The notes beneath the pieces were generated by a model. It saw only the letters and a program-made list of their open reading frames with translations, searched no databases and had not been told where the DNA came from. Shown one piece after another: positions 1-64,000 of a stretch of 64,000 nucleotides of DNA (position 1 is the first letter of the stretch; each line of letters starts with the position of its first letter). A program made the translations under genes and the position numbers. Source of the stretch: Oscillatoriales cyanobacterium (GTDB taxonomy: Bacteria > Cyanobacteriota > Cyanobacteriia > CACIAM-69d); contig RDXB01000040.1 of assembly GCA_004292515.1 (NCBI GenBank), positions 62,001 through 126,000 of the forward strand. The letters are read 5' to 3'.

Positions 1-680
1 CAGAGCCGCAATCGATCGTCCTCATAGGCCCGATCGTCCAGGGAAGTCAGGTTCAGGTGGCTGTAGCGATCGCGCAGTCGCTCGGCATAGGTGGCCAAAT
101 CGCAGCCCACCGCCGGCCCGAGCCGATCGGCCAGCAAATCCGCCGTGGCCTGTTGTCCCTCCAGCAGTTGGGCCGTCAGTTCAAATTGAGCGATCGATCG
201 CAACTCAGCCGACTCGCGGACGATCGCTTGCACCGCCGATCGATAGGCCGCCGCCACCGCCGCCCAGTCGAACCCCTCCGGCAGCGATCGCACCCCCAGC
301 TCATCCCACAACTCCGCCAAGGCGATTGGCTCGGGCGCAGTTCGCCGCAAGTTCAGTGCTTGACCCAGCAGGGCCGCTCCGTTGCGATCCTTAGTGAAAG
401 TTCTGAGCGGTTTAAAGTAGGCATCGGAGGCATAACCCAGGCGATCGAGTTCACCTTGCACCACCGCCGCAAAGGAATCGAGTGATCGACCCACGGCACG
501 CCCTTGGACGGAGAGGGGTAATTTTTGCCAAGTACCGATAATCAAGTCATCTTTGACAAAATCCTTCAGCAGATCCTTGGCGATATCTTCGGCCAAGCCG
601 CCAAGCCATTTCCGAAATGGTTCCATGGCCGGACTGGTCGCCGCTGCGGTTAACCCCCAAAATGCCAACTCGATCGCCAT
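1..680 (-). CDS. N-terminal part of a NACHT/STAND-type NTPase (3' end outside window)
   Basis: An open frame of 226 codons starts at ATG 680 and runs off the left edge without a stop. It follows an in-frame TGA and begins MAIELAFWGLTAAAT. The first 180 residues are helical and charged. Near the edge the text YAERLRDRYSHLNLTSLDD is followed by AYEDDRLRL, which is the pattern I associate with the region just before the NACHT nucleotide-binding domain of large cyanobacterial NTPases with HEAT, WD40 or pentapeptide sensors. The Walker motifs would lie outside the window, so the class is inferred. Such proteins are signalling or conflict-type ATPases; no partner can be named. An internal ATG at 627 is a possible alternative start. 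The frame itself is secure; the family is moderately sure. Confidence 0.6.
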   Translation of the reverse strand, partial: MAIELAFWGLTAAATSPAMEPFRKWLGGLAEDIAKDLLKDFVKDDLIIGTWQKLPLSVQGRAVGRSLDSFAAVVQGELDRLGYASDAYFKPLRTFTKDRNGAALLGQALNLRRTAPEPIALAELWDELGVRSLPEGFDWAAVAAAYRSAVQAIVRESAELRSIAQFELTAQLLEGQQATADLLADRLGPAVGCDLATYAERLRDRYSHLNLTSLDDRAYEDDRLRL

Positions 681-759
681 CGCTCATCTTACCCAGTGGT
701 GGCCTTGCCCGATTATGCGCGATCGGCTCCGAAATCAGCACGGCAAGATCGTTAGGCAG

Positions 760-779
760 CAAGGGGCTTAAGCCCCTTG
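760..779. repeat. Palindromic core of a family A element remnant
   Basis: A perfect 20-bp palindrome, CAAGGGGCTTAAGCCCCTTG, with flanks (GGCAAGATCGTTAGGCAG before, TTACGACGATTGG after) that resemble the interior of the complete family A copies. It lies in the 153-bp spacer between the NACHT-type gene start and the M20 gene end. The outer terminal repeats are no longer recognisable. Confidence 0.8.
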
Positions 780-833
780 TTACGACGATTGGAGCGCGGA
801 CGATGGATGATCGCCCCCCAGTAACCGATCGCC

Positions 834-2048
834 CTAGGCTGCATCAAAGGATTCGATAATCCGCAAAAACAGCTCCATCCCCATCGCCAACGCCGTTTCA
901 TCAAAATCAAAACGCGGGTGATGGTGCGGAAATGCCAGCCCTTTTTCAGGATTCGCCGCCCCCACAAAGAAATAGCAACCGGGCACTTCTTTCAGGAAAA
1001 ATGACATATCTTCGCTGCCCATCGTTTGGCAGTTTGGCACAATTCCCAAGGGTGTTTCGATCGCCGTTTCCGCCACTCGTCGCACTCGGTCGGCCGCCGC
1101 CGGATCATTAATGGTGGCGGGATAAATGCAGCGATAATCGAGTTCGTATTTTGCGCCGTGGGCCGCACAAATCCCATCGATCATCGCCGTGATTCGATCT
1201 TGAATTGCCCCTTCCAACGCCGGGTTGAAATAGCGCACTGTGCCGGTCAAAGTCGCCGTGTCTGCAATCACGTTTTTGGCGGTTCCGGCGTGAAATTCGC
1301 CCACCGTCACCACCGCCGAGTCGATCGGGTCAATGTTACGAGCCACGATGCTTTGCAGCGCCGTCACGATTTGCGCGCCCACCAGCACCGAGTCGATCGT
1401 TTGGTGGGGCATCGCGCCATGGCCGCCCCGCCCGAGAATCTTGCAGGAAAACAATTCCACCGCCGCCATCAGCGGCCCCGGCCGCACCCCGATCGTCCCT
1501 ACGGGCAGGTTATTCCAGAGGTGCAACCCAAAAATCGCATCCACATCGGGATTGCGCAACACCCCGGCTTCGATCATCGGTTTTGCGCCGCCGGGGCCCT
1601 CTTCAGCGGGCTGAAAAATTACCTTGATCGTGCCTGCCAACGATTGCCGATGCTGGGCTAAGTAATAGGCCGTGCCGAGGGCGATCGCCGTGTGCCCATC
1701 GTGGCCACAGGCGTGCATTCGGCCGTCATGGCGCGATCGGTAGTCCACCTCGTTCAGCTCTTGCACCGGCAGCGCATCCATGTCTGCCCGCAAGGCCAAG
1801 GTTGGGCCGGGGCGTGCGCCTTCGATTGTGGCGACGATGCCGGTTTGGGCAATGCCTGCTTGATAATCAATGCCCCATTCTCGCAACTTAGCTTCAATCA
1901 AAGCCGCTGTTTTGGTTTCTTGAAATCCCAACTCGGGGTATTGATGCAACTGTCGTCGCCAGGTGATCACTTGGGGCAACAGGTTCCGAACATCAAGCCG
2001 CAAACGCGATAGGTTAACACCTGGTGCAGCCGGTAAGGTGGAAATCAT
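834..2048 (-). CDS. M20 family metallo-amidohydrolase (N-acyl amino acid amidohydrolase-like)
   Basis: A 404-residue protein of the M20 peptidase family, cytosolic, predicted to hydrolyse an N-acyl or amide bond on an amino acid. Visible motifs: ALRADMDALPVQE and MHACGHDGHTAI (metal ligands), FQPAEEGPGGAKPMIEAG, GRGGHGAMPHQTID (dimerisation/lid region) and the C-terminal MGSEDMSFF and FPHHHPRFDFDE. Members include hippurate, IAA-amino acid and N-acetyl-diaminopimelate hydrolases, and the substrate cannot be told from sequence. The open frame extends upstream to 2111, but ATG 2048 (MISTLPAAPGVNLSRLRLDV) matches the family N-terminus and has a GAGGA about 12 bases upstream. It stands alone, with a family A remnant after its stop. 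Confidence 0.88.
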   Translation of the reverse strand: MISTLPAAPGVNLSRLRLDVRNLLPQVITWRRQLHQYPELGFQETKTAALIEAKLREWGIDYQAGIAQTGIVATIEGARPGPTLALRADMDALPVQELNEVDYRSRHDGRMHACGHDGHTAIALGTAYYLAQHRQSLAGTIKVIFQPAEEGPGGAKPMIEAGVLRNPDVDAIFGLHLWNNLPVGTIGVRPGPLMAAVELFSCKILGRGGHGAMPHQTIDSVLVGAQIVTALQSIVARNIDPIDSAVVTVGEFHAGTAKNVIADTATLTGTVRYFNPALEGAIQDRITAMIDGICAAHGAKYELDYRCIYPATINDPAAADRVRRVAETAIETPLGIVPNCQTMGSEDMSFFLKEVPGCYFFVGAANPEKGLAFPHHHPRFDFDETALAMGMELFLRIIESFDAA

Positions 2049-2602
2049 AGCGCCAAAATCCTCGACCAAAATTGAGTAATGATAAGCCCAATGATTGGGC
2101 GACCGATGCACGATGTCTTGATCGAAGGTAAGCCTTTCAAAACCGTTGAGATTGTTCGAGAAAGGCGCTGAGTCCGTAACAATCTGTCAGGAATTTTTGA
2201 AAGGGTTTAACTGACCCAGACTGGTGTGGCAAAGGCACTAATCCTAGCTTAGAGGCTGCTGGGCAATTCGTTAGTGAGGGCGATCGCCTAGGGGATTTTT
2301 GAAATGAAGGGAATCCCCCGCTGTAGCAGTGCGCCGGAAGGGGCGATCGCGCTACTGGGTATGGGTTGCTGGCTGTGGTGGGCGATCGAGCGGGGCGATC
2401 GGGGGTGAGTTGTCTGGAAGTCCTGCGTTGCCCAACAAATCTTGATTGATCTCGCCCAAATAGTTCAAGGATTGTGGATTTTCATCAATTTAAATCGCCA
2501 ATTTTCGCGAAAGTCCCCATTGCCACTTGCGTTGGGTTAGACCGGAGGGAACTGGGAGCCACCCTACAACTGCATTCCCTAACTGCCTGGGAGGATCGTG
2601 TC
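2049..2602. other. Intergenic region between divergent genes, nothing recognised
   Basis: A spacer of 554 bases between two genes that start in opposite directions. It contains two HIP1-like GCGATCGC sites near 2280 and 2345 and should hold the promoters of both genes. I could not pick convincing -35/-10 pairs, and see no repeat or RNA gene. Confidence 0.5.
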
Positions 2603-3091
2603 ATGATGTTACAAGCACCGCCCCCGCCCCCCATTGCCCCCAAGCAAATGAACCTGCTGCGCGTGGTGGCAGCGATGGCTTGGGCTGATGGTCATTTGGC
2701 CGATGAAGAAATTGAAGTGATGCTCGATCGCTTTAGCCAACTCTTTGGGAGTAATAGCGATCGGCAACTGAACCTTAAACAGGAACTGCGCGAATATTTG
2801 GTGCAGAATTTGCCCCTGGAAGAAGTGGTTCCCCAACTGACTAGCGATCGGGATAAGGAACTGGTTTTAGAATTGGCCTACGAGACGATCGCTGCGAGTG
2901 CGCGCACGCCCGATGAAGCGGCGATTAATGCGGATGAATCGGCGGCTTATACCAAGCTGGTGTCGCTGTTGGGGCTAGCGCCGGATGTGGTCGATCGGAT
3001 CGAATCCCGCATTCAGCAAACGGGTCAACCCAAGGGCGATTTGATTGAATTTTTGGCTCAAAAACTGTCGGAAGCGGCCGCGTTGTCGTAA
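2603..3091 (+). CDS. TerB-like (tellurite resistance fold) protein
   Basis: A 162-residue soluble all-helical protein. After a short Pro-rich start (MMLQAPPPPPIAP) the segment NLLRVVAAMAWADGHLADEEIEVMLDRF is the typical first helix pair of TerB/DjlA-like domains, in which the DGxxxxEE motif is thought to bind metal. A second acidic turn, ASARTPDEAAINADESAAY, follows. The molecular role of such proteins in cyanobacteria is unknown to me. The open frame begins at 2474, but ATG 2603 is preceded by GGGAGGA at a good distance, so the shorter form is preferred. A clear intrinsic terminator follows the stop by 40 bases, so the gene is probably monocistronic. Confidence 0.75.
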   Translation: MMLQAPPPPPIAPKQMNLLRVVAAMAWADGHLADEEIEVMLDRFSQLFGSNSDRQLNLKQELREYLVQNLPLEEVVPQLTSDRDKELVLELAYETIAASARTPDEAAINADESAAYTKLVSLLGLAPDVVDRIESRIQQTGQPKGDLIEFLAQKLSEAAALS

Positions 3092-3130
3092 GCCAAACCG
3101 TTTTCACCTCCGGTTGAAATTGCAACCTCA

Positions 3131-3172
3131 AACCGAGTGCGACCTAGTAAGGGTCAGTCACTCGGTTTTTTT
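3131..3172 (+). terminator. Rho-independent terminator of the TerB-like gene
   Basis: The stem AACCGAGTG / CACTCGGTT is extended inside by GACC / GGTC and followed by a run of seven T. It lies 40 bases after the stop of the TerB-like gene. Confidence 0.88.
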
Positions 3173-3216
3173 GTAGGAGGTTTTTTATTGATCGTTCCCA
3201 CGCAGAGCGTCAGGGG

Positions 3217-3236
3217 CAAGGGGCTTCAGCCCCTTG
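3217..3236. repeat. Palindromic core of a family A element remnant
   Basis: CAAGGGGCTTCAGCCCCTTG, the family palindrome with one central change. The right flank TTACGACGATTGGGGC and then AATCAACCG matches the interior of longer family A copies. It lies between the terminator at 3131 and the convergent end of the P-type ATPase gene. Confidence 0.8.
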
Positions 3237-3277
3237 TTACGACGATTGGGGCGTGGCCAATCAACCGTTTGCTGGTG

Positions 3278-5869
3278 TTAATCCTGATCGCCCAGCTGGA
3301 AGCCCAGGAATCGATCGAGCACGCGCGATCGCCACATATACCGCAGCAACAAACACCAACCCAGGGCGATCGCCCCCAACAATAGATAGTCGATCGGGCG
3401 CAGCAAGGTGAGTTCAAAAAACTGCCGCGTGCCGGGAATCGCCACCAGCCCCGCATAGACCCCCAGCAACGCCAGAGCCAGCAACGAATAGCGCCAATCG
3501 CCACAGAGTCGTTCCGCCGCCACCCAGGGACTGGCCGCCGGCTTCAAGAACGGCACAAGCAACAGGCCGCAAGTGACCAAAATCGTCACCAGGGCGCTAC
3601 GGGGAGTTCCCAACAGGGCATCGTTGAGGGCTACATAGTCGGCGCTGCCACTGGTGGCCTGCCAAAGGGTGGTGACTAAATAGCCCAGGTATACAGCCAG
3701 GGCGATCGGGGTGAGGGTGAGGGTGGCGGGCAGCGTAAAGTTCAGCATCGATTTGAGCACGCTGCGTTCGCGCGGTTTGCCTGGTCGCGCCCAAAGGGGA
3801 AAGCCAAAGGTCGGCAAGCCCACCGCCACGATCGTTACGACGGCACTGTGTTTGTTCAGCAGCGGGAACGTGCCTAGGACTTGCCCCGTGCAGAGAATTA
3901 GCAACGTGACGCAAAACACCCGCACCATAAACAGCTTCAGCACGTCGCGGATGCCGTTGCCGATCCGTTGTCCTTCCAAAAAGGTGTAGGGCAGGGTTTC
4001 AAAGGAATCGCCCAGCAACACGATGTCCGCCGCGCCTCGGGTGGCTTTGCTGCCGCTTTCCATGGCGATCCCCAGATTCGATTGCTTCAGCGACAGCACA
4101 TCGTTTACACCATCGCCAATCATGGCCACGTAGTTGCCCGCTTGCCGTAGGGCCATGACGAGCTTGGCTTTTTGGTCGGGGACGATCCGGCCAAAAATCG
4201 TGTTTTCGGTGGCGGCGCGGGCAAATTCGGCCTCACTCATTGCAGCTAGGTCGCTGCCGGAAATGGCGGTCAGGTTTTCGCCCAGGCCCACTCGCGCGGC
4301 GATCGCCCGGACAGTTTCGGGGTTGTCGCCGGAAATGATCTTCAGCTTGATCCCCGCTTCCGCAAAGCCCTGGAGGGTTTCGGTGACACTGGGGCGCAAT
4401 TCATCACTAAAAATCAGCAGGGCCAGGGCTTGTAGATCGCCGGGGAGGGCGGCGTTGTCGCGTTTGGCGGGCTTGGGCGGAATCGTGGCGCTGTGGGCAA
4501 ACAGCAGCACCCGGAAGCCTTGGCGGGCGGCATTGTCGGCCCGATCGCCCCAGGAGTCGGCGAGGGGCACAGCCAAACCGGCGCTGACCATTTCCGGCGC
4601 ACCCAGCACATAAAACCCGCCAAAGGCATCGCCCGTGGGCAGCGGCCCATCTTCAAAGGCGATCGCGCTCCATTTGCGGGCCGAAGAAAAGGGAATTTCG
4701 TAGCGCGGTTCGGTGCGTTCGCGGGGGTGGGCCTGGGCGATCGCCTCGCTGGTGGCGTTGCCGGAGGCGGTGCTGGCGGCATAGATCCCCAGCAAATGTT
4801 CCAGGGTGGGGCGATCGCCGTCGGGGGCAATCGGGCAAATCTCCGTCAGTTGAATCCGGTTGGCCGTGAGCGTGCCGGTCTTATCGACGCAGAGCACATC
4901 CACATTGCTGAGGGATTCCACCGCGTTGGCCTGCTGGATCAGCACACGTTTGCCCACCATCCGCACGGCCGCCAAGGCATAGGAGAGGGTGACGGTCAAA
5001 TACAATCCGCTGGGCACGAGGCCGGCAATCACGGCCGATCGCTGGATTGTGTCATTAAAGGAAATCGCCTTGGCAATGAAGCCGATCCCCACTAAAAACC
5101 AGAGGAAACAGGCGATCGCCATGAAAATCCGAATCACCAAATTCACTTCTAGTTGCAGGGGCGTGAGGATTTGGCGGAAGGTGCGGGCGCTTTCGGTCAG
5201 TTGGTAGGCCAGGCTCTCGCGGCCGACTTTTTGGGCGAGGTAATAGCCGCTACCGGTTAAACAAAATGTGCCGGAATAAACCGGCACGCCCACTTCTTTT
5301 TCGATCGCATCGGATTCGCCGGTCAACAGCGATTCATCGGCGGCCAATTCCCCCGCCACTAATTCCCCATCGACCAAAATTTGATCGCCCGATCGCAACA
5401 CCAAAATATCCCCCACCACAATTTCGCTGGGGTCAATATCTTGCTCGGTTCCTTCGCGAATCACCGCCGCTTTGGGGCGAGTCAACAGGGCAATTTCATC
5501 CAGTTTGCGCTTGGCTGCAATTTCTTGAATCGCGTTGATCACCACACTGCTGAGAATCACCGCCGCCACCAAAATGGCATCACTGAAACTGCCTAGAAAC
5601 ACAAAGACCACACTAATCGCCACAAAGACGAAATTAATGAAGGTAAAAATGTTTTCCCGCAAAATTTGGGCGTAGGAGCGGCTGGTTTTCAGCGGGACGT
5701 TGTTGCCCTGGCCGGCGGCGCGGCGCTCCAGCACTTCGCTGGGGGTGAGACCTTGGAGATGGGGCGGCAGGTTCGGGGTTTTCACGATCGAGACTGGCAA
5801 GCTAGCAGGGGCCATCATACCGGCCGCGATCGTGTCCTGGTCAGGGGATGCCTGGAAAGTGTCCTTCAA
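3278..5869 (-). CDS. Cation-transporting P-type ATPase, CtpE-like
   Basis: An 863-residue inner-membrane ion pump. Order of parts: cytosolic N-terminus ending [17 protein letters not shown], membrane pair at about residues 70-112, actuator domain with LTGES (182-186), membrane pair at about 245-305, phosphorylation motif DKTGTLT with Asp 329, nucleotide-binding domain, hinge MIGDGVNDV near 590, and six C-terminal membrane segments. The layout resembles the CtpE type, reported to carry calcium in mycobacteria, rather than heavy-metal pumps, since there is no CPx or N-terminal CxxC. The membrane 4 motif reads VPSGL where most P2-type pumps have PEGL, so a cation ligand is changed. It is divergent from the HEAT protein gene, with 74 bases between the starts. 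The ion is not known. Confidence 0.9.
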
Positions 5870-5943
5870 CTGGGTTAATCAACAGTCTGCTTAAATGGTC
5901 TCGAACCAGTTGGCATTACAAGTTCGCTCCACAGGTTGGGTTT

Positions 5944-6933
5944 ATGGGTTTTGCAGTGTTTGGATCATTGATTTTGGGAGTCGTCATTGGTGGCGCGATC
6001 GCCTGGTACTTGTTGCAGCAGCGTTTGGCCGATCTCGATCGCCAGCACAAGCAGCAGCTCGATCGCCTGCGCCAAGGCCTAGAGCAGGATTTTGAAATCC
6101 AGAAGCAGACCGCTCGAAAAAATTTCGATCGGGAACTGCAAGCCCTGCAAGCACAACTGGATCAACTCAAGGCGCGATCGACCGCCCCCAGTCCGGCCCC
6201 GAGTGCGGCGGCTCCGGCCCCAACGCCCGCACCCACGCCCGCACCTGCACCCACAACAACGGCGGCCAAGCTGCCTGATCCTTGGGGAGGTGTCACGGCG
6301 GCTCCGGTGGCAGCAGCGCCGATCCCGACTCCGGCTCCTGAACCGATCGCCACGCCGGAACCCGGGCCGATCGCCGCGCCTGAACCTGCACCTGCACCAA
6401 TCCCCGAACCCGAACCGATCGCCCCGCCGGAACCCGAACCGATCGCCACGCCGGAACCTGCACCTGCACCTGCACCAATCCCCGAACCCGAACCGATCGC
6501 CACGCCGGAACCCGAACCTGAACCTGCACCTGCACCAACTCCCGAACCCGAACCGATCGCGATTGTTGCGCCGATTGCTGAACCTGTCGCCAGCATCAGT
6601 GCGGCTCCCAGCCCCTTAGCACAGGTAGCGAGCTTGGCAGCGCGGGTGCGATCGCTTGGTCAACGGGCCGAAGCGCGATCGCCCATTGCCGAGTTGTGCA
6701 CCTTCGCCAGCCACCCCGATCCGCAATTGCGAGCAAGCGCGATCGCCGCCCTCGCCCCCATCAGCAGCCCAGAAGTGTTGGAACTGCTGCAAAAAGCCCT
6801 CCACGATGCAGCGCCAACGGTCGTGCAAGCCGCTGCCAAAGCACTCGATCGCTACAAGGCACACCCCCCGATCGCCCCGAGCTTGCCGGAACCCACCTTA
6901 CCCGCCAACGGCAGCCCCCAAAAGTCCTCGTGA
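5944..6933 (+). CDS. Membrane-anchored protein with coiled coil, Pro/Ala/Glu linker and HEAT-like repeats
   Basis: A 329-residue protein with four parts: one N-terminal membrane helix ([20 protein letters not shown]), a coiled coil of about 60 residues rich in Q, L, D and R, a long low-complexity linker (about residues 80-215) built from [15 protein letters not shown]-type units, and a C-terminal stretch of HEAT-like helices ([15 protein letters not shown] and [13 protein letters not shown]). The linker could span periplasm or wall, or hold the HEAT scaffold away from the membrane. Function unknown. The longest frame starts at 5848 inside the start of the ATPase gene, but ATG 5944 directly precedes the membrane helix and leaves a normal divergent spacer. 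Confidence 0.7.
6181..6580 (+). repeat. Coding tandem repeats (Pro-Glu/Pro-Ala linker)
   Basis: Imperfect repeats of 12 to 30 bases, such as CCCGAACCGATCGCC and CCTGCACCTGCACC, encode the [12 protein letters not shown] linker of the gene at 5944-6933. They keep frame throughout. The strong internal similarity makes this a likely site of length variation between strains. Confidence 0.75.
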
Positions 6934-7249
6934 TCGCCCCGTAGTTGGGTCGAGATCTCGCCTGAGGATTGCCGAAAACCCTGACTGAAAACCCTGACTA
7001 AGGGGCGCGCCATCCACTGGTGTGCCCCTTAATGTTTTGGGGACTGATTCAGGATTAGCCAAAACCCCGATCCCTAGCCCCACTCCCAAACGGGGCGAGG
7101 GGAACTGGAACAACGGGAAGAGGGGCAATTTGGGATGTTCCATCAGTCCTGTTTTTCGGATTGTGATCAGTATCAATCAGACAGTACAGGGTATTGCATA
7201 TAACCCATTGGGTACAATTTGCCACTGAAGAGATTCTCAGATTCTGACT
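6934..7249. other. Spacer upstream of the RTX protease gene
   Basis: A spacer of 316 bases. 7064-7115 has the inverted C-rich/G-rich text CCCTAGCCCC..GGGGCGAGGGG common in cyanobacterial spacers. A possible -10 box (TACAAT, 7213-7218) lies 32 bases before the protease start, but no -35 box stands at normal spacing. Confidence 0.4.
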
Positions 7250-8884
7250 ATGTTGATCGCTCAATCTCCCTTGGATCGGATTGCCAGTTCACCGCTGCCC
7301 AACCTGTCGCTACAATCGCTGCTCAAAACTCGCCCCTCAGCCTGTGGATGTAGCCAATGTTTAGTGGAGTCCGCCTCAGAACGGGTCGATCGGGCCACCC
7401 TGCCCACCAAAGCCCTGCCCCTGAGCGGCAATGAAATCACCGATGCTTTGTTGGCGGTACGCAATGACCCCAACCTAACGCGATCGTGGAACGTGGCTCC
7501 CGGCGGCACAATTACCTACAGTTTTCCAACCAATGCAACGGGCCAAGCCCTGTCCTCCGTGGTTAACGGGCAGGTGGTCAACCCATCGGAAGTGTCAGAC
7601 GCAATTAAAAACTCGGTGCGGCAGATTTTTCAAAACTATGCCCAAGTCATACCGATCAATTTTCAGGAAGTGCCAGATTCCAGTGACAGCACCATTCGGA
7701 TTTCCTTTGGTGAATCCACAGCTTCCTCCAGCTTTCTGGCCTTTGCCTACTTTCCCGCCTCGACCTATGGCGGTCAGATGTTTTTAAGTGCTAATGCCAA
7801 CAGTGATCCCGAGTTTTTTGCTAAAGGGCCGGGCAGCCCTGGCTATGGCACGATGATTCACGAAATTGGCCACGCGATGGGTCTCAAACACCCCTACGAA
7901 TATCGCAACACCACGGAAGATGCGGAAATTGAAGAAATTCCCGATGGCATTTTCTTGCCCCCCGAGCTAGACCATCGCCACAACACGGTCATGTCCTATA
8001 ACGGGCGCGACTTCCAGGGACGGCAAAACGCCCAAACCCTAATGGGCTACGACATCCAAGCCCTGCAATATTTGTATGGCGTGAATCGCAATTTCCGATC
8101 GGGAAATGAGGTTTACCAATGGGATGCCAACTCGTTTTTGGCCGTTGAAGCAATTTGGGACGGGGGTGGTGTAGACACGATGGAAATGGTGTTGCTGCCG
8201 GAAACAGACAGCTATCTTTTTGATTTGAATCCCGGTGGTTTGCTGACCACCCAAACGGGTCGCCAGGGTCGGTTCTTTGGGGAATATCCCAGTAATGAAC
8301 CGCTTTATCCGATGTTCGATCGCGGTAAGTCGATCGCCCCAGGTACGATCCTCGAAAACATCTATAGCACCAGCGGTAGTGATGAGGTGATTGGCAATGG
8401 GGTGAATAACCTGATCCTGACGCGGCGGGGCAACGACAACGCCCGAGGTGGCCCCGGCGATGACACCGTGTGGGGCGGCCGGGACAACGACTTGCTGAAT
8501 GGCGATGATGGCAACGACCAGCTCAACGGCAATCTTGGCTTCGACACGGTGATCGGCGGCAATGGCAATGACCAGCTCAACGGTGGCCGGGATGATGATC
8601 AGTTGTTCGGTGAGGCGGGGGATGATTTGCTCTCGGGGGACTTGGGCAATGACACCCTGACGGGCGGCGCTGGGGCCGATCGCTTTGTGTTGGGGCCGGG
8701 CGCGGGGCAAGATGCAATTTTGGATTTTGCGACGGGGATCGATCGCATCCAACTGAATGGCGGCTTGACCCGTGAGGCGATCGCCCTGGCGGCCCAAGGC
8801 GGATCGACCTTGGTGCAAATCGCCAGCAGTGGCGAAATCCTGGCCAGCGTCACCGGGGCGATCGCCCTGGGTGATTTCCTCTAA
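7250..8884 (+). CDS. Secreted M10-type metalloprotease with RTX calcium-binding repeats (serralysin-like)
   Basis: A 544-residue protein. The zinc motif HEIGHAMGLKHP begins at residue 204 (HExxHxxGxxH), and the Met-turn TVMSYNG follows at about residue 248, as in metzincins. Residues about 385-480 are glycine/aspartate nonapeptide repeats (GNDQLNGNLGFDTVIGGNG, GDDLLSGDLGNDTLTGGAG) that fold with calcium outside the cell. The short C-terminal domain (DAILDFATGIDRIQL) matches type I secretion signals. No Sec signal peptide is present, which agrees with export by a type I system; the transporter is not in this window. Likely an extracellular protease. The start at ATG 7250 has only a weak ribosome-binding site. 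Confidence 0.92.
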   Translation: MLIAQSPLDRIASSPLPNLSLQSLLKTRPSACGCSQCLVESASERVDRATLPTKALPLSGNEITDALLAVRNDPNLTRSWNVAPGGTITYSFPTNATGQALSSVVNGQVVNPSEVSDAIKNSVRQIFQNYAQVIPINFQEVPDSSDSTIRISFGESTASSSFLAFAYFPASTYGGQMFLSANANSDPEFFAKGPGSPGYGTMIHEIGHAMGLKHPYEYRNTTEDAEIEEIPDGIFLPPELDHRHNTVMSYNGRDFQGRQNAQTLMGYDIQALQYLYGVNRNFRSGNEVYQWDANSFLAVEAIWDGGGVDTMEMVLLPETDSYLFDLNPGGLLTTQTGRQGRFFGEYPSNEPLYPMFDRGKSIAPGTILENIYSTSGSDEVIGNGVNNLILTRRGNDNARGGPGDDTVWGGRDNDLLNGDDGNDQLNGNLGFDTVIGGNGNDQLNGGRDDDQLFGEAGDDLLSGDLGNDTLTGGAGADRFVLGPGAGQDAILDFATGIDRIQLNGGLTREAIALAAQGGSTLVQIASSGEILASVTGAIALGDFL

Positions 8885-8950
8885 ACACGCAAGACCTCAA
8901 GGCCGGCTCCAGCGCTGGGTATTGCGATCGCGATTCTGCAACGATGATTA

Positions 8951-8999
8951 ATCCAGGGAAATCAATCCAGGGAAATCAATCCAGGGAAATCAATCCAGG
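8951..8999. repeat. 14-bp tandem repeat, 3.5 copies
   Basis: ATCCAGGGAAATCA is repeated perfectly at 8951-8964, 8965-8978 and 8979-8992, followed by half a unit. It lies just before the LD-carboxypeptidase coding sequence. The unit length is not a multiple of three, so changes in copy number shift the frame between ATG 8944 and the gene. Confidence 0.95.
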
Positions 9000-9070
9000 A
9001 CGCAATCTGTCAGTGGCCGCAGCCTCTGGAGCCGGGCGATCGGGTTTGGGCCATTGCGCCCAGCGGCCCC

Positions 9071-9928
9071 GTGTTGGATCGCGAGCCGATCGCGCGGAGT
9101 TTACAAATTTGGCGCGATCGGGGGTTTGATCTACACCTCGCTGAGGGCTGGGATGCTCAGGCGGGTTTTTTGGCGGGAACCGATGCCCAGCGGCGATCGC
9201 AACTGCAAGCAGCCCTCAATGATCCCCGCTGTCGGGCGATCGTTTGTGTGCGGGGCGGCTACGGGGCGGCGCGGCTCCTGGAACACTGGGACTGGCCCCT
9301 GTTTGCCGGTCGGGGCGGGGGGCTGCTGGAGGCAACGGCCCGATCGCCCGTTTGGTTGGTGGGCTTTTCCGACGTGACGGCTCTGCTGTGGAGCTTGGCG
9401 CGGCAGGGGGTGGCCGGTGTCCATGGCCCCGTGCTGACCACCCTTGGCCGGGAGCCAGCTTGGACGGTCGATCGACTGTTTGATCTGTTGGCGGGCCGGG
9501 CGATCGCACCCCTTCAGGGCCAAGGTTGGGGCGGTGGAATCGCAGCTGGTCGGCTGTTTCCCGGCAACCTGACCGTGATCAGCAGCATCCTCAACACACC
9601 CCTACAACCGAGCTTGGAGGGCGCAATTGTGGCGATCGAAGATGTGGCGGAATATCCCTACCGACTCGATCGCCTGTTGACCCAATGGCGTTTGAGCGGG
9701 TTGCTGTCGGCCATTGGCGGGATTGCGATCGGGCATTTCACCGCCTGCGATCCACCGCCCGATCGCCCCAGTTGCTCGATCGCCGAAATGTTGCGCGATC
9801 GACTGGGGGATTTACGGATTCCGATCGTCTCGGGGCTGCCCTTTGGCCATGAGCCACCGAACGCTGCCTTGCCCGTGGGAACCTGGGTGCAACTCGACGG
9901 TGATGCAGGCACCCTTGAGTTTTTGTAG
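9071..9928 (+). CDS. S66 family LD-carboxypeptidase (muramoyltetrapeptide carboxypeptidase-like), 5' end uncertain
   Basis: A 285-residue frame from GTG 9071. S66 enzymes remove the terminal D-Ala from murein tetrapeptides in cell-wall recycling. Visible: VRGGYGAARLL, the nucleophile region VWLVGFSDVTALLW, the EDVAEYPYRLDRLL segment with the catalytic Glu, and LPFGHEPPNAALPVG with the His. Family proteins begin further upstream, and in-frame text back to about 9029 (EPGDRVWAIAPSGPV) clearly belongs to the domain. In that frame no ATG, GTG or TTG occurs before the stop at 8945; only CTG 9026 is available. ATG 8944 would be in frame if the 14-bp tandem repeat had one more or two fewer copies. 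Either a CTG start or a slipped 5' end is possible. Confidence 0.8.
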   Translation: MLDREPIARSLQIWRDRGFDLHLAEGWDAQAGFLAGTDAQRRSQLQAALNDPRCRAIVCVRGGYGAARLLEHWDWPLFAGRGGGLLEATARSPVWLVGFSDVTALLWSLARQGVAGVHGPVLTTLGREPAWTVDRLFDLLAGRAIAPLQGQGWGGGIAAGRLFPGNLTVISSILNTPLQPSLEGAIVAIEDVAEYPYRLDRLLTQWRLSGLLSAIGGIAIGHFTACDPPPDRPSCSIAEMLRDRLGDLRIPIVSGLPFGHEPPNAALPVGTWVQLDGDAGTLEFL

Positions 9929-9979
9929 TGTCGTCCATTCAACGCCCAGGGGAGGGGGATTATACTCCTTCGGGATTTC

Positions 9980-10099
9980 TTGACCGATCCAATTCGGGTG
10001 TCCTTTGTACCCGAGGGGGCTGGCGATCGCCCCGGCCGGTTGGGGCTGACCTTTGCGCCGGGGAAGCGATCGGCCCGCTCTGTCGCTGGTCGTCGCTGA
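9980..10099 (+). pseudogene. 5' fragment of a CDKN3-like phosphatase gene (left copy)
   Basis: From TTG 9980 the frame reads LTDPIRVSFVPEGAGDRPG and RLGLTFAPGK, almost identical over about 88 bases to the start of the fragment at 11933. It then diverges at a GCGATCG site and stops at 10099. Text in another frame (10064-10145) reads plausibly as a C-terminus (LSLVVAEFSDPRPDRPVLVF), as if two gene ends had been joined. Confidence 0.6.
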
Positions 10100-10162
10100 A
10101 TTCAGTGATCCTCGCCCCGATCGCCCCGTGCTAGTCTTTGCCTAAACCCGCGATCGATGCTG

Positions 10163-10254
10163 GGCAGTGTCGTAATCCAGTCATGATTTGCTGATAAAAA
10201 GCCCAGGGCTGTAGGCAAGTTTTTGCCACAAATTATCACCTCATCGGCACTGCC
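10163..10254 (+). repeat. 92-nt hairpin element, copy 1
   Basis: An imperfect long hairpin bounded by GGCAGTG and CACTGCC, with inner pairing ATGATTTG/CAAATTAT. The same element recurs at 10809 and 11443 and brackets both pentapeptide genes. After it come a conserved AT-rich leader and the shared text CAGTAGGTGACACATCATG at the gene start. It could act as terminator, leader structure or duplication boundary. Confidence 0.8.
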
Positions 10255-10394
10255 AATTTTATTTTTTGTTTTATTTTACAACTTGGTTGCAACTGGCTTT
10301 TAAGATTTTTAAAGACCCTTAAAACCCTTCTAGATCTGTGATTTAGTTGATCACCAAACAGGCTTATTCAGCCAATTTCAGTAGGTGACACATC

Positions 10395-10784
10395 ATGATG
10401 GAAAATAAACAAGCTAATTCTTTAAAAAGTGATGTTCGTGGATGGAATGTATGGAGAAACACCATCTACGGAGAGGGAAAACCCATTGAACTGAGCTTTA
10501 CCGACCTGAGCCGTGCCAACTTGTGCGGTGCCGACCTGCACGATGCCAGACTGCGCTATGCCAGACTGGAACAGGCCGACCTGCACGGTGCCGACCTGCG
10601 CGGTGCCGACCTGACCGGTGCTGACCTGAGCCGTGCCGACCTGACCGGTGCCGACCTGATCGGTGCTGACCTTCGCGAGGCTAACCTGACCGATGCTGAC
10701 CTTCGCGAGGCCAAGGTAAACGAGCACACTAAGTGGCCCACCGCAGATTTTGATTTCGCTGCTCTGGGAGTTACCACCGCATGA
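10395..10784 (+). CDS. Pentapeptide repeat protein (tandem copy 1)
   Basis: A 129-residue protein. The N-terminus (MMENKQANSLKSDVRGWNVWRNTIYGEGKPIELS) precedes about 15 A(D/N)LxG-type pentapeptides (GADLRGADLTGADLSRADL), which form a right-handed quadrilateral beta helix. A short tail follows: [21 protein letters not shown]. Small proteins of this kind are common in cyanobacteria and mostly of unknown role. The closest relative in view is the next gene, which shares leader, N-terminal plan and tail (TADFDFAA), so the pair arose by tandem duplication. No signal peptide is visible. ATG 10398 is an equally good start. Confidence 0.85.
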   Translation: MMENKQANSLKSDVRGWNVWRNTIYGEGKPIELSFTDLSRANLCGADLHDARLRYARLEQADLHGADLRGADLTGADLSRADLTGADLIGADLREANLTDADLREAKVNEHTKWPTADFDFAALGVTTA

Positions 10785-10808
10785 TTTGTTAGAGGAACTA
10801 AATTTCCG

Positions 10809-10899
10809 GGCAGTGTCGTAATCCAGTCATGATTTGCAGATGCAAGCCCCAGGCTGTAAGCAAGTTTCTGCCGCAAATCATCACCTCATCGGCACTGCT
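10809..10899 (+). repeat. Hairpin element, copy 2, with duplicated leader
   Basis: The second copy of the hairpin element: GGCAGTG...CACTGC, inner pairing CATGATTTGC/GCAAATCAT. It begins 24 bases after the stop of pentapeptide gene 1 and is followed by a leader about 140 bases long that closely matches the one before gene 1. Confidence 0.8.
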
Positions 10900-11039
10900 A
10901 ATTTGATCTTTTGTTTTATTTTACAACTTGGTTGTAACTAGCTTTTAAGATTTTCAAATATCCTTAAAATCCTCCTAGACCTGTGCTTTAGTTGATCACC
11001 AAACAGGCTTATTCAGCCAATTTCAGTAGGCGACACATC

Positions 11040-11417
11040 ATGGCCATTGACGAACAAGTTGATTTATTAAAACGCGATGTTCTTGGATGGACTAGATGGA
11101 GAAATGTTTACGGAAAGGGAGAATATATTGACCTGCGCAAGGCTGACCTGACCGAGGCCAAACTGAGCAATGCCGATCTGCACAAGGCTGACCTGATCGG
11201 TGCCAAACTGACCGGTGCCAAACTGATCAATGCCAACTTGACTGGTGCCAACCTGAGCGATGCTGACCTGAGCGGTGCCAACCTGATCGATGCCAAACTG
11301 ACTGGTGCCAACCTGACTGGTGCCAACCTGACCGGTGCCAAGGCAAGCAAGAACACTCAGTGGCCCACCGCAGATTTTGATTTCGCTGCTCGGGGAGTGA
11401 CCATCGGATATTATTAA
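11040..11417 (+). CDS. Pentapeptide repeat protein (tandem copy 2)
   Basis: A 125-residue protein starting [32 protein letters not shown], followed by about 14 pentapeptides such as [24 protein letters not shown] and the tail [22 protein letters not shown]. The repeats favour A(K/N)LTG where copy 1 favours ADLRG, so the faces of the helix differ in charge (fewer acidic residues here). The frame is open from 10992, but ATG 11040 occupies the same place in the duplicated leader as the start of copy 1 (GTAGGCGACACATCATG). Function unknown; probably a paralogue pair with separate targets. Confidence 0.85.
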
Positions 11418-11442
11418 TCAAATCAGAGAAACTAAATTTCCG

Positions 11443-11533
11443 GGCAGTACCGTAATCCAGTCATGATTTGTTGATAAAAGCCCTGGGCTATAGGCAGGTT
11501 TTTGCCAAAAATCATCACCTCATCGGCACTGCC
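11443..11533 (+). repeat. Hairpin element, copy 3 (no gene behind it)
   Basis: The third copy: GGCAGT...CACTGCC with the TCATGATTTG/AAAATCATCA inner arm, 25 bases after the stop of pentapeptide gene 2. The conserved leader text breaks off shortly after it, and no pentapeptide gene follows. Confidence 0.75.
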
Positions 11534-11932
11534 AATTTGCTTTTTCTGTTTTTTGAATTGATTGCGATTAAATTCATTGAATTCTATTTCAAAGTCTCCT
11601 TTTTTTAGACTTGTTTTGATCTGATCGAAGAGAAAATCTTGTTAGTCGAAATGTTGAATCTCTCTATTTTGTTTTTGACTGAAAATTTTTACTTAAAGTT
11701 GAGCAGCGATCGTTAATTCCCTGGTAGAGCTTATTAGTAGAAAAAAGGTGATTGTCAAGAATTATTGGTTATAAAAAATTTACTTCTGTGATCTGAATTC
11801 TGTAAAAAATGCCATCGGAAAGAGAGTCCAAAAACGTCTCAGGAGGGATTTTAAGAATAATTTGGAACTAGCCTCAGAGCGATTTTGGGCGGAAACTGAT
11901 CATGACAACGGTGGTATATAGTCCGCGATTAT
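11534..11932. other. AT-rich spacer, no gene seen
   Basis: A stretch of 399 bases markedly richer in A and T than the rest of the window (for example TTATTGGTTATAAAAAATTTAC). It may be foreign or regulatory DNA left by the rearrangement that built this patch. No open frame of note and no RNA gene recognised. Confidence 0.5.
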
Positions 11933-12160
11933 TTGAGTGATCCGATTCGGGTGTCCTTTGTACCCGAGGGGGCGGGCGATCGCCCCGGCCGGTTGGGCTT
12001 GACCTTTGCGCCGGGGAAACAAGCGATCGCCCAGTTCATGGGTGGCCCTTGGGCGCGGGATCTGGATGTGGATTTGCGGCGGCTGATTGAGGTCTATGGA
12101 GTCAATCGGCTGGTGTTGTTGCTGGAAAACGAGATTTTCCCTCGCCCAATTACCCGCTAA
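11933..12160 (+). pseudogene. Truncated CDKN3-like phosphatase gene (right copy)
   Basis: A 75-codon frame from TTG 11933: SDPIRVSFVPEGAGDRPG, LGLTFAPGKQ, then GPWARDLDVDLRRLIEVYGVNRLVLLLENE. This matches my memory of the N-terminal half of the cyanobacterial 'cyclin-dependent kinase inhibitor 3' type dual-specificity phosphatases. Full-length members are about twice as long and carry a later HCxxxxxR active site, which is missing here: the frame ends at EIFPRPITR. It shares about 90 per cent identity over 88 bases with the fragment at 9980. Probably non-functional, though a short expressed peptide cannot be excluded. Confidence 0.6.
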
Positions 12161-12283
12161 TGGCCACTCAAAAATCGTTGCAAACCGTTACGAAGCAAGA
12201 GAGTCGCCCTTGCTCACACGGGTGGTAAGCTGTCTAGGCACTCGATTTAACAAACCGGTTTTTGTAAGAAGGAAGCGGCGACG

Positions 12284-13348
12284 ATGACCAGCGCAAACGA
12301 TACACCTTACTTGTTGCGAGCGCTGCGGGGCGAAGAACTGCCTCGCCCGCCCGTGTGGATGATGCGCCAAGCCGGGCGTTACATGAAGGTCTATCGGGAC
12401 TTGCGCGAAAAATATCCGTCCTTCCGCGATCGCTCGGAAATTGCTGACTTGGCGATCGAAATCTCCCTGCAACCCTTTCGTGCCTTCCAACCCGACGGCG
12501 TGATCATGTTCTCGGACATCCTCACGCCCCTAACCGGCATCGGCATCCCCTTCGACATCATCGAAAGCCGCGGCCCCGTGATTGAGTCGCCCATTCGGAC
12601 AATGGAGCAAGTCCAGGCCCTGACCCGCCTCGATCCCGATGCGGCCATGCCCTACATCCGCACGATCCTGACCACCCTGCGCCAAGAAGTGGGCAACAAG
12701 GCGGCTGTGTTGGGCTTTGTGGGTGCGCCCTGGACGCTGGCGGCCTACGCGATCGAGGGCAAAAGCTCCAAAGAATATGCCGTAATTAAGCAGATGGCCT
12801 TCTCGGAGCCGACCGTGCTGCACGCTTTCCTCGAAAAGCTGTCGGACATGGTGGCCGATTATATGTGCCATCAAATTGACTGCGGCGCGCAGATGGTGCA
12901 AATGTTCGACTCTTGGGCTGGGCAACTGTCGCCCCAGGACTACGACACCTTTGCGCTGCCCTACCAACAACGGGCCTTCAAGAAAGTGCGCGATCGCTAC
13001 CCCGATGTGCCCCTAGTGCTCTACATCAGCGGCAGCGCTGGCATTCTGGAGCGGATGGGCCAATCGGGTGCAAACGTGGTCAGCGTTGATTGGACGGTGG
13101 ACATGGCCGATGCGCGCCGTCGCCTGGGCCCAGACATGATGGTGCAGGGGAACATGGATCCCGGTGTGCTGTTTGGCTCCAAGGCGTTCATCCGCGATCG
13201 GATCATCGACACGATCAACAAAGCCGGCCGCAAGGGCCACGTCCTGAACCTGGGCCACGGCATCCTGTCCACCACGCCAGAAGAGAACGCCGCCTTCTTC
13301 TTTGAAACGGCCAAGAACGCGGACAAACTGCTGGTGGGCGCGCGCTAA
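12284..13348 (+). CDS. hemE: Uroporphyrinogen decarboxylase
   Basis: A 354-residue cytosolic enzyme of tetrapyrrole synthesis. It decarboxylates the four acetate side chains of uroporphyrinogen III to give coproporphyrinogen III, on the path to heme, chlorophyll and phycobilins. The N-terminal substrate-binding motif [15 protein letters not shown] is intact, [12 protein letters not shown] and [16 protein letters not shown] follow, and the C-terminal [14 protein letters not shown] is the usual signature. The length is normal for the family. ATG 12284 has AAGGAAG at good spacing. It is followed by a strong terminator and has no operon partner. Confidence 0.97.
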
Positions 13349-13382
13349 AACATCAGCACCCGCCGCAACTCCATCACTCCCT

Positions 13383-13423
13383 GCGAGGGCGATCGACGAG
13401 CGATCGCCCTCGCTTGTGTTTTG
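13383..13423 (+). terminator. Terminator of hemE
   Basis: A 13-bp perfect stem, GCGAGGGCGATCG / CGATCGCCCTCGC, with a 5-base loop, followed by TTGTGTTTTGT, 34 bases after the hemE stop. The stem contains HIP1 text, so part of the symmetry is HIP1-derived. Confidence 0.8.
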
Positions 13424-14427
13424 TACCCATCTGGCCCGAGCTGGCACGACTCATTAACCGCTAGCCGGTTCAACATCCCCTGAGCAAAACTCTGAGTAAA
13501 AAATCTGGGCACAAAAATCTGGCAGGACTGACGCAAAACCTCAATTGCCCTCACACCCCAATCCCTTCGCTCCACTTGGGAGCAGGGGACCCGGCATCTG
13601 TCTTCCCTCGCCCTTTTTAGGGGAGGGGCAAGGGGTGAGGGTTTTGCAGAATTCTGCGTAAGGCCTGCCTGAATTCGCCAACGGTTGTGGGTCAGGGGTG
13701 GCGAATGGCTGGCGATCAGGAGTTGGAGAATCACTCATGGCGTTAATTCCCCACAGCAGATATGGGAAGCACAAACAATCCTGACCCAATTCTGGTCGTG
13801 AACCCACGACTCAGAAACCCAAAACCCAGCAAGACAGATTCCCCAGGATGCGACAGCTACCAGGATTTAAGGAAGGGATCTGAGAGGAAAAGCTGTTGCA
13901 GAGATGGGATGATGCGAACTCAGCAGCAGCAGTGTGTATATGATGAATAGAATTTTCAATAAAATGGCTACTTTTGCTTTATAAGGCAACAGTGCTTGAG
14001 GGATTTTAGGCCCAGCACTGGCGGAATTTAGTTGTGGACTGGGGGGCGGGGATCGGTGAGGGTTGTTAGATTATCTCTCGCTACCTAAGCGCTGTAAGAT
14101 TCGCTAAGCAAAGACTTCTGAGCAGATTGGTCTTAGGAGCTAACTGGCTGATTGATGCGATCATCCCTCACTGGCCACTCAGCAGAGGGATAGTCAGTTC
14201 TAGCCCAGACCTAGTTCCTAGAGGCGGAATCACTGAGACTAGCTGACCCCAATTATTGAGAAAGTCTTGCAGATTGCTGGTGCGAGATTTGCCCGTTCCT
14301 AGAATGGAGTCGATCGCTAAAACTCAATTGTTCTTAGCCTGCAACCTGCGCTGAGTTGCACTGGGTGAAGCGAACTGGAACCGATTGGAATTTAGTAGCC
14401 CAGTTGGGTTGCAAGGAAGGGTCATTC
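13424..14427. other. 1-kb non-coding region upstream of the feo cluster
   Basis: No convincing gene; an open frame at 13762-13950 has no recognisable content. It holds the inverted-repeat element at 13521-13669 and otherwise mixed sequence, including several short direct and inverted words around 14060-14260 (for example GCGCTGTAAGATTCGCTAAGC). It should carry the iron-regulated feo promoter, but I could not identify a Fur box with confidence. Confidence 0.5.
13521..13669. mobile_element. MITE-like element with 14-bp terminal inverted repeats (family C)
   Basis: The left end GGCAGGACTGACGC and right end GCGTAAGGCCTGCC are imperfect inverted repeats 149 bases apart overall. They continue inward as CAAAACCTC..CCCTCACACCCC against GGGGTGAGGGTTTTGC. 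Ends of the GGACTTACGCA type are familiar from non-autonomous elements in cyanobacterial genomes. No coding capacity. Confidence 0.65.
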
Positions 14428-15057
14428 ATGGATTGTCATCAGTGCCACCAAAACCATGGCAGTTGTGGGTCAAAGCGATCGCTCCGGTGGTTGCCCTTTA
14501 GTGAAAATCTCACTCGCCCCCCGATTGAACCGGGTGGGCCGCAAATTGCCCTAGTCGGTATGCCGAATGTGGGCAAATCCGTGCTGTTTCATGCCCTAAC
14601 CGATACCTATGTCACGGTATCTAACTATCCCGGAACCACGGTGGAAGTGACTCGCGGAGCCGTGACCCTGGGTGATCGGGCCGTCAGCGTAATTGACACA
14701 CCAGGGATGTATTCCCTATTGCCAATCAGTGAAGAAGAACGAGTCGCCCGAGACTTATTGATCTCGGAATCTTTCGGGGCGATCGTTCATGTGTTGGATG
14801 CCAAGAATTTGGGACGAATGTTGTCTTTGACGGCGCAGTTGCTAGAGGCAGAATTGCCCGTAATTGTGGCGGTGAACATGATGGATGAGGCCCAACGGTG
14901 GGGCCTAACCATCGATCGAGAAGCCCTGGTCGCCAAGTTGGGCGTGCCGGTGGTTTTGATGGCGGCAGCCCGCAATCGGGGCGTGGATCAATTGCGAGAA
15001 GCCCTAGCTGATCGCCTAGCCAGCACCTCAGTTCCAGCCGTTGCAGCGGTGGGCTAG
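14428..15057 (+). CDS. feoB: FeoB GTPase domain as a separate protein (split FeoB, part 1)
   Basis: A 209-residue soluble G protein that would gate ferrous iron import. The N-terminus is cysteine-rich (MDCHQCHQNHGSCG). G1 is GMPNVGKS at about residue 48, G2 lies in NYPGTT, G3 is DTPGMY and G4 is VNMMDEAQ. The frame ends after the G domain (LADRLASTSVPAVAAVG); in ordinary FeoB a helical linker and membrane region would continue. That continuation is the next gene, 61 bases downstream. The longest frame starts at 14356, but ATG 14428 has AAGGAAGG upstream. The symbol is used for the split gene as a whole. Confidence 0.9.
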   Translation: MDCHQCHQNHGSCGSKRSLRWLPFSENLTRPPIEPGGPQIALVGMPNVGKSVLFHALTDTYVTVSNYPGTTVEVTRGAVTLGDRAVSVIDTPGMYSLLPISEEERVARDLLISESFGAIVHVLDAKNLGRMLSLTAQLLEAELPVIVAVNMMDEAQRWGLTIDREALVAKLGVPVVLMAAARNRGVDQLREALADRLASTSVPAVAAVG

Positions 15058-15118
15058 GTCGGTTGATTATTGACCTATCCAGGCTATTCAAACACAACTC
15101 AATTGAAAGAACAAAACA

Positions 15119-16573
15119 ATGAGTATAAAAATCCGATATTTAGCGCCGATCGAAGCGGCGATCACTCAGATTGAAATTTGGTGGCGATCGGGCTGGGGCC
15201 AAGATTTTGTTGATCGCCATTTGTCACCCCGCAGCTTTGCATTATTACTGCTCCAAAAAGATCCCAATTTGTGGGAGCAATTACCGGGTAATCGACAACA
15301 GGACTTGGAGCAACTGATTGCCACCACCCAAGCCCAAATCAGCCGACCGATTTCACTAGAAATTGCCCAAGCACGCCAGGAATTTGCCCAGGCAATCGAA
15401 CAAACTACCTTGGCAGAACCCAATCCTAACCAACGTCACTGGGGTGAAAAAATCCACAAGCTAACGGTCAATCCGATCTCCGGCTTCCCGATCCTAGTGT
15501 TGGTGCTCTATTGGGGCGTTTATAAGTTTGTTGGGGAGTTTGGAGCCGGGGAACTGGTCGATCGAATCGAAACTTTTTTTGAGGAACAAATCAACCCCGT
15601 TGTTAACCATGTGACGGAGCAGGCGATTCCCTGGCCCTCGTTACAGGATCTGTTTGCCCATGAGTACGGGATTATTACCCTCGGAATTCGCTATGCCACA
15701 GCGATCGTGCTGCCGGTGGTCGCGACCTATTTCCTAATGTTTTCGTTGCTGGAAGATAGCGGCTATTTGCCTCGCTTGTCCCTGATGCTCGATCGACTGT
15801 TTAAGGCGATCGGTCTCTCGGGCCGAGCCGTCATCCCGATCGTCTTGGGGTTGGGCTGTGACACCATGGCTACGATCGTCACCCGCACCCTAGAGACCAA
15901 ACGGGAACGCCTAATCGCCACCTTTTTGTTGTCCTTGGCGATTCCCTGTGCAGCCCAATGGGGTGTGATCTTGGGACTCTTGGCCCAGCGTCCAGCAGCC
16001 CTAGTCACCTGGGCTGGGTTGATTGTGGGAATCTTCCTGCTCGCTGGCTTTTGCATTGATAAATTCCTGCCCGGTTCGGCAGCTCAGTTTTATATTGAAC
16101 TACCTCCCCTGCGTCTACCCAAAATCCGCAACGTAATTACCAAAACCTGGGTGCGGATGAAGTGGTATTTCTGGGAAGTGTTGCCCCTGTTTATTTGGGC
16201 TTCAGCGATTATTTGGGTGGGACGCTTGACGGGGGTTTTTGATTGGCTGATTAGCGGGATTGAACCGATCGCCCTTGCCCTGGGTTTACCAAAAGAAACT
16301 GCGCCGATCTTGCTCTATGGTTTCTTCCGCAGAGACTACGGAGCGGCTGGCTTATTTGACTTACAACAAGGTGGCCAGCTCACGGGCGATCAGCTCTTAA
16401 TTTCGGCGGTGGTGCTGACACTCTTTTTGCCTTGCATTGCTCAGTTGCAGATGATCATCAAAGAGCGCGGAGTCAAAACGGCCGTGCTGATGGTGTCGTT
16501 CATTTTCCCTTTTGCCTTGGCTGTGGGCTATGTTTTGAACTGGGGTCTGAACCTGTTTCAGATTTCGCTCTAG
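15119..16573 (+). CDS. feoB: FeoB membrane permease domain as a separate protein (split FeoB, part 2)
   Basis: A 484-residue inner-membrane protein. It starts MSIKIRYLAPIEAAITQIE, which corresponds to the hinge that follows the G domain in fused FeoB. About eight membrane segments follow, including the two FeoB gate repeats: GLSGRAVIPIVLGLGCDTMATIVTRTLE with LAIPCAAQWGVI, and the C-terminal LFLPCIAQLQMIIKERG. The conserved gate cysteines are present. Together with the preceding GTPase it should form the ferrous iron channel. The start has a GAAAGAA upstream. There is a 61-base gap between the two halves and each has its own start and stop, so this is not a simple frameshift. Confidence 0.9.
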   Translation: MSIKIRYLAPIEAAITQIEIWWRSGWGQDFVDRHLSPRSFALLLLQKDPNLWEQLPGNRQQDLEQLIATTQAQISRPISLEIAQARQEFAQAIEQTTLAEPNPNQRHWGEKIHKLTVNPISGFPILVLVLYWGVYKFVGEFGAGELVDRIETFFEEQINPVVNHVTEQAIPWPSLQDLFAHEYGIITLGIRYATAIVLPVVATYFLMFSLLEDSGYLPRLSLMLDRLFKAIGLSGRAVIPIVLGLGCDTMATIVTRTLETKRERLIATFLLSLAIPCAAQWGVILGLLAQRPAALVTWAGLIVGIFLLAGFCIDKFLPGSAAQFYIELPPLRLPKIRNVITKTWVRMKWYFWEVLPLFIWASAIIWVGRLTGVFDWLISGIEPIALALGLPKETAPILLYGFFRRDYGAAGLFDLQQGGQLTGDQLLISAVVLTLFLPCIAQLQMIIKERGVKTAVLMVSFIFPFALAVGYVLNWGLNLFQISL

Positions 16574-16598
16574 GGCAATAATGTTTGAACACTGAATA

Positions 16599-16738
16599 TA
16601 GGGGGCTATTCTCCAATCTCTGAGACTTGCATCCTGTGATTACGAAATCTTGGGGGCAAGGGGCTGAAGCCCCTTATCTGGGACGATTATGCTAAGGAAG
16701 ATCAACCCTTTTAACCCTGAGGAGTCGTATTCGTCCTA
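16599..16738. mobile_element. Decayed family A element between feoB and feoA
   Basis: 140 bp with left end TAGGGGGCTATT and right end TCGTCCTA. The core is GGGGGCAAGGGGCTGAAGCCCCTTATCTGGGACGATTATG, as two blocks of the family A interior. The ends have diverged from the consensus, so this looks like an older insertion. Confidence 0.65.
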
Positions 16739-16770
16739 ACCTGGTTTTCTACCGCTGGAGACTGACTGCC

Positions 16771-17034
16771 ATGAATGATTTATCCACAATTCGATCGAGC
16801 GATCCCCACTGGATTGTTCATTTGGAAACCCAGGATGATGCCATGCTCCGCAAGCTGACGGCGCTGGGGATTTTGCCGGGAAATCAAATTGCGATCGAGC
16901 AGCGGTTTCCGTCCTATATCGTCACCATTGGTCGCACCCGGGCCGCCCTCGATCGGGAAACGGTGCAATGCATTTTTGTGACTCGGGAACAGCGTACGGA
17001 TGCCAATTCCAACTCAGACTCCGCCATGCCCTAG
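16771..17034 (+). CDS. feoA: FeoA family protein
   Basis: An 87-residue SH3-like small cytosolic protein that works with FeoB in ferrous iron uptake. It contains HIVHLE-type strand text (WIVHLETQD) and the family core LRKLTALGILPGNQIAIEQRFP, ending VQCIFVTREQ. It lies downstream of the two feoB halves, whereas feoA usually comes first. A family A element sits in the 197-base gap, so coexpression depends on whether that element terminates transcription. ATG 16771 has the weak upstream text CTGGAGA. Confidence 0.85.
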   Translation: MNDLSTIRSSDPHWIVHLETQDDAMLRKLTALGILPGNQIAIEQRFPSYIVTIGRTRAALDRETVQCIFVTREQRTDANSNSDSAMP

Positions 17035-17144
17035 GCTGCTGATCGCCCCTGGAGCCGGGCATCTAGTAACAGGCGCGCTGGTTTGTTAAGATTGCCCGAT
17101 CGCATTCAGCACAAGCCGATCAGGACGGGGAGCAACCAAGCAGC

Positions 17145-18101
17145 ATGGGGCCGATTTTGATCACGGGGGCGAGCGGCTGTGTGGGCCACTATCTAGTCGA
17201 TCGCCTATTGCAACGAACCGATCGCCCCCTGTGGTTGTTGGTGCGTAGTCCCGAAAAGTTGCAATTTGATTGGCAAAATCACCCGCAAATTCAGGTGCTA
17301 GCGGGTGATTTGCGCGATCTCGACCGTTTTGCCGATCGCCTCACCCAGGTACAAACGGCCATCCTCGCGGCCACCTGCTGGGGCGGGCCCGAAACCTTTG
17401 CGGTGAACGTGGGTCAAAACCAAGCGCTAATGGATGTGCTCAATCCCGATCGCTGCGATCAGATCCTCTATTTCTCCACGGCGAGCGTGCTCGGGCGCGA
17501 TCGACAGTTGCTCCCGGAAGCCCTGCAATTGGGCACGGACTACATCCGCAGCAAGGCCGAATGCACCCAACAGTTGGTCGATCGCCCCTTAGCCGATCGG
17601 ATCACCGCCGTTTACCCAACGATCGTGCTCGGGGGCGATCGCGACAAACCCTACTCAGAACCCACCAAAGGACTGCCGGAAGCCCTGCGCTACATCAGCT
17701 TGATCCGGCGGCTACAGGTGGATGGCAGCTTTCATTTTGTCCATGCGGCGGATATTGCCCAGGTGGTGGCGCACTTGGCGCTCCATCCACCGACGGAACC
17801 AGGGCCACGCCACTTGGTGTTGGGGCAACCGGCCCTGACGGCTAACGAGTTGGTGGATATTGCTTCTACGGTGCTGAAGGGGCGACCGGCGCGGCTGAAA
17901 GTGCCCCTTTCCGTGGGCTTGGCCGATCGCCTGATCGACTGGTTCAAAATTCAGATGGGCCCCTGGGATCGGTTTTGCATGACCTACCGGCACTTTACCT
18001 ATGATCAGGTTTGGTCGCCGGCTAGCTTTGGGCTGGAAACGGCCTACCCCACCCTGGCGGACATTTTGCGCCAATACGGGCAGCCAGGTACGATCCGCTA
18101 G
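17145..18101 (+). CDS. Extended SDR family NAD(P)-dependent epimerase/reductase-like protein
   Basis: A 318-residue Rossmann-fold protein. The dinucleotide motif ILITGASGCVG starts at residue 4, the acidic strand end LAGDLRDLD near 55 follows, and the catalytic pair lies in YIRSK near 145. Most similar in style to the atypical extended SDRs of cyanobacteria that act on sugar nucleotides, isoprenoids or pigments; the substrate cannot be told. It starts 110 bases after feoA on the same strand with GGGGAGC upstream of ATG 17145. The C-terminal half is rich in aromatic residues (FKIQMGPWDRFCMTYRHFTY), perhaps a membrane-associated surface. Confidence 0.82.
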   Translation: MGPILITGASGCVGHYLVDRLLQRTDRPLWLLVRSPEKLQFDWQNHPQIQVLAGDLRDLDRFADRLTQVQTAILAATCWGGPETFAVNVGQNQALMDVLNPDRCDQILYFSTASVLGRDRQLLPEALQLGTDYIRSKAECTQQLVDRPLADRITAVYPTIVLGGDRDKPYSEPTKGLPEALRYISLIRRLQVDGSFHFVHAADIAQVVAHLALHPPTEPGPRHLVLGQPALTANELVDIASTVLKGRPARLKVPLSVGLADRLIDWFKIQMGPWDRFCMTYRHFTYDQVWSPASFGLETAYPTLADILRQYGQPGTIR

Positions 18102-18162
18102 CTGGCTCTGCGATCGCAATTCCTGCTTTCAGGGTGTCCCAACCGTTTAACCGTCTAAACCC

Positions 18163-18198
18163 GCTAGAAATCCTGCTAGAAATCTTGCTAGAAATCTA
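18163..18198. repeat. 12-bp tandem repeat, three copies
   Basis: GCTAGAAATC(C/T)(T/A) is repeated at 18163, 18175 and 18187, ending at the start codon of the DUF2288 gene. Copy number would change the leader length, not the frame. Confidence 0.85.
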
Positions 18199-18551
18199 TG
18201 TCTGATGCTTTGTCTGATGCTTTTGGAATGTCCGATTCGCCGTCGAATGAGCGGGCTGCTGGTGATTTGCGATCGACCCTAACCGAGGCGATCGACCTAG
18301 CCGAGTGGGATTGGCTGAAACCCCATGTGGCTCGCGACGCGGTGATTGTGGTGACACCAGACTTGCCCCTAGAGGAAGTGGGAACCGCCCTCGCCGACAA
18401 CAACACGGCTGTTGTGCAACGGTGGATTGATGAACAGGCGATCGCCAAACCCAGCCAAGAAAACCTGATCAATTGGGATCGGGCGGGAAATGTCACCTTC
18501 AACGCCTTGATCGTTGCGCCCTTTGTGTTGGTGAAGCTGCGTAACGCCTAG
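18198..18551 (+). CDS. DUF2288 family protein
   Basis: A 117-residue cytosolic protein. The segments LTEAIDLAEWDWLKPHVARDAVIVVTPDLPLEEVG and VVQRWIDEQAIAKPSQENLINW followed by APFVLVKL match the DUF2288 pattern as I remember it. The function of the family is unknown. The first 20 residues contain a duplicated word (MSDALSDAFGMSDS) that looks like local repeat expansion, and translation may begin at the later ATG 18228. It lies on the same strand as the SDR gene but with its own short spacer. Confidence 0.75.
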   Translation: MSDALSDAFGMSDSPSNERAAGDLRSTLTEAIDLAEWDWLKPHVARDAVIVVTPDLPLEEVGTALADNNTAVVQRWIDEQAIAKPSQENLINWDRAGNVTFNALIVAPFVLVKLRNA

Positions 18552-18591
18552 ATCCAGGTGGGTAGGAGCTGCAACCAAGCGGGTATCGGGT

Positions 18592-19335
18592 TTAGGGGCG
18601 AACGGTAATCGTGCCGGAGCAGTGAAGCCGATCAGGGCTAATGGTTAACTGGTCAATCGCCACATCCTCACCCAAAGGCAGGGCGATCGAGTCCAGCGCT
18701 GCCAGGAGTTCCCCCGCCGCCGTTAACCAGCGAGGATCACGCAAGATCAACTGCTGAGTCCCATTTGGCCCCAGCGGCCCGCTCAAGACCAGGCCAAATT
18801 GCAACCGCAAGGGCTGGTCTTGCACAACCCCGTCCAAAATCAACCCATCGGCGCTGAGGCTGGCTTGGGGATCGCGCAACGTAGCCGTGGCTCCCCAACG
18901 GGTCAGCAGCGGTTGCAGAAACTCTGCCAACGCCGGAGCCAACAGGGGAGCCGCCAGGGATGCGGCCAAGTCTGCGGCCGAAAGGCTGAGGTCGGCCGCG
19001 ACGGGAATCGGTTGCAACAGTTGTAGCGGTTGACCTCGCACCACCTGACCCAGGTTCACCGCGATCGCCCGAGCGACCAGCTCGATCGCCCCCAAGTGCA
19101 GTCCTCGGTAAACCACCGATCGGGCAACAATCCGCGCCTCTGGCAAGCGCCCGGTCAAAATTTGCCGATCGCGCCCAGTCAGGGCCACCTGAATGTCGGC
19201 TGCGGACTCCACCTGCGATCGCAGCCACAACTTCACCGCCGGAGCCACGATCGCCCCAATCAACCGACTCCCCCTGGGGGGATCTGCGCTCGGATCTGGG
19301 TTGGTTCCCGGCCCATCAGTGCTTGGATTAGTCAT
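18592..19335 (-). CDS. DUF2993 (LmeA-like) family protein
   Basis: A 247-residue protein. A flexible N-terminus (TNPSTDGPGTNPDPSADPP) leads to the domain: LIGAIVAPAVKLWLRSQVESAADIQVALTGRDRQILTGRLPEARIVARSVVYRGLHLGAIEL is the DUF2993 opening, where related actinobacterial LmeA proteins bind phospholipid. Strands continue to the C-terminus (IDQLTISPDRLHCSGTITVRP). A role at the membrane or envelope is inferred only. The longest frame starts at 19380; ATG 19335 is preferred because the upstream text has no family likeness. Convergent with the DUF2288 gene. Confidence 0.75.
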   Translation of the reverse strand: MTNPSTDGPGTNPDPSADPPRGSRLIGAIVAPAVKLWLRSQVESAADIQVALTGRDRQILTGRLPEARIVARSVVYRGLHLGAIELVARAIAVNLGQVVRGQPLQLLQPIPVAADLSLSAADLAASLAAPLLAPALAEFLQPLLTRWGATATLRDPQASLSADGLILDGVVQDQPLRLQFGLVLSGPLGPNGTQQLILRDPRWLTAAGELLAALDSIALPLGEDVAIDQLTISPDRLHCSGTITVRP

Positions 19336-19397
19336 GCCACAACCCACTTGATACACTGGACAGAAATTATCGCAGCCCAACTTGCCGCTTCAGCCCT

Positions 19398-19622
19398 ATG
19401 TTTCTCGAAGAACTCAAACCCCTGTTGAATGAAGGTCTTAAGCAGCCGATCGCCTTTTTGGGTGGCTTGACCTCCGGCTTGTTGCGCCTAGACCTCAACC
19501 AAGACCCCATCAGCGGCTGGCTCAAGCAGCAATTGGGTGAAACCGCCACCACCACAGGCACAGACTCCCCTGGCAATCAGGGCAACGGCAGCAGTGGCCC
19601 CCAGTCGATCGACATTGACTAG
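19398..19622 (+). CDS. Small conserved cyanobacterial protein of unknown function
   Basis: A 74-residue protein. The first 45 residues (MFLEELKPLLNEGLKQPIAFLGGL, SGLLRLDLNQDPISGWLKQQ) are amphipathic and resemble short unannotated proteins I recall from other cyanobacteria. The tail is Thr/Gly/Ser-rich and variable. It is divergent from the DUF2993 gene, with 62 bases between the starts. No domain is known to me. Confidence 0.6.
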   Translation: MFLEELKPLLNEGLKQPIAFLGGLTSGLLRLDLNQDPISGWLKQQLGETATTTGTDSPGNQGNGSSGPQSIDID

Positions 19623-19710
19623 CCCCTGAAGAGCCTTGATCGGTCATCAACGGGGATGAAGCAAACATGACCGTCTTTGCGGCAAATCTCGATTTAGTCC
19701 GTAGGGGCGC

Positions 19711-19914
19711 TATGATGGTTCTAACTTCTAGCTTCGTTTGTTTGATCGCGATCGCGGCCGAACACAACTCTGGCGTATCCAATGTGACGTGCTTGGCGTT
19801 CGTCACCGCGTAAGAATTCAGTTCAAATGGCTGTTTGGCAGCCGCTTGCTTGATTTCTCGTTAGACAAATTGAACTGAAGATTCCACGCGATTGTTTCTC
19901 TGTTCCGGACTCAA
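19711..19914 (+). promoter_or_regulatory. Promoter and long leader of rbp copy 1
   Basis: TATGAT (19711-19716) is a likely -10 box about 200 bases before the start codon. The leader is conserved with that of the second rbp gene (20622-20814): the words TTTGTTTGA.CGCGAT, GTGGG/GTAAGAATTCAGTT and the last 50 bases (ACAAATTGAACTGAAGA...CTGTTCCGGACTCAA) are shared. Long structured leaders are typical of cold-induced small RRM genes. The regulation is inferred. Confidence 0.6.
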
Positions 19915-20163
19915 ATGACCATTTACGTTGGCAATCTTTCTTACGACGCGACCGAACAAGACCTCCAAGAAGTGTTCTCGGAGTATGGCTCGGTTAAGCG
20001 GATCACCCTTCCGATCGACCGCGAAGTCAACCGCATTCGTGGTTTCGCTTTTGTCGATTTGGAAACCGACCAAGCCGAAGAAAACGCTATCAAGGAATTG
20101 GATGGCGCTGAATGGATGGGTCGCCAAATTCGTGCCAACAAGGCGCGCCCCAAACAGTACTAA
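19915..20163 (+). CDS. RRM-type RNA-binding protein (copy 1)
   Basis: An 82-residue single-RRM protein. RNP2 is IYVGNLSY near the N-terminus and RNP1 is RGFAFVDL at about residues 42-49. The protein ends NKARPKQY without a glycine-rich tail. Cyanobacterial proteins of this type bind single-stranded RNA, are often induced by cold, and some help place photosystem mRNAs at the thylakoid. ATG 19915 is fixed by homology with the second copy. A strong terminator follows at 20299. Paralogue of the gene at 20815 (about 90 per cent identical over the RRM). Confidence 0.93.
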   Translation: MTIYVGNLSYDATEQDLQEVFSEYGSVKRITLPIDREVNRIRGFAFVDLETDQAEENAIKELDGAEWMGRQIRANKARPKQY

Positions 20164-20298
20164 ACGTACTATGCAAGTCTCCGAGACCGTTGCTGTGGCT
20201 CGTTAACCGGCTGCACATCGCTCGAATCACTTGGCTGGTGTTCCCGCAGTTTGATCTGGCTTGACCGCTTCGCGATCACGACAGTCTCTGCAAATGAC

Positions 20299-20342
20299 AA
20301 GGCTACCGATCTGACCCTCCAGGCGATCGGTAGCCTTTGTGG
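20299..20342 (+). terminator. Terminator after rbp copy 1
   Basis: A 13-bp perfect stem, AAGGCTACCGATC / GATCGGTAGCCTT, with a 13-base loop, then TTGTGGT. It lies 135 bases after the rbp stop. Confidence 0.8.
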
Positions 20343-20621
20343 TGTGTGGCCCGATCAGCACGGTGTGCTCGTATGATGTGCTCGTCTCGATTGGGCGATC
20401 GCCTTGATTGGGCCGCTCGTCTAAATCATGGGATTGTGATCCCAACTAGGGCGGTAGGGTGGGATTGCGCCCTGACCTCAGCCCGATCCCGACTGCCACT
20501 GGATTGTGGCTCCGTTTTAGCACCCAATCCGCACCGGCTCGATCGATCTCTTGAGCGATCTTCTAATCAATCTTTTTGAAGAAGGCCGTGGGATTGGGCC
20601 AGCGTTGCCCCGTTGAAGCGC

Positions 20622-20814
20622 TATCATGGAGTTATCCTTCCAGTTTCTTTTGTTTGAGCGCGATTGTGGCCGGGCACAATTTCGACGCACTCGGAGTCCG
20701 CCGCAGCGTGGGAATTCAGTTTCGCGGGGCTGTGTATCGGTTCGCTGACTCGATCGCTCGTTGGACAAATTGAACTGAAGACTTCACGCGCTTGTTTCAC
20801 TGTTCCGGACTCAA
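20622..20814 (+). promoter_or_regulatory. Promoter and long leader of rbp copy 2
   Basis: TATCAT (20622-20627) occupies the place of the -10 box of copy 1, 188 bases before the start codon. The leader shares scattered conserved blocks with 19711-19914 and is nearly identical over the last 55 bases before ATG, so both the promoter and the leader were duplicated together with the gene. Confidence 0.6.
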
Positions 20815-21105
20815 ATGACCATTTACGTTGGTAATCTTTCCTACGACGCAACCGAGCAAGATCTCCAAGAAGTATTCTCGGAGTACGGTGTCGTTAAGCG
20901 TATCACCCTGCCGATCGACCGCGAAGTGAACCGCATTCGTGGCTTTGCTTTTGTCGATCTGGAAACCGACCAAGCTGAAGAAAACGCCATCAAGGAACTT
21001 GATGGGGCTGAATGGATGGGCCGCCAAATTCGTGCGAACAAGGCTCGCCCCAAAGAGCCTCGCTCGGGCGGTGGAGGACGTTCGTTCATCCACAACCACA
21101 TCTAA
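20815..21105 (+). CDS. RRM-type RNA-binding protein (copy 2)
   Basis: A 96-residue RRM protein nearly identical to copy 1 from MTIYVGNLSYDATEQDLQEV through NKARPK, with RNP2 and RNP1 intact. It differs by a short glycine-rich tail (EPRSGGGGRSFIHNHI), the feature that in cyanobacteria tends to mark the cold-inducible members. The gene and its leader form a tandem duplication with the gene at 19915. A terminator follows at 21204. Confidence 0.93.
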   Translation: MTIYVGNLSYDATEQDLQEVFSEYGVVKRITLPIDREVNRIRGFAFVDLETDQAEENAIKELDGAEWMGRQIRANKARPKEPRSGGGGRSFIHNHI

Positions 21106-21203
21106 GCCTGATCGTGGCTTGGTCAATTTTTTAGGAACTACCGGCGCAAACGACGATTCGTTCTCCCGTTTGTTTTAGGTGAGTTCCCCTTGCCACACCT
21201 TTC

Positions 21204-21233
21204 AGGAGCTAGCCCACGCGGCTGGCTCCTTTG
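21204..21233 (+). terminator. Terminator after rbp copy 2
   Basis: The stem AGGAGCTAGCC / GGCTGGCTCCT has a 5-base loop and TTTGT after it, 99 bases downstream of the rbp stop. Confidence 0.75.
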
Positions 21234-21521
21234 TCATGTTTGGGGGGTTGTGGGGAAGGTGGATGTGGCTAGGTCGGGGGCTGATCGCGCTTGGCTTCAG
21301 GGGGCTGACGAGTGGGGTTGACCTTGGTGGTTAGTGGCTGTTGGGGGCGCGCGATCGCGATCGCGAGACGGGCGATCGACCCGCTGTGCGGGCTGACCAA
21401 CCACGGCAAGCCATAAAGTTTCCCTAAAAACGGCTCTACCTTTCGGAAATCGGTTCCTACACTGAAGACATGACTCGACGGGGCAACTAAGCCTCGATGT
21501 CAGTCGCAGGAGGATTCCGGG
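21234..21521. other. Spacer with the fbp promoter
   Basis: 288 bases. HIP1-rich text at 21350-21380 (GCGATCGCGATCGCGAG) gives local symmetry. A TACACT near 21459 could be a -10 box, but no good -35 partner is seen. The last part contains the ribosome-binding site of fbp. Confidence 0.35.
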
Positions 21522-22586
21522 ATGGCTGATTCTGTTGATGCTGGTGTTGCCAGTGCGGTTGGGCGGTATGTCGTGACCCAGGAGCGATCGCTCGATCGCG
21601 ATTGCACGACGTTGGGCCGCCATGTGCTGCAACAACTCCAGAGCTTTGGCTCCGATGCTCAAGATCTCAGCGCCTTGATGAACCGGATTGCCTTGGCGGG
21701 CAAGTTGATTGCTCGCCACTTGAACCGATCGGGTCTGGTGGATGATGCCCTCGGGTTCACGGGAGCCACCAACGTCCAAGGCGAAGCGGTCAAAAAAATG
21801 GACATCTACGCCAACGACGTGTTCATTTCAGTGTTTAAGCAGAGTGGGCTGGTTTGTCGCCTGGCTTCCGAGGAGATGGAGCGCCCGTACTATATTCCTG
21901 AAAACTGCCCGATCGGTCGCTATACCCTGCTCTATGACCCGATCGATGGGTCTTCTAACATCGACATCGACTTAAATGTGGGGTCGATTTTTGCCATTCG
22001 CCAACAGGAAGGTAACGACGAAACCGGTGAGGCGGTGGATCTGTTACAGGCGGGGCACAAACAACTGGCGGCCGGCTACATCCTCTATGGCCCCAGCACC
22101 GTGTTGGTCTACTCGATCGGGCGGGGTGTCCATGCCTTCACCCTTGATCCCAGCCTAGGCGAATTTATTCTCAGCCATGAAAATCTGAAAATTCCCAGCA
22201 GTGGCAAGCTCTACAGCGTCAACGAAGGCAACTTTGGCCAGTGGGAGCCAGCCATGCAAGCCTGTGTGCAATATTTCCGCGAAACGGGGGGCTACTCCTC
22301 TCGCTACAGCGGCGCGCTGGTGGCAGACTTGCACCGAATTTTGTTTCAAGGCGGGGTGTTTCTCTATCCGGGAACCCAGGCCAAGCCCCAAGGCAAGTTG
22401 CGCCTGCTCTATGAAGCAGCTCCGTTAGCCTTTTTGATGGAGCAGGCAGGGGGCCTCGCCAGTGATGGCCGGCAACCCATCATGGACATCGTGCCCGAGA
22501 AGATTCACGCGCGATCGCCCCTAGTGATTGGTAGCTCCGAAGAAGTTCGCCGAGTGGAATCGTTGTTACAGCGGGGATCGGACTGA
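21522..22586 (+). CDS. fbp: Class I fructose-1,6-bisphosphatase
   Basis: A 354-residue cytosolic enzyme that removes the 1-phosphate of fructose 1,6-bisphosphate, in the Calvin cycle and gluconeogenesis. The metal-binding motif [20 protein letters not shown] lies near residue 137, the upstream acidic ligands in LASEEME, and the substrate-binding YSVNEGN and [17 protein letters not shown] are intact. The length fits the cyanobacterial class I enzyme (FBP-I). ATG 21522 is preceded by AGGAGGA. It leads the cluster fbp-zwf-opcA on one strand, an arrangement known from several cyanobacteria, joining reductive and oxidative sugar phosphate metabolism. Confidence 0.96.
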
Positions 22587-22838
22587 GCGCTGACGATCGA
22601 GACCTGAGCGAGACATTCGATCCGAGTCGATTAGCCCTGCCGGCCCCATGCCCTGGCTGACCGCTCCCCCAGTAACGATCTACAAAACGATCTGCTACCT
22701 ACATCGCCCACCCTTTAGCGCCCGACCCTTCAGCACTCCATGCCCGGGCGATCGCCTCCCGATTGGCCATTTCAGGCGATCGGAATTAGTCGATCCTCCT
22801 TCACCCATTTGACCCAACCTTCCAGAACCCATCGCCCC

Positions 22839-24368
22839 ATGCTGACCTTCCAAGACAATCCCCTGCGCGTTGGCCTGCAACAGGAGCGCGTTCCCGAACC
22901 CCAAATTCTGATTATTTTTGGAGCTTCCGGTGATCTCACCCAGCGCAAGCTCGTGCCCGCCCTCTACCAAATGAAGCTAGAGCGGCGGCTGCCCCCAGAA
23001 CTAACGATCGTTGGCGTGGCTCGACGAGAATGGAGCCACGACTTTTTCCGCGAGCATCTGCGCGAAGGAGTCGAAGAATTTGGCGGCGGTACTCAAAATG
23101 ATGAGCTGTGGGACGACTTTGCCCGCGGCCTGTTTTATTGGCCCGCCAACATCGACGCGCCCGCAGATTACCAAAAACTGAAAAACTTCCTCGCAGAACT
23201 TGACGATCTACGCGGCACTCGGGGCAACCGCGTGTTTTATCTCTCCGTTGCGCCCAAGTTTTTTGGCGAAGCGATCCGGCAATTGGGAACTGCCGGGATG
23301 CTGGAAGATCCCGAACGTCAGCGCCTTGTAATCGAAAAACCCTTTGGGCGCGATTTGTCCTCCGCCCAACAGCTCAACCGGGTCGTACAGGCGGTTTGCT
23401 CCGAAAAGCAGGTCTACCGGATCGACCACTATTTGGGCAAAGAAACCGTCCAAAACCTGTTGGTGTTTCGGTTTGCCAACGCGATTTTTGAACCCCTGTG
23501 GAATCGGCAATTTGTCGATTGTGTGCAAATCACGGTGGCGGAAACGGTCGGCCTCGAAGGACGCGCGGGCTACTACGAAACCTCCGGGGCCCTGCGCGAC
23601 ATGGTGCAAAACCACCTGATGCAGTTGTTTTGCCTCACGGCCATGGAGCCGCCCAACTCCCTCGATGCCGACAGCATTCGCAACGAAAAGGTGAAGGTGC
23701 TGCAAGCCACCCACCTGGCTGATCCCAAGCGATTGGATCTCTGTGCAGTGCGGGGGCAATATTCGGCGGGCTGGATGAAGGGCAAGCCCGTGCCTGGTTA
23801 TCGCGAGGAAGAGGGAGCAAGCCCCAACTCCACAACGCCGACCTATGCGGCCTTGAAACTGACGATCGATAACTGGCGCTGGAAGGGAGTGCCCTTTTAT
23901 TTGCGCACGGGCAAGCGGATGCCCAAAAAGGTGACGGAGATTGCGATCCAGTTCAAAGAAGTGCCGCTGTTGATGTTTCCGTCGGCGGCGCGCCAAACCA
24001 ATCCCAATGTGCTGGCGATGCGGATTCAGCCGAATGAGGGGATTTCGATGCGTTTTGAGGTGAAGATGCCGGGGGCTTCGCTGAAGACGCGATCGGTAGA
24101 TATGGATTTCCGCTATGAAACGGCCTTTGGTCAATCCCAGGGTGAGGCCTACGGCCGCTTGCTCATGGATTGTATGTTGGGCGATCAGTCGTTGTTTACG
24201 CGGGATGACGAGGTGGAGGCTTCTTGGCGGGCCCTGACTCCGGTGCTGGAGGTGTGGGATGCGCCTGCTGCACCCGATTCGATTCCGTTGTATGAGGCGG
24301 GAACTTGGGAGCCGGTGGAGGCGGAGTTGTTGCTGGAGCGGGATGGTCGTCGCTGGCGGCGGTTGTAG
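22839..24368 (+). CDS. zwf: Glucose-6-phosphate 1-dehydrogenase
   Basis: A 509-residue enzyme that oxidises glucose 6-phosphate with NADP to 6-phosphogluconolactone, the entry to the oxidative pentose phosphate pathway used in the dark. The dinucleotide motif [12 protein letters not shown] is at residues 25-36, the active site [13 protein letters not shown] near 195, and [12 protein letters not shown] near 350. The open frame begins at 22740, but ATG 22839 ([21 protein letters not shown]) matches the family start. In cyanobacteria activity is redox-controlled through OpcA, whose gene follows after a spacer holding a family A remnant. Confidence 0.96.
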
Positions 24369-24429
24369 GGGCGCGGTCAGCTTCTTTGCCTAGGTTGATT
24401 TTGATGACTGCTGCCGTTACCCGATCGCT

Positions 24430-24547
24430 AGGGGGCAAGGGGCTGAAGCGCCTGGTCGATCACGACGGATTTCGGAACACCAACCCAATGCTTAAGCCCC
24501 TTGTCGATCACGACGGATTTCGGAACACCAACCCAATGCTTTAGACC
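24430..24547. repeat. Family A remnant with a 48-bp tandem duplication between zwf and opcA
   Basis: 24431-24456 carries GGGGGCAAGGGGCTGAAGCG, a decayed family A palindrome. From 24455 a 48-bp unit (GTCGATCACGACGGATTT..CCAATGCTTAAGCCCCTT) is followed at 24503 by a second copy identical over the first 38 bases. The duplication spans half of the palindrome, so it probably arose by slippage within the element. Confidence 0.8.
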
Positions 24548-24624
24548 TGTCGCGTGAGTCGTGCGGGTTTAGTTTGCTTTTCGACAACCACAACAACTAC
24601 CAATCGTGGGACTGGGAATCGGTT

Positions 24625-25935
24625 ATGACGACAATTACGCTGCAAACGCCGAAGGATATTTCGCTGGGGGAGATTGAGGCGGAGCTAAACAAAATTTGGT
24701 TGAGCCAAGGGGCCGGTGATGCGGCGATCGCCACGCGGGCGGCCACCTTTTCGATGGTGGTCTATGAACCGGAGGAGTTCCAGCAACTGTTGGGGGCCTT
24801 GAGTTTTTATAAGGGGCCGATCGATGGGTTGCACGGCCCCGAAACTCGCCAGGCCATCAAGCTGGCTCAACAGGCCTATGGATTCCGCACAACGGGGCGG
24901 GTGGATATGGCCACCTTGCGATCGCTCCGGGAGGATCACCAGAGCTTTGGTCAAACGCGGCCCAACAACTTCGATTTGCGCGGGGCAACGGTTAGCGATG
25001 CGATCGCGGCGCAAAATCCATCGCGAATCATTATCCTTTGCCCCACCCTCGGGCCCGACGAAGGGGTGACGGCCCAGGTGTCGGCCTATTGCCCGGTGCA
25101 AAAGAGCAAGAGCCGTAATTTGGTTTGTTGCGAATACATCACCCTGCGGGGAACTAAAGAGGCCCTTGAGCGGGTGGCCGACGTGGTGGTGTCGTTGTTG
25201 ATTCCCGACCTCCCTAAATTTGCCTGGTGGAAAGCTACGCCCAACCCGGAGCAAGGACTATTTCAGTCTTTGGCCGATGCGGCGAATTGCCTGATCGTCG
25301 ATTCGTCGTACTTTAGCGATCCCGAGTCAGAGTTTCTCAAAATCCAAAGCCTGATCGATCACGAAACCTACATTGCCGATTTGAATTGGCACCGGTTGTC
25401 GTTGTGGCAAGAACTGACGGCGGCTTCGTTTGACCCACCAGAGCGGCGGATGTCTTTGGGTGAGATCGATCGCATCTCGATCGACTACGAAAAAGGCAGC
25501 GCGGCCCAAGCCCTCATGTTTTTGGGGTGGTTTGCCAGTCGTCTCAGTTGGGAGCCGGTGGGCTATCGCGAAACGGGGGGTGATTATGACCTCGTGCATG
25601 TGGCGTTTGTCCGTGAGGATGGGCGGGCGATCGAAGCCGAACTGGCCGCGATTCCCACCGCCGATGTGGGCGAAATTCCTGGGGACTTAATCGGATTGCG
25701 CCTGGCTTCGAGTAATCCCAATGCCGACTGCAACACAATTCTGTGTTCCGAAACCACGGGCTGTATGCGAATGGAATCCGGTGGCAGCGCCCAAATGGCC
25801 CGGACTGAACAGGTCACGGCCATGCCTGACCAAAAGGCTGAACTCCTGATGGCTCAACAGCTCCAGCGATGGGGCCGTGAGGTGCTTTATGAGGAAAGCA
25901 TGGCGGTCACGGTCAAAGTTCTGCAACTGCGCTAA
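24625..25935 (+). CDS. opcA: OpcA, glucose-6-phosphate dehydrogenase assembly/activating protein
   Basis: A 436-residue protein. It has a peptidoglycan-binding-like helical module early on (LGALSFYKGPIDGLHGPETRQAIKLAQQAYGFRTTGRVD), followed by the OpcA domain (PSRIIILCPTLGPDEG, SRNLVCCEYITLRG, DLNWHRLSLWQELTAASFDP). In cyanobacteria OpcA is needed for full activity of G6PDH and passes the thioredoxin signal to it. Cysteines are visible at VCC, CNTILCSETTGC. ATG 24625 (MTTITLQTPKDISLGEIEAELNKIW) fits the family; the longer frame from 24574 is less likely. Last gene of the fbp-zwf-opcA set. Confidence 0.93.
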   Translation: MTTITLQTPKDISLGEIEAELNKIWLSQGAGDAAIATRAATFSMVVYEPEEFQQLLGALSFYKGPIDGLHGPETRQAIKLAQQAYGFRTTGRVDMATLRSLREDHQSFGQTRPNNFDLRGATVSDAIAAQNPSRIIILCPTLGPDEGVTAQVSAYCPVQKSKSRNLVCCEYITLRGTKEALERVADVVVSLLIPDLPKFAWWKATPNPEQGLFQSLADAANCLIVDSSYFSDPESEFLKIQSLIDHETYIADLNWHRLSLWQELTAASFDPPERRMSLGEIDRISIDYEKGSAAQALMFLGWFASRLSWEPVGYRETGGDYDLVHVAFVREDGRAIEAELAAIPTADVGEIPGDLIGLRLASSNPNADCNTILCSETTGCMRMESGGSAQMARTEQVTAMPDQKAELLMAQQLQRWGREVLYEESMAVTVKVLQLR

Positions 25936-26101
25936 GGAGTAGAGTGAGTTGCGATCGAGTCTCCCTTGGGGCTGCCCTTGGGTCGATATTTGGAGGGGAT
26001 TTCTGTCAATTGGTCTAGTTCCTAACAAAACGATCACCTGATTACCGAACAATAGAGGGTTAATCAACAGTTGGCATACCTCTCGGTTTTTAGGGCAAAT
26101 C

Positions 26102-26752
26102 ATGGGAACGCTCAGACCACAATTTCGACAGCGATTTCGGCAGCGATTTCGGCAGCGATGGCAACTGCTATTCCACCCATCGGTTGAGCGTCAGGGACTA
26201 GCCCACCAAGCCCGCTACGGTCGATCGCCCGCGATCGCCGAGGCGGGTTTTACGCTGCTGGAACTGTTGGTGGTGTTGCTGTTGATTGGGGTGCTGGCCA
26301 GCATTGCCGCACCGGTTTGGCTGTCGTTTCTTGACAACCAGCGCTTGGCCCAGGCGCAGGATGGGGCTTTTCGAGCTTTGCGGGAGGCCCAAGCCAAGGG
26401 CCGCCAACGCAAGCGGGTTTGGGAGGCCTGTTTTCGCGATCGCAACAACCAAGTGGAATATTCGGTGCATCCCCGGGTGGGGAGTGGGGGTTGCGACAAT
26501 GCCAGTTGGCAGTCGCTCCTAGCGGAGGCCTCAGGGGCGGCGGGGGTGGCGATCGACCCAGCCAACACAACCTTGGCGAGCAAGGGAGAAGCCTACCGGA
26601 TGCAGTTTCAGGATAATGGCTGGTCGAATGGTCAGTTGGGACGGGTCACCTTTCAACTGCGGGGGCGCAATGACGCTCGCCGAAGTTGCACCTTTGTGTC
26701 CACGCTGCTTGGCGCGCTCCGGGGCGATCAGGACAAGGGTTGCCTGCGTTGA
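26102..26752 (+). CDS. Type IV pseudopilin (GspH/FimT-like)
   Basis: A 216-residue protein with a class III signal sequence: an unusually long charged leader (about 45 residues) ending in AEAG/FTLLELLVVLLLIGVLASIAAPVWLSFL, where the prepilin peptidase would cut after Gly and methylate Phe, with Glu at +5. The rest is a soluble head with four cysteines. Likely a minor pilin of the type IV pilus used for motility or DNA uptake. The leader contains a 12-bp coding repeat giving RFRQRFRQRFRQRW (26127-26160). The real start may be a later codon because the leader is longer than normal, but no other ATG lies before the motif. Confidence 0.85.
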   Translation: MGTLRPQFRQRFRQRFRQRWQLLFHPSVERQGLAHQARYGRSPAIAEAGFTLLELLVVLLLIGVLASIAAPVWLSFLDNQRLAQAQDGAFRALREAQAKGRQRKRVWEACFRDRNNQVEYSVHPRVGSGGCDNASWQSLLAEASGAAGVAIDPANTTLASKGEAYRMQFQDNGWSNGQLGRVTFQLRGRNDARRSCTFVSTLLGALRGDQDKGCLR

Positions 26753-26800
26753 GGGTTAATCAACGGTGGATCGATCCCTAGCCGTGATGGTTCTGGTCAA

Positions 26801-29596
26801 TCATTTCAAGTCCATCACAGCTAGGGTCAGATCGGCCGATCGCTCAATTTTGAACCCCAGTTTCTCGCAGAGGTGGCGCATGGCCGAATTGCCCGCCAGG
26901 ATTTCGCCCCGCAGCCGATCGAGCTGCTCATCGCGCGCTACCTGAATCAGTCGCTTCAGAATTTCCGTACCGAGACCCTGGTTTTGGGCCCGATCGCTGA
27001 TTAACAGGGCAAATTCCGCTTCATTGCCGCCGTGGAGTTTGCTGATCCGTCCCACACCCAAAATTTCGGAGGCACGATCGCCCCCGCGTGTCTCCACAAT
27101 GAGGGCTAGTTCGCGATCGTAGTCAATGAAGCAAATCCGCGAGAGGCGATCGTGACTGATCCGCTGGCTGAGTTTTAAGGCATGGAAATAGCGCAGATAC
27201 ACCGTTTGTTCCGACAGGGTTTCGTGGAACCGCACCAGGGGCGGCTCATCCTCCGGGCGAATCGGACGGATGGTGACGGGCGTGCCGTCGCGCAACTGCC
27301 AAGACCCAACATATTGGGTGGGGTAGGGGCGAATGGCGGGGCTGGGTAACTGACTCGGATCGGTGGCGGGCGCATGCAACAGCACTCGCGCATCCAGGGC
27401 CACCAGGGAGTTGCTTGCGCCCGACATCACCGGCTGCCCCATTTCCTTGACCAGCAGTGGGTTGATGTCGATTTCTTTGATCCAGGGTTGTTCAACTACC
27501 AACTGGCTAAACCGCACCAGCAAATGCTCTAGGGCCGTTAAGTCCACGGGTTGGCGACCGCGCACCCCTTGCAAGGCTTTGTAGATGCGGGTTTGCTCCA
27601 TCATCCGCCGGGCCAGGGTAGTGTTCAGCGGGGGCAATCCCAAGGCCCGATCGCGGAACACTTCCACCAACTGCCCGCCCAACCCAAACAACAACACGGG
27701 CCCAAATTGCGGATCGACGCTGCTGCCCAAAATCAGCTCGTAGCCGTCGAGCTTCAGCATGGGCTGCACTGTCACGCCTTGGAAATCCGCCGTGAGCGGT
27801 CGGCTGTGGCGATCGGGGCCGCGTTCCTCCCGTTGGCGGTTGGCGATCGCCACACCAGCCACGATCGCCAAATAGGCCCAGCGCACCTCATTGGCATTTT
27901 GCAAATTCAGCCGCACACCGCCCACGTCGGTTTTGTGAGTAATCGTTTCTGAATAGAGCTTCAGCACCACGGGATAGCCAATGTCGTTGGCAATTTCCAC
28001 CGCTTCTTCCAGCTTGGTGGCGATCCGGGTTTCCACGGTGGGAATGCCATAGGCCGCCAAAATTTGCTTGGCTTCAAATTCCGTCAGCAGGGTGCGGCCC
28101 AGGGATTGGGCTTGGCTGATGATGGCGGCGACGCGATCGCGATCAGGCTCCAGGCTGTAGCTACCGGCGATCGCGTTGGGGGTTTCGTAGAGGCCACGCA
28201 GGTTGTAGCTATAGCGCCACATGTAGTTGAACACTTTGGTGGCCGCATCGGGATAAGGCAGCGTGAAGATTCCCGCCCGATTCAGAATTTCCTCACCCGC
28301 TGCCACCGTGGCCCCGCCCATCCAACTGGCCAGGATTGGCTTGCCGCATTTGGCGTAGGGCTTCAGGCGCTCGGCAATTTGGGTGGGGTCGGTCATGGCC
28401 TGGGGGGTCAGGATCGTCAGCAGCCCGTCACCATTCGGATCGGCGGCAGCAATCTCCAAGGCCAAGGAATAGCGATCGGGATCGGCATCACCCAAAATAT
28501 CGATCGGGTTGCGGTGGCTCCAACTGTCGGGCAGCACTGCATCCAACCGCTCGATCGTCTCCGGGGCCAACTCCGCTAGCTCGCCCCCGCCAGACACCAC
28601 CTCATCGGCCGCCAACACACCCGGCCCGCCCGCATTGGTCAGCACGATCAGCTTTTTGCCCTTGGGACGTGGCTGCTTGGCCAGCACTTCAGTCATGTCA
28701 AACAGATCTTCGATCGTTTCGACCCGCAACACGCCCGATCGCCGAAAGGCCGCATCCAACACCGCATCGCTACCCGAGAGCGATCCCGTGTGGGAAGCGG
28801 CCGCCTGGGCCGCCGCCTCGGTGCGCCCCACCTTGATCGCAATAATCGGTTTTTGGAGGGCCACTTCCCGGGCCGCCGACAGGAAAGCGCGGGCATCACC
28901 GACGGATTCCATGTAAATCGCGATCGTGTGGGTGCGCGGATCATCACCCAAATATTCGATCAGGTCGCCCCAGCCCACATCCAGCATGGAACCGAGGGAC
29001 ACAAAGGAACTGAAGCCGACATTTTCTCGAAAGCTCCAGTCCAAAATTGCCGTACACATGGCCCCGCTTTGGCTCAAAAACGCCACATTCCCCGGCCGCG
29101 CCATCAAGCTGGCAAAGGTGGCATTCAGCCCCAATACCGGGTTCATCACGCCCAAACAGTTGGGGCCAATCACCCGCATTCGGTAGCGCCGGGCCTCGTT
29201 GAGCACCCGTCGTTCTAGTTCAATCCCGGCGGGGCCGACTTCTTTGAAGCCCGCTGACAGAATAATTGCCCCGCGCACGCCAGCCTTGCCGCAATCGCGC
29301 ATCAGGTCGGGCACGGTGGCCGCGGGCGTGGCAATCACGGCCAGGTCAACGGGTTCGGGCACATCGCTGATCGACCCATAGGCCCGAATGCCCATCACGT
29401 TCGATCGCTTGGGGTTAATGGGAAAGACGGTGCCACCGAAGGGATTTTGGATCAAATTCTTCAGCAATGTGCGCCCGACGCTGCCTTCGCGATCGGTTGC
29501 CCCAATCAGGGCCACGCTGCGGGGGCTAAAGATGGCATCAAGGGGATGGCGATCTCGGGGGAGCAAGGATTCGAGAACGACAGGAGCAACCGTCAT
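26801..29596 (-). CDS. Acyl-CoA synthetase (ADP-forming type) fused to a GNAT acetyltransferase (Pat-like)
   Basis: A 931-residue protein with four parts: CoA-binding domain ([22 protein letters not shown]) from about residue 20, succinyl-CoA ligase-like domain ([26 protein letters not shown]) to about 460, ATP-grasp domain ([24 protein letters not shown]) about 490-720, and a C-terminal GNAT domain ([25 protein letters not shown]) from about 760. This is the order of protein lysine acetyltransferases of the Pat/YfiQ type. In Pat the synthetase part is often inactive; here the phospho-His region SHTGS is present, so catalysis is possible. The start at ATG 29596 ([20 protein letters not shown]) is preferred over 29728 on family grounds. 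Confidence 0.88.
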
Positions 29597-29846
29597 AGCC
29601 AGGGAACCTATGCAAAAACAACGAAGCCAACTGTTCCCCTGCGATTCACTTGTACGCGATCGCCCTGGGCTGAACTGGTTTCTACTTTCGATCTTGGCTC
29701 GACTTTTCCGAAAGCAGCTCGATCGCAAGAGTTTTTTCTAGACCTGGTCACCAAACGGCGAAATCGTGCTGGTGAGATCAGCGGCCGCAGGCTCAACACC
29801 CGAGGGATCGATCGACGGGGAACGGCCAGTTGGCAAACAAGCACCC

Positions 29847-29902
29847 ATAATCAATACATTAATCAATACATTGGTAATCAAGGCATTGGTAATCAATACG
29901 TC
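29847..29902. repeat. Short AT-rich direct repeats
   Basis: AATCAATACATT (twice) and GGTAATCAA(GG/TA)C (twice) form a small repeat cluster in the spacer between two divergent genes. Confidence 0.6.
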
Positions 29903-29997
29903 GGCTGATCCCACAAATCCCCCCAAAGGCGATCGCGGGCGATCGCGCGTTGGCTTGGGGTGGCTGGGGTGCTGGTTCCTCTCGCGGGTTGCGTTCC

Positions 29998-31329
29998 ATG
30001 CTAAAAATTTTGCACCTGTCGGATATCCACATGGGCAGTGGCTTCGGCCATGGGCGAATTGACCCGGCCACGGGCTGGAACACCCGGCTACTAGATTTTG
30101 CGGCGGCCCTAGAGCGCTGCATTGATCGGGCGATCGCGGAACCCGTAGACCTAGTGCTGTTTGGGGGGGATGCTTTTCCGAATGCTACGCCCCTGCCGAT
30201 GGTGCAAGAGGCCTTTGCGCGGCAGTTTCGCCGGTTGGCCGATGCTCGCATTCCCACCGTGTTGCTGGTGGGCAACCATGACCAGCATGCTCAGGGCGAA
30301 GGGGGCGCAAGTCTTTGTATTTACCGCACGCTGGGGGTTCCGGGCTTTGTGGTGGGCGACACCCTGACCACCCACCGGCTGGAAACCCCCCGCGGCCCGG
30401 TGCAGGTGTTGACCCTGCCTTGGCTGACCCGATCGGCGCTGCTAACCAAGCCGGAAACAGAGGGCATGTCCCTGGCAGAGGTGGGGGCGCTGCTGCTCGA
30501 TCGCTTACGGGCCGTGCTCGAAGGCGAAATCCGCAAACTCGATCCGACCATTCCGGCGATTTTGTTGGCGCATTTGATGAGCGATCGGGCGCGGTTTGGA
30601 GCCGAGCGGATGTTGGGCGTGGGCAAGGCCTTTGCGATTCCGTTGGATGCGATCGCCCGGCCCGAGTTCGACTATGTGGCCCTGGGCCATGTGCACAAGC
30701 ACCAAAACCTGAACCCCAGCAACGAACCGGCAGTGGTCTATCCCGGCAGCATCGAGCGGGTGGACTTCAGCGAAGAAGATGAAGAAAAAGGCTATGTGAT
30801 GGTGACGATCGGGCCGGGCAATCGGGGCGATCGCGCCACCCAGTGGGAATTTTGCCCGCTCCCGGCCCGGCGTTTTTGTACCTTGCGGGTGGACTTGTCC
30901 GAAAGTGCCGACCCCTTGGCAGCCTTGCTGAAGGCGATCGACCCGGCCAAAGTCACCGAGGCGGTGGTGCGCGTGGTCTATCGGGTGCGGGCGGAACAAC
31001 TCCACCAAATTGAGCTGGCCACGGTGCGCGATCGGCTCGACTTGGCCCACAGCTACAACCTGCAAGCGGAACTGGTCAGCCAACTGGCCCGACCCCGCTT
31101 GCCGGACATGGACGCGAGCCGCCTCGATCCGCTGGTGGCCCTCGAAGCTTACTTGGGGGAGCGATCGGACTTGCGGGGCATCGCCGCCGACATGATTGAA
31201 GCGGCCCGCGACTTGCTGGGCTATGCCAGCCCGATCTTGGAAGTGGAGCTACCGGAACCCGCTGCCCCCGAGACCATCGAACCGGAAACCGACCCCACGG
31301 AGCGATCGGGTCAACTGCGCTTGTTGTAG
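29998..31329 (+). CDS. sbcD: SbcD-like DNA double-strand nuclease subunit
   Basis: A 443-residue metallophosphoesterase of the SbcD/Mre11 class. Metal-binding motifs: LHLSDIHMG at residues 5-13, LVLFGGDAFPNA, VLLVGNHDQ, LLAHLMS and ALGHVHKHQ. The C-terminal part has the capping domain and an acidic Pro/Glu tail (ELPEPAAPETIEPETDPTERS). It would work with the ATPase SbcC on hairpins and blocked DNA ends; sbcC is not in this window. ATG 29998 begins directly at the domain; the frame open from 29950 adds 16 unlikely residues. Confidence 0.9.
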   Translation: MLKILHLSDIHMGSGFGHGRIDPATGWNTRLLDFAAALERCIDRAIAEPVDLVLFGGDAFPNATPLPMVQEAFARQFRRLADARIPTVLLVGNHDQHAQGEGGASLCIYRTLGVPGFVVGDTLTTHRLETPRGPVQVLTLPWLTRSALLTKPETEGMSLAEVGALLLDRLRAVLEGEIRKLDPTIPAILLAHLMSDRARFGAERMLGVGKAFAIPLDAIARPEFDYVALGHVHKHQNLNPSNEPAVVYPGSIERVDFSEEDEEKGYVMVTIGPGNRGDRATQWEFCPLPARRFCTLRVDLSESADPLAALLKAIDPAKVTEAVVRVVYRVRAEQLHQIELATVRDRLDLAHSYNLQAELVSQLARPRLPDMDASRLDPLVALEAYLGERSDLRGIAADMIEAARDLLGYASPILEVELPEPAAPETIEPETDPTERSGQLRLL

Positions 31330-31379
31330 ATGTGATTGTTATAAATGTGATTGCTATAAAGACTGATTAGCGAGACTAA

Positions 31380-31598
31380 TTAGCGTGGGGCGCGCGTCCA
31401 ACCGGCGGCGACGGCTTCCGCTTCCGTGCAGAACCAGCGCTCACCCCGGGACGGGTCGATCACGGTGCGATCGTAGTCCTGCATCCCAGGGACGTGATAG
31501 AGTCGCCGGCCAGTGCTTTGGCCGCTACCAGCTTGGGAAATGTTGCCCTTGATGGGACAGTTGGGATCGGGCGGCGTGGCCGATCGACCATATGCCAA
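31380..31598 (-). CDS. Small protein with a 'sunset'-type C-terminal nuclease tail domain
   Basis: A 72-residue protein. CPIKGNISQAGSGQSTGRRLYHVPGMQDYDRTVID, with ERWFCTEAEAVAAGWTRA at the end, is the small domain found at the C-terminus of many thermonuclease-like and other secreted bacterial proteins. Here it stands alone; no nuclease text lies upstream, since the frame meets a stop. The only available start is TTG 31598 (or CTG further up). It may be a remnant of a larger gene or a real mini-protein. The conserved Cys pair and YHVPG motif are intact. Confidence 0.65.
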   Translation of the reverse strand: MAYGRSATPPDPNCPIKGNISQAGSGQSTGRRLYHVPGMQDYDRTVIDPSRGERWFCTEAEAVAAGWTRAPR

Positions 31599-31741
31599 CA
31601 GCCGCGCCGTTTGGGGGAGTTGTTAAGATCGGGGGCGATCGGGCGATCGAGCTGGCGAATCCCTTGGGCACAGACCTTGCCTCTCGCCCGTCAGTTGTCC
31701 GATGCTGTCCTTACGTATTCCGATCGACTTTAAGGCTATTC

Positions 31742-32233
31742 ATGAAAGCTCCATTGCGTTTTGCTGCGATCGCCTGTGGGCTGATGCCCCTAGTGCTAGC
31801 CCCCGGTTCAGCCCAAGCCAACGAGTACGATCGCTGCGTGCGCGATCTGCAAGACTCCAACATCAGCGCCGACTTAATCGCCAGTTCCTGTGCCTACGTG
31901 TTGCACCCCGATGAGCTAGGGGCCTGTGTCGATCGCATTGACGATCGCACCGAAATTCCCGCCGAAGCTGCCCTCAAAACCTGTCGCCAAGCCCGCCGCC
32001 CGATCGAAACGGCCAACTGCGTCGTCAGCATCACCCACCTAGGCTCCGTCGATGGCGATGCGGTGCTCGACCATTGCCGCCGCAGTTTGTTGCCCGAGCG
32101 GTTTGCCCGTTGCGTCAGCGCCCTGAATGGTCGTGCCAACATTACCGACACCGCCATCGCCATGGGGCAATGCATTGATGGGCGCGATCGCCCCCGCGAT
32201 ATGTATCCCGAATATCCGCGATCGGGCAATTAG
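31742..32233 (+). CDS. Secreted cysteine-rich protein of unknown function
   Basis: A 163-residue protein. A Sec signal peptide (MKAPLRFAAIACGLMPLVLAPGSAQA/NEYD) precedes a mature part with ten cysteines at regular distances, each in a short helical unit such as YDRCVRDLQDSNISADLIASSCAYVLHPDELGACVDRI and RFARCVSALNGR. This gives three to four similar repeats of about 35 residues, probably held by disulphides in the periplasm. I do not recognise the family. The longest frame starts at 31592, but ATG 31742 starts the signal peptide. Divergent from the sunset-domain gene. Confidence 0.7.
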   Translation: MKAPLRFAAIACGLMPLVLAPGSAQANEYDRCVRDLQDSNISADLIASSCAYVLHPDELGACVDRIDDRTEIPAEAALKTCRQARRPIETANCVVSITHLGSVDGDAVLDHCRRSLLPERFARCVSALNGRANITDTAIAMGQCIDGRDRPRDMYPEYPRSGN

Positions 32234-32316
32234 CACAGCCAGATTGCCCAGCCCGTTACCCAACCCATTGCCCCACCAGCAATTATTAGTAGCTGCTTAG
32301 TAGCTGCCCAAGGTGT

Positions 32317-32715
32317 TTACTCGCTGCGGCCAACCAGCTTGGGCATGGGTGGGGCCACGGGCAACAGGTTGGCATCCTTCGTCACAATATGACCCACATA
32401 AAATGCCCCCGCTTCAATGTTCAGGGCACTGGCTACCACATCCCCTTCAAGACGTGATGTGCGAGTGAGGGTTAGGCTGCCCTCAGCGACAATGCTGGCT
32501 TTGATGGAGCCATGCACAATAATGTTGCCCGCTTTGACTTCGGGCCCTTCAATGCCGCCGGAAGCAGAAACCTCCAAGTCACCGTTCACCTCAACGGTTC
32601 CACGCACCAATCCATCAACACGCAATCCCCCTTGGACGCGCAGATTGCCTTGAAAATCGCTGCCCTCGGCTAGGTACGTGATGGATGCTACGGTTTTTTT
32701 AGAACGTCCAAACAT
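32317..32715 (-). CDS. Bactofilin (polymer-forming cytoskeletal protein)
   Basis: A 132-residue protein. MFGRSKKTVASITYLAEGSDFQGNL leads into the beta-helical bactofilin core: VQGGLRVDGLVRGTVEVNGDLEVSASGGIEGPEVKAGNIIVHGSIKASIVAEGSLTLTRTSRLEGDV. Bactofilins polymerise without nucleotide and organise membranes, cell shape or pili. The short basic N-terminus could bind membrane. ATG 32715 is preferred; the frame open from 32817 adds unlike sequence. A single gene with no partner visible. Confidence 0.9.
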   Translation of the reverse strand: MFGRSKKTVASITYLAEGSDFQGNLRVQGGLRVDGLVRGTVEVNGDLEVSASGGIEGPEVKAGNIIVHGSIKASIVAEGSLTLTRTSRLEGDVVASALNIEAGAFYVGHIVTKDANLLPVAPPMPKLVGRSE

Positions 32716-33015
32716 GGGTTGACTCCAAAAGAATTGCGATCGAATGCCCCCCTGCTTTCCTCCCACGATCGCGATCGAGTGACGCGAAAACTTTGATGCT
32801 TGTGACCCATCAATCATGAATCAACAATGACAGAACTGAGCATAAAATCCATTCAGTTCACGAAATATTCTCATCCTATGAGCTTGGTCAATTGGTAGTG
32901 GCCCATCACGCAATAGTCTACAGATCAGGGATAGATTCGATACTGTCTTTCCCCCTATTCATACCCAAACCCACTCAAGAATTACAGCTTTTACCTTGCT
33001 CAATAAGTACATCAG

Positions 33016-33100
33016 TCTGTAGGGTGAATGTTTCCCACCTAACCGATGGCTCCATAGCATATTTGATATGATGCACCAATTGTTTTAGGTAAAGGCTGTT
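33016..33100 (+). repeat. Dispersed GTAGGGTG-type repeat, decayed copy
   Basis: GTAGGGTGAATGTTTCCCACC..GGCTCCATAGCATATTTGATATGATGCACCAATTG matches in order the copy at 43974-44099 and, reversed, the copy at 34650-34745. Confidence 0.6.
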
Positions 33101-33230
33101 TCTGTTTTTTGTTGGAATCAATAGCTTGAAGGTAGTTTTGATGGATGGTCACTGACCAATATGGCTTCCAAGCGAGGAATGGTCAATTGTTGAGATGATT
33201 GGTTTTTAAGGTGTGTTTTTGGGCAGATGC

Positions 33231-33282
33231 TAGATCTATTAGCCAGATCTATTAGCTAGATCTATCAGCCGGATCTATCAGA
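33231..33282. repeat. 13-bp tandem repeat, four copies
   Basis: (T/C)(A/G)GATCTAT(T/C)AGC is repeated at 33231, 33244, 33257 and 33270. Non-coding. Confidence 0.85.
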
Positions 33283-33609
33283 TGGTGTTGATCATTGCTG
33301 CTAGGGGTTCTAATTTACCTAGCAGTATGACAATTTTCAACGAAATGGCCCGATCGAGGATGATGGGTTAGACGCATCATTGGACACTTCATCGAATGTT
33401 CATCTCACGATCGAGATCGATTATCGACCCCGATCGCCGGCCCGATCACCGATCTCGATCATTCCCCATCCATCGATAATAATTCGCATAATTCGCTGAC
33501 CGTGCCTTAACCGATCGCCGACCCAGCACCGACCGATCATCACCCGATCGCCAACCAATCACCAACTAGTTACCCACTAATCCATGGCTCACTGACCACC
33601 AGCAGACCT

Positions 33610-34626
33610 ATGATGCCGAATCGCTTGCCCAATACTGAACCACTACCGCGATCGCCCCTGCCGAACTGGCCTTGGCGGCTGGGTTGTGCGGTCTGGTCAT
33701 ATCCCGGCTGGGTTGGCTCGGTCTATCCTGCCAAAACCAGCGGACAACAGGCCCTACGCTGCTATGGCGATCGGTTTTGGGCGGTGGAGGGCAACACGAC
33801 CTTCTATGGTGTGCCATCGGCGGAAACGGTATGCCGCTGGGGAACTTTAGTGCCCGATGGCTTTCAGTTTTGCTTGAAGTTGCCCAGGGATATTACTCAC
33901 ATGGGGCCGCTGGTCGATCGCCTGCCGGCCGCGTTGGCCTTTGCGGAGCGGGCGGCTGAACTGGGCGATCGCCGGGGCCCGATGTTTGCACAGTTGCCCC
34001 CTAGCTATGGGCCCAAGCAGGGCCAGGATCTTCGCGAGTTCCTGGCCCTGTGGCGGCGATCGACTGATGCGGCCCTCGCTTTGGAAGTGCGCCACCGTGA
34101 GTGGTTTTTGCCCCAGTGGCGCGATCGGCTCAACCAGTGGCTGCGGGAGTGGGATGTGGGGCGGGTGGTGTTGGACACGCGCCCAATTTATCGGGGCATT
34201 GACCTAGTGCAAGCCGACCCCCAAGCCCAATCCCAGCGGCGCAAACCGGAGTTACCGCTCCATGCTTGCATTACGGCGGACTATGCCTTGGTGCGGTTTA
34301 TTTCTCACCCAGAACTGGAGCGGAATCAAGCTTATCTTCAGGAATGGTGCGATCGCCTAGTGCGCTGGTTCGATCGCGGGATTCGGGTATATTTTTTTGT
34401 GCATTGCCCGATCGAGGATCACTCGCCCCACACGGCCTGCGTTTTGCAAGCCATGCTCGAAGCGGCTGTGGCGGCGGCAGGAATGGCGATCGCTCCGTTG
34501 CCGTGGAACCAACTCAGCGCGGCTGCGGCTGACCAGTCGGCGGTGGCTCCGGTGAATTTGCTGGATCTGTTGGCGGCGGGGGACGGAGAGCGCGATCGCC
34601 CATCATCCGCCAGCACCATTCCATAA
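33610..34626 (+). CDS. DUF72 (YecE-like) family protein
   Basis: A 338-residue TIM-barrel-like protein. RLGCAVWSYPGWVGSVYPAKTS is the family start, then FWAVEGNTTFYGVPSAETV, LPRDITHM, MFAQLPPSYG and ALEVRHREWF, ending with the FVHCPIEDHSP segment. The biochemical function of the DUF72 family is not known. An 18-residue C-terminal extension after LLDLLAAG is low in conservation. It starts at ATG 33610 or the next ATG 33613; the ribosome-binding site is weak. Confidence 0.88.
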   Translation: MMPNRLPNTEPLPRSPLPNWPWRLGCAVWSYPGWVGSVYPAKTSGQQALRCYGDRFWAVEGNTTFYGVPSAETVCRWGTLVPDGFQFCLKLPRDITHMGPLVDRLPAALAFAERAAELGDRRGPMFAQLPPSYGPKQGQDLREFLALWRRSTDAALALEVRHREWFLPQWRDRLNQWLREWDVGRVVLDTRPIYRGIDLVQADPQAQSQRRKPELPLHACITADYALVRFISHPELERNQAYLQEWCDRLVRWFDRGIRVYFFVHCPIEDHSPHTACVLQAMLEAAVAAAGMAIAPLPWNQLSAAAADQSAVAPVNLLDLLAAGDGERDRPSSASTIP

Positions 34627-34649
34627 CGCGCGATCGCCCACCACTCAAG

Positions 34650-34745
34650 CTACAGCTTTTATGTCAAACGATTGGTACATCAGATCGCAGAGGCGATGAA
34701 GCTGTTAGTCGATGGGTATTGCCCACCCTACGGGCTGCTGTACTA
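34650..34745 (-). repeat. Dispersed GTAGGGTGGGC-type repeat
   Basis: On the minus strand it reads GTAGGGTGGGCAATACCCATC, then GACTAACAGCTTCATCGCCTCTGCGATCTGATGTACCAAT, close to the copy at 43974-44099. It lies after the DUF72 gene. Confidence 0.75.
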
Positions 34746-34897
34746 CGATTCACAATCTATCTAGAACCCAGATTCACGATCTATCTAGAATCCAGATTTC
34801 AGATTGCATCTAGAGTTCAGCATTCATCCAGAATCTAGAGCCACGGACATTCAACCAGTTTGGTTACCAAAACCGATCGCGCCGCAGACTAGCAAAT

Positions 34898-35068
34898 CTA
34901 CATTAAACCCGTGCGATCGACCAGCAGGGCCACACCCGCCGAAAAAGCGGTGATGCCCATTGCCACCCAGGGACTTTGACCAAAGGCAACCGCAAAGGAA
35001 ACGGCAACGCCTGCACCAACAGCCGCTGCGATCGCGCCGGAAACCAAATTCTTATCGTCAGGATTCAT
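34898..35068 (-). CDS. Small membrane protein, two predicted helices
   Basis: A 56-residue protein: MNPDDKNLVSGAIAAAVGAG, VAVSFAVAFGQSPWVAMGIT, AFSAGVALLVDRTGLM. Two glycine/alanine-rich membrane segments are separated by a short turn. I do not recognise it. ATG 35068 has AAGG eight to eleven bases upstream; the frame is open to 35203 but the added part is unlike protein. Function unknown. Confidence 0.55.
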   Translation of the reverse strand: MNPDDKNLVSGAIAAAVGAGVAVSFAVAFGQSPWVAMGITAFSAGVALLVDRTGLM

Positions 35069-35151
35069 GGTGTTTACCTTGGGGAGTTTGTTAGATGCGT
35101 TAGGGTTATGAACTGAATAAAAACTGTTAATCAATTTTGCGTCTCCCCAAA

Positions 35152-35343
35152 CTACCATCCCCCCCCAGGGGTTTGCATGTGGCCTGGGTGATCTTGCAAC
35201 CAAGCTTTAATCTTGTTGAGATTTCTTGAATTTTCGCGATAAAAATTCACAGGTTGTGCGAGCAAAGTTCCCACGTGGAAGCGGCGATCGATGGCGTTAA
35301 CGAGAATCACGCCCATAAAAAATGAGGCGAGCCACTGACTCAC
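35152..35343 (-). CDS. Possible small protein with a hydrophobic N-terminus
   Basis: A 63-codon frame: MSQWLASFFMGVILVNAIDRRF, then a basic/polar tail ending HPGHMQTPGGGW. It lies upstream of the 56-residue membrane protein on the same strand and next to the family A element at 35384. No family known; it may be spurious. Confidence 0.3.
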   Translation of the reverse strand: MSQWLASFFMGVILVNAIDRRFHVGTLLAQPVNFYRENSRNLNKIKAWLQDHPGHMQTPGGGW

Positions 35344-35383
35344 CCCACTCGTTATTGAACAATCACCCCAACCAACTTGGGCT

Positions 35384-35530
35384 TAGGGTGTGTCATCAGA
35401 TTCGATTGATTGGGGTTGAAATGATTAATTTTCCTAGCCCAACCGCCCCAGACAAGGGGCTTAAGCCCCTTGCTCCTCACGATCAAGCAACGCAAGAATC
35501 GGGGTTTCAGGGATTTGATAACAGCCCCTA
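35384..35530 (-). mobile_element. Family A element (MITE), nearly complete, 147 bp
   Basis: The ends TAGGGTGTGTCATCA and TGATAACAGCCCCTA are imperfect inverted repeats beginning with TA. The perfect palindrome CAAGGGGCTTAAGCCCCTTG is at 35453-35472. Read on the minus strand, it aligns end to end with the copy at 42816. The right end supplies the TAG stop of the RNase II/R gene (35528-35530). No coding capacity. Confidence 0.88.
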
Positions 35531-37948
35531 GGCCTCATCCAAGGCCAAAGCGGGCATTGGGCGATCGACTTCGTGGGCAAAATGATCCAGCAGGTCGTCA
35601 TCTGCATCGATCGGCTGGTCAAGATCGTCATCGTAGCCAAAGGCCATCGGGTCGCGATCGTCCTCGTCATCGCCTAGGCTGTCGAAGTTGACTTCTGCGC
35701 CACCACCCACGGCCACCAGGTCAATTTGCTGGCGGTAGTAGTCCACGCCGCGCACTTCCACTTCCACCCGGCCACCAAGAGCATATTGGCGACGGCTCTT
35801 GCGACCGATCAACATTTGCTGGCGCGATCGATATTCGTACCAGTCGTCCTTCAGGGAAGACACGTGCACCAAGCCTTCAATGCCCAGCTCTTCTAGCTCA
35901 ACGAAGAAGCCGTAGGACTGGACACCGACGATCGGTCCGCTGAAGGTTTCCCCAATCCGGGCGCGCATGGCGGCAGTTTTGCTGAGGCCGTGGCTGTCGG
36001 CGGCGGCTTCTTGGATCAACCGTTCCCGATCGCTCAACAACCAAGCGGCGCTGGCGATCGCCCCTTCGAGTTCCTGTTGATCTTCGGTGGCCAAGACATT
36101 CCAGCCGATCGCCCCATGACAATCGCTGTGGTGCAGGTTCACGCCTTCTTTGCTGCGGGCGGTGCGCCGATCGCGCCCTTTGCGGAAGACGGTGTTTAGG
36201 CTGCGTTGCACCAACAGATCACCGTAGTGGCGAGTGGGTGCGTTGAGGGTGGTGTAGGTATCGAGGGCCAAACCAAAGTGCGATCGCGCCTCGTGGCTGT
36301 AGGTGGCGGGCTTGAGCGCACCAATTAGCAGTCGGTTCAGGATCTTGCGTTGGTCGCCCTCGGTGGCTTGCTGCAACCATTGCTGCACGTCGGCCGGAGT
36401 CACCACATCCGGATCAGCTAAGGTCAACTCCAAACCCAAGTTGCTGGCCAGGCGCAGGGTTTCTTGCAAATCGCTGGGGGTGGGGGCCGCTTGCACCCGA
36501 TAGAGAGCGGGCACTTGCAGGGTTTGCAAATGGCTAGCAACCACCCCATTGGCGGCGATCGTCACTTCGGCGAGCAGGACGCGGGCCGTGGGAGCCACGC
36601 CACTGGGGGCGATCGGTGCGCCGGGCAAATCTTCGCGATCGAAGGACGTAAGGCCCCGGTGGCCGCTCAGGTCAAAGCCGCCACGGGCCAGTCGCTGCGA
36701 TCGCAGGGCCGCCGCCAGGGTTTTGAGCTGGCCCATCAGTTCGCCGATCGCCGCTGCCTGGGGCACTTCTGGGTCTGGTTGGCTAGCATCCAAGAACGCA
36801 TCCAGCTCGGCTTCGGTCAGGGCCGCGTCGGCTCGCACCACGCTGGGATGAATTTCAAACTCCAGCAGTTGGCCTTGCTCATCAAAAGTCAGCAACACCG
36901 AGGTGGCTAGGCGATCGCAACCCAAACTGAGGGAACCATGCTGGGCATAAAGCGCTTCCGGGAACAGGGGCAGCCATTGGGCCCCCAAGTCTGCCGCCAC
37001 GCCCCGCCGTCGGGCCTCGCGATCGAGCGGTGAATCGGGTTCCACATAGTGCGCCACATCGGGCACATGCAGCCCCAGACGCATCCGGCCAGCCGAGTTG
37101 GTTTCGAGGGTAATGGCGCGATCGATCGCCGGTGCAATGCCGGCCGCCGTGGCCGTCACCGTCGCCACGGTCATCAGCGATCGGGCATCAAACCGCCCCT
37201 GCAAATCGCTGGCTTTCAAGCTGTCGGACGGAGCAGGCAACGCCGCCGCCGCCGCCAACACATCCTCTGGAAACGCCTCATGCAGGCCATACTTGCAAAC
37301 CACAATGTCAGCCGGGTCTGCCGCATCCGCATCAGCCCCCAACACCTTGATCACGCGGCCCACGGGCGGCAACTGCCCGATCGGGTAGCGGACAATTTCC
37401 ACACTCACCAGGTAGTTGACGATCGCCTCAAGATCCACGCCCTCGGTGTCTAGCTCCACCCGAAACAGCAAGCGATCGTCCAAAGGCGCTGCCCGAAACA
37501 CCCCGTCTTCACCCTTTTCCACCCGGGCCAGCAGGGATGAGTTAGCCCGATCGAGCACCAGTTCCACATGGCCTTCGGGGCTGCGACGACGACTGCGGCC
37601 GCCCCCTTCTTTGATCACCTTCACCAACACCCGATCGCCATTCCAGGCATTGTTCAGGTGGCACTCGCGGACATACACATCCTCCGCATCGTCGTCATCT
37701 TGGATCGCAAAACAAAATCCTTTACTGGAGCAGCGCAACTTGGCCTCGAACGTTCCCTCCTGCTCTAAGCGCCGGTAGCGGCCGCGCTCCTTACTTAAAA
37801 TTCCCAATCGCTCAAGGGCATCAAGGGCAATCTGAAGCTGGCGATTGCCTCGACCTTCGCGAGTGCCCAACTTTTGTTCGAGCAGTTTCGGCGTGAGCGA
37901 CTTTTCTGAGGTAAAGCTCGCGAGTAGGGAAGCGATCGAAAATTCCAT
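35528..37948 (-). CDS. RNase II/RNase R family protein (RNB domain plus S1 domain)
   Basis: An 806-residue protein. An N-terminal winged-helix/cold-shock region (FEAKLRCSSKGFCFAIQDD) is followed by the RNB domain (LGLHVPDVAHYVEPDSPLDREARRRG, then HYGDLLVQRSLN), an S1 domain (GETFSGPIVGVQSYGFFVELEELGIEGLVHVSSL) and an acidic tail. Family members degrade RNA from the 3' end. The usual acidic cluster DPxDxDDA is not visible: the matching place reads AIDRAITLETNSAG. Catalytic activity is therefore doubtful, though cyanobacteria do have divergent members. ATG 37948 has GGAGG upstream. The stop codon lies in the end of a family A element. Confidence 0.88.
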   Translation of the reverse strand: MEFSIASLLASFTSEKSLTPKLLEQKLGTREGRGNRQLQIALDALERLGILSKERGRYRRLEQEGTFEAKLRCSSKGFCFAIQDDDDAEDVYVRECHLNNAWNGDRVLVKVIKEGGGRSRRRSPEGHVELVLDRANSSLLARVEKGEDGVFRAAPLDDRLLFRVELDTEGVDLEAIVNYLVSVEIVRYPIGQLPPVGRVIKVLGADADAADPADIVVCKYGLHEAFPEDVLAAAAALPAPSDSLKASDLQGRFDARSLMTVATVTATAAGIAPAIDRAITLETNSAGRMRLGLHVPDVAHYVEPDSPLDREARRRGVAADLGAQWLPLFPEALYAQHGSLSLGCDRLATSVLLTFDEQGQLLEFEIHPSVVRADAALTEAELDAFLDASQPDPEVPQAAAIGELMGQLKTLAAALRSQRLARGGFDLSGHRGLTSFDREDLPGAPIAPSGVAPTARVLLAEVTIAANGVVASHLQTLQVPALYRVQAAPTPSDLQETLRLASNLGLELTLADPDVVTPADVQQWLQQATEGDQRKILNRLLIGALKPATYSHEARSHFGLALDTYTTLNAPTRHYGDLLVQRSLNTVFRKGRDRRTARSKEGVNLHHSDCHGAIGWNVLATEDQQELEGAIASAAWLLSDRERLIQEAAADSHGLSKTAAMRARIGETFSGPIVGVQSYGFFVELEELGIEGLVHVSSLKDDWYEYRSRQQMLIGRKSRRQYALGGRVEVEVRGVDYYRQQIDLVAVGGGAEVNFDSLGDDEDDRDPMAFGYDDDLDQPIDADDDLLDHFAHEVDRPMPALALDEA

Positions 37949-38437
37949 GAAGCGCGTCAACCTCCGGGCAAGGGAATGGGTGGCATGGGGCGAGTGAGGC
38001 GCGAGCAACAGCCAACACAATCTGGCAACCAGCGCCACCAACAGCCGGGGGCTGTGCGCGCAAGTTGACGGACTGATTTGGGATCCCTATGCGTCTGGAG
38101 CGTTGCGTTTCGGGGCCCGTCACATTGATCGGGTGGGAAATCCACAAGCATCACTCGAGCTAGGGCCGGGACGGTCTGCGATCGAAGCTGCAAGATCGGA
38201 TTGCAGGAGGTGGTTCTTGGGCTTGTCTATCGGTTGGCACGTTCGTTAGGAACGCCGGCCAACGGACTCCCCAAAAGCCGTATCGATGCAAGAACGCACT
38301 GGAGGGAGCGGCTGCGCTCGGGCCCATCTACGCTAGAGCGTGGCGTGCACCTTGTCAATCGCCGATCGGCGCGTTACTCTATCCGGACGATCGCCCCGCC
38401 TGCTCCCTTTGCCCACCGATTGCGATCGGTTTGTGCC
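37949..38437. other. Divergent spacer, nothing further recognised
   Basis: 489 bases between the RNB gene and the next gene on the plus strand. An open frame covers 38201-38437 in phase with the downstream gene but its translation is arginine-rich and unlike protein. Promoters of both genes are expected here. Confidence 0.45.
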
Positions 38438-39178
38438 ATGTTTGCCGAATTCCGCGCCCGTTATCCCAGCGGCAGTCTCACATCGGAAATTATTGAAGTG
38501 AGCCAGGGCAAGTTCATTGTGCGAGCCGCCGTCAGCCTAGAGGGCATCGTGCTGGCCACAGGCTTTGGGGCAGCAGAGCAGCTCGAAGAAGCCGAAGATC
38601 GAGCGCGGGCCCGGGCCATGGAAGCTGTGGGCCTGTTTTTGGAACCAGCCGATCGCGGTCAGGCCCAATTGGTCGGCAGCGCCCCCACCTACCAGTTACC
38701 CGCCAGCATTCCCACCCCTGCGCCACTCCCGATCGCCACTCCAATTACCACCCTGATCGAAGCCAACTTGCATCCCCCCGCCTCGATCGCCCCGCCGGCC
38801 TATAGCGACCCCTATGGCGACTCCTACGGCGACCCCGATGACGACCTGCCCGCCGTGGAGCCGGAATGGCCCCCAGAACCAGAACCCGCCCTCGATCCAA
38901 CCCCCAAGCGATCGCGCCGCACCAACAGCCCAGCTCCCACGCCACCGCCTCCACCAGCCCCGGAACCCGCACCGGCCCCAACTCCCACGACGGTGGATTT
39001 GTCCGATGCGATCGCCCAGACCGATGTGTTGATGAAGCGATTGGGCTGGAATAAGCAACAGGGCGTGGAATATTTGCAAATGGCCTTTGGTAAACGCATC
39101 CGCGCTCAACTGACGGATGACGAGTTATTGCAATTTCTTCAGTACCTACAAATGCTGGCCGATGACCCGGATTTTTAA
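38438..39178 (+). CDS. Conserved cyanobacterial protein with Pro-rich linker, unknown function
   Basis: A 246-residue protein. The N-terminal domain (MFAEFRARYPSGSLTSEIIEVSQGKFIVRAAVSLEGIVLATGFGAAEQLEEAEDRARARAMEAVGL) has the alternating pattern of a small double-stranded-nucleic-acid or Rad52-like fold. A Pro/Ala/Glu linker follows (about residues 75-190), then a C-terminal helical domain (LMKRLGWNKQQGVEYLQMAFGKRIRAQLTDDELLQFLQYLQML). I remember proteins of this plan only from cyanobacteria. A nucleic-acid role is a guess. ATG 38438 starts the conserved part. Confidence 0.65.
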   Translation: MFAEFRARYPSGSLTSEIIEVSQGKFIVRAAVSLEGIVLATGFGAAEQLEEAEDRARARAMEAVGLFLEPADRGQAQLVGSAPTYQLPASIPTPAPLPIATPITTLIEANLHPPASIAPPAYSDPYGDSYGDPDDDLPAVEPEWPPEPEPALDPTPKRSRRTNSPAPTPPPPPAPEPAPAPTPTTVDLSDAIAQTDVLMKRLGWNKQQGVEYLQMAFGKRIRAQLTDDELLQFLQYLQMLADDPDF

Positions 39179-39348
39179 GATTTCAAGACTTAGTAATTCA
39201 GGTGTTTAGAGAGTCAGAAATAATCTGTAGCTGGCAATAGTAATTGGCAATAATTTAAGAGAAAAGCTGAGGCAGACCAAGCAATTTTAGGGTATATCCT
39301 TCCATCGCCCAAATACCTGATTCCAGCCTTGGCAACCTCGTTGGGGGG

Positions 39349-39368
39349 CAAGGGGCTTAAGCCCCTTG
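39349..39368. repeat. Family A element remnant (palindrome)
   Basis: Perfect CAAGGGGCTTAAGCCCCTTG. The left flank CTGATTCCAGCCTTGGCAACCTCGTTGGGGGG and right flank TCTGCATCGATTGCAGGGG align with the family A interior. The terminal ends are gone. It lies between convergent genes. Confidence 0.8.
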
Positions 39369-39394
39369 TCTGCATCGATTGCAGGGGAGCACAA

Positions 39395-39419
39395 GGCAAG
39401 CTGGTGATTGCAGCTTGCC
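39395..39419. terminator. Hairpin between convergent genes
   Basis: GGCAAGCT / AGCTTGCC with a 9-base loop. There is no T run. Together with the palindrome at 39349 it may end transcription in both directions. Confidence 0.35.
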
Positions 39420-39493
39420 CGACGGTCTACCCTGCAACCATGCTCACAACCCTAGGGACAGGGGCAATAGAAACAGGGGCGATCGCCCAGCCT

Positions 39494-40993
39494 TTAGGGA
39501 TTGTTGCGGCCGGTGTTTTTGACCCGCATCACTTTGCTGAGGAGGTCAAACCAGAACGGCGCACCCATGGCCACCGCCAAGCCCGTAATCAGCCAGCCCA
39601 AGCCTGTGCGGGCTAGCACCCAAGCCACTTCCCAAGGTGTTTGGGGCTTGCGGTTGTCGTAGCGCTGTTGATCGGCAACCTTGCGTGCGTCCCAACCCAA
39701 GGGCAACGAAATATCCCCGAGGGCCGTTTGTAAGTCCTGATTTACCTCCGACCACTGGGGCAACATCGGCCGCGAGGGCACACCGGGCGCGTTGCCCACC
39801 TGGACAATGCGATCGGTGTAGGCGGTGTCGGCATTGCTGGCGATCGCAATCAGCAATCCAATCAAGATCGAAGCCCCGCGCGAGTTGCGGCGATAGACTC
39901 CCGACGCGCGATCGAGGGCGCGATCGTACCAACCCTCCACTTCTTTTTGGAACTCGCTGAAGTCTTCCTGCACCGAGCCGGCCTTGGTGCGGGCCCGGCG
40001 AGCCAGGTTCAGCAGGTTGTCTTGCACCGCGTCGGGCAACAGGTTTAGGGCTTCTTCGAGTCCCTTGCGGGTGGGATCGTCTTTGTCGCGTAGCTCGGCG
40101 ATCACCCCTTGAATTTCCTGATAGACGGCACGTTTTTGGCGCAGACCGCTCAACACTTCCTCCGTGGAAGGCAACAGGGCCGCCAGCAGCACCGTATGCC
40201 CATCGCGATCCTCAAAGGTGTCATCACGCAGGGTTTTGAGTTGTTCCACCTCGGGCAAGCCGGACGGTTCCAGAATGATGATCAGGCGATCGATCGAATT
40301 CAGCACGCGAGTGAGGCTGATTTTCAGGTCGAATTTGCCCGCCTTGTAGTCATTGGTGATGTCCTGCAAACGTTGCTCAAAGCGATCGAGCAGTTGCAGT
40401 TGGCGCGGATCGCTCAGTTGACTTTGCCAAACCTGGCGCGTTTGTTGAACCAAGTCCTGGGTAAAGTGCTCGAACCGACGCAAGCTGACGGCCCGAATCA
40501 GATCGGGAATTTTGGCCGACGACAGCAATGCATCGGCAAAACTGACGGCGGGGATGTAGGACGGGCCGCTGGTGCGTTGGCCAAAAATCCGGGTGCTGTT
40601 GAGGCCAACTAGGTTGCAACCCACGCGAAAGACCTTGCGGAAGGCGATCGCCACCAGGCCACGGGCCTCTTGGTTGAGGCTGTTGATTGTGGGGGTATCG
40701 TAGAGCTGCTCGGTCAGGGCCTCCGCCCGCAGACTGTCGCCGGGACGACTACCCGATCGCCCGCCACTGCCACCGCTGGAGCCACCGCTGGAGCCACTGC
40801 TGGAGCCACTGCTGGAGCCACTGGTGGACTGACTGCCACCGCTCAGGAGTTGGGCGATCGACTGTTTTAAATGGGCAGCGCGCCATTGCAGCAGCGTCGC
40901 CAACAATTCTTGAATTTCGGATGCTAAAAGGCTCAGGGTCAGGTAGATGAAAAGCAGGCCGATCGTAATATCGACGATGGGGGGAAGTTGCAT
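39494..40993 (-). CDS. Membrane protein of unknown function with Ser/Gly repeat
   Basis: A 499-residue protein. The N-terminal membrane helix (IVDITIGLLFIYLTLSLLASEIQELLATLLQW) is followed by a Ser/Gly stretch, a large helical domain (about residues 100-370), and two C-terminal hydrophobic segments (GASILIGLLIAIASNADTAY and WVLARTGLGWLITGLAVAMGAPFWFDLLSKVM). I have seen proteins of this plan, with 'ASNADT' and a terminal 'GAPFWFDLL', in other bacteria without known function. The Ser/Gly part arises from short DNA repeats of 9-12 bases. Start at ATG 40993. Confidence 0.65.
   Translation of the reverse strand: MQLPPIVDITIGLLFIYLTLSLLASEIQELLATLLQWRAAHLKQSIAQLLSGGSQSTSGSSSGSSSGSSGGSSGGSGGRSGSRPGDSLRAEALTEQLYDTPTINSLNQEARGLVAIAFRKVFRVGCNLVGLNSTRIFGQRTSGPSYIPAVSFADALLSSAKIPDLIRAVSLRRFEHFTQDLVQQTRQVWQSQLSDPRQLQLLDRFEQRLQDITNDYKAGKFDLKISLTRVLNSIDRLIIILEPSGLPEVEQLKTLRDDTFEDRDGHTVLLAALLPSTEEVLSGLRQKRAVYQEIQGVIAELRDKDDPTRKGLEEALNLLPDAVQDNLLNLARRARTKAGSVQEDFSEFQKEVEGWYDRALDRASGVYRRNSRGASILIGLLIAIASNADTAYTDRIVQVGNAPGVPSRPMLPQWSEVNQDLQTALGDISLPLGWDARKVADQQRYDNRKPQTPWEVAWVLARTGLGWLITGLAVAMGAPFWFDLLSKVMRVKNTGRNNP
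40760..40845 (-). repeat. Coding Ser/Gly repeats
   Basis: Minus-strand units of GGCTCCAGC(A/G)GT and related text encode SGSSSGSSSGSSGGSSGGSGG in the gene at 39494-40993. Prone to length change. Confidence 0.8.
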
Positions 40994-41163
40994 CGTCAGC
41001 CTCTAGGATGGTTAACGGTTTCGGATCCAGTTATAGGCCAGCCGCTGGGGGGCAGGTGCGTGGCGGTTCACCCCCCACAGCCCCCAATGATCGACTAGAC
41101 CCATTGACTAGACCTATCGACTAGACCCATTGACTCGACCACAATGCGGGAGTTTGCAGGACG

Positions 41164-42807
41164 ATGACGAACGGCCCCGATCCGGCGGGTTCTTCAGCAA
41201 AGGGGCGATCGTCGCGCATGGGGGCGGTGGCCCGGCAGTTGTGGCGCAGGGACGATCGCTCCGATTGGTTATGGGCTTTGGGGTTGGGCTTGGCGGCCTT
41301 GCTGCTCTATGGCATGAATTTGGGCGGGCTGCCCCTACGAGATTGGGATGAAGGGATTGTGGCCCAAGTGGCGCGGGAACTGTCGCAAGTGCCGATCGGC
41401 TCCGAGGGCTGGTGGTTTCCGACCTTGCACGATCGCCCCTATTTCAACAAACCACCGCTGATCCATTGGCTGATTGCCCTGTTGTTTCGGACGGTGGGCG
41501 AGTCGGAATGGACAGCTCGGCTGCCGGGAGCTGTGTTGGGTGCGATCAGTGTGCCGTTGTTATTTGCGGTGGGGCGCTTGGCCGGAAGTCGGCAGCCCGT
41601 GGCCGTTTGGTCGGCGCTGGCCTATCTCACTTGGCTGCCGGTGGTGCGCCACGGTCGGCTGGCCATGCTCGATGGGGCGATTGTGGCCTTTGGGTTAGTG
41701 GCCTGGATTGGGGCCTTGAAGTTGCGGCGGGATTTGCGCTGGGCTTGGGTGCTGGGCTTGGGTTTGGGGGCGATCGCCCTGTTGAAGGGGTTGGTTGCGC
41801 TGCTGTTGGGAGCGATCATCCTGGGGTGCTTGCTGTGGGACACGCCGCGCTTGGCTCGATCGCCCTGGCTGTGGTTGGGATTGCTGTTGGGCTTGGCTCC
41901 AGCGGCGGCCTGGTACATGGCCCAGTGGGTGCATTATGGCCCCGCGTTTTTTGAGGCCAACCTGTTCAACCAATCCCTACGGCGCGTGTGGGATGCGGTC
42001 AGCAACCGGGCCGGGCCCCCTTGGTTTTACTTGCAGGAATTGTTGGAAACGGGCTGGCCTTGGTTGGTGGCCCTGCCCTTGGGGGTGCGGTTGGTCTGGC
42101 GCGATCGCGATTGGATTTGGGGCAAGATGCTGCTGGTGTGGCTGTTGGGCTATGGGCTGCCCATTTCGGTGATGGAAACCAAGCTGCCCTGGTATGCAAT
42201 GCCGCTCTATCCGGCCCTGGCCCTGGCGATCGGCTCGGCGATCGCTACCCATTGGGAAGAGCCGCCGGCCCCCTTTGGGCGGGGCTGGTCGATTGTGTTT
42301 GGCTTGTTGGGAGTCGGCGGGGCGATCGGAGCGGTCTATTTTGGTTGGTTTGCCCCCCTGCGCGATCCGCTGCTGGCCTTGGCCCTATTTGCGTTGGGTC
42401 TCACGGGTGGGGTGGTCGCGGGGTTGAGTCAACAGGGCGATCGCCAAGCCCTCCCGGTGGCGGCTTGGGGCCTCTTTGTGGGCTTGCTGTTGTTTTTTGC
42501 CTCTCACAGTTGGCTTTGGGAACTGAACGAGCAATATCCCGTGCGCCCCGTGGCTGGCCTGTTGCGATCGACCCTGCCCCCCCACAGCAAGGTCTACACC
42601 GCCGATGCAGCCCAGCGCCCCTCCTTGGATTTTTATTGTCACTGCGAGGTCGTGCCTGTGCCCAAAGCCGATCGCGATCGCCACTGGGCCGATCGCACCA
42701 CGCCCTGGCTGATTCGGATTTCCCAAAAACGCCAAGCACCGTTTGTATCAGCGATCGTGATCGGTCAGGCGGGCGATCGGCTGCTGGTGCGCCCAGAACA
42801 GCCCTGA
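41164..42807 (+). CDS. ArnT/PMT-like membrane glycosyltransferase
   Basis: A 547-residue inner-membrane protein with about eleven to twelve membrane segments. The first periplasmic loop has the family active-site text LRDWDEGIVAQVARELSQ (acidic DE) and PYFNKPPLIHWLIALLFRTVGESEWTARLPGAVLGAI. Such enzymes move a sugar from a lipid carrier to lipid or protein on the outer face. The C-terminal part (VYTADAAQRPSLDFYCHCEV) is the soluble domain. Which sugar is used cannot be told. ATG 41164 is used; the ribosome-binding site is weak. A family A element follows directly after the stop. Confidence 0.85.
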   Translation: MTNGPDPAGSSAKGRSSRMGAVARQLWRRDDRSDWLWALGLGLAALLLYGMNLGGLPLRDWDEGIVAQVARELSQVPIGSEGWWFPTLHDRPYFNKPPLIHWLIALLFRTVGESEWTARLPGAVLGAISVPLLFAVGRLAGSRQPVAVWSALAYLTWLPVVRHGRLAMLDGAIVAFGLVAWIGALKLRRDLRWAWVLGLGLGAIALLKGLVALLLGAIILGCLLWDTPRLARSPWLWLGLLLGLAPAAAWYMAQWVHYGPAFFEANLFNQSLRRVWDAVSNRAGPPWFYLQELLETGWPWLVALPLGVRLVWRDRDWIWGKMLLVWLLGYGLPISVMETKLPWYAMPLYPALALAIGSAIATHWEEPPAPFGRGWSIVFGLLGVGGAIGAVYFGWFAPLRDPLLALALFALGLTGGVVAGLSQQGDRQALPVAAWGLFVGLLLFFASHSWLWELNEQYPVRPVAGLLRSTLPPHSKVYTADAAQRPSLDFYCHCEVVPVPKADRDRHWADRTTPWLIRISQKRQAPFVSAIVIGQAGDRLLVRPEQP

Positions 42808-42815
42808 ACAGACAT

Positions 42816-42988
42816 TAGGGGCTGTGATCAAATCCCTGAAACCATTCCCTGAAACCATTCCCTGAAACCCTGATTCCACCGTTAGCAAATCGTGAGGGGC
42901 AAGGGGCTTGAGCCAATTGTCTAGGGCGGTTGGGCTAGGAAAATTGATCATTTCGACCCTGATTAATCGAATCTGATGACACACCCTA
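42816..42988 (+). mobile_element. Family A element (MITE), complete ends, 173 bp
   Basis: The left end TAGGGGCTGTGATCA and right end TGATGACACACCCTA are imperfect inverted repeats beginning and ending with TA. It aligns with the reverse of 35384-35530. It is longer because CCCTGAAACCATT is tandemly repeated (42833-42867). The central palindrome is degenerate (CAAGGGGCTTGAGCCAATTG). Confidence 0.88.
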
Positions 42989-43035
42989 AAATTCAGGCGT
43001 AATTTAGGCATAATCCTAAGGATGGCAAGGAAAGG

Positions 43036-43695
43036 ATGGCATTTGATCCGATCGAGGGATTGCTAAAGCGTTTGGATCGGTTGCCTGCTTGGCAATCAAA
43101 CCAACCCTTTTTACAACTTTGTCATCACTGGCCCGAAATTGTGGGGCCAGCCGTGGCCGGACATACGCGGCCCCTGTCTGTGCGCCAAGGGGTGCTGTAT
43201 GTGGCGGTGTCGAATCCTGCTTGGGCCCAAACCTTGACCTTTGAGCGATCGCGCTTGGTGGCCAAAATCAACCGCGCGATCGAACCACCCTTTGATCCGC
43301 CGCTAACCGATGCTCGATTTTCCACGGGTCGTTGGTTTGAACTCACCGATCGCCCAACTCCAGCACCAGGCCCATCACCAAAACGCGATCGCCCTTCCCC
43401 CACCAACCGTGAGCAGCCGCCCGATCGGGTGCGCCCTGCCAGCGCCGCCGAAGCCTTTGAGCAGTGGGCTGCCCGCGTCAAACAGCAGGCCAAGCGCTAC
43501 GACCCCTGTCCCCACTGTGGGCGCGGCACCCCGCCAGCCGAACTCGATCGCTGGGGAGCCTGCGCGCCCTGCATGACCACGCGCTGGTCGCGATTGCAAT
43601 CGTCAGACCCCAACCCCAATCCCCACCGAATTAGCACTCCACAACCGCCAGCATCGCCCCCCGCAACCCGAATGCCAAGGAAAGTCGATCGTTGA
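43036..43695 (+). CDS. DciA-like (DUF721) protein with a C-terminal zinc ribbon
   Basis: A 219-residue protein. The N-terminal DUF721 domain (LLKRLDRLPAWQSNQPFLQLCHHWPEIVGPAVAGHTRPLSVRQGVLYVAVSNPAWAQTLTF) resembles DciA, which loads the replicative helicase in bacteria lacking DnaC. After a Pro-rich linker comes CPHCGRGTPPAELDRWGACAPC, a CxxC..CxxC zinc site found in cyanobacterial members. A role in replication is inferred from the family. It starts at ATG 43036, 48 bases after the family A element, so its promoter may be within or beyond that element. Confidence 0.82.
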   Translation: MAFDPIEGLLKRLDRLPAWQSNQPFLQLCHHWPEIVGPAVAGHTRPLSVRQGVLYVAVSNPAWAQTLTFERSRLVAKINRAIEPPFDPPLTDARFSTGRWFELTDRPTPAPGPSPKRDRPSPTNREQPPDRVRPASAAEAFEQWAARVKQQAKRYDPCPHCGRGTPPAELDRWGACAPCMTTRWSRLQSSDPNPNPHRISTPQPPASPPATRMPRKVDR

Positions 43696-43795
43696 AATGA
43701 CCCAAAACTAATAAAAACCACCTTAAAACAGCAAAACCGATGAAAATTTAGCAGAAAGATTCCATAGACCACACAAGACCACACAAACGCCATCT

Positions 43796-43931
43796 CAGAG
43801 GATGCCTGAAAAGCCCAAGTTGATACTCCGCATGCTCCATCGATCGACGCAAACAAGGGGCTTGAGCATCTTGCTGCCACGACTATTGGTGCTTGGCCCG
43901 GGCCGAAAGATACTTTTCAGACATCCCCTCA
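43796..43931. mobile_element. Family B element (MITE), uninterrupted, 136 bp
   Basis: The ends CAGAGGATGCCTGAAAAG and CTTTTCAGACATCCCCTCA are inverted repeats of about 18 bp. The interior aligns throughout with the two halves of the interrupted copy at 48967-49246 (67 + TA + 67). The palindrome is decayed (CAAGGGGCTTGAGCATCTTG), with TG at the centre where the other copies have TA. Confidence 0.88.
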
Positions 43932-43973
43932 GTTGTTGAATATCTGTCCCTGAATATCTGTCCCTGATCAAAA

Positions 43974-44099
43974 GCTTGTAGGGTGGGCCATGCCCACCAA
44001 CCAACAGTACAGCAGCTTATAGGGCAGGCAATGCCCACCGACTAACAGCTTCATAGCATCTGCGATCTGATGTGCCAATCATTTGAGGCAAAGGCTTTA
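43974..44099 (+). repeat. Dispersed GTAGGGTGGGC repeat
   Basis: TTGTAGGGTGGGCCATGCCCACC, a second similar palindrome TAGGGCAGGCAATGCCCACC, then ACTAACAGCTTCATAGCATCTGCGATCTGATGTGCC. Related copies at 33016-33100 and 34650-34745 and a fragment near 44480 (ACCATTGGTACATCA). Confidence 0.75.
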
Positions 44100-44604
44100 T
44101 CTCTCCCTGATCAAAAGTCAACAACAATTGAGCTAAAGTCTCATGAATGTTGAAGGGTTGTGGCTAAAAATTGCGTTTTGTATGGATCGCAGGGATCCAA
44201 GATTGTATTAAAAGTAACTATTTTGTCGAGTGATGATGTGATTTCAACGACACTCAATTCTTGATAAACCCCCGTAAAAGTAGCAAGCAGCGTTTTGATC
44301 CAAAAGTCTTTTAAAAGGATTGACAAAGCAAGCGCAGAATGCTCCCAGCTAATTTAACGTCATTTTTCACCGATCCCCGTGCAGATTACTTATAAAACTT
44401 CTGAGTCCAAATATAAAAACCATTGAAAAACCTAAAGGGAATCTAAAGACAATATAAACTCTATTTTTTGGCTCTAACCTATCTCAAACCATTGGTACAT
44501 CAAGCCGGGATTGCTATTTGCTGCTCCCCGCATCGATTGCTCGTGATTCCATAATGAAATCAGCAAATTCTTAGCCCAGGCGTTCTGTACTGGTCGTTCA
44601 AGAT

Positions 44605-44901
44605 ATGAGCGCTATGCCTTTCCAGGTTTCCGATTGCCGTCACTGTCGCTACTACACTCCCGAAGGCCGGAGGGGTGGGTATTGTCGTCAGTTTGAAGCG
44701 ATCGTCCGGGCAGGTTGGAAAGCTTGTCCCCTTGCCATGCCGGCATTTGCACCCTCATGGGAATCTTTGGAGCGATTGGTTGGTTACGCCCCTGAGGTCG
44801 GAGTTGCCACTGAGTTGCCTGCTCCGACTGCTCCAGAACCCGTATCCTTATCCAACCATGGGCTGCCGCGATCGCCCGTGGTGCCCGCATCGGTGGCCTA
44901 G
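44605..44901 (+). CDS. Conserved cyanobacterial Cys-motif small protein
   Basis: A 98-residue protein. CRHCRYYTPEGRRGGYCRQFEAIVRAGWKACPLAMPAFAPSWE carries four cysteines (CxxC, C, C) that probably bind zinc or an iron-sulphur cluster; this block is well conserved among cyanobacteria in my memory. The tail is Pro-rich and variable. Function unknown. The start could be ATG 44605 or ATG 44614. Confidence 0.7.
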   Translation: MSAMPFQVSDCRHCRYYTPEGRRGGYCRQFEAIVRAGWKACPLAMPAFAPSWESLERLVGYAPEVGVATELPAPTAPEPVSLSNHGLPRSPVVPASVA

Positions 44902-45377
44902 GTTTTCCATTCGCAAGCCCCGTCAGTCCCCAAGCGCCCAAAGCCTGTATGGACTAGGAAATGGAGGGCTGTCTTCCCCAGTTTTTAACGATTAATGGCA
45001 TTTTCAGCCCATTACCATTGATCCCCAGCCTCAATGTCCTAGCCTGAATCTTCAGCCTAAAGTTTTTTGCTCCGACGGTTTCAGCCTGTCAACACGCTCG
45101 CTTCATCCGATTTCCGATTGATTTTGTTCTGATTGATTTTGTCTTGATTTGTCTTGAATTGATCGGCATTTGCTTGACCCATAATTGACCCATGATTGAC
45201 CCAGGTGATTGACTCCCTCAGGCAATCAATCGATTGCCATTGAGACCCCAGGTAGGGGCAGGTTTTGAAACCTGTCCCTACTGCCATTTTTGGAGAATGG
45301 CTGAGATCAAGGTCAATTTCACTGGGGATCAATGGGAATCAATGGGGATCAATGATCAGTCACGATCGCTCAACCAC
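44902..45377. other. Spacer with small repeats
   Basis: 476 bases without a gene. It contains ATTGATTTTGT(C/T) and TTGACCCAT direct repeats (45117-45205), a 30-bp palindrome (45252-45281) and GGGGATCAAT repeats (45325-45355). Confidence 0.6.
45252..45281. repeat. REP-like palindrome after menB
   Basis: GTAGGGGCAGGTTTTG pairs with AAACCTGTCCCTAC across a short loop. Palindromes of this type are widespread in cyanobacterial spacers. It may terminate menB transcription. Confidence 0.7.
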
Positions 45378-46211
45378 CTAGGGTCGCCAAGGATAGCGGC
45401 GGAAATTGGGCGATCGCTTCTCCAAAAAAGCCTGTTTGCCTTCGCTGCCTTCTTCGGTCATGTAGTAGAGCATGGTGGCGTTGCCGGCCAGTTCTTGCAG
45501 TCCCGCTTGCCCGTCGCAATCAGCATTCAGCGCGGCTTTTAGGCAACGAATCGCGATCGGGCTTTTCTCAAGCACTTCCTGGGCCCAACGCAGGCCTGCC
45601 GCTTCCAGTTCTGCCACGGGAACCACGGCGTTGATCAGGCCCATCTCCAAGGCCTGTTGCGCGTCATATTGCCGACATAAAAACCAAATTTCGCGGGCTT
45701 TTTTCTGGCCCACAATGCGCGCCAAATAGCTAGCTCCAAATCCACCGTCAAAGCTGCCGACTTTCGGGCCCGTTTGCCCAAAAATTGCGTTATCAGCGGC
45801 GATCGTCAGGTCACAGAGCAGGTGCAGCACATGGCCACCGCCGATCGCGTAGCCGGCCACCAGGGCGATCGTTACTTTGGGGATCGATCGAATCAGCCGC
45901 TGCAAGTCCAACACATTCAACCGGGGCACGCCGGCCTCATCCACATAGCCCGCTTCCCCGCGAATGCTCTGATCCCCACCGGCACAAAAGGCGTATTTCC
46001 CATCGGTGTGGGGGCCCGCGCCGGTCAGCAAAATCACGCCCACGGCCGCATCTTCGCGCGCATCACAAAAGGCTTCGTAGAGTTCAAACACCGTTTTGGG
46101 GCGGAAGGCGTTGCGCTTGTGGGGGCGGTTGATCGTGATTTTGGCGATCCCGTCGGCTTTGACGTAGAGGATGTCTTCGTAGGTTTTAACGGTTTGCCAC
46201 TGAATGGTCAT
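45378..46211 (-). CDS. menB: 1,4-dihydroxy-2-naphthoyl-CoA synthase
   Basis: A 277-residue crotonase-fold enzyme that closes the second ring of the naphthoquinone in phylloquinone synthesis, the electron carrier of photosystem I. Visible: [30 protein letters not shown] (oxyanion hole and flexible loop), [57 protein letters not shown] and the C-terminal [14 protein letters not shown]. This is the MenB pattern rather than a generic enoyl-CoA hydratase. It stands alone; other men genes are not in the window. Confidence 0.96.
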
Positions 46212-46549
46212 GGTTGGCTGGTTTGTGGATCAAGGATTGGATGCTTGACCAGCATAGGGGTTGGCGCGATCGCCCGGATGCTGGCCGGGCTGGGGCGGGG
46301 CGATCGGGTGATGGCGGCCAGAGACCTGATCAAAATCTCATCACAATCGGATCAAAGTCTCATCGGTGACGAGGGGCACACCGCGATCCCCGATCGAGCC
46401 GCTAGCTTAGAAGAGATCCCATACGGACGCACGATCGCCTGTGATTTTTGATTTTGGGGCAAAACCCTTAAGGTTTTCGCAACAAAACAGTAACGGGGCG
46501 ATCGGGCGCGTTGAGCCACTCATGACCGCTTCAACAGGAGGTAGTCCCC
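46212..46549. other. Divergent spacer between menB and ald
   Basis: 338 bases holding both promoters; no convincing boxes and no repeat recognised apart from HIP1 text. Confidence 0.4.
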
Positions 46550-47632
46550 GTGGAAATCGGTATTCCCAAGGAAATTAAGGATCTGGAATTTCGGGTGGGT
46601 TTGACTCCCCAAGGGGTGCGGGCCTTGGTCGATCGGGGGCATTCGGTGCGGGTGGAAACCCAGGCCGGTGCGGGGGCGGGCTTTAGCGATGAGGACTATC
46701 GATCGACTGGGGCGCAGATTGTGTCCGAAGCGGATTTGGCTTGGGACTGCGGGTTGGTGGTGAAGGTGAAAGAGCCGTTGCCCGCTGAATATGGCTTTTT
46801 GAAAACCACGCCGCTGTTGTTCACCTATTTGCATTTGGCGGCGGAGCGACGCTTAACGGAAGCCTTGTTGCGATCGGGGATCAGCGCGATCGCCTATGAA
46901 ACAGTGGAAACGCCCGATCGCCGCCTGCCCTTGTTGGCTCCCATGAGCGCGATCGCCGGTCGGTTGTCTGTGCAGTTTGGGGCCCGCTACCTGGAAAAAC
47001 AACAGGGTGGGCGCGGAGTCTTGCTGGGCGGTGTGCCGGGGGTTGCGCCGGGCCGCGTCACGATCCTGGGCGGCGGCGTGGTCGGCACTGAGGCGGCCAA
47101 GATGGCCGTGGGCTTGGGGGCCCAGGTGCGAATCTTGGATCTGAATGTCGATCGCCTCAACTACCTAGAAACCCTGTTTGGCTCGCGGGTGGAATTGCGC
47201 TACAGCAGCAGCGCCGCGATCGAAGCCGTTGTGCCCGACACGGACTTGCTGATCGGGGCAGTGTTGGTGACTGGGCGGCGGGCCCCAATCTTGGTTGGGC
47301 GATCGCTGGTGGAACGAATGCCCACCGGAGCCGTGATCGTTGATGTGGCGGTCGATCAGGGCGGTTGCATCGAAACCCTGCGCCCCACCTCCCACAGCCA
47401 GCCCACCTACACCGAATGTGGCGTGGTGCATTACGGTGTGCCGAATATGCCGGGTGCTGTGCCTCGCACCTCCACCCAAGCCCTGGAAAACAGCACCTTG
47501 CCCTACGTGTTGGCCCTAGCGGATCACGGACTGGCCGCCCTCGATCGCGACCCGGCCTTGGCCAAGGGGCTAAACATCAAAGACGGCCGAATCGAACATC
47601 CAGCCGTCCAAGCGGTTTTCCCTGATTTGTAA
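46550..47632 (+). CDS. ald: Alanine dehydrogenase
   Basis: A 360-residue cytosolic NAD-dependent enzyme interconverting alanine with pyruvate and ammonium. [23 protein letters not shown] is the classic start, [12 protein letters not shown] and [12 protein letters not shown] hold the substrate-binding Lys and His, and [25 protein letters not shown] is the NAD motif. The C-terminus [22 protein letters not shown] is typical. The start is GTG 46550, supported by AGGAGGT eight bases upstream. Near the 3' end there is a family A remnant. Confidence 0.96.
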
Positions 47633-47706
47633 TGGCCCATCCAGCCCCAGCGTGCCGAATTCATTTGAGGCAAGTGAGGCTGATTCTTCACCCCAATTAC
47701 CATAGA

Positions 47707-47726
47707 CAAGGGGCTTAAGCCCCTTG
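47707..47726. repeat. Family A element remnant (palindrome)
   Basis: Perfect CAAGGGGCTTAAGCCCCTTG in the spacer between ald and cysK (convergent). The flanks CACCCCAATTACCATAGA and TCCCCCACGATCTCGTCACGC follow the minus-oriented family A copy at 35384; the outer ends are decayed. Confidence 0.8.
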
Positions 47727-47829
47727 TCCCCCACGATCTCGTCACGCTTGAATTAGGGTTCTAGGCGATTTAACGACATACTCCCAGCCGCTTTTTCCGT
47801 CAACCTGGCAAGGGCGATCGCTCCCGCCA

Positions 47830-48789
47830 CTACAACGGAATATTCGTTGCTGGCTCCGCGTCTTGGAACAACGGCGTGCTCAGGTAACGTTCCCCAAAGC
47901 TAGGTTGAATCGCCACAATCAATTTGCCCGCATTTTCCGGGCGGCGACCCACCTGAATCGCCGCATAAACCGCCGCGCCCGAAGAAATCCCCGATAACAA
48001 GCCCTCTTCCCGGGCCAAACGGCGACCATAGGCGATCGCCTCGTCATCGGTCACGGTGATCACTTCATCAATTAAATCCACCTTCAGCACCTCGGGCACA
48101 AAGCCCGCGCCGATCCCTTGAATTCGGTGGGGCCCCGGTGAACCACCCGACAGCACCGGACTGTTGGCCGGCTCCACCGCAATTACCTGAAACTCCGGCT
48201 TCCGCTGCTTCAGCACTTCCGCCACGCCCGTAATCGTGCCGCCCGTGCCCACGCCGGAAATCAAGAAATCGATCTTGCCGTCCGTGTCGGCCCAAATTTC
48301 CTCAGCGGTGGTGCGACGGTGAATCTCCGGGTTGGCCGGGTTGCGGAACTGCTGCAACATATAGGCATTTGGAACCCGGTTGGTAATGTCTTGGGCCCGC
48401 CGAATGCAACCGCCCATGCCCTCAATCCCTGGAGTCAGCTCCAACTGCGCCCCATAGGCCCGCAGCATCGCCCGCCGCTCGGCACTCATGGTTTCCGGCA
48501 TGGTCAGGATCAGTTGGTAGCCCTTGGCAGCGGCGGCCATCGCCAAGGCAATCCCCGTATTCCCGGAAGTGGGTTCCACCAAGACGGTCTTACCCGGCAC
48601 GATCGTCCCGGCCCGTTCGGCCGCTTCGATCATATTGATGCCGATTCGGTCTTTCACCGAAGCGGAGGGGTTCATGCTTTCCAGCTTGACTAGCACTTCG
48701 GCCACGCAGCCCTCGGCTTGGGGCAGGCGATTGAGGCGAACGAGGGGTGTGCGGCCGATCAGCTCAGTGATGTTATTGGCGACGTTCAT
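47830..48789 (-). CDS. cysK: Cysteine synthase A
   Basis: A 319-residue PLP enzyme that makes cysteine from O-acetylserine and sulphide. [20 protein letters not shown] begins the fold. The PLP lysine is in [26 protein letters not shown] and [18 protein letters not shown] bind substrate and phosphate; SGISSGAAV is near the end. ATG 48789 (MNVANN) fits relatives; ATG 48795 two codons earlier is possible. Upstream are the nested elements and then an Rrf2 regulator on the same strand; in several bacteria an Rrf2 protein (CymR) controls cysK, so the pairing may be functional. Confidence 0.96.
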
Positions 48790-48966
48790 GGGCATCTGGC
48801 GAGAGCAGGTCTGTGGTTTGTAGTCCTAGCTTAGAAAGGCGCTTTCTCAAAACAGCGGCTTCGACATGGTTTGAAATGCTTTGAAACGTCCCATTGCCAA
48901 ACGTTGCATAACGCTGTGGCAACCTGGGCGAGCCGAGGCTGGAAAATGTTTGGGCGGATACCGGTT

Positions 48967-49246
48967 TAGGGGATGTCTGAAAAGCCAGAATTGATACTCT
49001 GGATGCCCCATCGATCGACGGAAACAAGGGGCTTAGGGGGTGTCATCATTTTCCATAACTGAGTCTGAAATCGTCGATTTCCCACGCCTCAATGGTCGTA
49101 ACAGGGGGCTTAAGCCCCTTGCCCCCACGATCCGCTCACGGTGGAATCAGGGTTTCAGGGTAATTGATGACAGGCCCTAAGCCCCTTGCTGCCACGACTA
49201 TTGGTGCTTAGTTCGGGCCGAAAGACACTTTTCAGACATCCTCTTA
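48967..49246 (+). mobile_element. Family B element interrupted by a family A element
   Basis: The outer ends TAGGGGATGTCTGAAAAG (48967) and CTTTTCAGACATCCTCTTA (to 49246) are inverted repeats. The left half ends ..GAAACAAGGGGCT at 49033 and the right half resumes AGCCCCTTGCTGCC at 49180. Joined with one TA they restore the palindrome CAAGGGGCTTAAGCCCCTTG and the 136-bp length of the uninterrupted copy at 43796. The right end forms the TAA stop codon of the Rrf2 gene. Confidence 0.9.
49034..49179 (-). mobile_element. Family A element nested at the centre of a family B element, 146 bp
   Basis: The ends TAGGGGGTGTCATCA and TGATGACAGGCCCTA are inverted repeats starting and ending with TA. The core palindrome CAGGGGGCTTAAGCCCCTTG is at 49102-49121. 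One TA belongs to the target and the other is the duplicate: this is the clearest target-site evidence in the window. Confidence 0.92.
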
Positions 49247-49681
49247 GATGTAGTACATCAAATCCAGTTGCTTGCGGGCATCGCGCCGATCCTTGAGATC
49301 TTGCAAGGTGTAGTGCTGCAAAACATCATTGGCGGCGCGATCGACTTCTACCCAAATTTCATAAATGATGGCGCTTTCTAGATTACGATCGCTGCCGTTG
49401 TTGTCGGCCAAGTTGGCATCGGCCCCTTCTAGACAGCGCAACACATCGAGCAAGGAAATCGACCAAGGGGCCCGCGACAACAAATAGCCGCCCTTAGCAC
49501 CGCGCTGGCTCTTGACCAGGCCGCCGCGTCGCAGGGTGGCGAGTAGCTGTTCGAGGTAGCGATCGGGAATATCTTGGTCGGCGGCAATTTGGCGAATTTG
49601 CAGCGGCTCATCGTCTTGGTAGCGATCGGCCAGGTGTAACAACGCCAGCAGCGCGTATTCGCTTTTGGATGACAGTTCCAC
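49244..49681 (-). CDS. Rrf2 family transcriptional regulator
   Basis: A 145-residue DNA-binding protein. MELSSKSEYALLALLHLADRY and QIAADQDIPDRYLEQLLATLRRGGLVKSQRGAKGGYLLSR are the winged helix of the Rrf2 family. The three-cysteine cluster of IscR is missing, so it is more like CymR, which senses cysteine status through CysK, than an iron-sulphur sensor. The neighbouring cysK supports that reading but does not prove it. The last codons (LDLMYYI) run directly into a TAA supplied by the end of a family B element, so the original C-terminus may have differed. The start has GGGAGGA upstream. Confidence 0.9.
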   Translation of the reverse strand: MELSSKSEYALLALLHLADRYQDDEPLQIRQIAADQDIPDRYLEQLLATLRRGGLVKSQRGAKGGYLLSRAPWSISLLDVLRCLEGADANLADNNGSDRNLESAIIYEIWVEVDRAANDVLQHYTLQDLKDRRDARKQLDLMYYI

Positions 49682-49710
49682 GGGAGGAGAACCTAAGGCA
49701 CAGGGCTGAT

Positions 49711-49750
49711 CCTCAAGGGAGCCGGTGGCGATCGACCGGCTCCCTTGAGG
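49711..49750. promoter_or_regulatory. 16-bp perfect hairpin upstream of the Rrf2 gene
   Basis: CCTCAAGGGAGCCGGT / ACCGGCTCCCTTGAGG with an 8-base loop. On the minus strand a TATACT box (49758-49763) precedes it, so it may be at the 5' end of the Rrf2 transcript. Otherwise it could terminate the gene at 49849; no T run is present on that strand. Confidence 0.5.
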
Positions 49751-49848
49751 CTGTTTCAGTATACTCCGGTTTTCCGCTGGGTTTTGTAGGGTTTCGATAA
49801 TGGGCTGGCAAGGGGTTATGGGTTGGTAATTGGGGCCGCGATCGCCCG

Positions 49849-51054
49849 CTAGTTCAGGGCTGGTTCCAAAATGAGGTAGTCCTCGATTGAGTGAGATTCC
49901 GGCAGGCTCGCCAGTTGAGTTTCTAGATCGGAAGGGCGTAGCTGTTGGGCTTCCAAAAATTCGTATTGAGCTACATAGCCTTCAAACACAGCACTGCGAG
50001 CCAGTAACTTACGCAGGGTTGGAATCACCACCTGTTTTTCCTGGTCGAGACCCAAGCCCACATTGCGGCTCAGACCCGATCCCAAATTGCCCAAATTGAT
50101 CAGCCAGCCTTGGGCATACCAGGTCTCATTCATCTTCGATCGCAGCTCATCAACCCACCCCAATCCCCGCTCCTCGGGTTGAATAAAATCCATCCATTGA
50201 GCCAATTCCACCACCGAAACCGTATCTGCAAAATCTGTGGCTAAGAATCGCTCAGGATATTCACCAATCAGAATTTCTCTGGCAATCCGACGGGCTTGGC
50301 CTTGCCAAATTTCATTAACTTCCTTTGCTTCTTTATGGGCAATGTCGAGCATTCCCAGCTCTGCGGTACAGCGGATTTGCGCTAGGGCAGTGAGGGCAAA
50401 ATATTCCTCACGGGCGATCGCCAATTTCAAGTCCTTTGATTCAGTCAAGAGTTCCCGATAGCGCATATGAATCTCAGCCAAGGTATTCCGCGATTGATGC
50501 AGAATTGTGTGGCGGTGAGCCAAATCAGTTCGCTCATCAATTTTGAGCAGCGCATTCAAAGCAGCAAACAACTTGGCTCGTTCACTGCTTTCTAAAAACA
50601 ACTTGATGGACTGCACATCTTTTTGAATTTCCTTGAGTCGGCTGTCAATTTTGCTGAGTTTGTGGTTCATCGCCAAAAACCCAATCGAACTCACGGCCAA
50701 GCCCAATCCCGAAAACACTGCCGTGCCGGTTGCTAGTTGTAAAATATGTTGAGTCGAGTGAGAGAGGATGCCAACTTGTCCTGAGAGTTGAATGAGTTGC
50801 TGAGTCCCAGCTTTCATCAATTTCTGGAGATCATGCAGTTGCACATTCGCAATGATTCCAGGAACAAAGCCGAGGCCTGGGATCGCTCCCAAAGGGCCAG
50901 CACTGACGGGGATGAGGTGCTGAACAATCTGACCCGCTTGGGCCGTGCCTGCTGCCCAACGAATCACGCCGCCACAGAGTCGATACTGGCCAACCATGAG
51001 GTTCATCAAGGTTTCAGCCGGAATCGTGCGAGCGAGAGTCCAACCAGGAATCAT
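49849..51054 (-). CDS. Unknown protein with a hydrophobic central segment and coiled coil
   Basis: A 401-residue protein not recognised. Residues about 48-72 (PVSAGPLGAIPGLGFVPGIIANV) and about 105-130 (QLATGTAVFSGLGLAVSSIGFLAM) are hydrophobic and glycine-rich. A heptad-like coiled coil (HKLSKIDSRLKEIQKDVQSIKLFLESSERAKLF) follows, then a long helical domain to residue 330. The gene has few HIP1 sites and is visibly less GC-rich than its neighbours, which suggests transfer. The plan recalls membrane-inserting helical proteins, but no family can be named. It faces a dynamin-like GTPase with 222 bases between the starts. Confidence 0.7.
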   Translation of the reverse strand: MIPGWTLARTIPAETLMNLMVGQYRLCGGVIRWAAGTAQAGQIVQHLIPVSAGPLGAIPGLGFVPGIIANVQLHDLQKLMKAGTQQLIQLSGQVGILSHSTQHILQLATGTAVFSGLGLAVSSIGFLAMNHKLSKIDSRLKEIQKDVQSIKLFLESSERAKLFAALNALLKIDERTDLAHRHTILHQSRNTLAEIHMRYRELLTESKDLKLAIAREEYFALTALAQIRCTAELGMLDIAHKEAKEVNEIWQGQARRIAREILIGEYPERFLATDFADTVSVVELAQWMDFIQPEERGLGWVDELRSKMNETWYAQGWLINLGNLGSGLSRNVGLGLDQEKQVVIPTLRKLLARSAVFEGYVAQYEFLEAQQLRPSDLETQLASLPESHSIEDYLILEPALN

Positions 51055-51276
51055 GGAGTTTGCGTGAGCGACTGGGTGAGTGTTGCTTTGTGCGCCCAGT
51101 GTTAGTTTATCAGTGTTGGTTTATCGGTATTCGCTTAAGGAACTTTAATCAATTGATTGGAAGCGCTGACCATCCCGCAATTCTTGATCAGTTGCTAGGG
51201 GCTATTCTGGATTAGCACTCTGGCAGGATAAACGCTCTGAAAAGGTGCATGAACGGTACTGAAGTTGCCATCTGAA

Positions 51277-52746
51277 ATGTCTCGACCACCGGCTGATTCT
51301 GACTCTAATTTCTCCATCGATCGCCCGATCGCTGACTTAGCCGATTTAGCCGATCGCGAGTGGGAGGCGGTCGATCGGGAACTCGATGAGGCGATCGCGT
51401 CGTTGGCCAATTTGGATGGGGAATTGGCCTACCGACAGGCGCGGGAATCCTTGCGATCGCTGGTGGATCGGTTGGACTTGACCCCCCGGGAGCGGGCGGG
51501 CTTGGAAACCGAACTCGACGGTTTAGCCCAAATGTTGGACAAGCTGGAAACAGAGCGGCTACAAATTGCCGTGTTTGGGGCCGTCAGTCGTGGCAAGTCT
51601 TCACTCTTAAATGCGCTGTTGGGGCGATCGATTTTTGAGACGGGGCCGACCCACGGGGTGACGCGATCGAGCCGGAGTGTCCATTGGACGGTTCCGGCTA
51701 CGGTGGGGCGGGTGGAGCTGGTGGACACACCGGGGATTGATGAGGTGAATGGGGCGACGCGGGCGGCCCTGGCGCGGGAGGTGGGCCAAACTTCGGATCT
51801 GATCCTGTTTGTGGTGGCGGGGGACATGACCCAGATTGAGTGTGAGGCCCTGTCCCAACTGCGGGAGGCAGGCAAGCCAATCCTGCTGGTGTTTAACAAG
51901 ATTGACCAGTTCCCGGAAACCGATCGCCTGGAAATTTACCGCAAAATTCGGGACGATCGGCTTAAGGAGCTGGTGTCGCCGGATGAGATTGTGATGGTGG
52001 CGGCGGCTCCCCTGGTGGCGCAGGTGGTGCAGCGGCCCGATGGTTCCCTGTCGGCCCAGTTGGAGCGGGGGGAGCCGCAGATTGAGGATCTGAAACTGAA
52101 AATTTTGGAGGTGCTGGCCCGCGAGGGGAAGGCGCTGGTGGCGTTGAATTCGATGTTGTATGCCCAGGCGGCGGGCGATCGGATCTTGGCGCGTAAGTTG
52201 GCCCTACGCGATCGGGCGGCAGAGCGGTTGATTTGGAATGGCACGATCGGCAAGGCGATCGCCGTGGCCCTGAATCCGGTGGTGGTGCTGGATTTGATCG
52301 GTGGGGCAGCGATCGACACGGCCACGGTTTTGGCCCTGTCACGGCTGTATGGTGTGCCGATGGGCCAGCGCGGGGCGATCGCCTTAATCAAAACGATCGC
52401 GATCGGCCTGGGCAGCCTCAGCGCCGGGGAATGGATCGCACGGCTGGGGTTGAGTGCCCTCAAGGGATTGCTGGGATTATCGACGGTGGCGACGGGGGGG
52501 GCGGCGGCCGTGCCTTACCTATCGATCGCGGCCACCCAAGCGGCGATCGCCGGGGTGTCGTCCTACGCGATCGGGCAGGCGGCCAAGACCTACCTGGCCA
52601 ACGATGCCTCCTGGGGGCCGGAGGGGCCCAAGGCAGCGATCGCCCGGATTTTGGCCGCGTTGGATCAAGATTCGATCGTCAAACGGATTGAAGGGGAGCT
52701 GTGGGCCAAGTTGCGCCGCCGTCCCCCCGCGATCAATGCGCCCTAA
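51277..52746 (+). CDS. Dynamin-like/Era-type GTPase with a C-terminal DUF697-like membrane part
   Basis: A 489-residue protein. A helical N-terminus precedes the G domain: P-loop FGAVSRGKSSLLNAL at about residue 90, the G2 threonine in THGVTRSS, DTPGID (G3) and NKID (G4). The C-terminal half has hydrophobic segments (IGKAIAVALNPVVVLDLIGGAAIDTATVLALSRLYG and GLSTVATGGAAAVPYLSIAATQAAIAGVSSYAIGQAAKTYL) like DUF697 proteins of cyanobacteria. It could act on membranes. ATG 51277 is preferred to TTG 51265. Its TAA overlaps the TAG of sdhB on the other strand (CTAA, 52743-52746). Confidence 0.85.
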   Translation: MSRPPADSDSNFSIDRPIADLADLADREWEAVDRELDEAIASLANLDGELAYRQARESLRSLVDRLDLTPRERAGLETELDGLAQMLDKLETERLQIAVFGAVSRGKSSLLNALLGRSIFETGPTHGVTRSSRSVHWTVPATVGRVELVDTPGIDEVNGATRAALAREVGQTSDLILFVVAGDMTQIECEALSQLREAGKPILLVFNKIDQFPETDRLEIYRKIRDDRLKELVSPDEIVMVAAAPLVAQVVQRPDGSLSAQLERGEPQIEDLKLKILEVLAREGKALVALNSMLYAQAAGDRILARKLALRDRAAERLIWNGTIGKAIAVALNPVVVLDLIGGAAIDTATVLALSRLYGVPMGQRGAIALIKTIAIGLGSLSAGEWIARLGLSALKGLLGLSTVATGGAAAVPYLSIAATQAAIAGVSSYAIGQAAKTYLANDASWGPEGPKAAIARILAALDQDSIVKRIEGELWAKLRRRPPAINAP

Positions 52747-53834
52747 GCCGGTGAATCGGGTGCATTGTCCTGATCGGCTGCTGCGGCCGTGCGGACAGCA
52801 TCAATCAGCGATCGCACCTCCGCTGTCCCCGGCGATCGCTCAAACGTGAGAGGCACTTTCCCCCGAACCAACATCCGCAAGCCCAACGATCCCAGGCTGG
52901 CTAGCCCCCGCCAATCCCGGCCGCCATTGCCCACCACCCGCAGGGCAAACTGTCGCTCATCCACCCAGCCCCCTTCGCGCACCATTTCCACCAGAGTTTG
53001 GCGGTGGCGCACGGGGCGATCGGCTTGCTGGGGAGCCGTGCGGGCCAAAATTGCCGACTTAATTTGGGAGATTCGATCGAGCGGAGCCACCTCCATCGGA
53101 CAAACTTCATTACAAGCCATGCAGCGTGTGCAACCCCACACGCCGCTGTTGTCGGCCCCCAACTGGGTCAGGCGATCGCCCTGGGCCTGGTCGCGAGTGT
53201 CGTCCACCAGTCGCTGGGCCTTAGCCAAGGCCTGGGGCCCCACAAATTGCGGATTCACCATCAGAGCATTGCACTCGGAATAGCAAGCCCCGCAAGCAAT
53301 ACAGTTGCCCGCCTGTTCCAGCAAGGCCCGGCGATCGGGCGTTTGGCGCGTTTCCGTGGAGGCCGTGGCCGGCCAGGCCCGATCAGCGGCGGCGAGCTGG
53401 CTCGATCGACTCACAGCCGGGTGAATTGCCTCCAATCGATCCCAAAAGGGCTGCAAATCCACCACCAAATCTCGAATCACCGGCAGATTGCCCAGCGGCT
53501 CGATCGTAATTGTGGGAGCGATCGGGGAGCCACCCGTGATGGAGGTCTCAGGCCCCGACGCTAACATTTGCCCCACATTTTCTTTGCAGGCCAAACGCGA
53601 TCGCCCATTAATTCGCATCGCACAGCTTCCACAAATCGTATTGCGGCAATTTTTGCGAAAGCTCAGGCTGCCATCCCCTTCCCACTTCAACCGGTTCAGG
53701 CAATCGAGAATCGTATTTCCCGGTGATACATTTTCCAGAAGATAGGACTCAACCCTCGGGGCCGATCCAGGTTCCTGGCGCGTAATTTGAAACGTAACTT
53801 GCACGGCTGCTCGATCGCTCAGTCGATCGCTCAA
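52743..53834 (-). CDS. sdhB: Succinate dehydrogenase/fumarate reductase iron-sulphur subunit
   Basis: A 363-residue protein that carries electrons from the flavoprotein subunit to quinone. 2Fe-2S ligands are in CRNTICGSCAMRINGRSRLAC; the two further cluster motifs are CIACGACYSEC and CTRCMACNEVCP. It is about 100 residues longer than E. coli SdhB, with extra text between the domains and at the C-terminus, as in other cyanobacterial SdhB. The flavoprotein gene is not adjacent. Convergent with, and overlapping by four bases, the GTPase gene. Confidence 0.93.
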   Translation of the reverse strand: MSDRLSDRAAVQVTFQITRQEPGSAPRVESYLLENVSPGNTILDCLNRLKWEGDGSLSFRKNCRNTICGSCAMRINGRSRLACKENVGQMLASGPETSITGGSPIAPTITIEPLGNLPVIRDLVVDLQPFWDRLEAIHPAVSRSSQLAAADRAWPATASTETRQTPDRRALLEQAGNCIACGACYSECNALMVNPQFVGPQALAKAQRLVDDTRDQAQGDRLTQLGADNSGVWGCTRCMACNEVCPMEVAPLDRISQIKSAILARTAPQQADRPVRHRQTLVEMVREGGWVDERQFALRVVGNGGRDWRGLASLGSLGLRMLVRGKVPLTFERSPGTAEVRSLIDAVRTAAAADQDNAPDSPA

Positions 53835-54861
53835 TAGATTCAGATCTCAAGCATTTTGCTCCAGTCTAGTCGCAAACCGCGAGACAGGCTCTCGGTAATC
53901 CAGCCAATTGTTGCTATTTTTCGCAAATCAGCCTCCAGCCCTGTTTGAGTCCGGCACTTTTTCGTAAGTCCTAGCAGCAAACATCACCCTGGAGATTGCT
54001 TGAGAGATCAGCACCGACAAGGCTACAAACTTGCCAGGAACAATGGGGCATGATCGCCAGCTTCGGTAACGATCAGTTGCGAGATGTCAACTCAGTCCTG
54101 ACAAACAGGCAATTTTGTTGACCCTCGATCGATATACCGAATTAGCGCTCAAATCTCCGATCGCAATTACCAGAATCAGGCATCATCCACCACTTTTTTG
54201 AATCTAAAAAATTTTCGGATTCTGATTCAATTTTCTGCCCCTTAGGGCTATAGTCTTAATGTGATCAGCTTGAATCTGGTGTTTTTCTGAATGAAGCCCA
54301 ATCGGGCATTCATACCCACTACAAAAATTGTCCCCTACAACCCGATCCCCGTGTTTAGTCACTGGGTAACCATAGGCGACTGCTTTGGAGTAGATCTTGG
54401 GGAAAACTCAGAAAATATCCATGTTTCCGACCTGAATCGATTTCCGACTGGGCAATGCCTGCTTCGGTGATCGACACCGGTTTGACTCTATATCCCAATA
54501 GGGCCAGCACCCCTTTGATCGGATTTCGATGCAAGATTTGTCGGCGAAATTGCTTCCCGAGAGATAGTAATTCGATGCTTCTAGGATCGAGTTTGTAGCT
54601 CTCGAATGGGCGGTCAACCACCTCGAACTCCAGCCCACTGTGATCGAGATGGCGATCACGCGGGGGACGATTGCTGCTTGCCACTCCACACTTGCCACTC
54701 CACAACGGAGAATGCAGGAGTGGTCAATCCTGGTCAAAGTCGCCGGATTTTCAGATGTCGGTCGGTCAGATCAGCCAACCGGGTTGGCCGATCGCCGAAA
54801 TGCCCGAATTGCCGATCGCACCGTCCGAAACTTTATCAATTTAGACTGACGTTTCACAGCA
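53835..54861. other. About 1 kb without a clear gene, upstream of cyAbrB
   Basis: Open frames exist on both strands at 54355-54737 and 54606-54869 but they overlap each other and match nothing I know. A TATAGT box at 54249-54254 could belong to a promoter. CTTGCCACTCCACA is repeated near 54676 and 54690. The region is poorer in HIP1 sites than the rest. It may hold a long leader of cyAbrB or a decayed gene. Confidence 0.5.
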
Positions 54862-55257
54862 ATGAGTGATTCAGCGACTGCTCAACAGCCTACGCCGTTA
54901 AAGGGAAAGGCCCTGTTGCAAAAACTTAAGGAACTATCGAGCTTGCCTCGTCGTGAAAAGGCAAAGCGCTGCGGCTATTACAAGGAAACGAAGAGCGGCC
55001 AAGTGCAGGTGAACTTGGCTGAGTTTTATGATGCGCTACTCGAAGCGAAAGGAACACGGATCGATCCCGAAAGCGCCAAGGATGGCCGCGGTCGCGAACC
55101 GACCTATCGGGTAACGGTGCACCAAAATGGTCAAATCGTGATCGGTTCGACCTACACCCAAAGCATGGGCTTGAAGCCCGGCGATGAGTTTGAAATCAAG
55201 CTGGGCTATAAGCATATTCGCCTAGTCCAGGTTGAAGAAAAAGCAGCAGAAGAGTAA
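54862..55257 (+). CDS. cyAbrB family transcriptional regulator
   Basis: A 131-residue DNA-binding protein of the cyanobacterial AbrB family, which has its AbrB-like fold in the C-terminal part (YRVTVHQNGQIVIGSTYTQSMGLKPGDEFEIKLGYKHIRLVQ). The N-terminal half, LLQKLKELSSLPRREKAKRCGYYKETKSGQVQVNLAEFYDALLEAKG, is also conserved. Members control carbon and nitrogen balance, hydrogenase and nitrogen transport genes in model strains. Whether this is the cyAbrB1 or cyAbrB2 orthologue was not decided. No ribosome-binding site of strength is seen; ATG 54862 fits the family start. Confidence 0.93.
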   Translation: MSDSATAQQPTPLKGKALLQKLKELSSLPRREKAKRCGYYKETKSGQVQVNLAEFYDALLEAKGTRIDPESAKDGRGREPTYRVTVHQNGQIVIGSTYTQSMGLKPGDEFEIKLGYKHIRLVQVEEKAAEE

Positions 55258-55290
55258 ACCGACCGGGCGATCGCGCCTTGCTTGAGGGTG

Positions 55291-55359
55291 AGGGGTTGGG
55301 TCATGGGAGATGTCATTGAGGGGCTTGTTCCCTCAGCATCCATCCAAGACCCAACCCCC
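55291..55359 (+). terminator. Long inverted repeat after cyAbrB
   Basis: AGGGGTTGGGTC pairs with GACCCAACCCCC (55348-55359) around a 45-base loop that itself contains GAGGG..CCCTC. It begins 34 bases after the stop. Probable termination structure. Confidence 0.55.
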
Positions 55360-55403
55360 TGCTGTTATTAGCCCTTGTTTGACGATCTGCCCTGATGACG
55401 GGT

Positions 55404-55440
55404 GCGGGGGGCGCGATCCAGTACGATCGCGCCCCCCCGC
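55404..55440. terminator. Very stable hairpin between convergent genes
   Basis: GCGGGGGGCGCGATC / GATCGCGCCCCCCCGC with a 6-base loop. It lies 31 bases beyond the end of the GGDEF-EAL gene. No T run, so it may work as a block or RNA-end protector in both directions. Confidence 0.6.
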
Positions 55441-55470
55441 TGTGTTGCAATTCACTCCCATCCGCCAACC

Positions 55471-58410
55471 CTAGGAACTCTGAAAATCCCACAACATCTG
55501 GGGCGATGGTATGGTCAACATCGCGGTAGCCTGCTCAATCGGGACGGCTCGTGAAAACAAATAGCCTTGCCCAAAACCACAACCCAAATTGCGCAGATAC
55601 TCGCTCTGGGCAGGGGTTTCAATGCCCTCAGCAATCACACTTAGCCCCAAGTCATTGGCTAAGTTAATGATTGCCCGGACGATCGCCGCATCGCGCTGGT
55701 TATCGAGCATGGCTTGAATAAACGATCGCTCGATTTTAATGGCATCGATCGGAAACTCACGCAGGTAGTTGAGGGAGCAATAGCCCGTCCCAAAATCATC
55801 AAGGCAGATTTTGATATGGCGCTCTCGTAACCGTTCTAAGCAGTTCCGGCTCGCCTTGGGATCAAGGGCCAACGACGTTTCGGTAATTTCTAGACGCAGT
55901 TCTCCCCCGTTGAGATCGTAGGCATCCATCAACACTTCAATCAAATCGGCCAATTCGGGCACCAGTTGCCGCGCGGATAAATTGATATTCAGCCACAGGG
56001 GAAACACCTCGGGCATACGGGCTTTCCAGTCGGCAATTTGTTTGCAAGCAGACTGGAGCACCCAATTCCCGATCGGTAAGATTGCCCCCCGATCCTCCGC
56101 CAATCCAATGAAGGCATTGGGCATCAGCAAACCTTGCTGGGGGTGCTGCCAGCGAATCAGGCTCTCAAAGCCCACAATGCTGTGGCTGTCGAGACAAACG
56201 ATCGGCTGGTAGTGCAAACGAAACTCGCGCCGTTCGATCGCCCAGCGCAAATCCGTCTCCAGTTGCAACAGTTGCTCCGTATCAGACTGCAATGCCGCGT
56301 CAAACACCACAAAGCTGCCGTCGCGCCGCTGCTTGGCGCGCTGGAGAGCCGTGTCAGCATCGCGCAAGATTCGGTAGGGCTGATCTGGGCGCGCATCTTG
56401 GTGCGACTCTGGGCGGCAGACAATGCCAACGCTGGCCTGCAAGAACACGTCCCGACCGTCCAACACGAAGGGGTCATGGAAGATCTCTTGGATTTGGGTG
56501 GCCTGGGTGGTGACCACGTCCAGTTGACCGTTGCTGGCGATTTCGTCTTCGGTGTTGTATTCCAGCAGCACCACGAATTCGTCCCCGCCAGTGCGGGCTA
56601 GGACTCGATCGGTCGGAATTGCCTTTTCCAGCCGTCCCGCCAACATCATCAACAGCCGATCGCCCATCCAATAACCCAAACTATTATTGATCCGCTTGAA
56701 ACCGTCAATGTCGATAAACAGCAGGGCAAACCGAAAGCTTGAGTCGCGGCGGCAGCGCGAAACCGCATCCACCAACCGCTCCAAAAACCAGGCCCGATTC
56801 CACAGACCCGTCAGCACATCATGGGAGGAGTTGTACTGGAGTTGGGCTTCTACCCACTTACGTGAGGTGATGTCTAGCAAGCAGCCTTCGTAATACAGCA
56901 GCCGGCCACTGCGGTCGCGCACGGCTTGGGCCCGCTGATCTACCCAAATGCGCTGACCATCCTGGCGGTAGACCTGGCATTCAAAATTGCAGGCTTCCCG
57001 GCTGTTTTCCAACAATTCCAAAAAGTGCACTTCATCGGAGGGGCGCACGTAGAGGCGGCGATCGGTCGCATTCAGGGCCTTGACGGCCGCCAAGGGTGAC
57101 TCGTAGCCCAAAATATTGGCAAAGGCTGGATTGGCGTGGAGATAGCGGCCATCGGGAGCCACCTGAAAAATGCCCTCGATCGCCCGCTCAAACAAGTTCC
57201 GGTAGCGCACCTCCGCCTGCTTGTGTTGCAACACAGGCCCAAGCTGGCCCGTCATTCGTGCGAGCTGGTTCAGGAGGGTTGGATCGCAGTCGCGGTGGTG
57301 CAAGCCAAATAACACCAACACTGCCAAGACCCGATCGCCCGACAAAATGGGTAACGCCACGCTCGATCGCAGCCCGACCCCTAGGGCCATCTGGGCGCGG
57401 CTACACCGCTCGATCGACTCCAGCTCATAGTTGCCCACCCATTCTGGGTATTGATTGTGCCAGGCGCGCCCCGGTTGGTCGCAGCCGAGGCCAAAGGTTA
57501 GTCCCAAACTAGCCTTGCGAAACAAATCAAGCCCCGCCACCGTGCAAAACCAAGCCGGACTGCATTCGAGGGCAGAGCCATCTAAGTTGCTCACCCAAGC
57601 TTCACCGGCCACCCAGTCCGTCGCCTCTCCCAGTACCTGAATCGCTCCTTCAAGGGCTACTTCAAAATCTTCAGCCGCACTGGTCACAGCCACAATTTGA
57701 TGCCATAGGTTGGCATAGTCAATCGATCGATAAGGCGCAATAACCGCAGGAGCGGGGAAATTTGCATCACGCTCGGAGGTGCCGTGCAGTGCCATAGCCA
57801 GAAATGGGACGGGAGTGGGGAGCAAACGGGAGGAAACCATCGACCATCCATGCCGTTGAGAATCCGTCCCGATCGCCGGTTTCGCCGACTCGCTACGTGA
57901 GGGATCCTCAAGAGGGGATGGACTGATCGGTAACAGCGTCCAATGGGCCTGGCCTGCGGTGGAATCGGGCATCTCGGACGTTAACGATCGGGCCAGTCGA
58001 TGGCGTAACGCCCAATCCCCCAAGAGTAAACCGGCTGCTAACCCAGCAAACCCCATCGGCCCCCAAAAAGCCAGGGGTTTAGGTGACGCAGGCAATGGGG
58101 GCAATGACGAGGTAGGTAGGCGATCGGCTCCCTGGCGATGGGGATGGATCGTCGCGGGGGCGGTCTCTGCGCTTGCCAAAATCGCCACCAAGACGATCCA
58201 TCCCCATCGTGAACATCCTGCATCGAGATCGGCGATCAATCCCAGGAGTGATAATCCCCTGGCATACCAATCCCCCGGCCGCCACCAAGTGTCGTACCGA
58301 ATGGAGTCCGTTTCGATCGCCGATCGCAATTGGACATGGTGTTTGTGCGCATGGGGGGTGAGTCCCTGATCCTGCCGCTCTGGTCTTGGCATATTGTCGG
58401 CTCCCATCAT
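55471..58410 (-). CDS. GAF-PAS-GGDEF-EAL signalling protein (cyclic di-GMP)
   Basis: A 979-residue protein. The N-terminal 130 residues include a weak hydrophobic segment (WGPMGFAGLAAGLLLGDWAL). A GAF domain follows (about 235-395), a PAS domain with PAC (about 405-525), GGDEF (about 530-700) with intact RTGGDEFVVLL and inhibitory-site text, and EAL (about 715-965) with GFESLIRWQHP in place of EALxR, NINLSARQL, ETSLA, CLDDFGTGYCSLNYL and AEGIETPAQ. Both synthesis and breakdown of cyclic di-GMP are possible. The first 30-90 residues may be wrongly assigned; a later ATG is a possible start. Convergent with cyAbrB. Confidence 0.92.
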   Translation of the reverse strand: MMGADNMPRPERQDQGLTPHAHKHHVQLRSAIETDSIRYDTWWRPGDWYARGLSLLGLIADLDAGCSRWGWIVLVAILASAETAPATIHPHRQGADRLPTSSLPPLPASPKPLAFWGPMGFAGLAAGLLLGDWALRHRLARSLTSEMPDSTAGQAHWTLLPISPSPLEDPSRSESAKPAIGTDSQRHGWSMVSSRLLPTPVPFLAMALHGTSERDANFPAPAVIAPYRSIDYANLWHQIVAVTSAAEDFEVALEGAIQVLGEATDWVAGEAWVSNLDGSALECSPAWFCTVAGLDLFRKASLGLTFGLGCDQPGRAWHNQYPEWVGNYELESIERCSRAQMALGVGLRSSVALPILSGDRVLAVLVLFGLHHRDCDPTLLNQLARMTGQLGPVLQHKQAEVRYRNLFERAIEGIFQVAPDGRYLHANPAFANILGYESPLAAVKALNATDRRLYVRPSDEVHFLELLENSREACNFECQVYRQDGQRIWVDQRAQAVRDRSGRLLYYEGCLLDITSRKWVEAQLQYNSSHDVLTGLWNRAWFLERLVDAVSRCRRDSSFRFALLFIDIDGFKRINNSLGYWMGDRLLMMLAGRLEKAIPTDRVLARTGGDEFVVLLEYNTEDEIASNGQLDVVTTQATQIQEIFHDPFVLDGRDVFLQASVGIVCRPESHQDARPDQPYRILRDADTALQRAKQRRDGSFVVFDAALQSDTEQLLQLETDLRWAIERREFRLHYQPIVCLDSHSIVGFESLIRWQHPQQGLLMPNAFIGLAEDRGAILPIGNWVLQSACKQIADWKARMPEVFPLWLNINLSARQLVPELADLIEVLMDAYDLNGGELRLEITETSLALDPKASRNCLERLRERHIKICLDDFGTGYCSLNYLREFPIDAIKIERSFIQAMLDNQRDAAIVRAIINLANDLGLSVIAEGIETPAQSEYLRNLGCGFGQGYLFSRAVPIEQATAMLTIPSPQMLWDFQSS

Positions 58411-58634
58411 GTACCTTTGTCCAAATCTGGCCCTGGCTAGAATGCAAAACGTGATCGCGGTCTTTCTTTCGTTTTATACCGAATCATTTCGTTGTAAATG
58501 TCCCCAACGATCGGTTATTGCAATTGCAGGTCATAGCTGGTCAAATTGGAGACCGCATTGTGGCCTAATTAAGGATGTCTGGGAAGCATCTTTTGGCACG
58601 AATCCAGCCCGAATCGTCGTGGCGGCAAGGGGTT

Positions 58635-58780
58635 TAGGGCGTGTCGTCAATTAGCCTAAAACCCTGATGCCACCGCGCCACGATCTTGGGGAGCAAGCTG
58701 CTCAAGCCCCTTACTACGACCATTGGGGCAAGGAAAATCAACCGTTTCAGCTTGCTCCTAGGAAATGACGACAGCCCCTA
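58635..58780 (+). mobile_element. Nested family A element, 146 bp
   Basis: The ends TAGGGCGTGTCGTCA and TGACGACAGCCCCTA are inverted repeats with TA at each tip. The same length as the nested copy at 49034-49179. The interior AAACCCTGATGCCACCG..ATCTTGGGGAGCAAG..AAGCCCCTTACTACGACCATTGGGGCAAGGAAAATCAACCG is family A. Confidence 0.88.
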
Positions 58781-58828
58781 GGCTCCCTTGCCTACGCCGA
58801 TCGCTGGGGCGTACAAAGTATCAATCTC

Positions 58829-58898
58829 GGCTTTTCAGACTTGGCTTTTCAGACTTGGCTTTTCAGTCTCGGCTTTTCAGACTTGGCTTTTCAGACAT
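58829..58898. repeat. 14-bp tandem repeat, five copies, inside a family B element
   Basis: GGCTTTTCAGACTT and variants repeated at 58829, 58843, 58857, 58871 and 58885. Other family B copies have a single unit, so this is an expansion of part of the terminal repeat. Confidence 0.9.
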
Positions 58899-58986
58899 TC
58901 TCTAAGAACGGAGTTGATGAGCAATCACCCTGTGGGGGCAGAGACGAGCACTGTGATGGCGCTTAACCAGTCGCGATCGCGGGTGA

Positions 58987-60075
58987 TTAGGGACGGTCGT
59001 TATCACCAAAAGTGAGATCGCGCCGTACGAGCTGCCCATTAAAGCCGGTAATCCGGGCAGGAAGTTGGCTGTAGGAAACAGCTCGCGTGGGATTAAGTTG
59101 ATAACTGCTATAGCGCAGATCAGGGCGATCAGGCTGTATATCAATAACCGTCAGGGTGCGGATTGGACTGGCGCTACTGCCCAGCCACGATCGCACCCCG
59201 CCGCCCAAACAACCCAAATGCAGCAAATCGACCGAGCCTTGGCGGGCGGGAAAGTAGGCGTGGTGGTGGCCGGTAATGTAAGCGCTGACCCGCGATCCCG
59301 CGAACAGGGCCAGCAGGGCAGCGGTGTTGGGCAACACATGACCGGGCCCGTTGCGTTCGGGACTGACGGCGTAGAGCGGCAAATGCCCCAACACCAGCCG
59401 ATGGCGGGCCGATCGCCCGGCCTCACTGGTCAATAACTGTTCGGCTCGGGTCAGTTGGGCGGGGTCGATCGCCGGGCCCGAAGCATCCCAGGACAGAATG
59501 AAGGTGTCGCCCTGGCGAACGGCGTAGAAAAATGGAAAGTCGCGATCGTCCACCCAATTCAGGCGCAGTTGGTTGCGGTGGTCTTGCCAGTAACGGTTGG
59601 CGGCCGCGCGATCGACCTCGTACTTAAACGAGCGATCCGCTGACCGCAGATTGGACGCATCGTGGTTGCCGAAGGTGAAGACGAAGGGAATCCCGGCACT
59701 CTGGATAGGTTGGAATACGTCGCGATCGAACCCGGCCCACATGGCTTGGAACTGGGCCGATGTCAGTCCCAATTTTTGGCCCGCCACCATGTCACCGCCA
59801 CAGAGCACCAAGTCGGGCCGCCAGTGACGAATCAGGGCGATCGCCTGGTGCACTTCGGCCCGGTAGTCCGTGTCTCCGTATCGATTATTGAGATCACTGA
59901 TGGCAATCATCCGCAAGGTTCCGCGATCGGGCGGCGGGGCGGGCAGGGCGATCGGGGTTTGAGCCTGGCCCACGAGGGCCCGATTCCACCAGCCGGACAG
60001 GCCAGCTGCCACGGCCCCGCCAGTCAGCAGATGTTGCAAGAATTGCCGACGCGAGCCGGCGATCGAACTGGGCAT
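58987..60075 (-). CDS. Tat-exported metallophosphoesterase
   Basis: A 362-residue protein. The signal SRRQFLQHLLTGGAVAAGLSGW is a twin-arginine type, so the protein folds before export to the periplasm. The calcineurin-like motifs follow: IAISDLNNRYGD (His replaced by Asn at the usual DxH), LVLCGGDMVAG, FTFGNHDAS, LGHLPLYAV and ITGHHHAYF. The DLN in place of DxH is a change in a metal ligand also seen in other members of this subfamily as far as I recall. The substrate is unknown. ATG 60075 (MPSSIAGSRRQ) is preferred to 60111. Confidence 0.87.
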   Translation of the reverse strand: MPSSIAGSRRQFLQHLLTGGAVAAGLSGWWNRALVGQAQTPIALPAPPPDRGTLRMIAISDLNNRYGDTDYRAEVHQAIALIRHWRPDLVLCGGDMVAGQKLGLTSAQFQAMWAGFDRDVFQPIQSAGIPFVFTFGNHDASNLRSADRSFKYEVDRAAANRYWQDHRNQLRLNWVDDRDFPFFYAVRQGDTFILSWDASGPAIDPAQLTRAEQLLTSEAGRSARHRLVLGHLPLYAVSPERNGPGHVLPNTAALLALFAGSRVSAYITGHHHAYFPARQGSVDLLHLGCLGGGVRSWLGSSASPIRTLTVIDIQPDRPDLRYSSYQLNPTRAVSYSQLPARITGFNGQLVRRDLTFGDNDRP

Positions 60076-60260
60076 CCCTAAAAATGGGGGGTGAAGTGAG
60101 GAAAAACACACGATCAGCGCGGCCGAGCGATCGCTGTTGCCAATCGCGATCGCACCGCATCATCTCGCCTCCAGCAAGGTGCTCAACCAGGTTGAGACTG
60201 CTCATAGAAACTTGGCAAAGAAACTTGGCGAATTCTGGATTTAGTGTATAGAAATGGCTG

Positions 60261-61577
60261 CTAACGCGGTGAGATCGTGACTAGGATCACTGGATTCAGG
60301 GGCGACCACCGCAACATGGAGCCAATGGGCACTGACTGCGCAATCTGCAATTGCAACCACCGAGCGCGCCAGACCGATTGGTTGGCCAGCCAATCTAACA
60401 ACATGGCCTGATTTTCCAACGTGGCCAGGGCCGCCACGATCCGCCCACCAGGAGCCAGATGGCCACTGCACCAGTCCAAAATGGCCGCCAGCCGCCCGTC
60501 ACTGCCCCCAATGAACACGCGATCGGGTGCAGGTAGGGGCCGCAACACGTCCGGGGCCTTGCCTTTGATCGCCACCACATTGGGCGTTTGGAACCGATCG
60601 ATATTTCGTTCGATCGCCCCGAGTCCAACCGCCGTTTGCTCGATCGCATAAATCTGGGATTCGGGACAGAGCCGGGCCAGCTCGATCGACACAGATCCCG
60701 TGCCCGCGCCGATGTCCCAAACCACCTGGGCCGGCTGCAAGGCCAACTCCGCCAGCACCTGCACCCGCACTTCCCGCTTGGTCATGAGGCCGGGGCGATC
60801 GGGAAACCCATAAAAATCCCCATCGGCAATTCCCAGGCAGGGCAGCGCCGCTCGATCGATGCCCGAGGGATTGGGAATCCGTTCCAGAACTGCCACATTC
60901 AAGGGGGCGATCGGCTCCTGGGCTAAATCGGTGGCGGTCGCTTCGTCCAAAATCCACGATCGCGTCTGCTCCGTGGGCCCGCCCAGGTTTTCGCAAACCC
61001 AGAGCCGGTATCGCGTCGGTAGCCGCAAATTCAACACCAATTGGGCGATCGCCCCCGGATGGCTGACCCCATCGGTCAAGATTGCCACTTTCTCAACCCC
61101 CTGGCGCAGCAGTCGGGCCAAGCCTTCGAGCGATCGGCCGTGGGCACTAAAAATCACCGCGTCTTGCCAGGGCAGCTTCACCCGGGCAAAGGCCAACTGC
61201 ACGGAACTGGTGTGGGGATGAAAGTCTAGCCAATGGGCTGGCAGCTTTTCTAGCAAAAATCGCCCAATCCCAAAAAAGAGCGGATCGCCAGAAGCCAACA
61301 CCACCACCAGTGGCGGGCGATCGCCCTCGGTGGCCAGGTGGGCGCGAATCACCGCCACCACGTCATCGAGATCGCCCAAAACCACCGTTTCGGCTGGGCT
61401 GTGGGGAAACAGGGCCAACTGACGACTGCTGCCCACCAACAAACTGGCCCGATCGACCAAGGCCCGCAGCCGATCGCCTAACCCCGTCACACCATCCAGC
61501 CCAATTCCCACCACCTGCACGGGCGCGGGCGCGGGGGCAGCAGGGTTGCCAACAGACCCATTCAGCGGTTGTGTCAT
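60261..61577 (-). CDS. cobL: Precorrin-6Y C5,15-methyltransferase (decarboxylating), CobL/CbiET
   Basis: A 438-residue bifunctional enzyme of corrin (vitamin B12) synthesis. The N-terminal CbiE-type half (VQVVGIGLDGVTGLGDRLRALVDRASLLVGSSRQLALFP, VVVLASGDPLFFGIG, HTSSVQLAFARVKLPW) methylates C5. The C-terminal CbiT half (DRPGLMTKREVRVQVLAELALQPAQVVWDIGAGTGSVSIELARLCP) methylates C15 and decarboxylates. ATG 61577 is preferred; the frame open to 61742 reads into the upstream gene. It begins 13 bases after the SWIM gene on the same strand, so the two are probably cotranscribed. Confidence 0.94.
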   Translation of the reverse strand: MTQPLNGSVGNPAAPAPAPVQVVGIGLDGVTGLGDRLRALVDRASLLVGSSRQLALFPHSPAETVVLGDLDDVVAVIRAHLATEGDRPPLVVVLASGDPLFFGIGRFLLEKLPAHWLDFHPHTSSVQLAFARVKLPWQDAVIFSAHGRSLEGLARLLRQGVEKVAILTDGVSHPGAIAQLVLNLRLPTRYRLWVCENLGGPTEQTRSWILDEATATDLAQEPIAPLNVAVLERIPNPSGIDRAALPCLGIADGDFYGFPDRPGLMTKREVRVQVLAELALQPAQVVWDIGAGTGSVSIELARLCPESQIYAIEQTAVGLGAIERNIDRFQTPNVVAIKGKAPDVLRPLPAPDRVFIGGSDGRLAAILDWCSGHLAPGGRIVAALATLENQAMLLDWLANQSVWRARWLQLQIAQSVPIGSMLRWSPLNPVILVTISPR

Positions 61578-61590
61578 GAGGGACTCGGGG

Positions 61591-62490
61591 TTAGGACAGG
61601 GCGGCCACCGTGGCGGCTTGGCCCGCTGCGCGATAGACATCCGTGAGGTATTGGGTGGCGATCGCCTGGGCCGAGCGGTGATCCGTGGTGCCATCGGCCG
61701 GCAACGGCACAGGCCCCAACAAATCCAGCGGTGTGCTGCCATCGGCTGGCGGCGTAATCACCACCAAGGAGGCTTCTAGGGGCTGATCGTAGGCCCAAAA
61801 CTGCTCCAGCGAAATGGTGGGCTGGCGGGGGGCGATCGGGGTGCGATCGGCGATCGGTTCTAGGATGGTCTCCCGGTCGGCGATCGGCTCTGGAGACACC
61901 ACCGCTGGGGACTGGGTGGCCGCCAAACGCGATCGCACCGCCCGCAAGGATTCGAGTAATTGCTGCTGGGTGCGGCCGCGCAACTGAAACAACACAAAGG
62001 GATCATCGCTAAATCGATCGCCCAGCAAGTAATAGACCGCGCCGATGTGTTTGCAGGGGTTGGCCTGGTCTGGGCAGGTACATTGGCTGTGGATGTCGCT
62101 GAGGGCAAAGGGAAACAGCGACAACCCATTCACCGCAAAGGCCCGCTCGATCGACTCAGGCATTTCCCCCGCCAGCAGCTTGGCCGCAAAGCCCGCTTGC
62201 TGGGCCAAGGTTTCCGCCACGGCCGCCCAGTCCTCATCGGTGAAGGGATCGATCGACAGGGCCACGCGGTAGGGTTCCACCTCCGTGCCCTGTACTCGCG
62301 CCAGCACCTTGGCATTCCGAAACTCAATATTTAAGACATTGCCTTGGCGGGCGTAATCGCGGGCCCGCTCCAAGCGCTTTTTAAACCGGTAGCTGTTGAG
62401 CAAATCCAGCCAACGATCCACCCACCATTCCCGCTCGACCGATAGACCCGGATCTCGGCTGGGTTCAGCATGGGCATTGGGGTGGCTCAT
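61591..62490 (-). CDS. SWIM zinc-finger family protein
   Basis: A 299-residue protein. WWVDRWLDLLNSYRFKKRLERARDYARQGNVLNIEFRNAKVLARVQGTE is the conserved cyanobacterial SWIM-protein start. The zinc motif CTCPDQANPCKHIGAVYYLLGDRF (CxCxnCxH) lies near residue 145. A low-complexity region (EPIADRETILEPIADRTPIAPRQP) follows, then a C-terminal segment. SWIM domains bind nucleic acid or protein; the role is not known. ATG 62490 is used; ATG 62523 is also possible. Precedes cobL. Confidence 0.88.
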   Translation of the reverse strand: MSHPNAHAEPSRDPGLSVEREWWVDRWLDLLNSYRFKKRLERARDYARQGNVLNIEFRNAKVLARVQGTEVEPYRVALSIDPFTDEDWAAVAETLAQQAGFAAKLLAGEMPESIERAFAVNGLSLFPFALSDIHSQCTCPDQANPCKHIGAVYYLLGDRFSDDPFVLFQLRGRTQQQLLESLRAVRSRLAATQSPAVVSPEPIADRETILEPIADRTPIAPRQPTISLEQFWAYDQPLEASLVVITPPADGSTPLDLLGPVPLPADGTTDHRSAQAIATQYLTDVYRAAGQAATVAALS

Positions 62491-62704
62491 GGCACTGGAT
62501 CGGTAGCGCTCAGAATCCTTCATACGCGGTTGGAATGGGGACGGATGCTGATTGTAGGCGATCGCGCGAAACCCCCACAAACAAAACCCCGGCGATCGCA
62601 GGACAGCCAGGGTTCAGGGTTAACTATGGGAAACGATTTTGTCTTGGATTGAGAGCCAAACGGCTGACTATCCTTGTGATCGTCCTTGTGCCAATCGCCG
62701 CAGA

Positions 62705-62724
62705 CAAGGGGCTTAAGCCCCTTG
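62705..62724. repeat. Family A element remnant (palindrome) after ftsH
   Basis: Perfect CAAGGGGCTTAAGCCCCTTG, 17 bases beyond the ftsH stop. The flanks CCTTGTGCCAATCGCCGCAGA and CCCCTAACCATCACGG fit family A. The ends are not recognisable. It may work as the terminator of ftsH. Confidence 0.8.
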
Positions 62725-62740
62725 CCCCTAACCATCACGG

Positions 62741-64000
62741 TTAGGCGATCGCAGCCATCTTCACGTCGCTTTCGTTCAGCAGGTCTTGCAGCTCTTGGGC
62801 ATCGACCGTTTCCTTTTCAACCAGCATTTGAGCCAGGTTGTCCAGTACGCTGCGGTTTTCTTGCAGCACTTGCTTGGCGCGGCGATAAGCCTGATCCACC
62901 AAGCCCCGGACTTCCTCATCGATCGCCGCAGCCGTTTCTTCCGAGAAGTCGCGCTCGGAGGCGATATCGCGACCCAGGAACATATTGCCCTGTTGGCGAC
63001 CCAGGGCCACCGGGCCCAGGCGATCGCTCATCCCGAAACGGGTCACCATTTGGCGAGCCACACGGGTCACCTGTTGCAAGTCGTTGGAAGCACCCGTGGT
63101 CACTTCTTCTTCGCCGAAGATGATTTCTTCAGCCAAGCGACCACCCAGGGCCACCGCCATTTGGTTTTCCAAATAGGAGCGCGAGTAGAGACCCGAATCC
63201 ATCCGATCTTCACTGGGCGCAAACCAGGTCAAACCGCCGGCCTGACCGCGCGGGATGATGCTGATTTTTTGCACCGGATCGTAGTCGGGCATCAGCGCAC
63301 CCACCAGGGCGTGGCCCGCTTCGTGGTAGGCCACCAGGGTTTTGCGCTTTTCGCTCATCACCCGATCTTTCTTTTCGGGACCAGCCAAAATCCGATCGAT
63401 CGCGTCGTTGATTTCGTCCATCGACACTTCCGTCAGACTGCGGCGGGCGGCCAAAATTGCCGCTTCGTTCAGCAGGTTCGACAAATCCGCACCGGTAAAA
63501 CCAGGGGTACGACGGGCAATCCGCTCCAGATCCACGTCCTTCGACAGGGATTTGCCGCGCGCATGCACGCCCAGGATTTCCAGGCGACCGTTGAAGTCGG
63601 GGCGATCGACCACCACTTGGCGATCGAACCGGCCGGGACGCATCAGCGCCGCATCCAACACATCGGGACGGTTGGTGGCCGCAATCACGATGATCCCCGT
63701 GTTGCCCTCAAAGCCGTCCATTTCGGTCAGCAGTTGGTTCAGGGTTTGTTCGCGCTCGTCGTTGCCGCCGCCGAGACCTGCGCCCCGCTGACGACCCACC
63801 GCGTCGATTTCATCGATGAACACGATGCAAGGGGCATTTTGCTTGGCCTGCTCGAACAGGTCGCGCACGCGAGATGCACCGACCCCAACGAACATTTCCA
63901 CAAATTCCGAACCGGAGATGCTGAAGAACGGCACGCCCGCTTCGCCAGCCACAGCCCGGGCCAGCAGGGTTTTACCCGTCCCCGGAGGGCCCACCAGCAG
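62741..64000 (-). CDS. ftsH: ATP-dependent zinc metalloprotease FtsH (5' end outside window)
   Basis: 420 codons of the C-terminal part, open to the right edge. Walker [12 protein letters not shown] lies at the very edge, then Walker [17 protein letters not shown], the SRH text [20 protein letters not shown], and the zinc protease motif [12 protein letters not shown] with the third ligand in the [19 protein letters not shown] region. The N-terminal membrane helices are missing. The sequence is of the cyanobacterial/chloroplast type involved in photosystem II repair and membrane protein quality control; which of the usual four paralogues it is cannot be settled. Confidence 0.96.

Follow-up and report, generated by a model that had tools for sequence, protein, structure and literature searches.

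A short mobile element nested at the palindromic centre of another in a cyanobacterium related to Limnothrix

The composite between the Rrf2-like gene and cysK

The DNA analysed here (the window) is a stretch of 64,000 nucleotides, positions 62001-126000 of contig C66, from the 3.98-Mb, 111-contig genome of a cyanobacterium related to Limnothrix. Between an ORF for an Rrf2-like regulator (49244-49681, minus strand) and cysK (47830-48795, minus strand), both named from reading their translations, a family A element sits in the centre of a family B element that spans 48969-49243. This was read directly from the sequence and confirms the observation, made in an earlier note on this DNA, that A is nested in B. 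The parts of the composite are as follows.

48966-48968: TTA, left copy of the B target duplication; it precedes GGGGATGTCT
48969-49033, plus strand: left half of family B, terminal repeat GGGGATGTCTGAAAAG ... CAAGGGGCT; aligns to the B profile
49034-49035: TA, left copy of the family A target, by direct reading
49036-49177, plus strand: family A element of 142 bp with terminal repeats GGGGGTGTCATCA / TGATGACAGGCCC; this repeat is also found on IS5-family elements
49102-49121: palindrome within family A, CAGGGGGCTTAAGCCCCTTG, a further instance of the landing site
49178-49179: TA, right copy of the family A target, by direct reading
49180-49243, plus strand: right half of family B, AGCCCCTTG ... 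CTTTTCAGACATCCTC
49244-49246: TTA, right copy of the B target duplication; on the minus strand, the TAA stop of the ORF at 49244-49681

Including both TAs, family A occupies 146 bp (49034-49179; TA-GGGGGTGTCATCA...TGATGACAGGCCC-TA), and deletion of A and one TA from the composite restores CAAGGGGCTTAAGCCCCTTG and a full-length B. The rejoined flanks thus bear out three proposals of the earlier note, namely the nesting itself, a TA target duplication by A and insertion at the centre of a palindrome. The joined flanks cover positions 2-135 of the B profile, nearly its whole length (E=4e-46), and the 275 bp of B in the composite equal 131 + 142 + 2 when the limits of B are set by its terminal repeats and duplicated target. 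Both halves match the intact copy at 43796-43931, with 87% identity over 67 bp for the left half and 83% over the compared stretch for the right, a match on which the earlier note had staked its reading. Because the TTA duplication of B is intact outside A, B was inserted before A. The predicted folding of the composite is much stronger than that of shuffled sequence (z -6.6), as nested inverted repeats would lead one to expect; the composite matched no Rfam family and nothing in a plasmid collection. It is not a product of chance, since each family has dozens of copies in the genome and several further loci carry similar composites whose outer flanks differ.

Two congeners, G001 (Limnothrix sp. 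CACIAM 69d) and G002, have no such composite between their orthologues of Rrf2 and cysK. The exact orthologous empty site was recovered in neither, and exact empty sites were likewise not recovered for five other G001 insertions, since the intergenic DNA of these congeners is too diverged. The right TTA of B supplies the stop codon of the Rrf2-like ORF; in the congeners the stop there is TAG.

Copies of both families and the preferred target of family A

About 1.6 Mb of the same genome was searched with profiles of both families. The window holds these further copies.

43798-43928, plus strand: uninterrupted family B, 131 bp, with TCA at 43795-43797 and 43929-43931
58571-58902, minus strand: second A-in-B composite; A at 58635-58780, TA-flanked, with the terminal repeat pair present
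35384-35530, plus strand: another A-type element, TA-flanked, outside the palindrome
42816-42988, minus strand: another A-type element, TA-flanked, outside the palindrome

The joined flanks of the second composite cover B positions 8-132 (E=4e-32). The uninterrupted B in the window has TTGA at its centre, within a degraded palindrome, so the perfect palindrome of B is drawn from the rest of the family and not from this intact copy. The earlier note had also asked whether B might occur only within composites; 37 near-full-length uninterrupted copies were found in the 1.6 Mb, and with separate copies this plentiful B is known not only from the composite. The genome holds some 40 copies of family A, or more, short and lacking coding capacity, and neither A (142 bp) nor B (131 bp) contains genes, in agreement with the proposal that both are non-autonomous. 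For counts we used A copies defined by terminal repeats only, non-overlapping and with TA at both ends (n=45 in 1.6 Mb), where a TA belonging to the element is indistinguishable from a duplicated TA by sequence alone. The suggestion that both families are of the TA type did not hold, since B duplicates three bases: identical flanking triplets are present at 13 of the 41 B copies that retain both ends, and all 13 are TNA, as is found for IS5-family elements with B-like ends (below).

The palindrome is a repeat in its own right. GGGGCTTAAGCCCC is present 295 times in the window's genome, where its reversed control has no copies, 257 and 110 times in the two congeners, and 30 times in G004, a genome from the family to which the window's belongs. 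Many copies lie within A, B or their decayed relatives, and some stand alone. It was found in 51 of 242 sampled cyanobacterial genomes, with the reversed control almost always at 0, and is thus a wider cyanobacterial repeat. G162, a cyanobacterium of another family, has 97 copies, and several others have up to 53. A text search of the literature with the letters of the palindrome or of the A ends returned nothing relevant.

Family A uses this repeat as a target far more often than its abundance would predict. In the 1.6 Mb, AAGGGGCT-TA-AGCCCCTT is the site interrupted by 17 of the 45 A copies (a palindrome site being called with at most 3 mismatches of 16), and such sites make up 137 of 42,462 TA dinucleotides (0.3%). 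Nearly all A insertions (42 of 45) are in YTAR; palindrome sites are 117 of the 4,631 intergenic YTAR sites (2.5%; binomial P=8e-16 for the A insertions), a background that is approximate because the intergenic mask is a simple ORF-based rule (ORFs of 100 aa or more). When only TTAA sites are considered the palindrome holds 14 of 22 A insertions against 135 of 3,201 sites (P=3e-14). A preference for any palindrome was rejected as the explanation, since the flank symmetry of non-palindromic insertions is near background (2.04 vs 1.76 of 7 pairs). Family B is itself occasionally found in the same palindrome (C31:44017, C36:32387).

These numbers bear on the possibility that A inserts at any YTAR with no target preference and that copies in other MITEs simply survive because they are harmless there. 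All but one of the 45 A copies are not deep within an ORF, which is consistent with selection against gene disruption, and within A and B the best YTAR is in many cases the palindrome. We nevertheless regard survival by itself as an unlikely explanation, because palindrome sites show an enrichment of about 16-fold relative to the rest of the intergenic YTAR sites and because only the centre is used within the hosts. Joined flanks rebuild a junction-spanning host in 15 cases (10 A hosts and 5 B hosts), and all 15 hosts are split at the centre, while none of the roughly 127 YTAR sites away from the centre of A and B copies has been used (Fisher P=1e-7). The palindrome preference would thus be due to target choice by the transposase, and part of it could be survival, insertions into other MITEs being harmless.

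A composite might also have formed once, elsewhere, and then spread as a unit by means of B's outer ends. The B TTA duplication that flanks the composite in the window makes arrival as a unit possible in principle, and A-in-B composites are present at several other loci, with differing outer flanks, and in G001. Such spread seems quite improbable given the inserts themselves, which belong to different A subgroups and differ in orientation; those of the window and C88 are in opposite orientation relative to B. The closest relatives of the A inserts are outside B: the window and C88 inserts are closest to an insert at C62:32273 (97-99%), which is not in B, and the C100 insert is closest to an A-in-A insert (88%). 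Family A also enters A and lone palindromes. With nearest relatives outside B and opposite orientations, the A-in-B nestings look independent as judged from their sequences, and spread as a unit is not needed, though it may account for individual copies.

Transposase-encoding relatives of the two families

DUF4096 is a mark of many IS5-family transposases, and a search with it led to L208 in Psychrobacter piscatorii, an 841-bp element of the form TA-GGGCGTGTCATCAATTAA ... CTAATTGATGACACGCCC-TA. The ends of A, TAGGGNNTGTCATCAAT, are also the ends of elements of about 830-850 bp that encode DUF4096 and DDE_Tnp_1 in Psychrobacter (L208) and in many cyanobacteria; TAGGGCGTGTCATCAATT-type ends surround DUF4096/NF033580-type genes at L208, L253-L264, L266, L268, L269, L271 and L272. 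The proteins tested from such A-ended elements match NCBIfam NF033580 (IS5), Pfam DUF4096 and DDE_Tnp_1, and the cyanobacterial elements are flanked nearly always by YTAR, mostly CTAG. The ends of L272, in G004, are very close to those of A (GGGGGTGTCGTCATTT...TTTTGACGACAGCCCC), and L272 sits at AACAAGGGGCT-TA / TA-AGCCCCTTGCCCC, which is the palindrome centre of an A-like element. For family B, the ends GAGGATGTCTGAAAAG are similar, though not identical, to the GAGG.TGTTTGAAAAG of a second IS5-family group, whose elements of about 911 bp with B-like ends have an identical TNA on both sides (TTA, TCA or TAA; L207, L211, L214-L216, L221). The terminal repeats and TNA duplication of B thus appear to match an IS5-family group.

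The window's own genome yielded no autonomous element with ends of the A or B type, and neither DUF4096 (PF13340) nor an A-type transposase query gave any match there. An autonomous partner is not strictly required for a MITE, and partners are often lost. We infer the trans-acting step, since no autonomous element was found in this genome; with no DUF4096 gene or close relative of the A-type transposase found there, the A copy in the composite may now be immobile.

Several other loci were met in these searches. Two Psychrobacter loci (L079, L090) are a 174-bp MITE with the ends of A, and the P. piscatorii genome also has the 841-bp IS5-family element L208; the MITE and L208 are likely a MITE-partner pair. 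The A-type end TAGGGNNTGTCATCAA has roughly 100-175 matches per strand in the genomes of Lyngbya sp. HA4199-MV5 (G062, with L080) and Kaiparowitsia implicata (G066, with L087), many of which pair up into MITEs of 128-129 bp; amplification of this end type has therefore also taken place in distant cyanobacteria. Six loci (L092, L094, L177, L180, L187, L196) were set aside: each has either a single A-like end or a MITE, and their ORFs are ordinary genes among which no transposase was noticed.

The earlier note had placed A and B among relatives of IS630/Tc1-mariner elements, which would have been moved by an IS630-type transposase. The TA duplication of A fits such an origin, as does the published preference of IS630 for TA within CTAG, given in the title of a reference that PMC2170065 cites. 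However, the terminal repeat of A is found on IS5-family elements instead, and IS5-family genes also carry B-like ends; the TNA duplication of B is not TA; and the IS630-type (DDE_3) genes of the window's genome, L061 and L062, have unrelated ends. A DDE_3 search of this genome and six others for a gene with the predicted TAGGG..TGTCATCA ends found none flanked by the end pair, and in those six genomes, which are related or rich in A, none of the 29 matches lies between paired A-type ends. An IS630 origin is therefore very improbable, and the family assignment is corrected to IS5. ISY100 is an IS630/Tc1-mariner element (PMC2170065); A is like it in TA insertion with duplication and differs from it in its ends and transposase family.

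Proposed course of events and known systems

Hardly credible, finally, is an origin of the junctions in recombination between dispersed palindromes (arm exchange at TTAA, with no transposition): palindrome arms are indeed common to A, B and lone copies, and the tandem arrays of A right halves described below (as at C88:29057-29390) point to recombination among halves, but such exchange would not put a complete TA-flanked A with both terminal repeats at a junction, and A copies with both ends intact are also present at unrelated TA sites. A and B are very probably MITEs of the IS5 family, both non-autonomous, which share a palindromic landing site and nest there through an IS5-type transposase acting in trans.

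The steps by which an IS5-type transposase acting in trans would have made the composite can be set out as follows; we infer the chemistry of insertion and the source of the transposase. B, with ends like those of the TNA-duplicating IS5-family group, would have inserted first, at the 3' terminus of the gene that lies upstream of cysK. An IS5-family DDE transposase supplied in trans would then have bound the ends of A, which are those of TA-duplicating IS5-family elements, and A, cut from its donor or copied, would have been joined to a staggered TA in the TTAA centre of B's palindrome, after which host repair would have duplicated the TA. Since A and B both carry the palindrome in their middle, each insertion would supply a fresh target and nesting would recur. 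We put forward more tentatively, as a possibility that may well prove wrong, that GGGGCTTAAGCCCC is a self-renewing landing pad, recognised by the IS5-type transposase either as sequence or as an extruded hairpin, and that MITEs carrying it were selected because each copy is a harmless next target; recursive nesting by two MITE families with 2- and 3-bp duplications would be the result.

Both presumed parent groups have known counterparts. The IS427 group of the IS5 family has a two-frame transposase, a 2-bp duplication and lengths of 832-865 bp, as in IS1248 and ISPpa6 of Paracoccus (PMC3281130). The full-length relatives of A (L208, L253-L272) are like this group in size (about 830-850 bp), in having DUF4096 and DDE in two frames in the cases read, and in TA on both sides; unlike it, A lacks coding capacity, and these relatives were placed at the level of the family (NF033580). 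IS1031-type IS5-family elements make a 3-bp TNA duplication. Sites of 3 nt are noted for this group (PMC2516522), and the elements of about 911 bp with B-like GAGG.TGTTTGAAAAG ends resemble it in their identical flanking TNA, whereas B is 131 bp long with no gene and no autonomous partner for it was found in this genome.

IS5-family-derived MITEs of 140-252 bp have been described in Methanosarcina, where nested "Russian doll" elements are also mentioned (PMC3852290). A and B are like them in size, in terminal repeats shared with insertion sequences, in their many intergenic copies and in nesting; they are unlike them in that one element enters another at a single exact point, the middle of a palindrome that the elements themselves carry. 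IS1397, IS621, ISPpu9 and the IS5 element ISNm1106 target repetitive extragenic palindromes (PMC1525189), and IS1111 inserts into the QMITE2 palindrome (PMC10969869). A is similar in having a dispersed palindrome as its preferred landing site, but the reported mobile elements are not described as carrying the palindrome, whereas A and B carry it themselves and thus renew the target with each insertion. In REP/RAYT systems (REPINs) a single palindromic unit with a GTAG or CGTC tag is mobilised by a Y1 transposase (RAYT); the TA and TNA duplications of A and B, together with their DDE-type ends, speak for a different system. IS5-family MITEs, palindrome-targeting insertion sequences and nested elements are thus already known (PMC3852290, PMC1525189, PMC10969869, PMC3281130), and recursive self-nesting, in which each element carries its own target, is a modest new variant and not a new kind of system. 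A single palindromic site is common to both MITE families and to at least one element that encodes a transposase, which provides a clear natural record of target choice; and as A and B carry the site themselves, self-targeting in bacterial transposons can here be put to a direct test. Nesting accounts for part of the dense intergenic repeats of Limnothrix-like cyanobacteria, including the composite between Rrf2 and cysK.

Some further arrangements were seen in the course of the survey. At C46:40959-41262 two A elements stand back to back with one TA in common (CCCTA-GGG), that is, an insertion at the edge TA of another copy. Right halves of A form tandem arrays at C88:29057-29390 (near L015), C46:836-1143 (L018) and positions 1907-2042 of L272 in G004, with a unit of about 69 bp (AGCCCCTTG...TGATGACAGNCCCTA) and a single left half, or one left half short. 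Under repeated nesting, left and right halves should be equally numerous, and the arrays depart from that; that recombination removed left halves is a guess. Elsewhere in the window, 10474-11409 and 6283-6594 hold dense short-period repeats with units of 15 and 24 nt, multiples of three, and are likely repetitive protein-coding stretches.

Follow-up and report, generated by a model that had tools for sequence, protein, structure and literature searches.

The window analysed here, a 64,000-nucleotide stretch at C66:62001-126000 of the 3.98-Mb genome of a Limnothrix cyanobacterium, contains two composite repeats in which a short element, A, interrupts a copy of another, B. The composite at 58570-58905 adjoins a 979-aa open reading frame on the minus strand (55471-58410) whose translation includes a GGDEF motif and, in ESLIRWQHP, an EAL-like stretch. 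Its outer, MITE-like B (58573-58902, minus strand) matches the B model as two halves, model positions 67-132 and 9-64, and is bounded by a TAA target duplication of the TNA type (58570-58572 and 58903-58905); the inner A is 142 bp long (58637-58778, minus strand) and is flanked by a TA duplication (58635-58636 and 58779-58780). One half of a decayed target palindrome lies on each side of A, the first with its TA at 58625-58636 (..GCAAGGGGTTTA, unstranded) and the other at 58779-58790 (TAGGCTCCCTTG), and the empty site reads ..GGCAAGGGGTT-TA-GGCTCCCTTGCC.., a decayed version of the core CAAGGGGCT-TA-AGCCCCTTG. The first composite has an outer B (48969-49243, plus strand) within a TTA duplication (48966-48968 and 49244-49246) and an inner A (49036-49177, plus strand) within a TA duplication (49034-49035 and 49178-49179); here the target core is intact, CAAGGGGCT/TA/AGCCCCTTG, and the empty site is CAAGGGGCTTAAGCCCCTTG. 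Read directly from the sequence, A sits in both composites at the central TA of B and in the same orientation relative to it, and the element strands assigned by profile models are +/+/+ in the 48966-49246 composite and -/-/- in the 58570-58905 composite, which bears out the first-pass annotation that, in the second interrupted B, A occupies the identical central TA and is oriented relative to B as it is in the copy at 48967. The composite size of about 280 bp given there does not hold for the 58570 copy, where B plus A spans 330 bp because the B end has expanded to five tandem 14-bp units (CTTGGCTTTTCAGA; 58821-58896, unstranded) derived from the B terminal repeat. These units look like slippage growth of a transposon end.

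Also present in the window are an uninterrupted B with a variant core (43798-43928, plus strand; TCA duplication 43795-43797 and 43929-43931), an A copy outside any core, which is a control for target choice (35385-35524, plus strand; C66:97385-97524), and a solo core palindrome with no A or B ends around it (62705-62724, unstranded; C66:124705). In congener G001, taken from matching A-end hits to be Limnothrix sp. CACIAM 69d, the corresponding intergenic region has the flanking genes but lacks both A and B; the composite, absent there, is a local insertion.

Our sample of the genome comprises 1.21 Mb in stretches together with targeted loci, and profiles built on the 1.21 Mb yield consensus sequences for A and B that differ in arms and ends and have ACAAGGGGCTTAAGCCCCTTGCTCCC-ACGA in common at both centres. 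A has the features of a MITE, being 142 bp long and non-coding with inverted ends (TAGGG..TGTCRTCA / TGAYGACA..CCCTA), and TA is found on both flanks of 45 of 76 bounded copies (65/104 in a larger set); B has them as well, with terminal inverted repeats and a 3-bp TNA duplication (TCA, TTA and TAA at the three window copies). The two families are MITE-like, non-autonomous transposons, with a target duplication of 2 bp (TA) for A and of 3 bp (TNA) for B. A first look at the whole genome gives 488 candidates for A and 460 for B, while the palindrome CAAGGGGCTTAAGCCCCTTG alone occurs in 272 exact copies, compared to 0 for a reversed-pattern control. The 1.21-Mb sample holds 181 near-exact cores, 84 in full A and 27 in full B; the remainder are solo, belong to fragments or lie in another repeat family, one with TAGTAGYGCGGC ends. 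Since this family too carries the core, the palindrome is common to three or more element families whose ends differ. Members of the TAGTAGYGCGGC-ended family, with the same central core, lie at C31:43674, C46:103829, C49:59602 and C66:35651, among others. An Rfam search gives no real match. In a sample across the cyanobacterial class, the exact core is found in 15 of 59 genomes, spread over 11 of 41 genera; full-length A matches occur only in three Limnothrix genomes, a single further genome from the same family gives part matches, and elsewhere the core alone is matched, which suggests that the palindrome is older than the expansion of A, as distinct from A's own origin. In one distant cyanobacterium (G013; L166:1453-1521), two cores lie 49 bp apart with similar spacers.

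Empty sites were rebuilt in silico by excising A and joining its two flanks, and we find that for many A copies the joined flanks make an intact core. A core-like site is occupied by 22 of the 45 A copies in the 1.21-Mb sample with TA on both sides, compared to a background of 240 core-like sites among 32,280 TA dinucleotides (0.74%), a 66-fold excess (p = 5e-35) that could partly reflect selection, with insertion within a MITE doing little harm. Junctions between a half-core and an A end number 206 genome-wide, compared to 0 for the reversed pattern, so the A-in-core arrangement is not due to chance; viral contigs contain no half-core/A junction. All 22 two-sided nests have A at the core centre. 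The hosts entered at this position are B, A itself and solo cores, the latter two having been overlooked in the earlier reading. Core enrichment, the occurrence of both orientations and the presence of separate A subfamilies together support repeated insertion at a preferred palindrome centre, one of the two explanations originally offered for the composites.

The orientation of A relative to its host was counted only where both host halves are intact (n = 22), and is the same in 10 nests and opposite in 12 (p = 0.83 versus 1:1), with 5 same and 4 opposite in B hosts, and 5 same and 8 opposite in A hosts. Random orientation of A follows from the symmetry of the target, and the matching orientation of the two window composites is chance, an outcome expected 1 time in 2. 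The first-pass annotation had named random orientation or differing positions of inner copies as evidence against spread of the composite as a unit; the orientations are indeed mixed, and the fixed position follows from the fixed target palindrome. That the A-in-B composite of about 280 bp is a single transposing unit, a third and larger mobile element moved via the B ends, would accord with the agreement in orientation of the two window composites, each with its own TNA duplication, and with their similar raw identities (76% for the inner copies, 75.9% to one decimal, and 78% for the outer), but composites in the opposite orientation are about equally common, the two inner A copies belong to different subfamilies in different clades and are closest to A copies outside B, and the outer B copies have solo B as nearest relatives in most cases. 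For the A at 49036, identity is 97% to C62:32274, a copy in a solo core and not in B, and 96% to C88:4595, whose host is a B in the opposite orientation. A tree built from 88 A copies places the A at 49036 together with non-B copies in a starred clade of 7 rows, which is nested in a starred clade of 30 rows that lacks the A at 58637. The five same-orientation A-in-B copies need five origins in this tree and a single clade is rejected (p-AU 0.00076), while grouping just the two window A copies is 35 log units worse than the free tree, a difference that is not significant (AU p = 0.11). Inner and outer distances are correlated among six composites (Mantel r = 0.80, p = 0.013), and not significantly so among the nine A-in-B nests (r = 0.38, p = 0.11; with age removed, r = 0.28, p = 0.08). 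With both orientations and separate clades represented, the composites do not share an ancestral A-in-B insertion. Orientation counts and tree thus lead us to reject the composite as a unit, a reading to which we give almost no credence; the A-in-B composite recurs because of a shared landing site, not a third element.

A cut-and-paste transposase that acts in trans is suggested by the TA duplication, the inverted ends and the lack of orientation bias within a symmetric site. We infer that this enzyme is TA-specific, probably of the DDE type, and that it would prefer a symmetric target of approximately GGGnY-TA-RnCCC, of which the palindrome would be a near-ideal version. Such a transposase would have brought A repeatedly onto the very centre of the palindrome, whether this lies in B, in A or alone, and each incoming A would supply a fresh intact palindrome, such that a filled site would be open again and nests could grow. 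An alternative that dispenses with target preference, in which any TA is used and insertions into the palindrome survive best because they lie in harmless intergenic repeats, is very improbable. It accommodates the finding that about half of the bounded A copies (23/45) are not in a core, yet other TA sites exist in A and B and nests are nonetheless found at the core centre, solo cores are also entered, and the core symmetry is weakly echoed at the 23 non-core sites by a symmetric G/C pattern around TA, with G as the fourth base before TA in 14 of 23 and C as the fourth after it in 13 of 23. Recognition of the cruciform or hairpin structure of the palindrome, and not of its sequence, is unlikely, albeit less so: the target is a perfect 20-bp inverted repeat and a few non-core sites are partly palindromic, e.g., C31:21835, with AGGGGCGTA and TACGCCCCT near the junction, but complementarity across the 23 non-core sites is barely above background (3.09 versus 2.57 of 10 positions, p = 0.053).

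Same-orientation A-in-A nests, once formed by such insertion, would contain adjacent direct repeats and may shrink to "A plus half-A", with opposite-orientation and A-in-B nests spared. One-sided structures, defined as a full A with a half A before or after it, broken at the core centre, are in the same orientation in 24 cases and opposite in 1, compared to 5 and 8 for two-sided A-in-A (Fisher p = 0.0002); one-sided cases in B hosts, which have no direct repeat with A, are evenly split (3 same, 3 opposite). In most one-sided cases, one or both outer flanks are not a core half. We infer from these counts that the pattern fits loss of a half via recombination or slippage between adjacent direct repeats. 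Origin of "A plus half-A" from half-element transposition or replication slippage, independently of direct-repeat recombination in nests, is a tentative possibility that we consider doubtful; several half units do lie in a row at C88:29059-29384, but a 24:1 bias that is not seen in B hosts is the outcome expected of direct-repeat recombination, although slippage between the same direct repeats could possibly look alike. The C88 array (in L238) comprises one full A and, after it, three consecutive right half-A units, as might result from the collapse of several same-orientation nests. The model as a whole, in which A is moved in trans repeatedly onto the palindrome centre in random orientation and same-orientation A-in-A nests collapse, is in our judgement very likely correct, and the positions, duplications, orientations, enrichment and phylogenetic independence of the insertions are shown by the data. 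There is perhaps an even chance that A is, beyond this, a self-supplying landing-pad transposon, which would carry its own target, restore it with each insertion and so have renewable safe sites, its nested growth limited by orientation-dependent collapse.

Transposase searches (PF13358 and PF13340 in the genome itself, PF01609 in the genus) and an end-pair scan find no autonomous element with A or B ends in the genus, and the IS630-type genes found are without A ends. TA duplication is compatible with both IS630 and IS5. A scan of 84,980 species for A ends reveals no coding element and, outside Limnothrix, one A-end/core-like stretch in a cyanobacterial MAG (L191), the other matches being apparently due to chance. 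This stretch (L191:6461-6520, in a MAG labelled Cyanobacteria bacterium MS008) consists of an A end adjoining a decayed core and is a possible relative of A. The helper of A may have been lost, may belong to another family, or may reside in unsampled strains. The sole Y1_Tnp (RAYT-like) gene of the genome (C82:11072-11647; L147) is flanked by GTAG..GTGGGCAATGCCCAC repeats and not by the core, and we therefore reject the core as the REP of a RAYT. GTAGGGTGGGC repeats similar to those at the Y1_Tnp gene occur in the window near 43979.

These findings amount to a clean natural example of single-base target choice inside repeats by a bacterial mini-transposon, in numbers large enough to measure, and warn that recurring composites of small repeats need not be units. 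The difference between two-sided nests, in which orientation is free, and one-sided remnants, with their 24:1 bias, doubles as an internal gauge of deletion between short direct repeats in a cyanobacterium, and a self-carried target would account for the high copy number of a non-coding element that leaves genes unbroken. In a limited literature search, we came across no MITE described as targeting a palindrome that it also carries, but partial parallels exist. Some cyanobacterial GTAG REPs lie within longer palindromes (PMC3733652), and like these our core is a short palindrome embedded in longer inverted-repeat DNA; unlike these, it is absent from the flanks of the one RAYT-like gene, where the GTGGGCAATGCCCAC repeats are found instead. 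Among cyanobacterial SDRs, SDR5 is described as entering HIP1 between bases 3 and 4 (PMC4390886, citing Elhai et al. 2008). As far as that account describes SDRs, they resemble the present system in that very short repeats enter other repeats at precise positions, and the core is like them in its similar size and its spread over many cyanobacteria. A is far longer than an SDR. Pneumococcal BOX, RUP and SPRITE repeats are inserted into one another (PMC3049150), likewise small repeats nested within small repeats, but in the portion of that study on which we draw no single fixed landing base is reported, whereas A lands at the core centre. IS1111 is found in a GTAG REP inside Coxiella QMITE2 (reviewed in PMC10969869), where, as here, another element has landed in a palindrome within a MITE; in Coxiella the incoming element is a coding insertion sequence, whereas here a MITE enters a MITE, in many copies and with TA duplication at the palindrome centre. 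Finally, insertion sequences that target REP palindromes are known (Tobes and Pareja 2006, PMC1525189), including ISPpu9 in REPs (PMC8450116), and A resembles them as a mobile element that repeatedly enters a short, abundant intergenic palindrome; unlike them, A is a 142-bp non-coding MITE that carries the target palindrome, and hence nests within itself.
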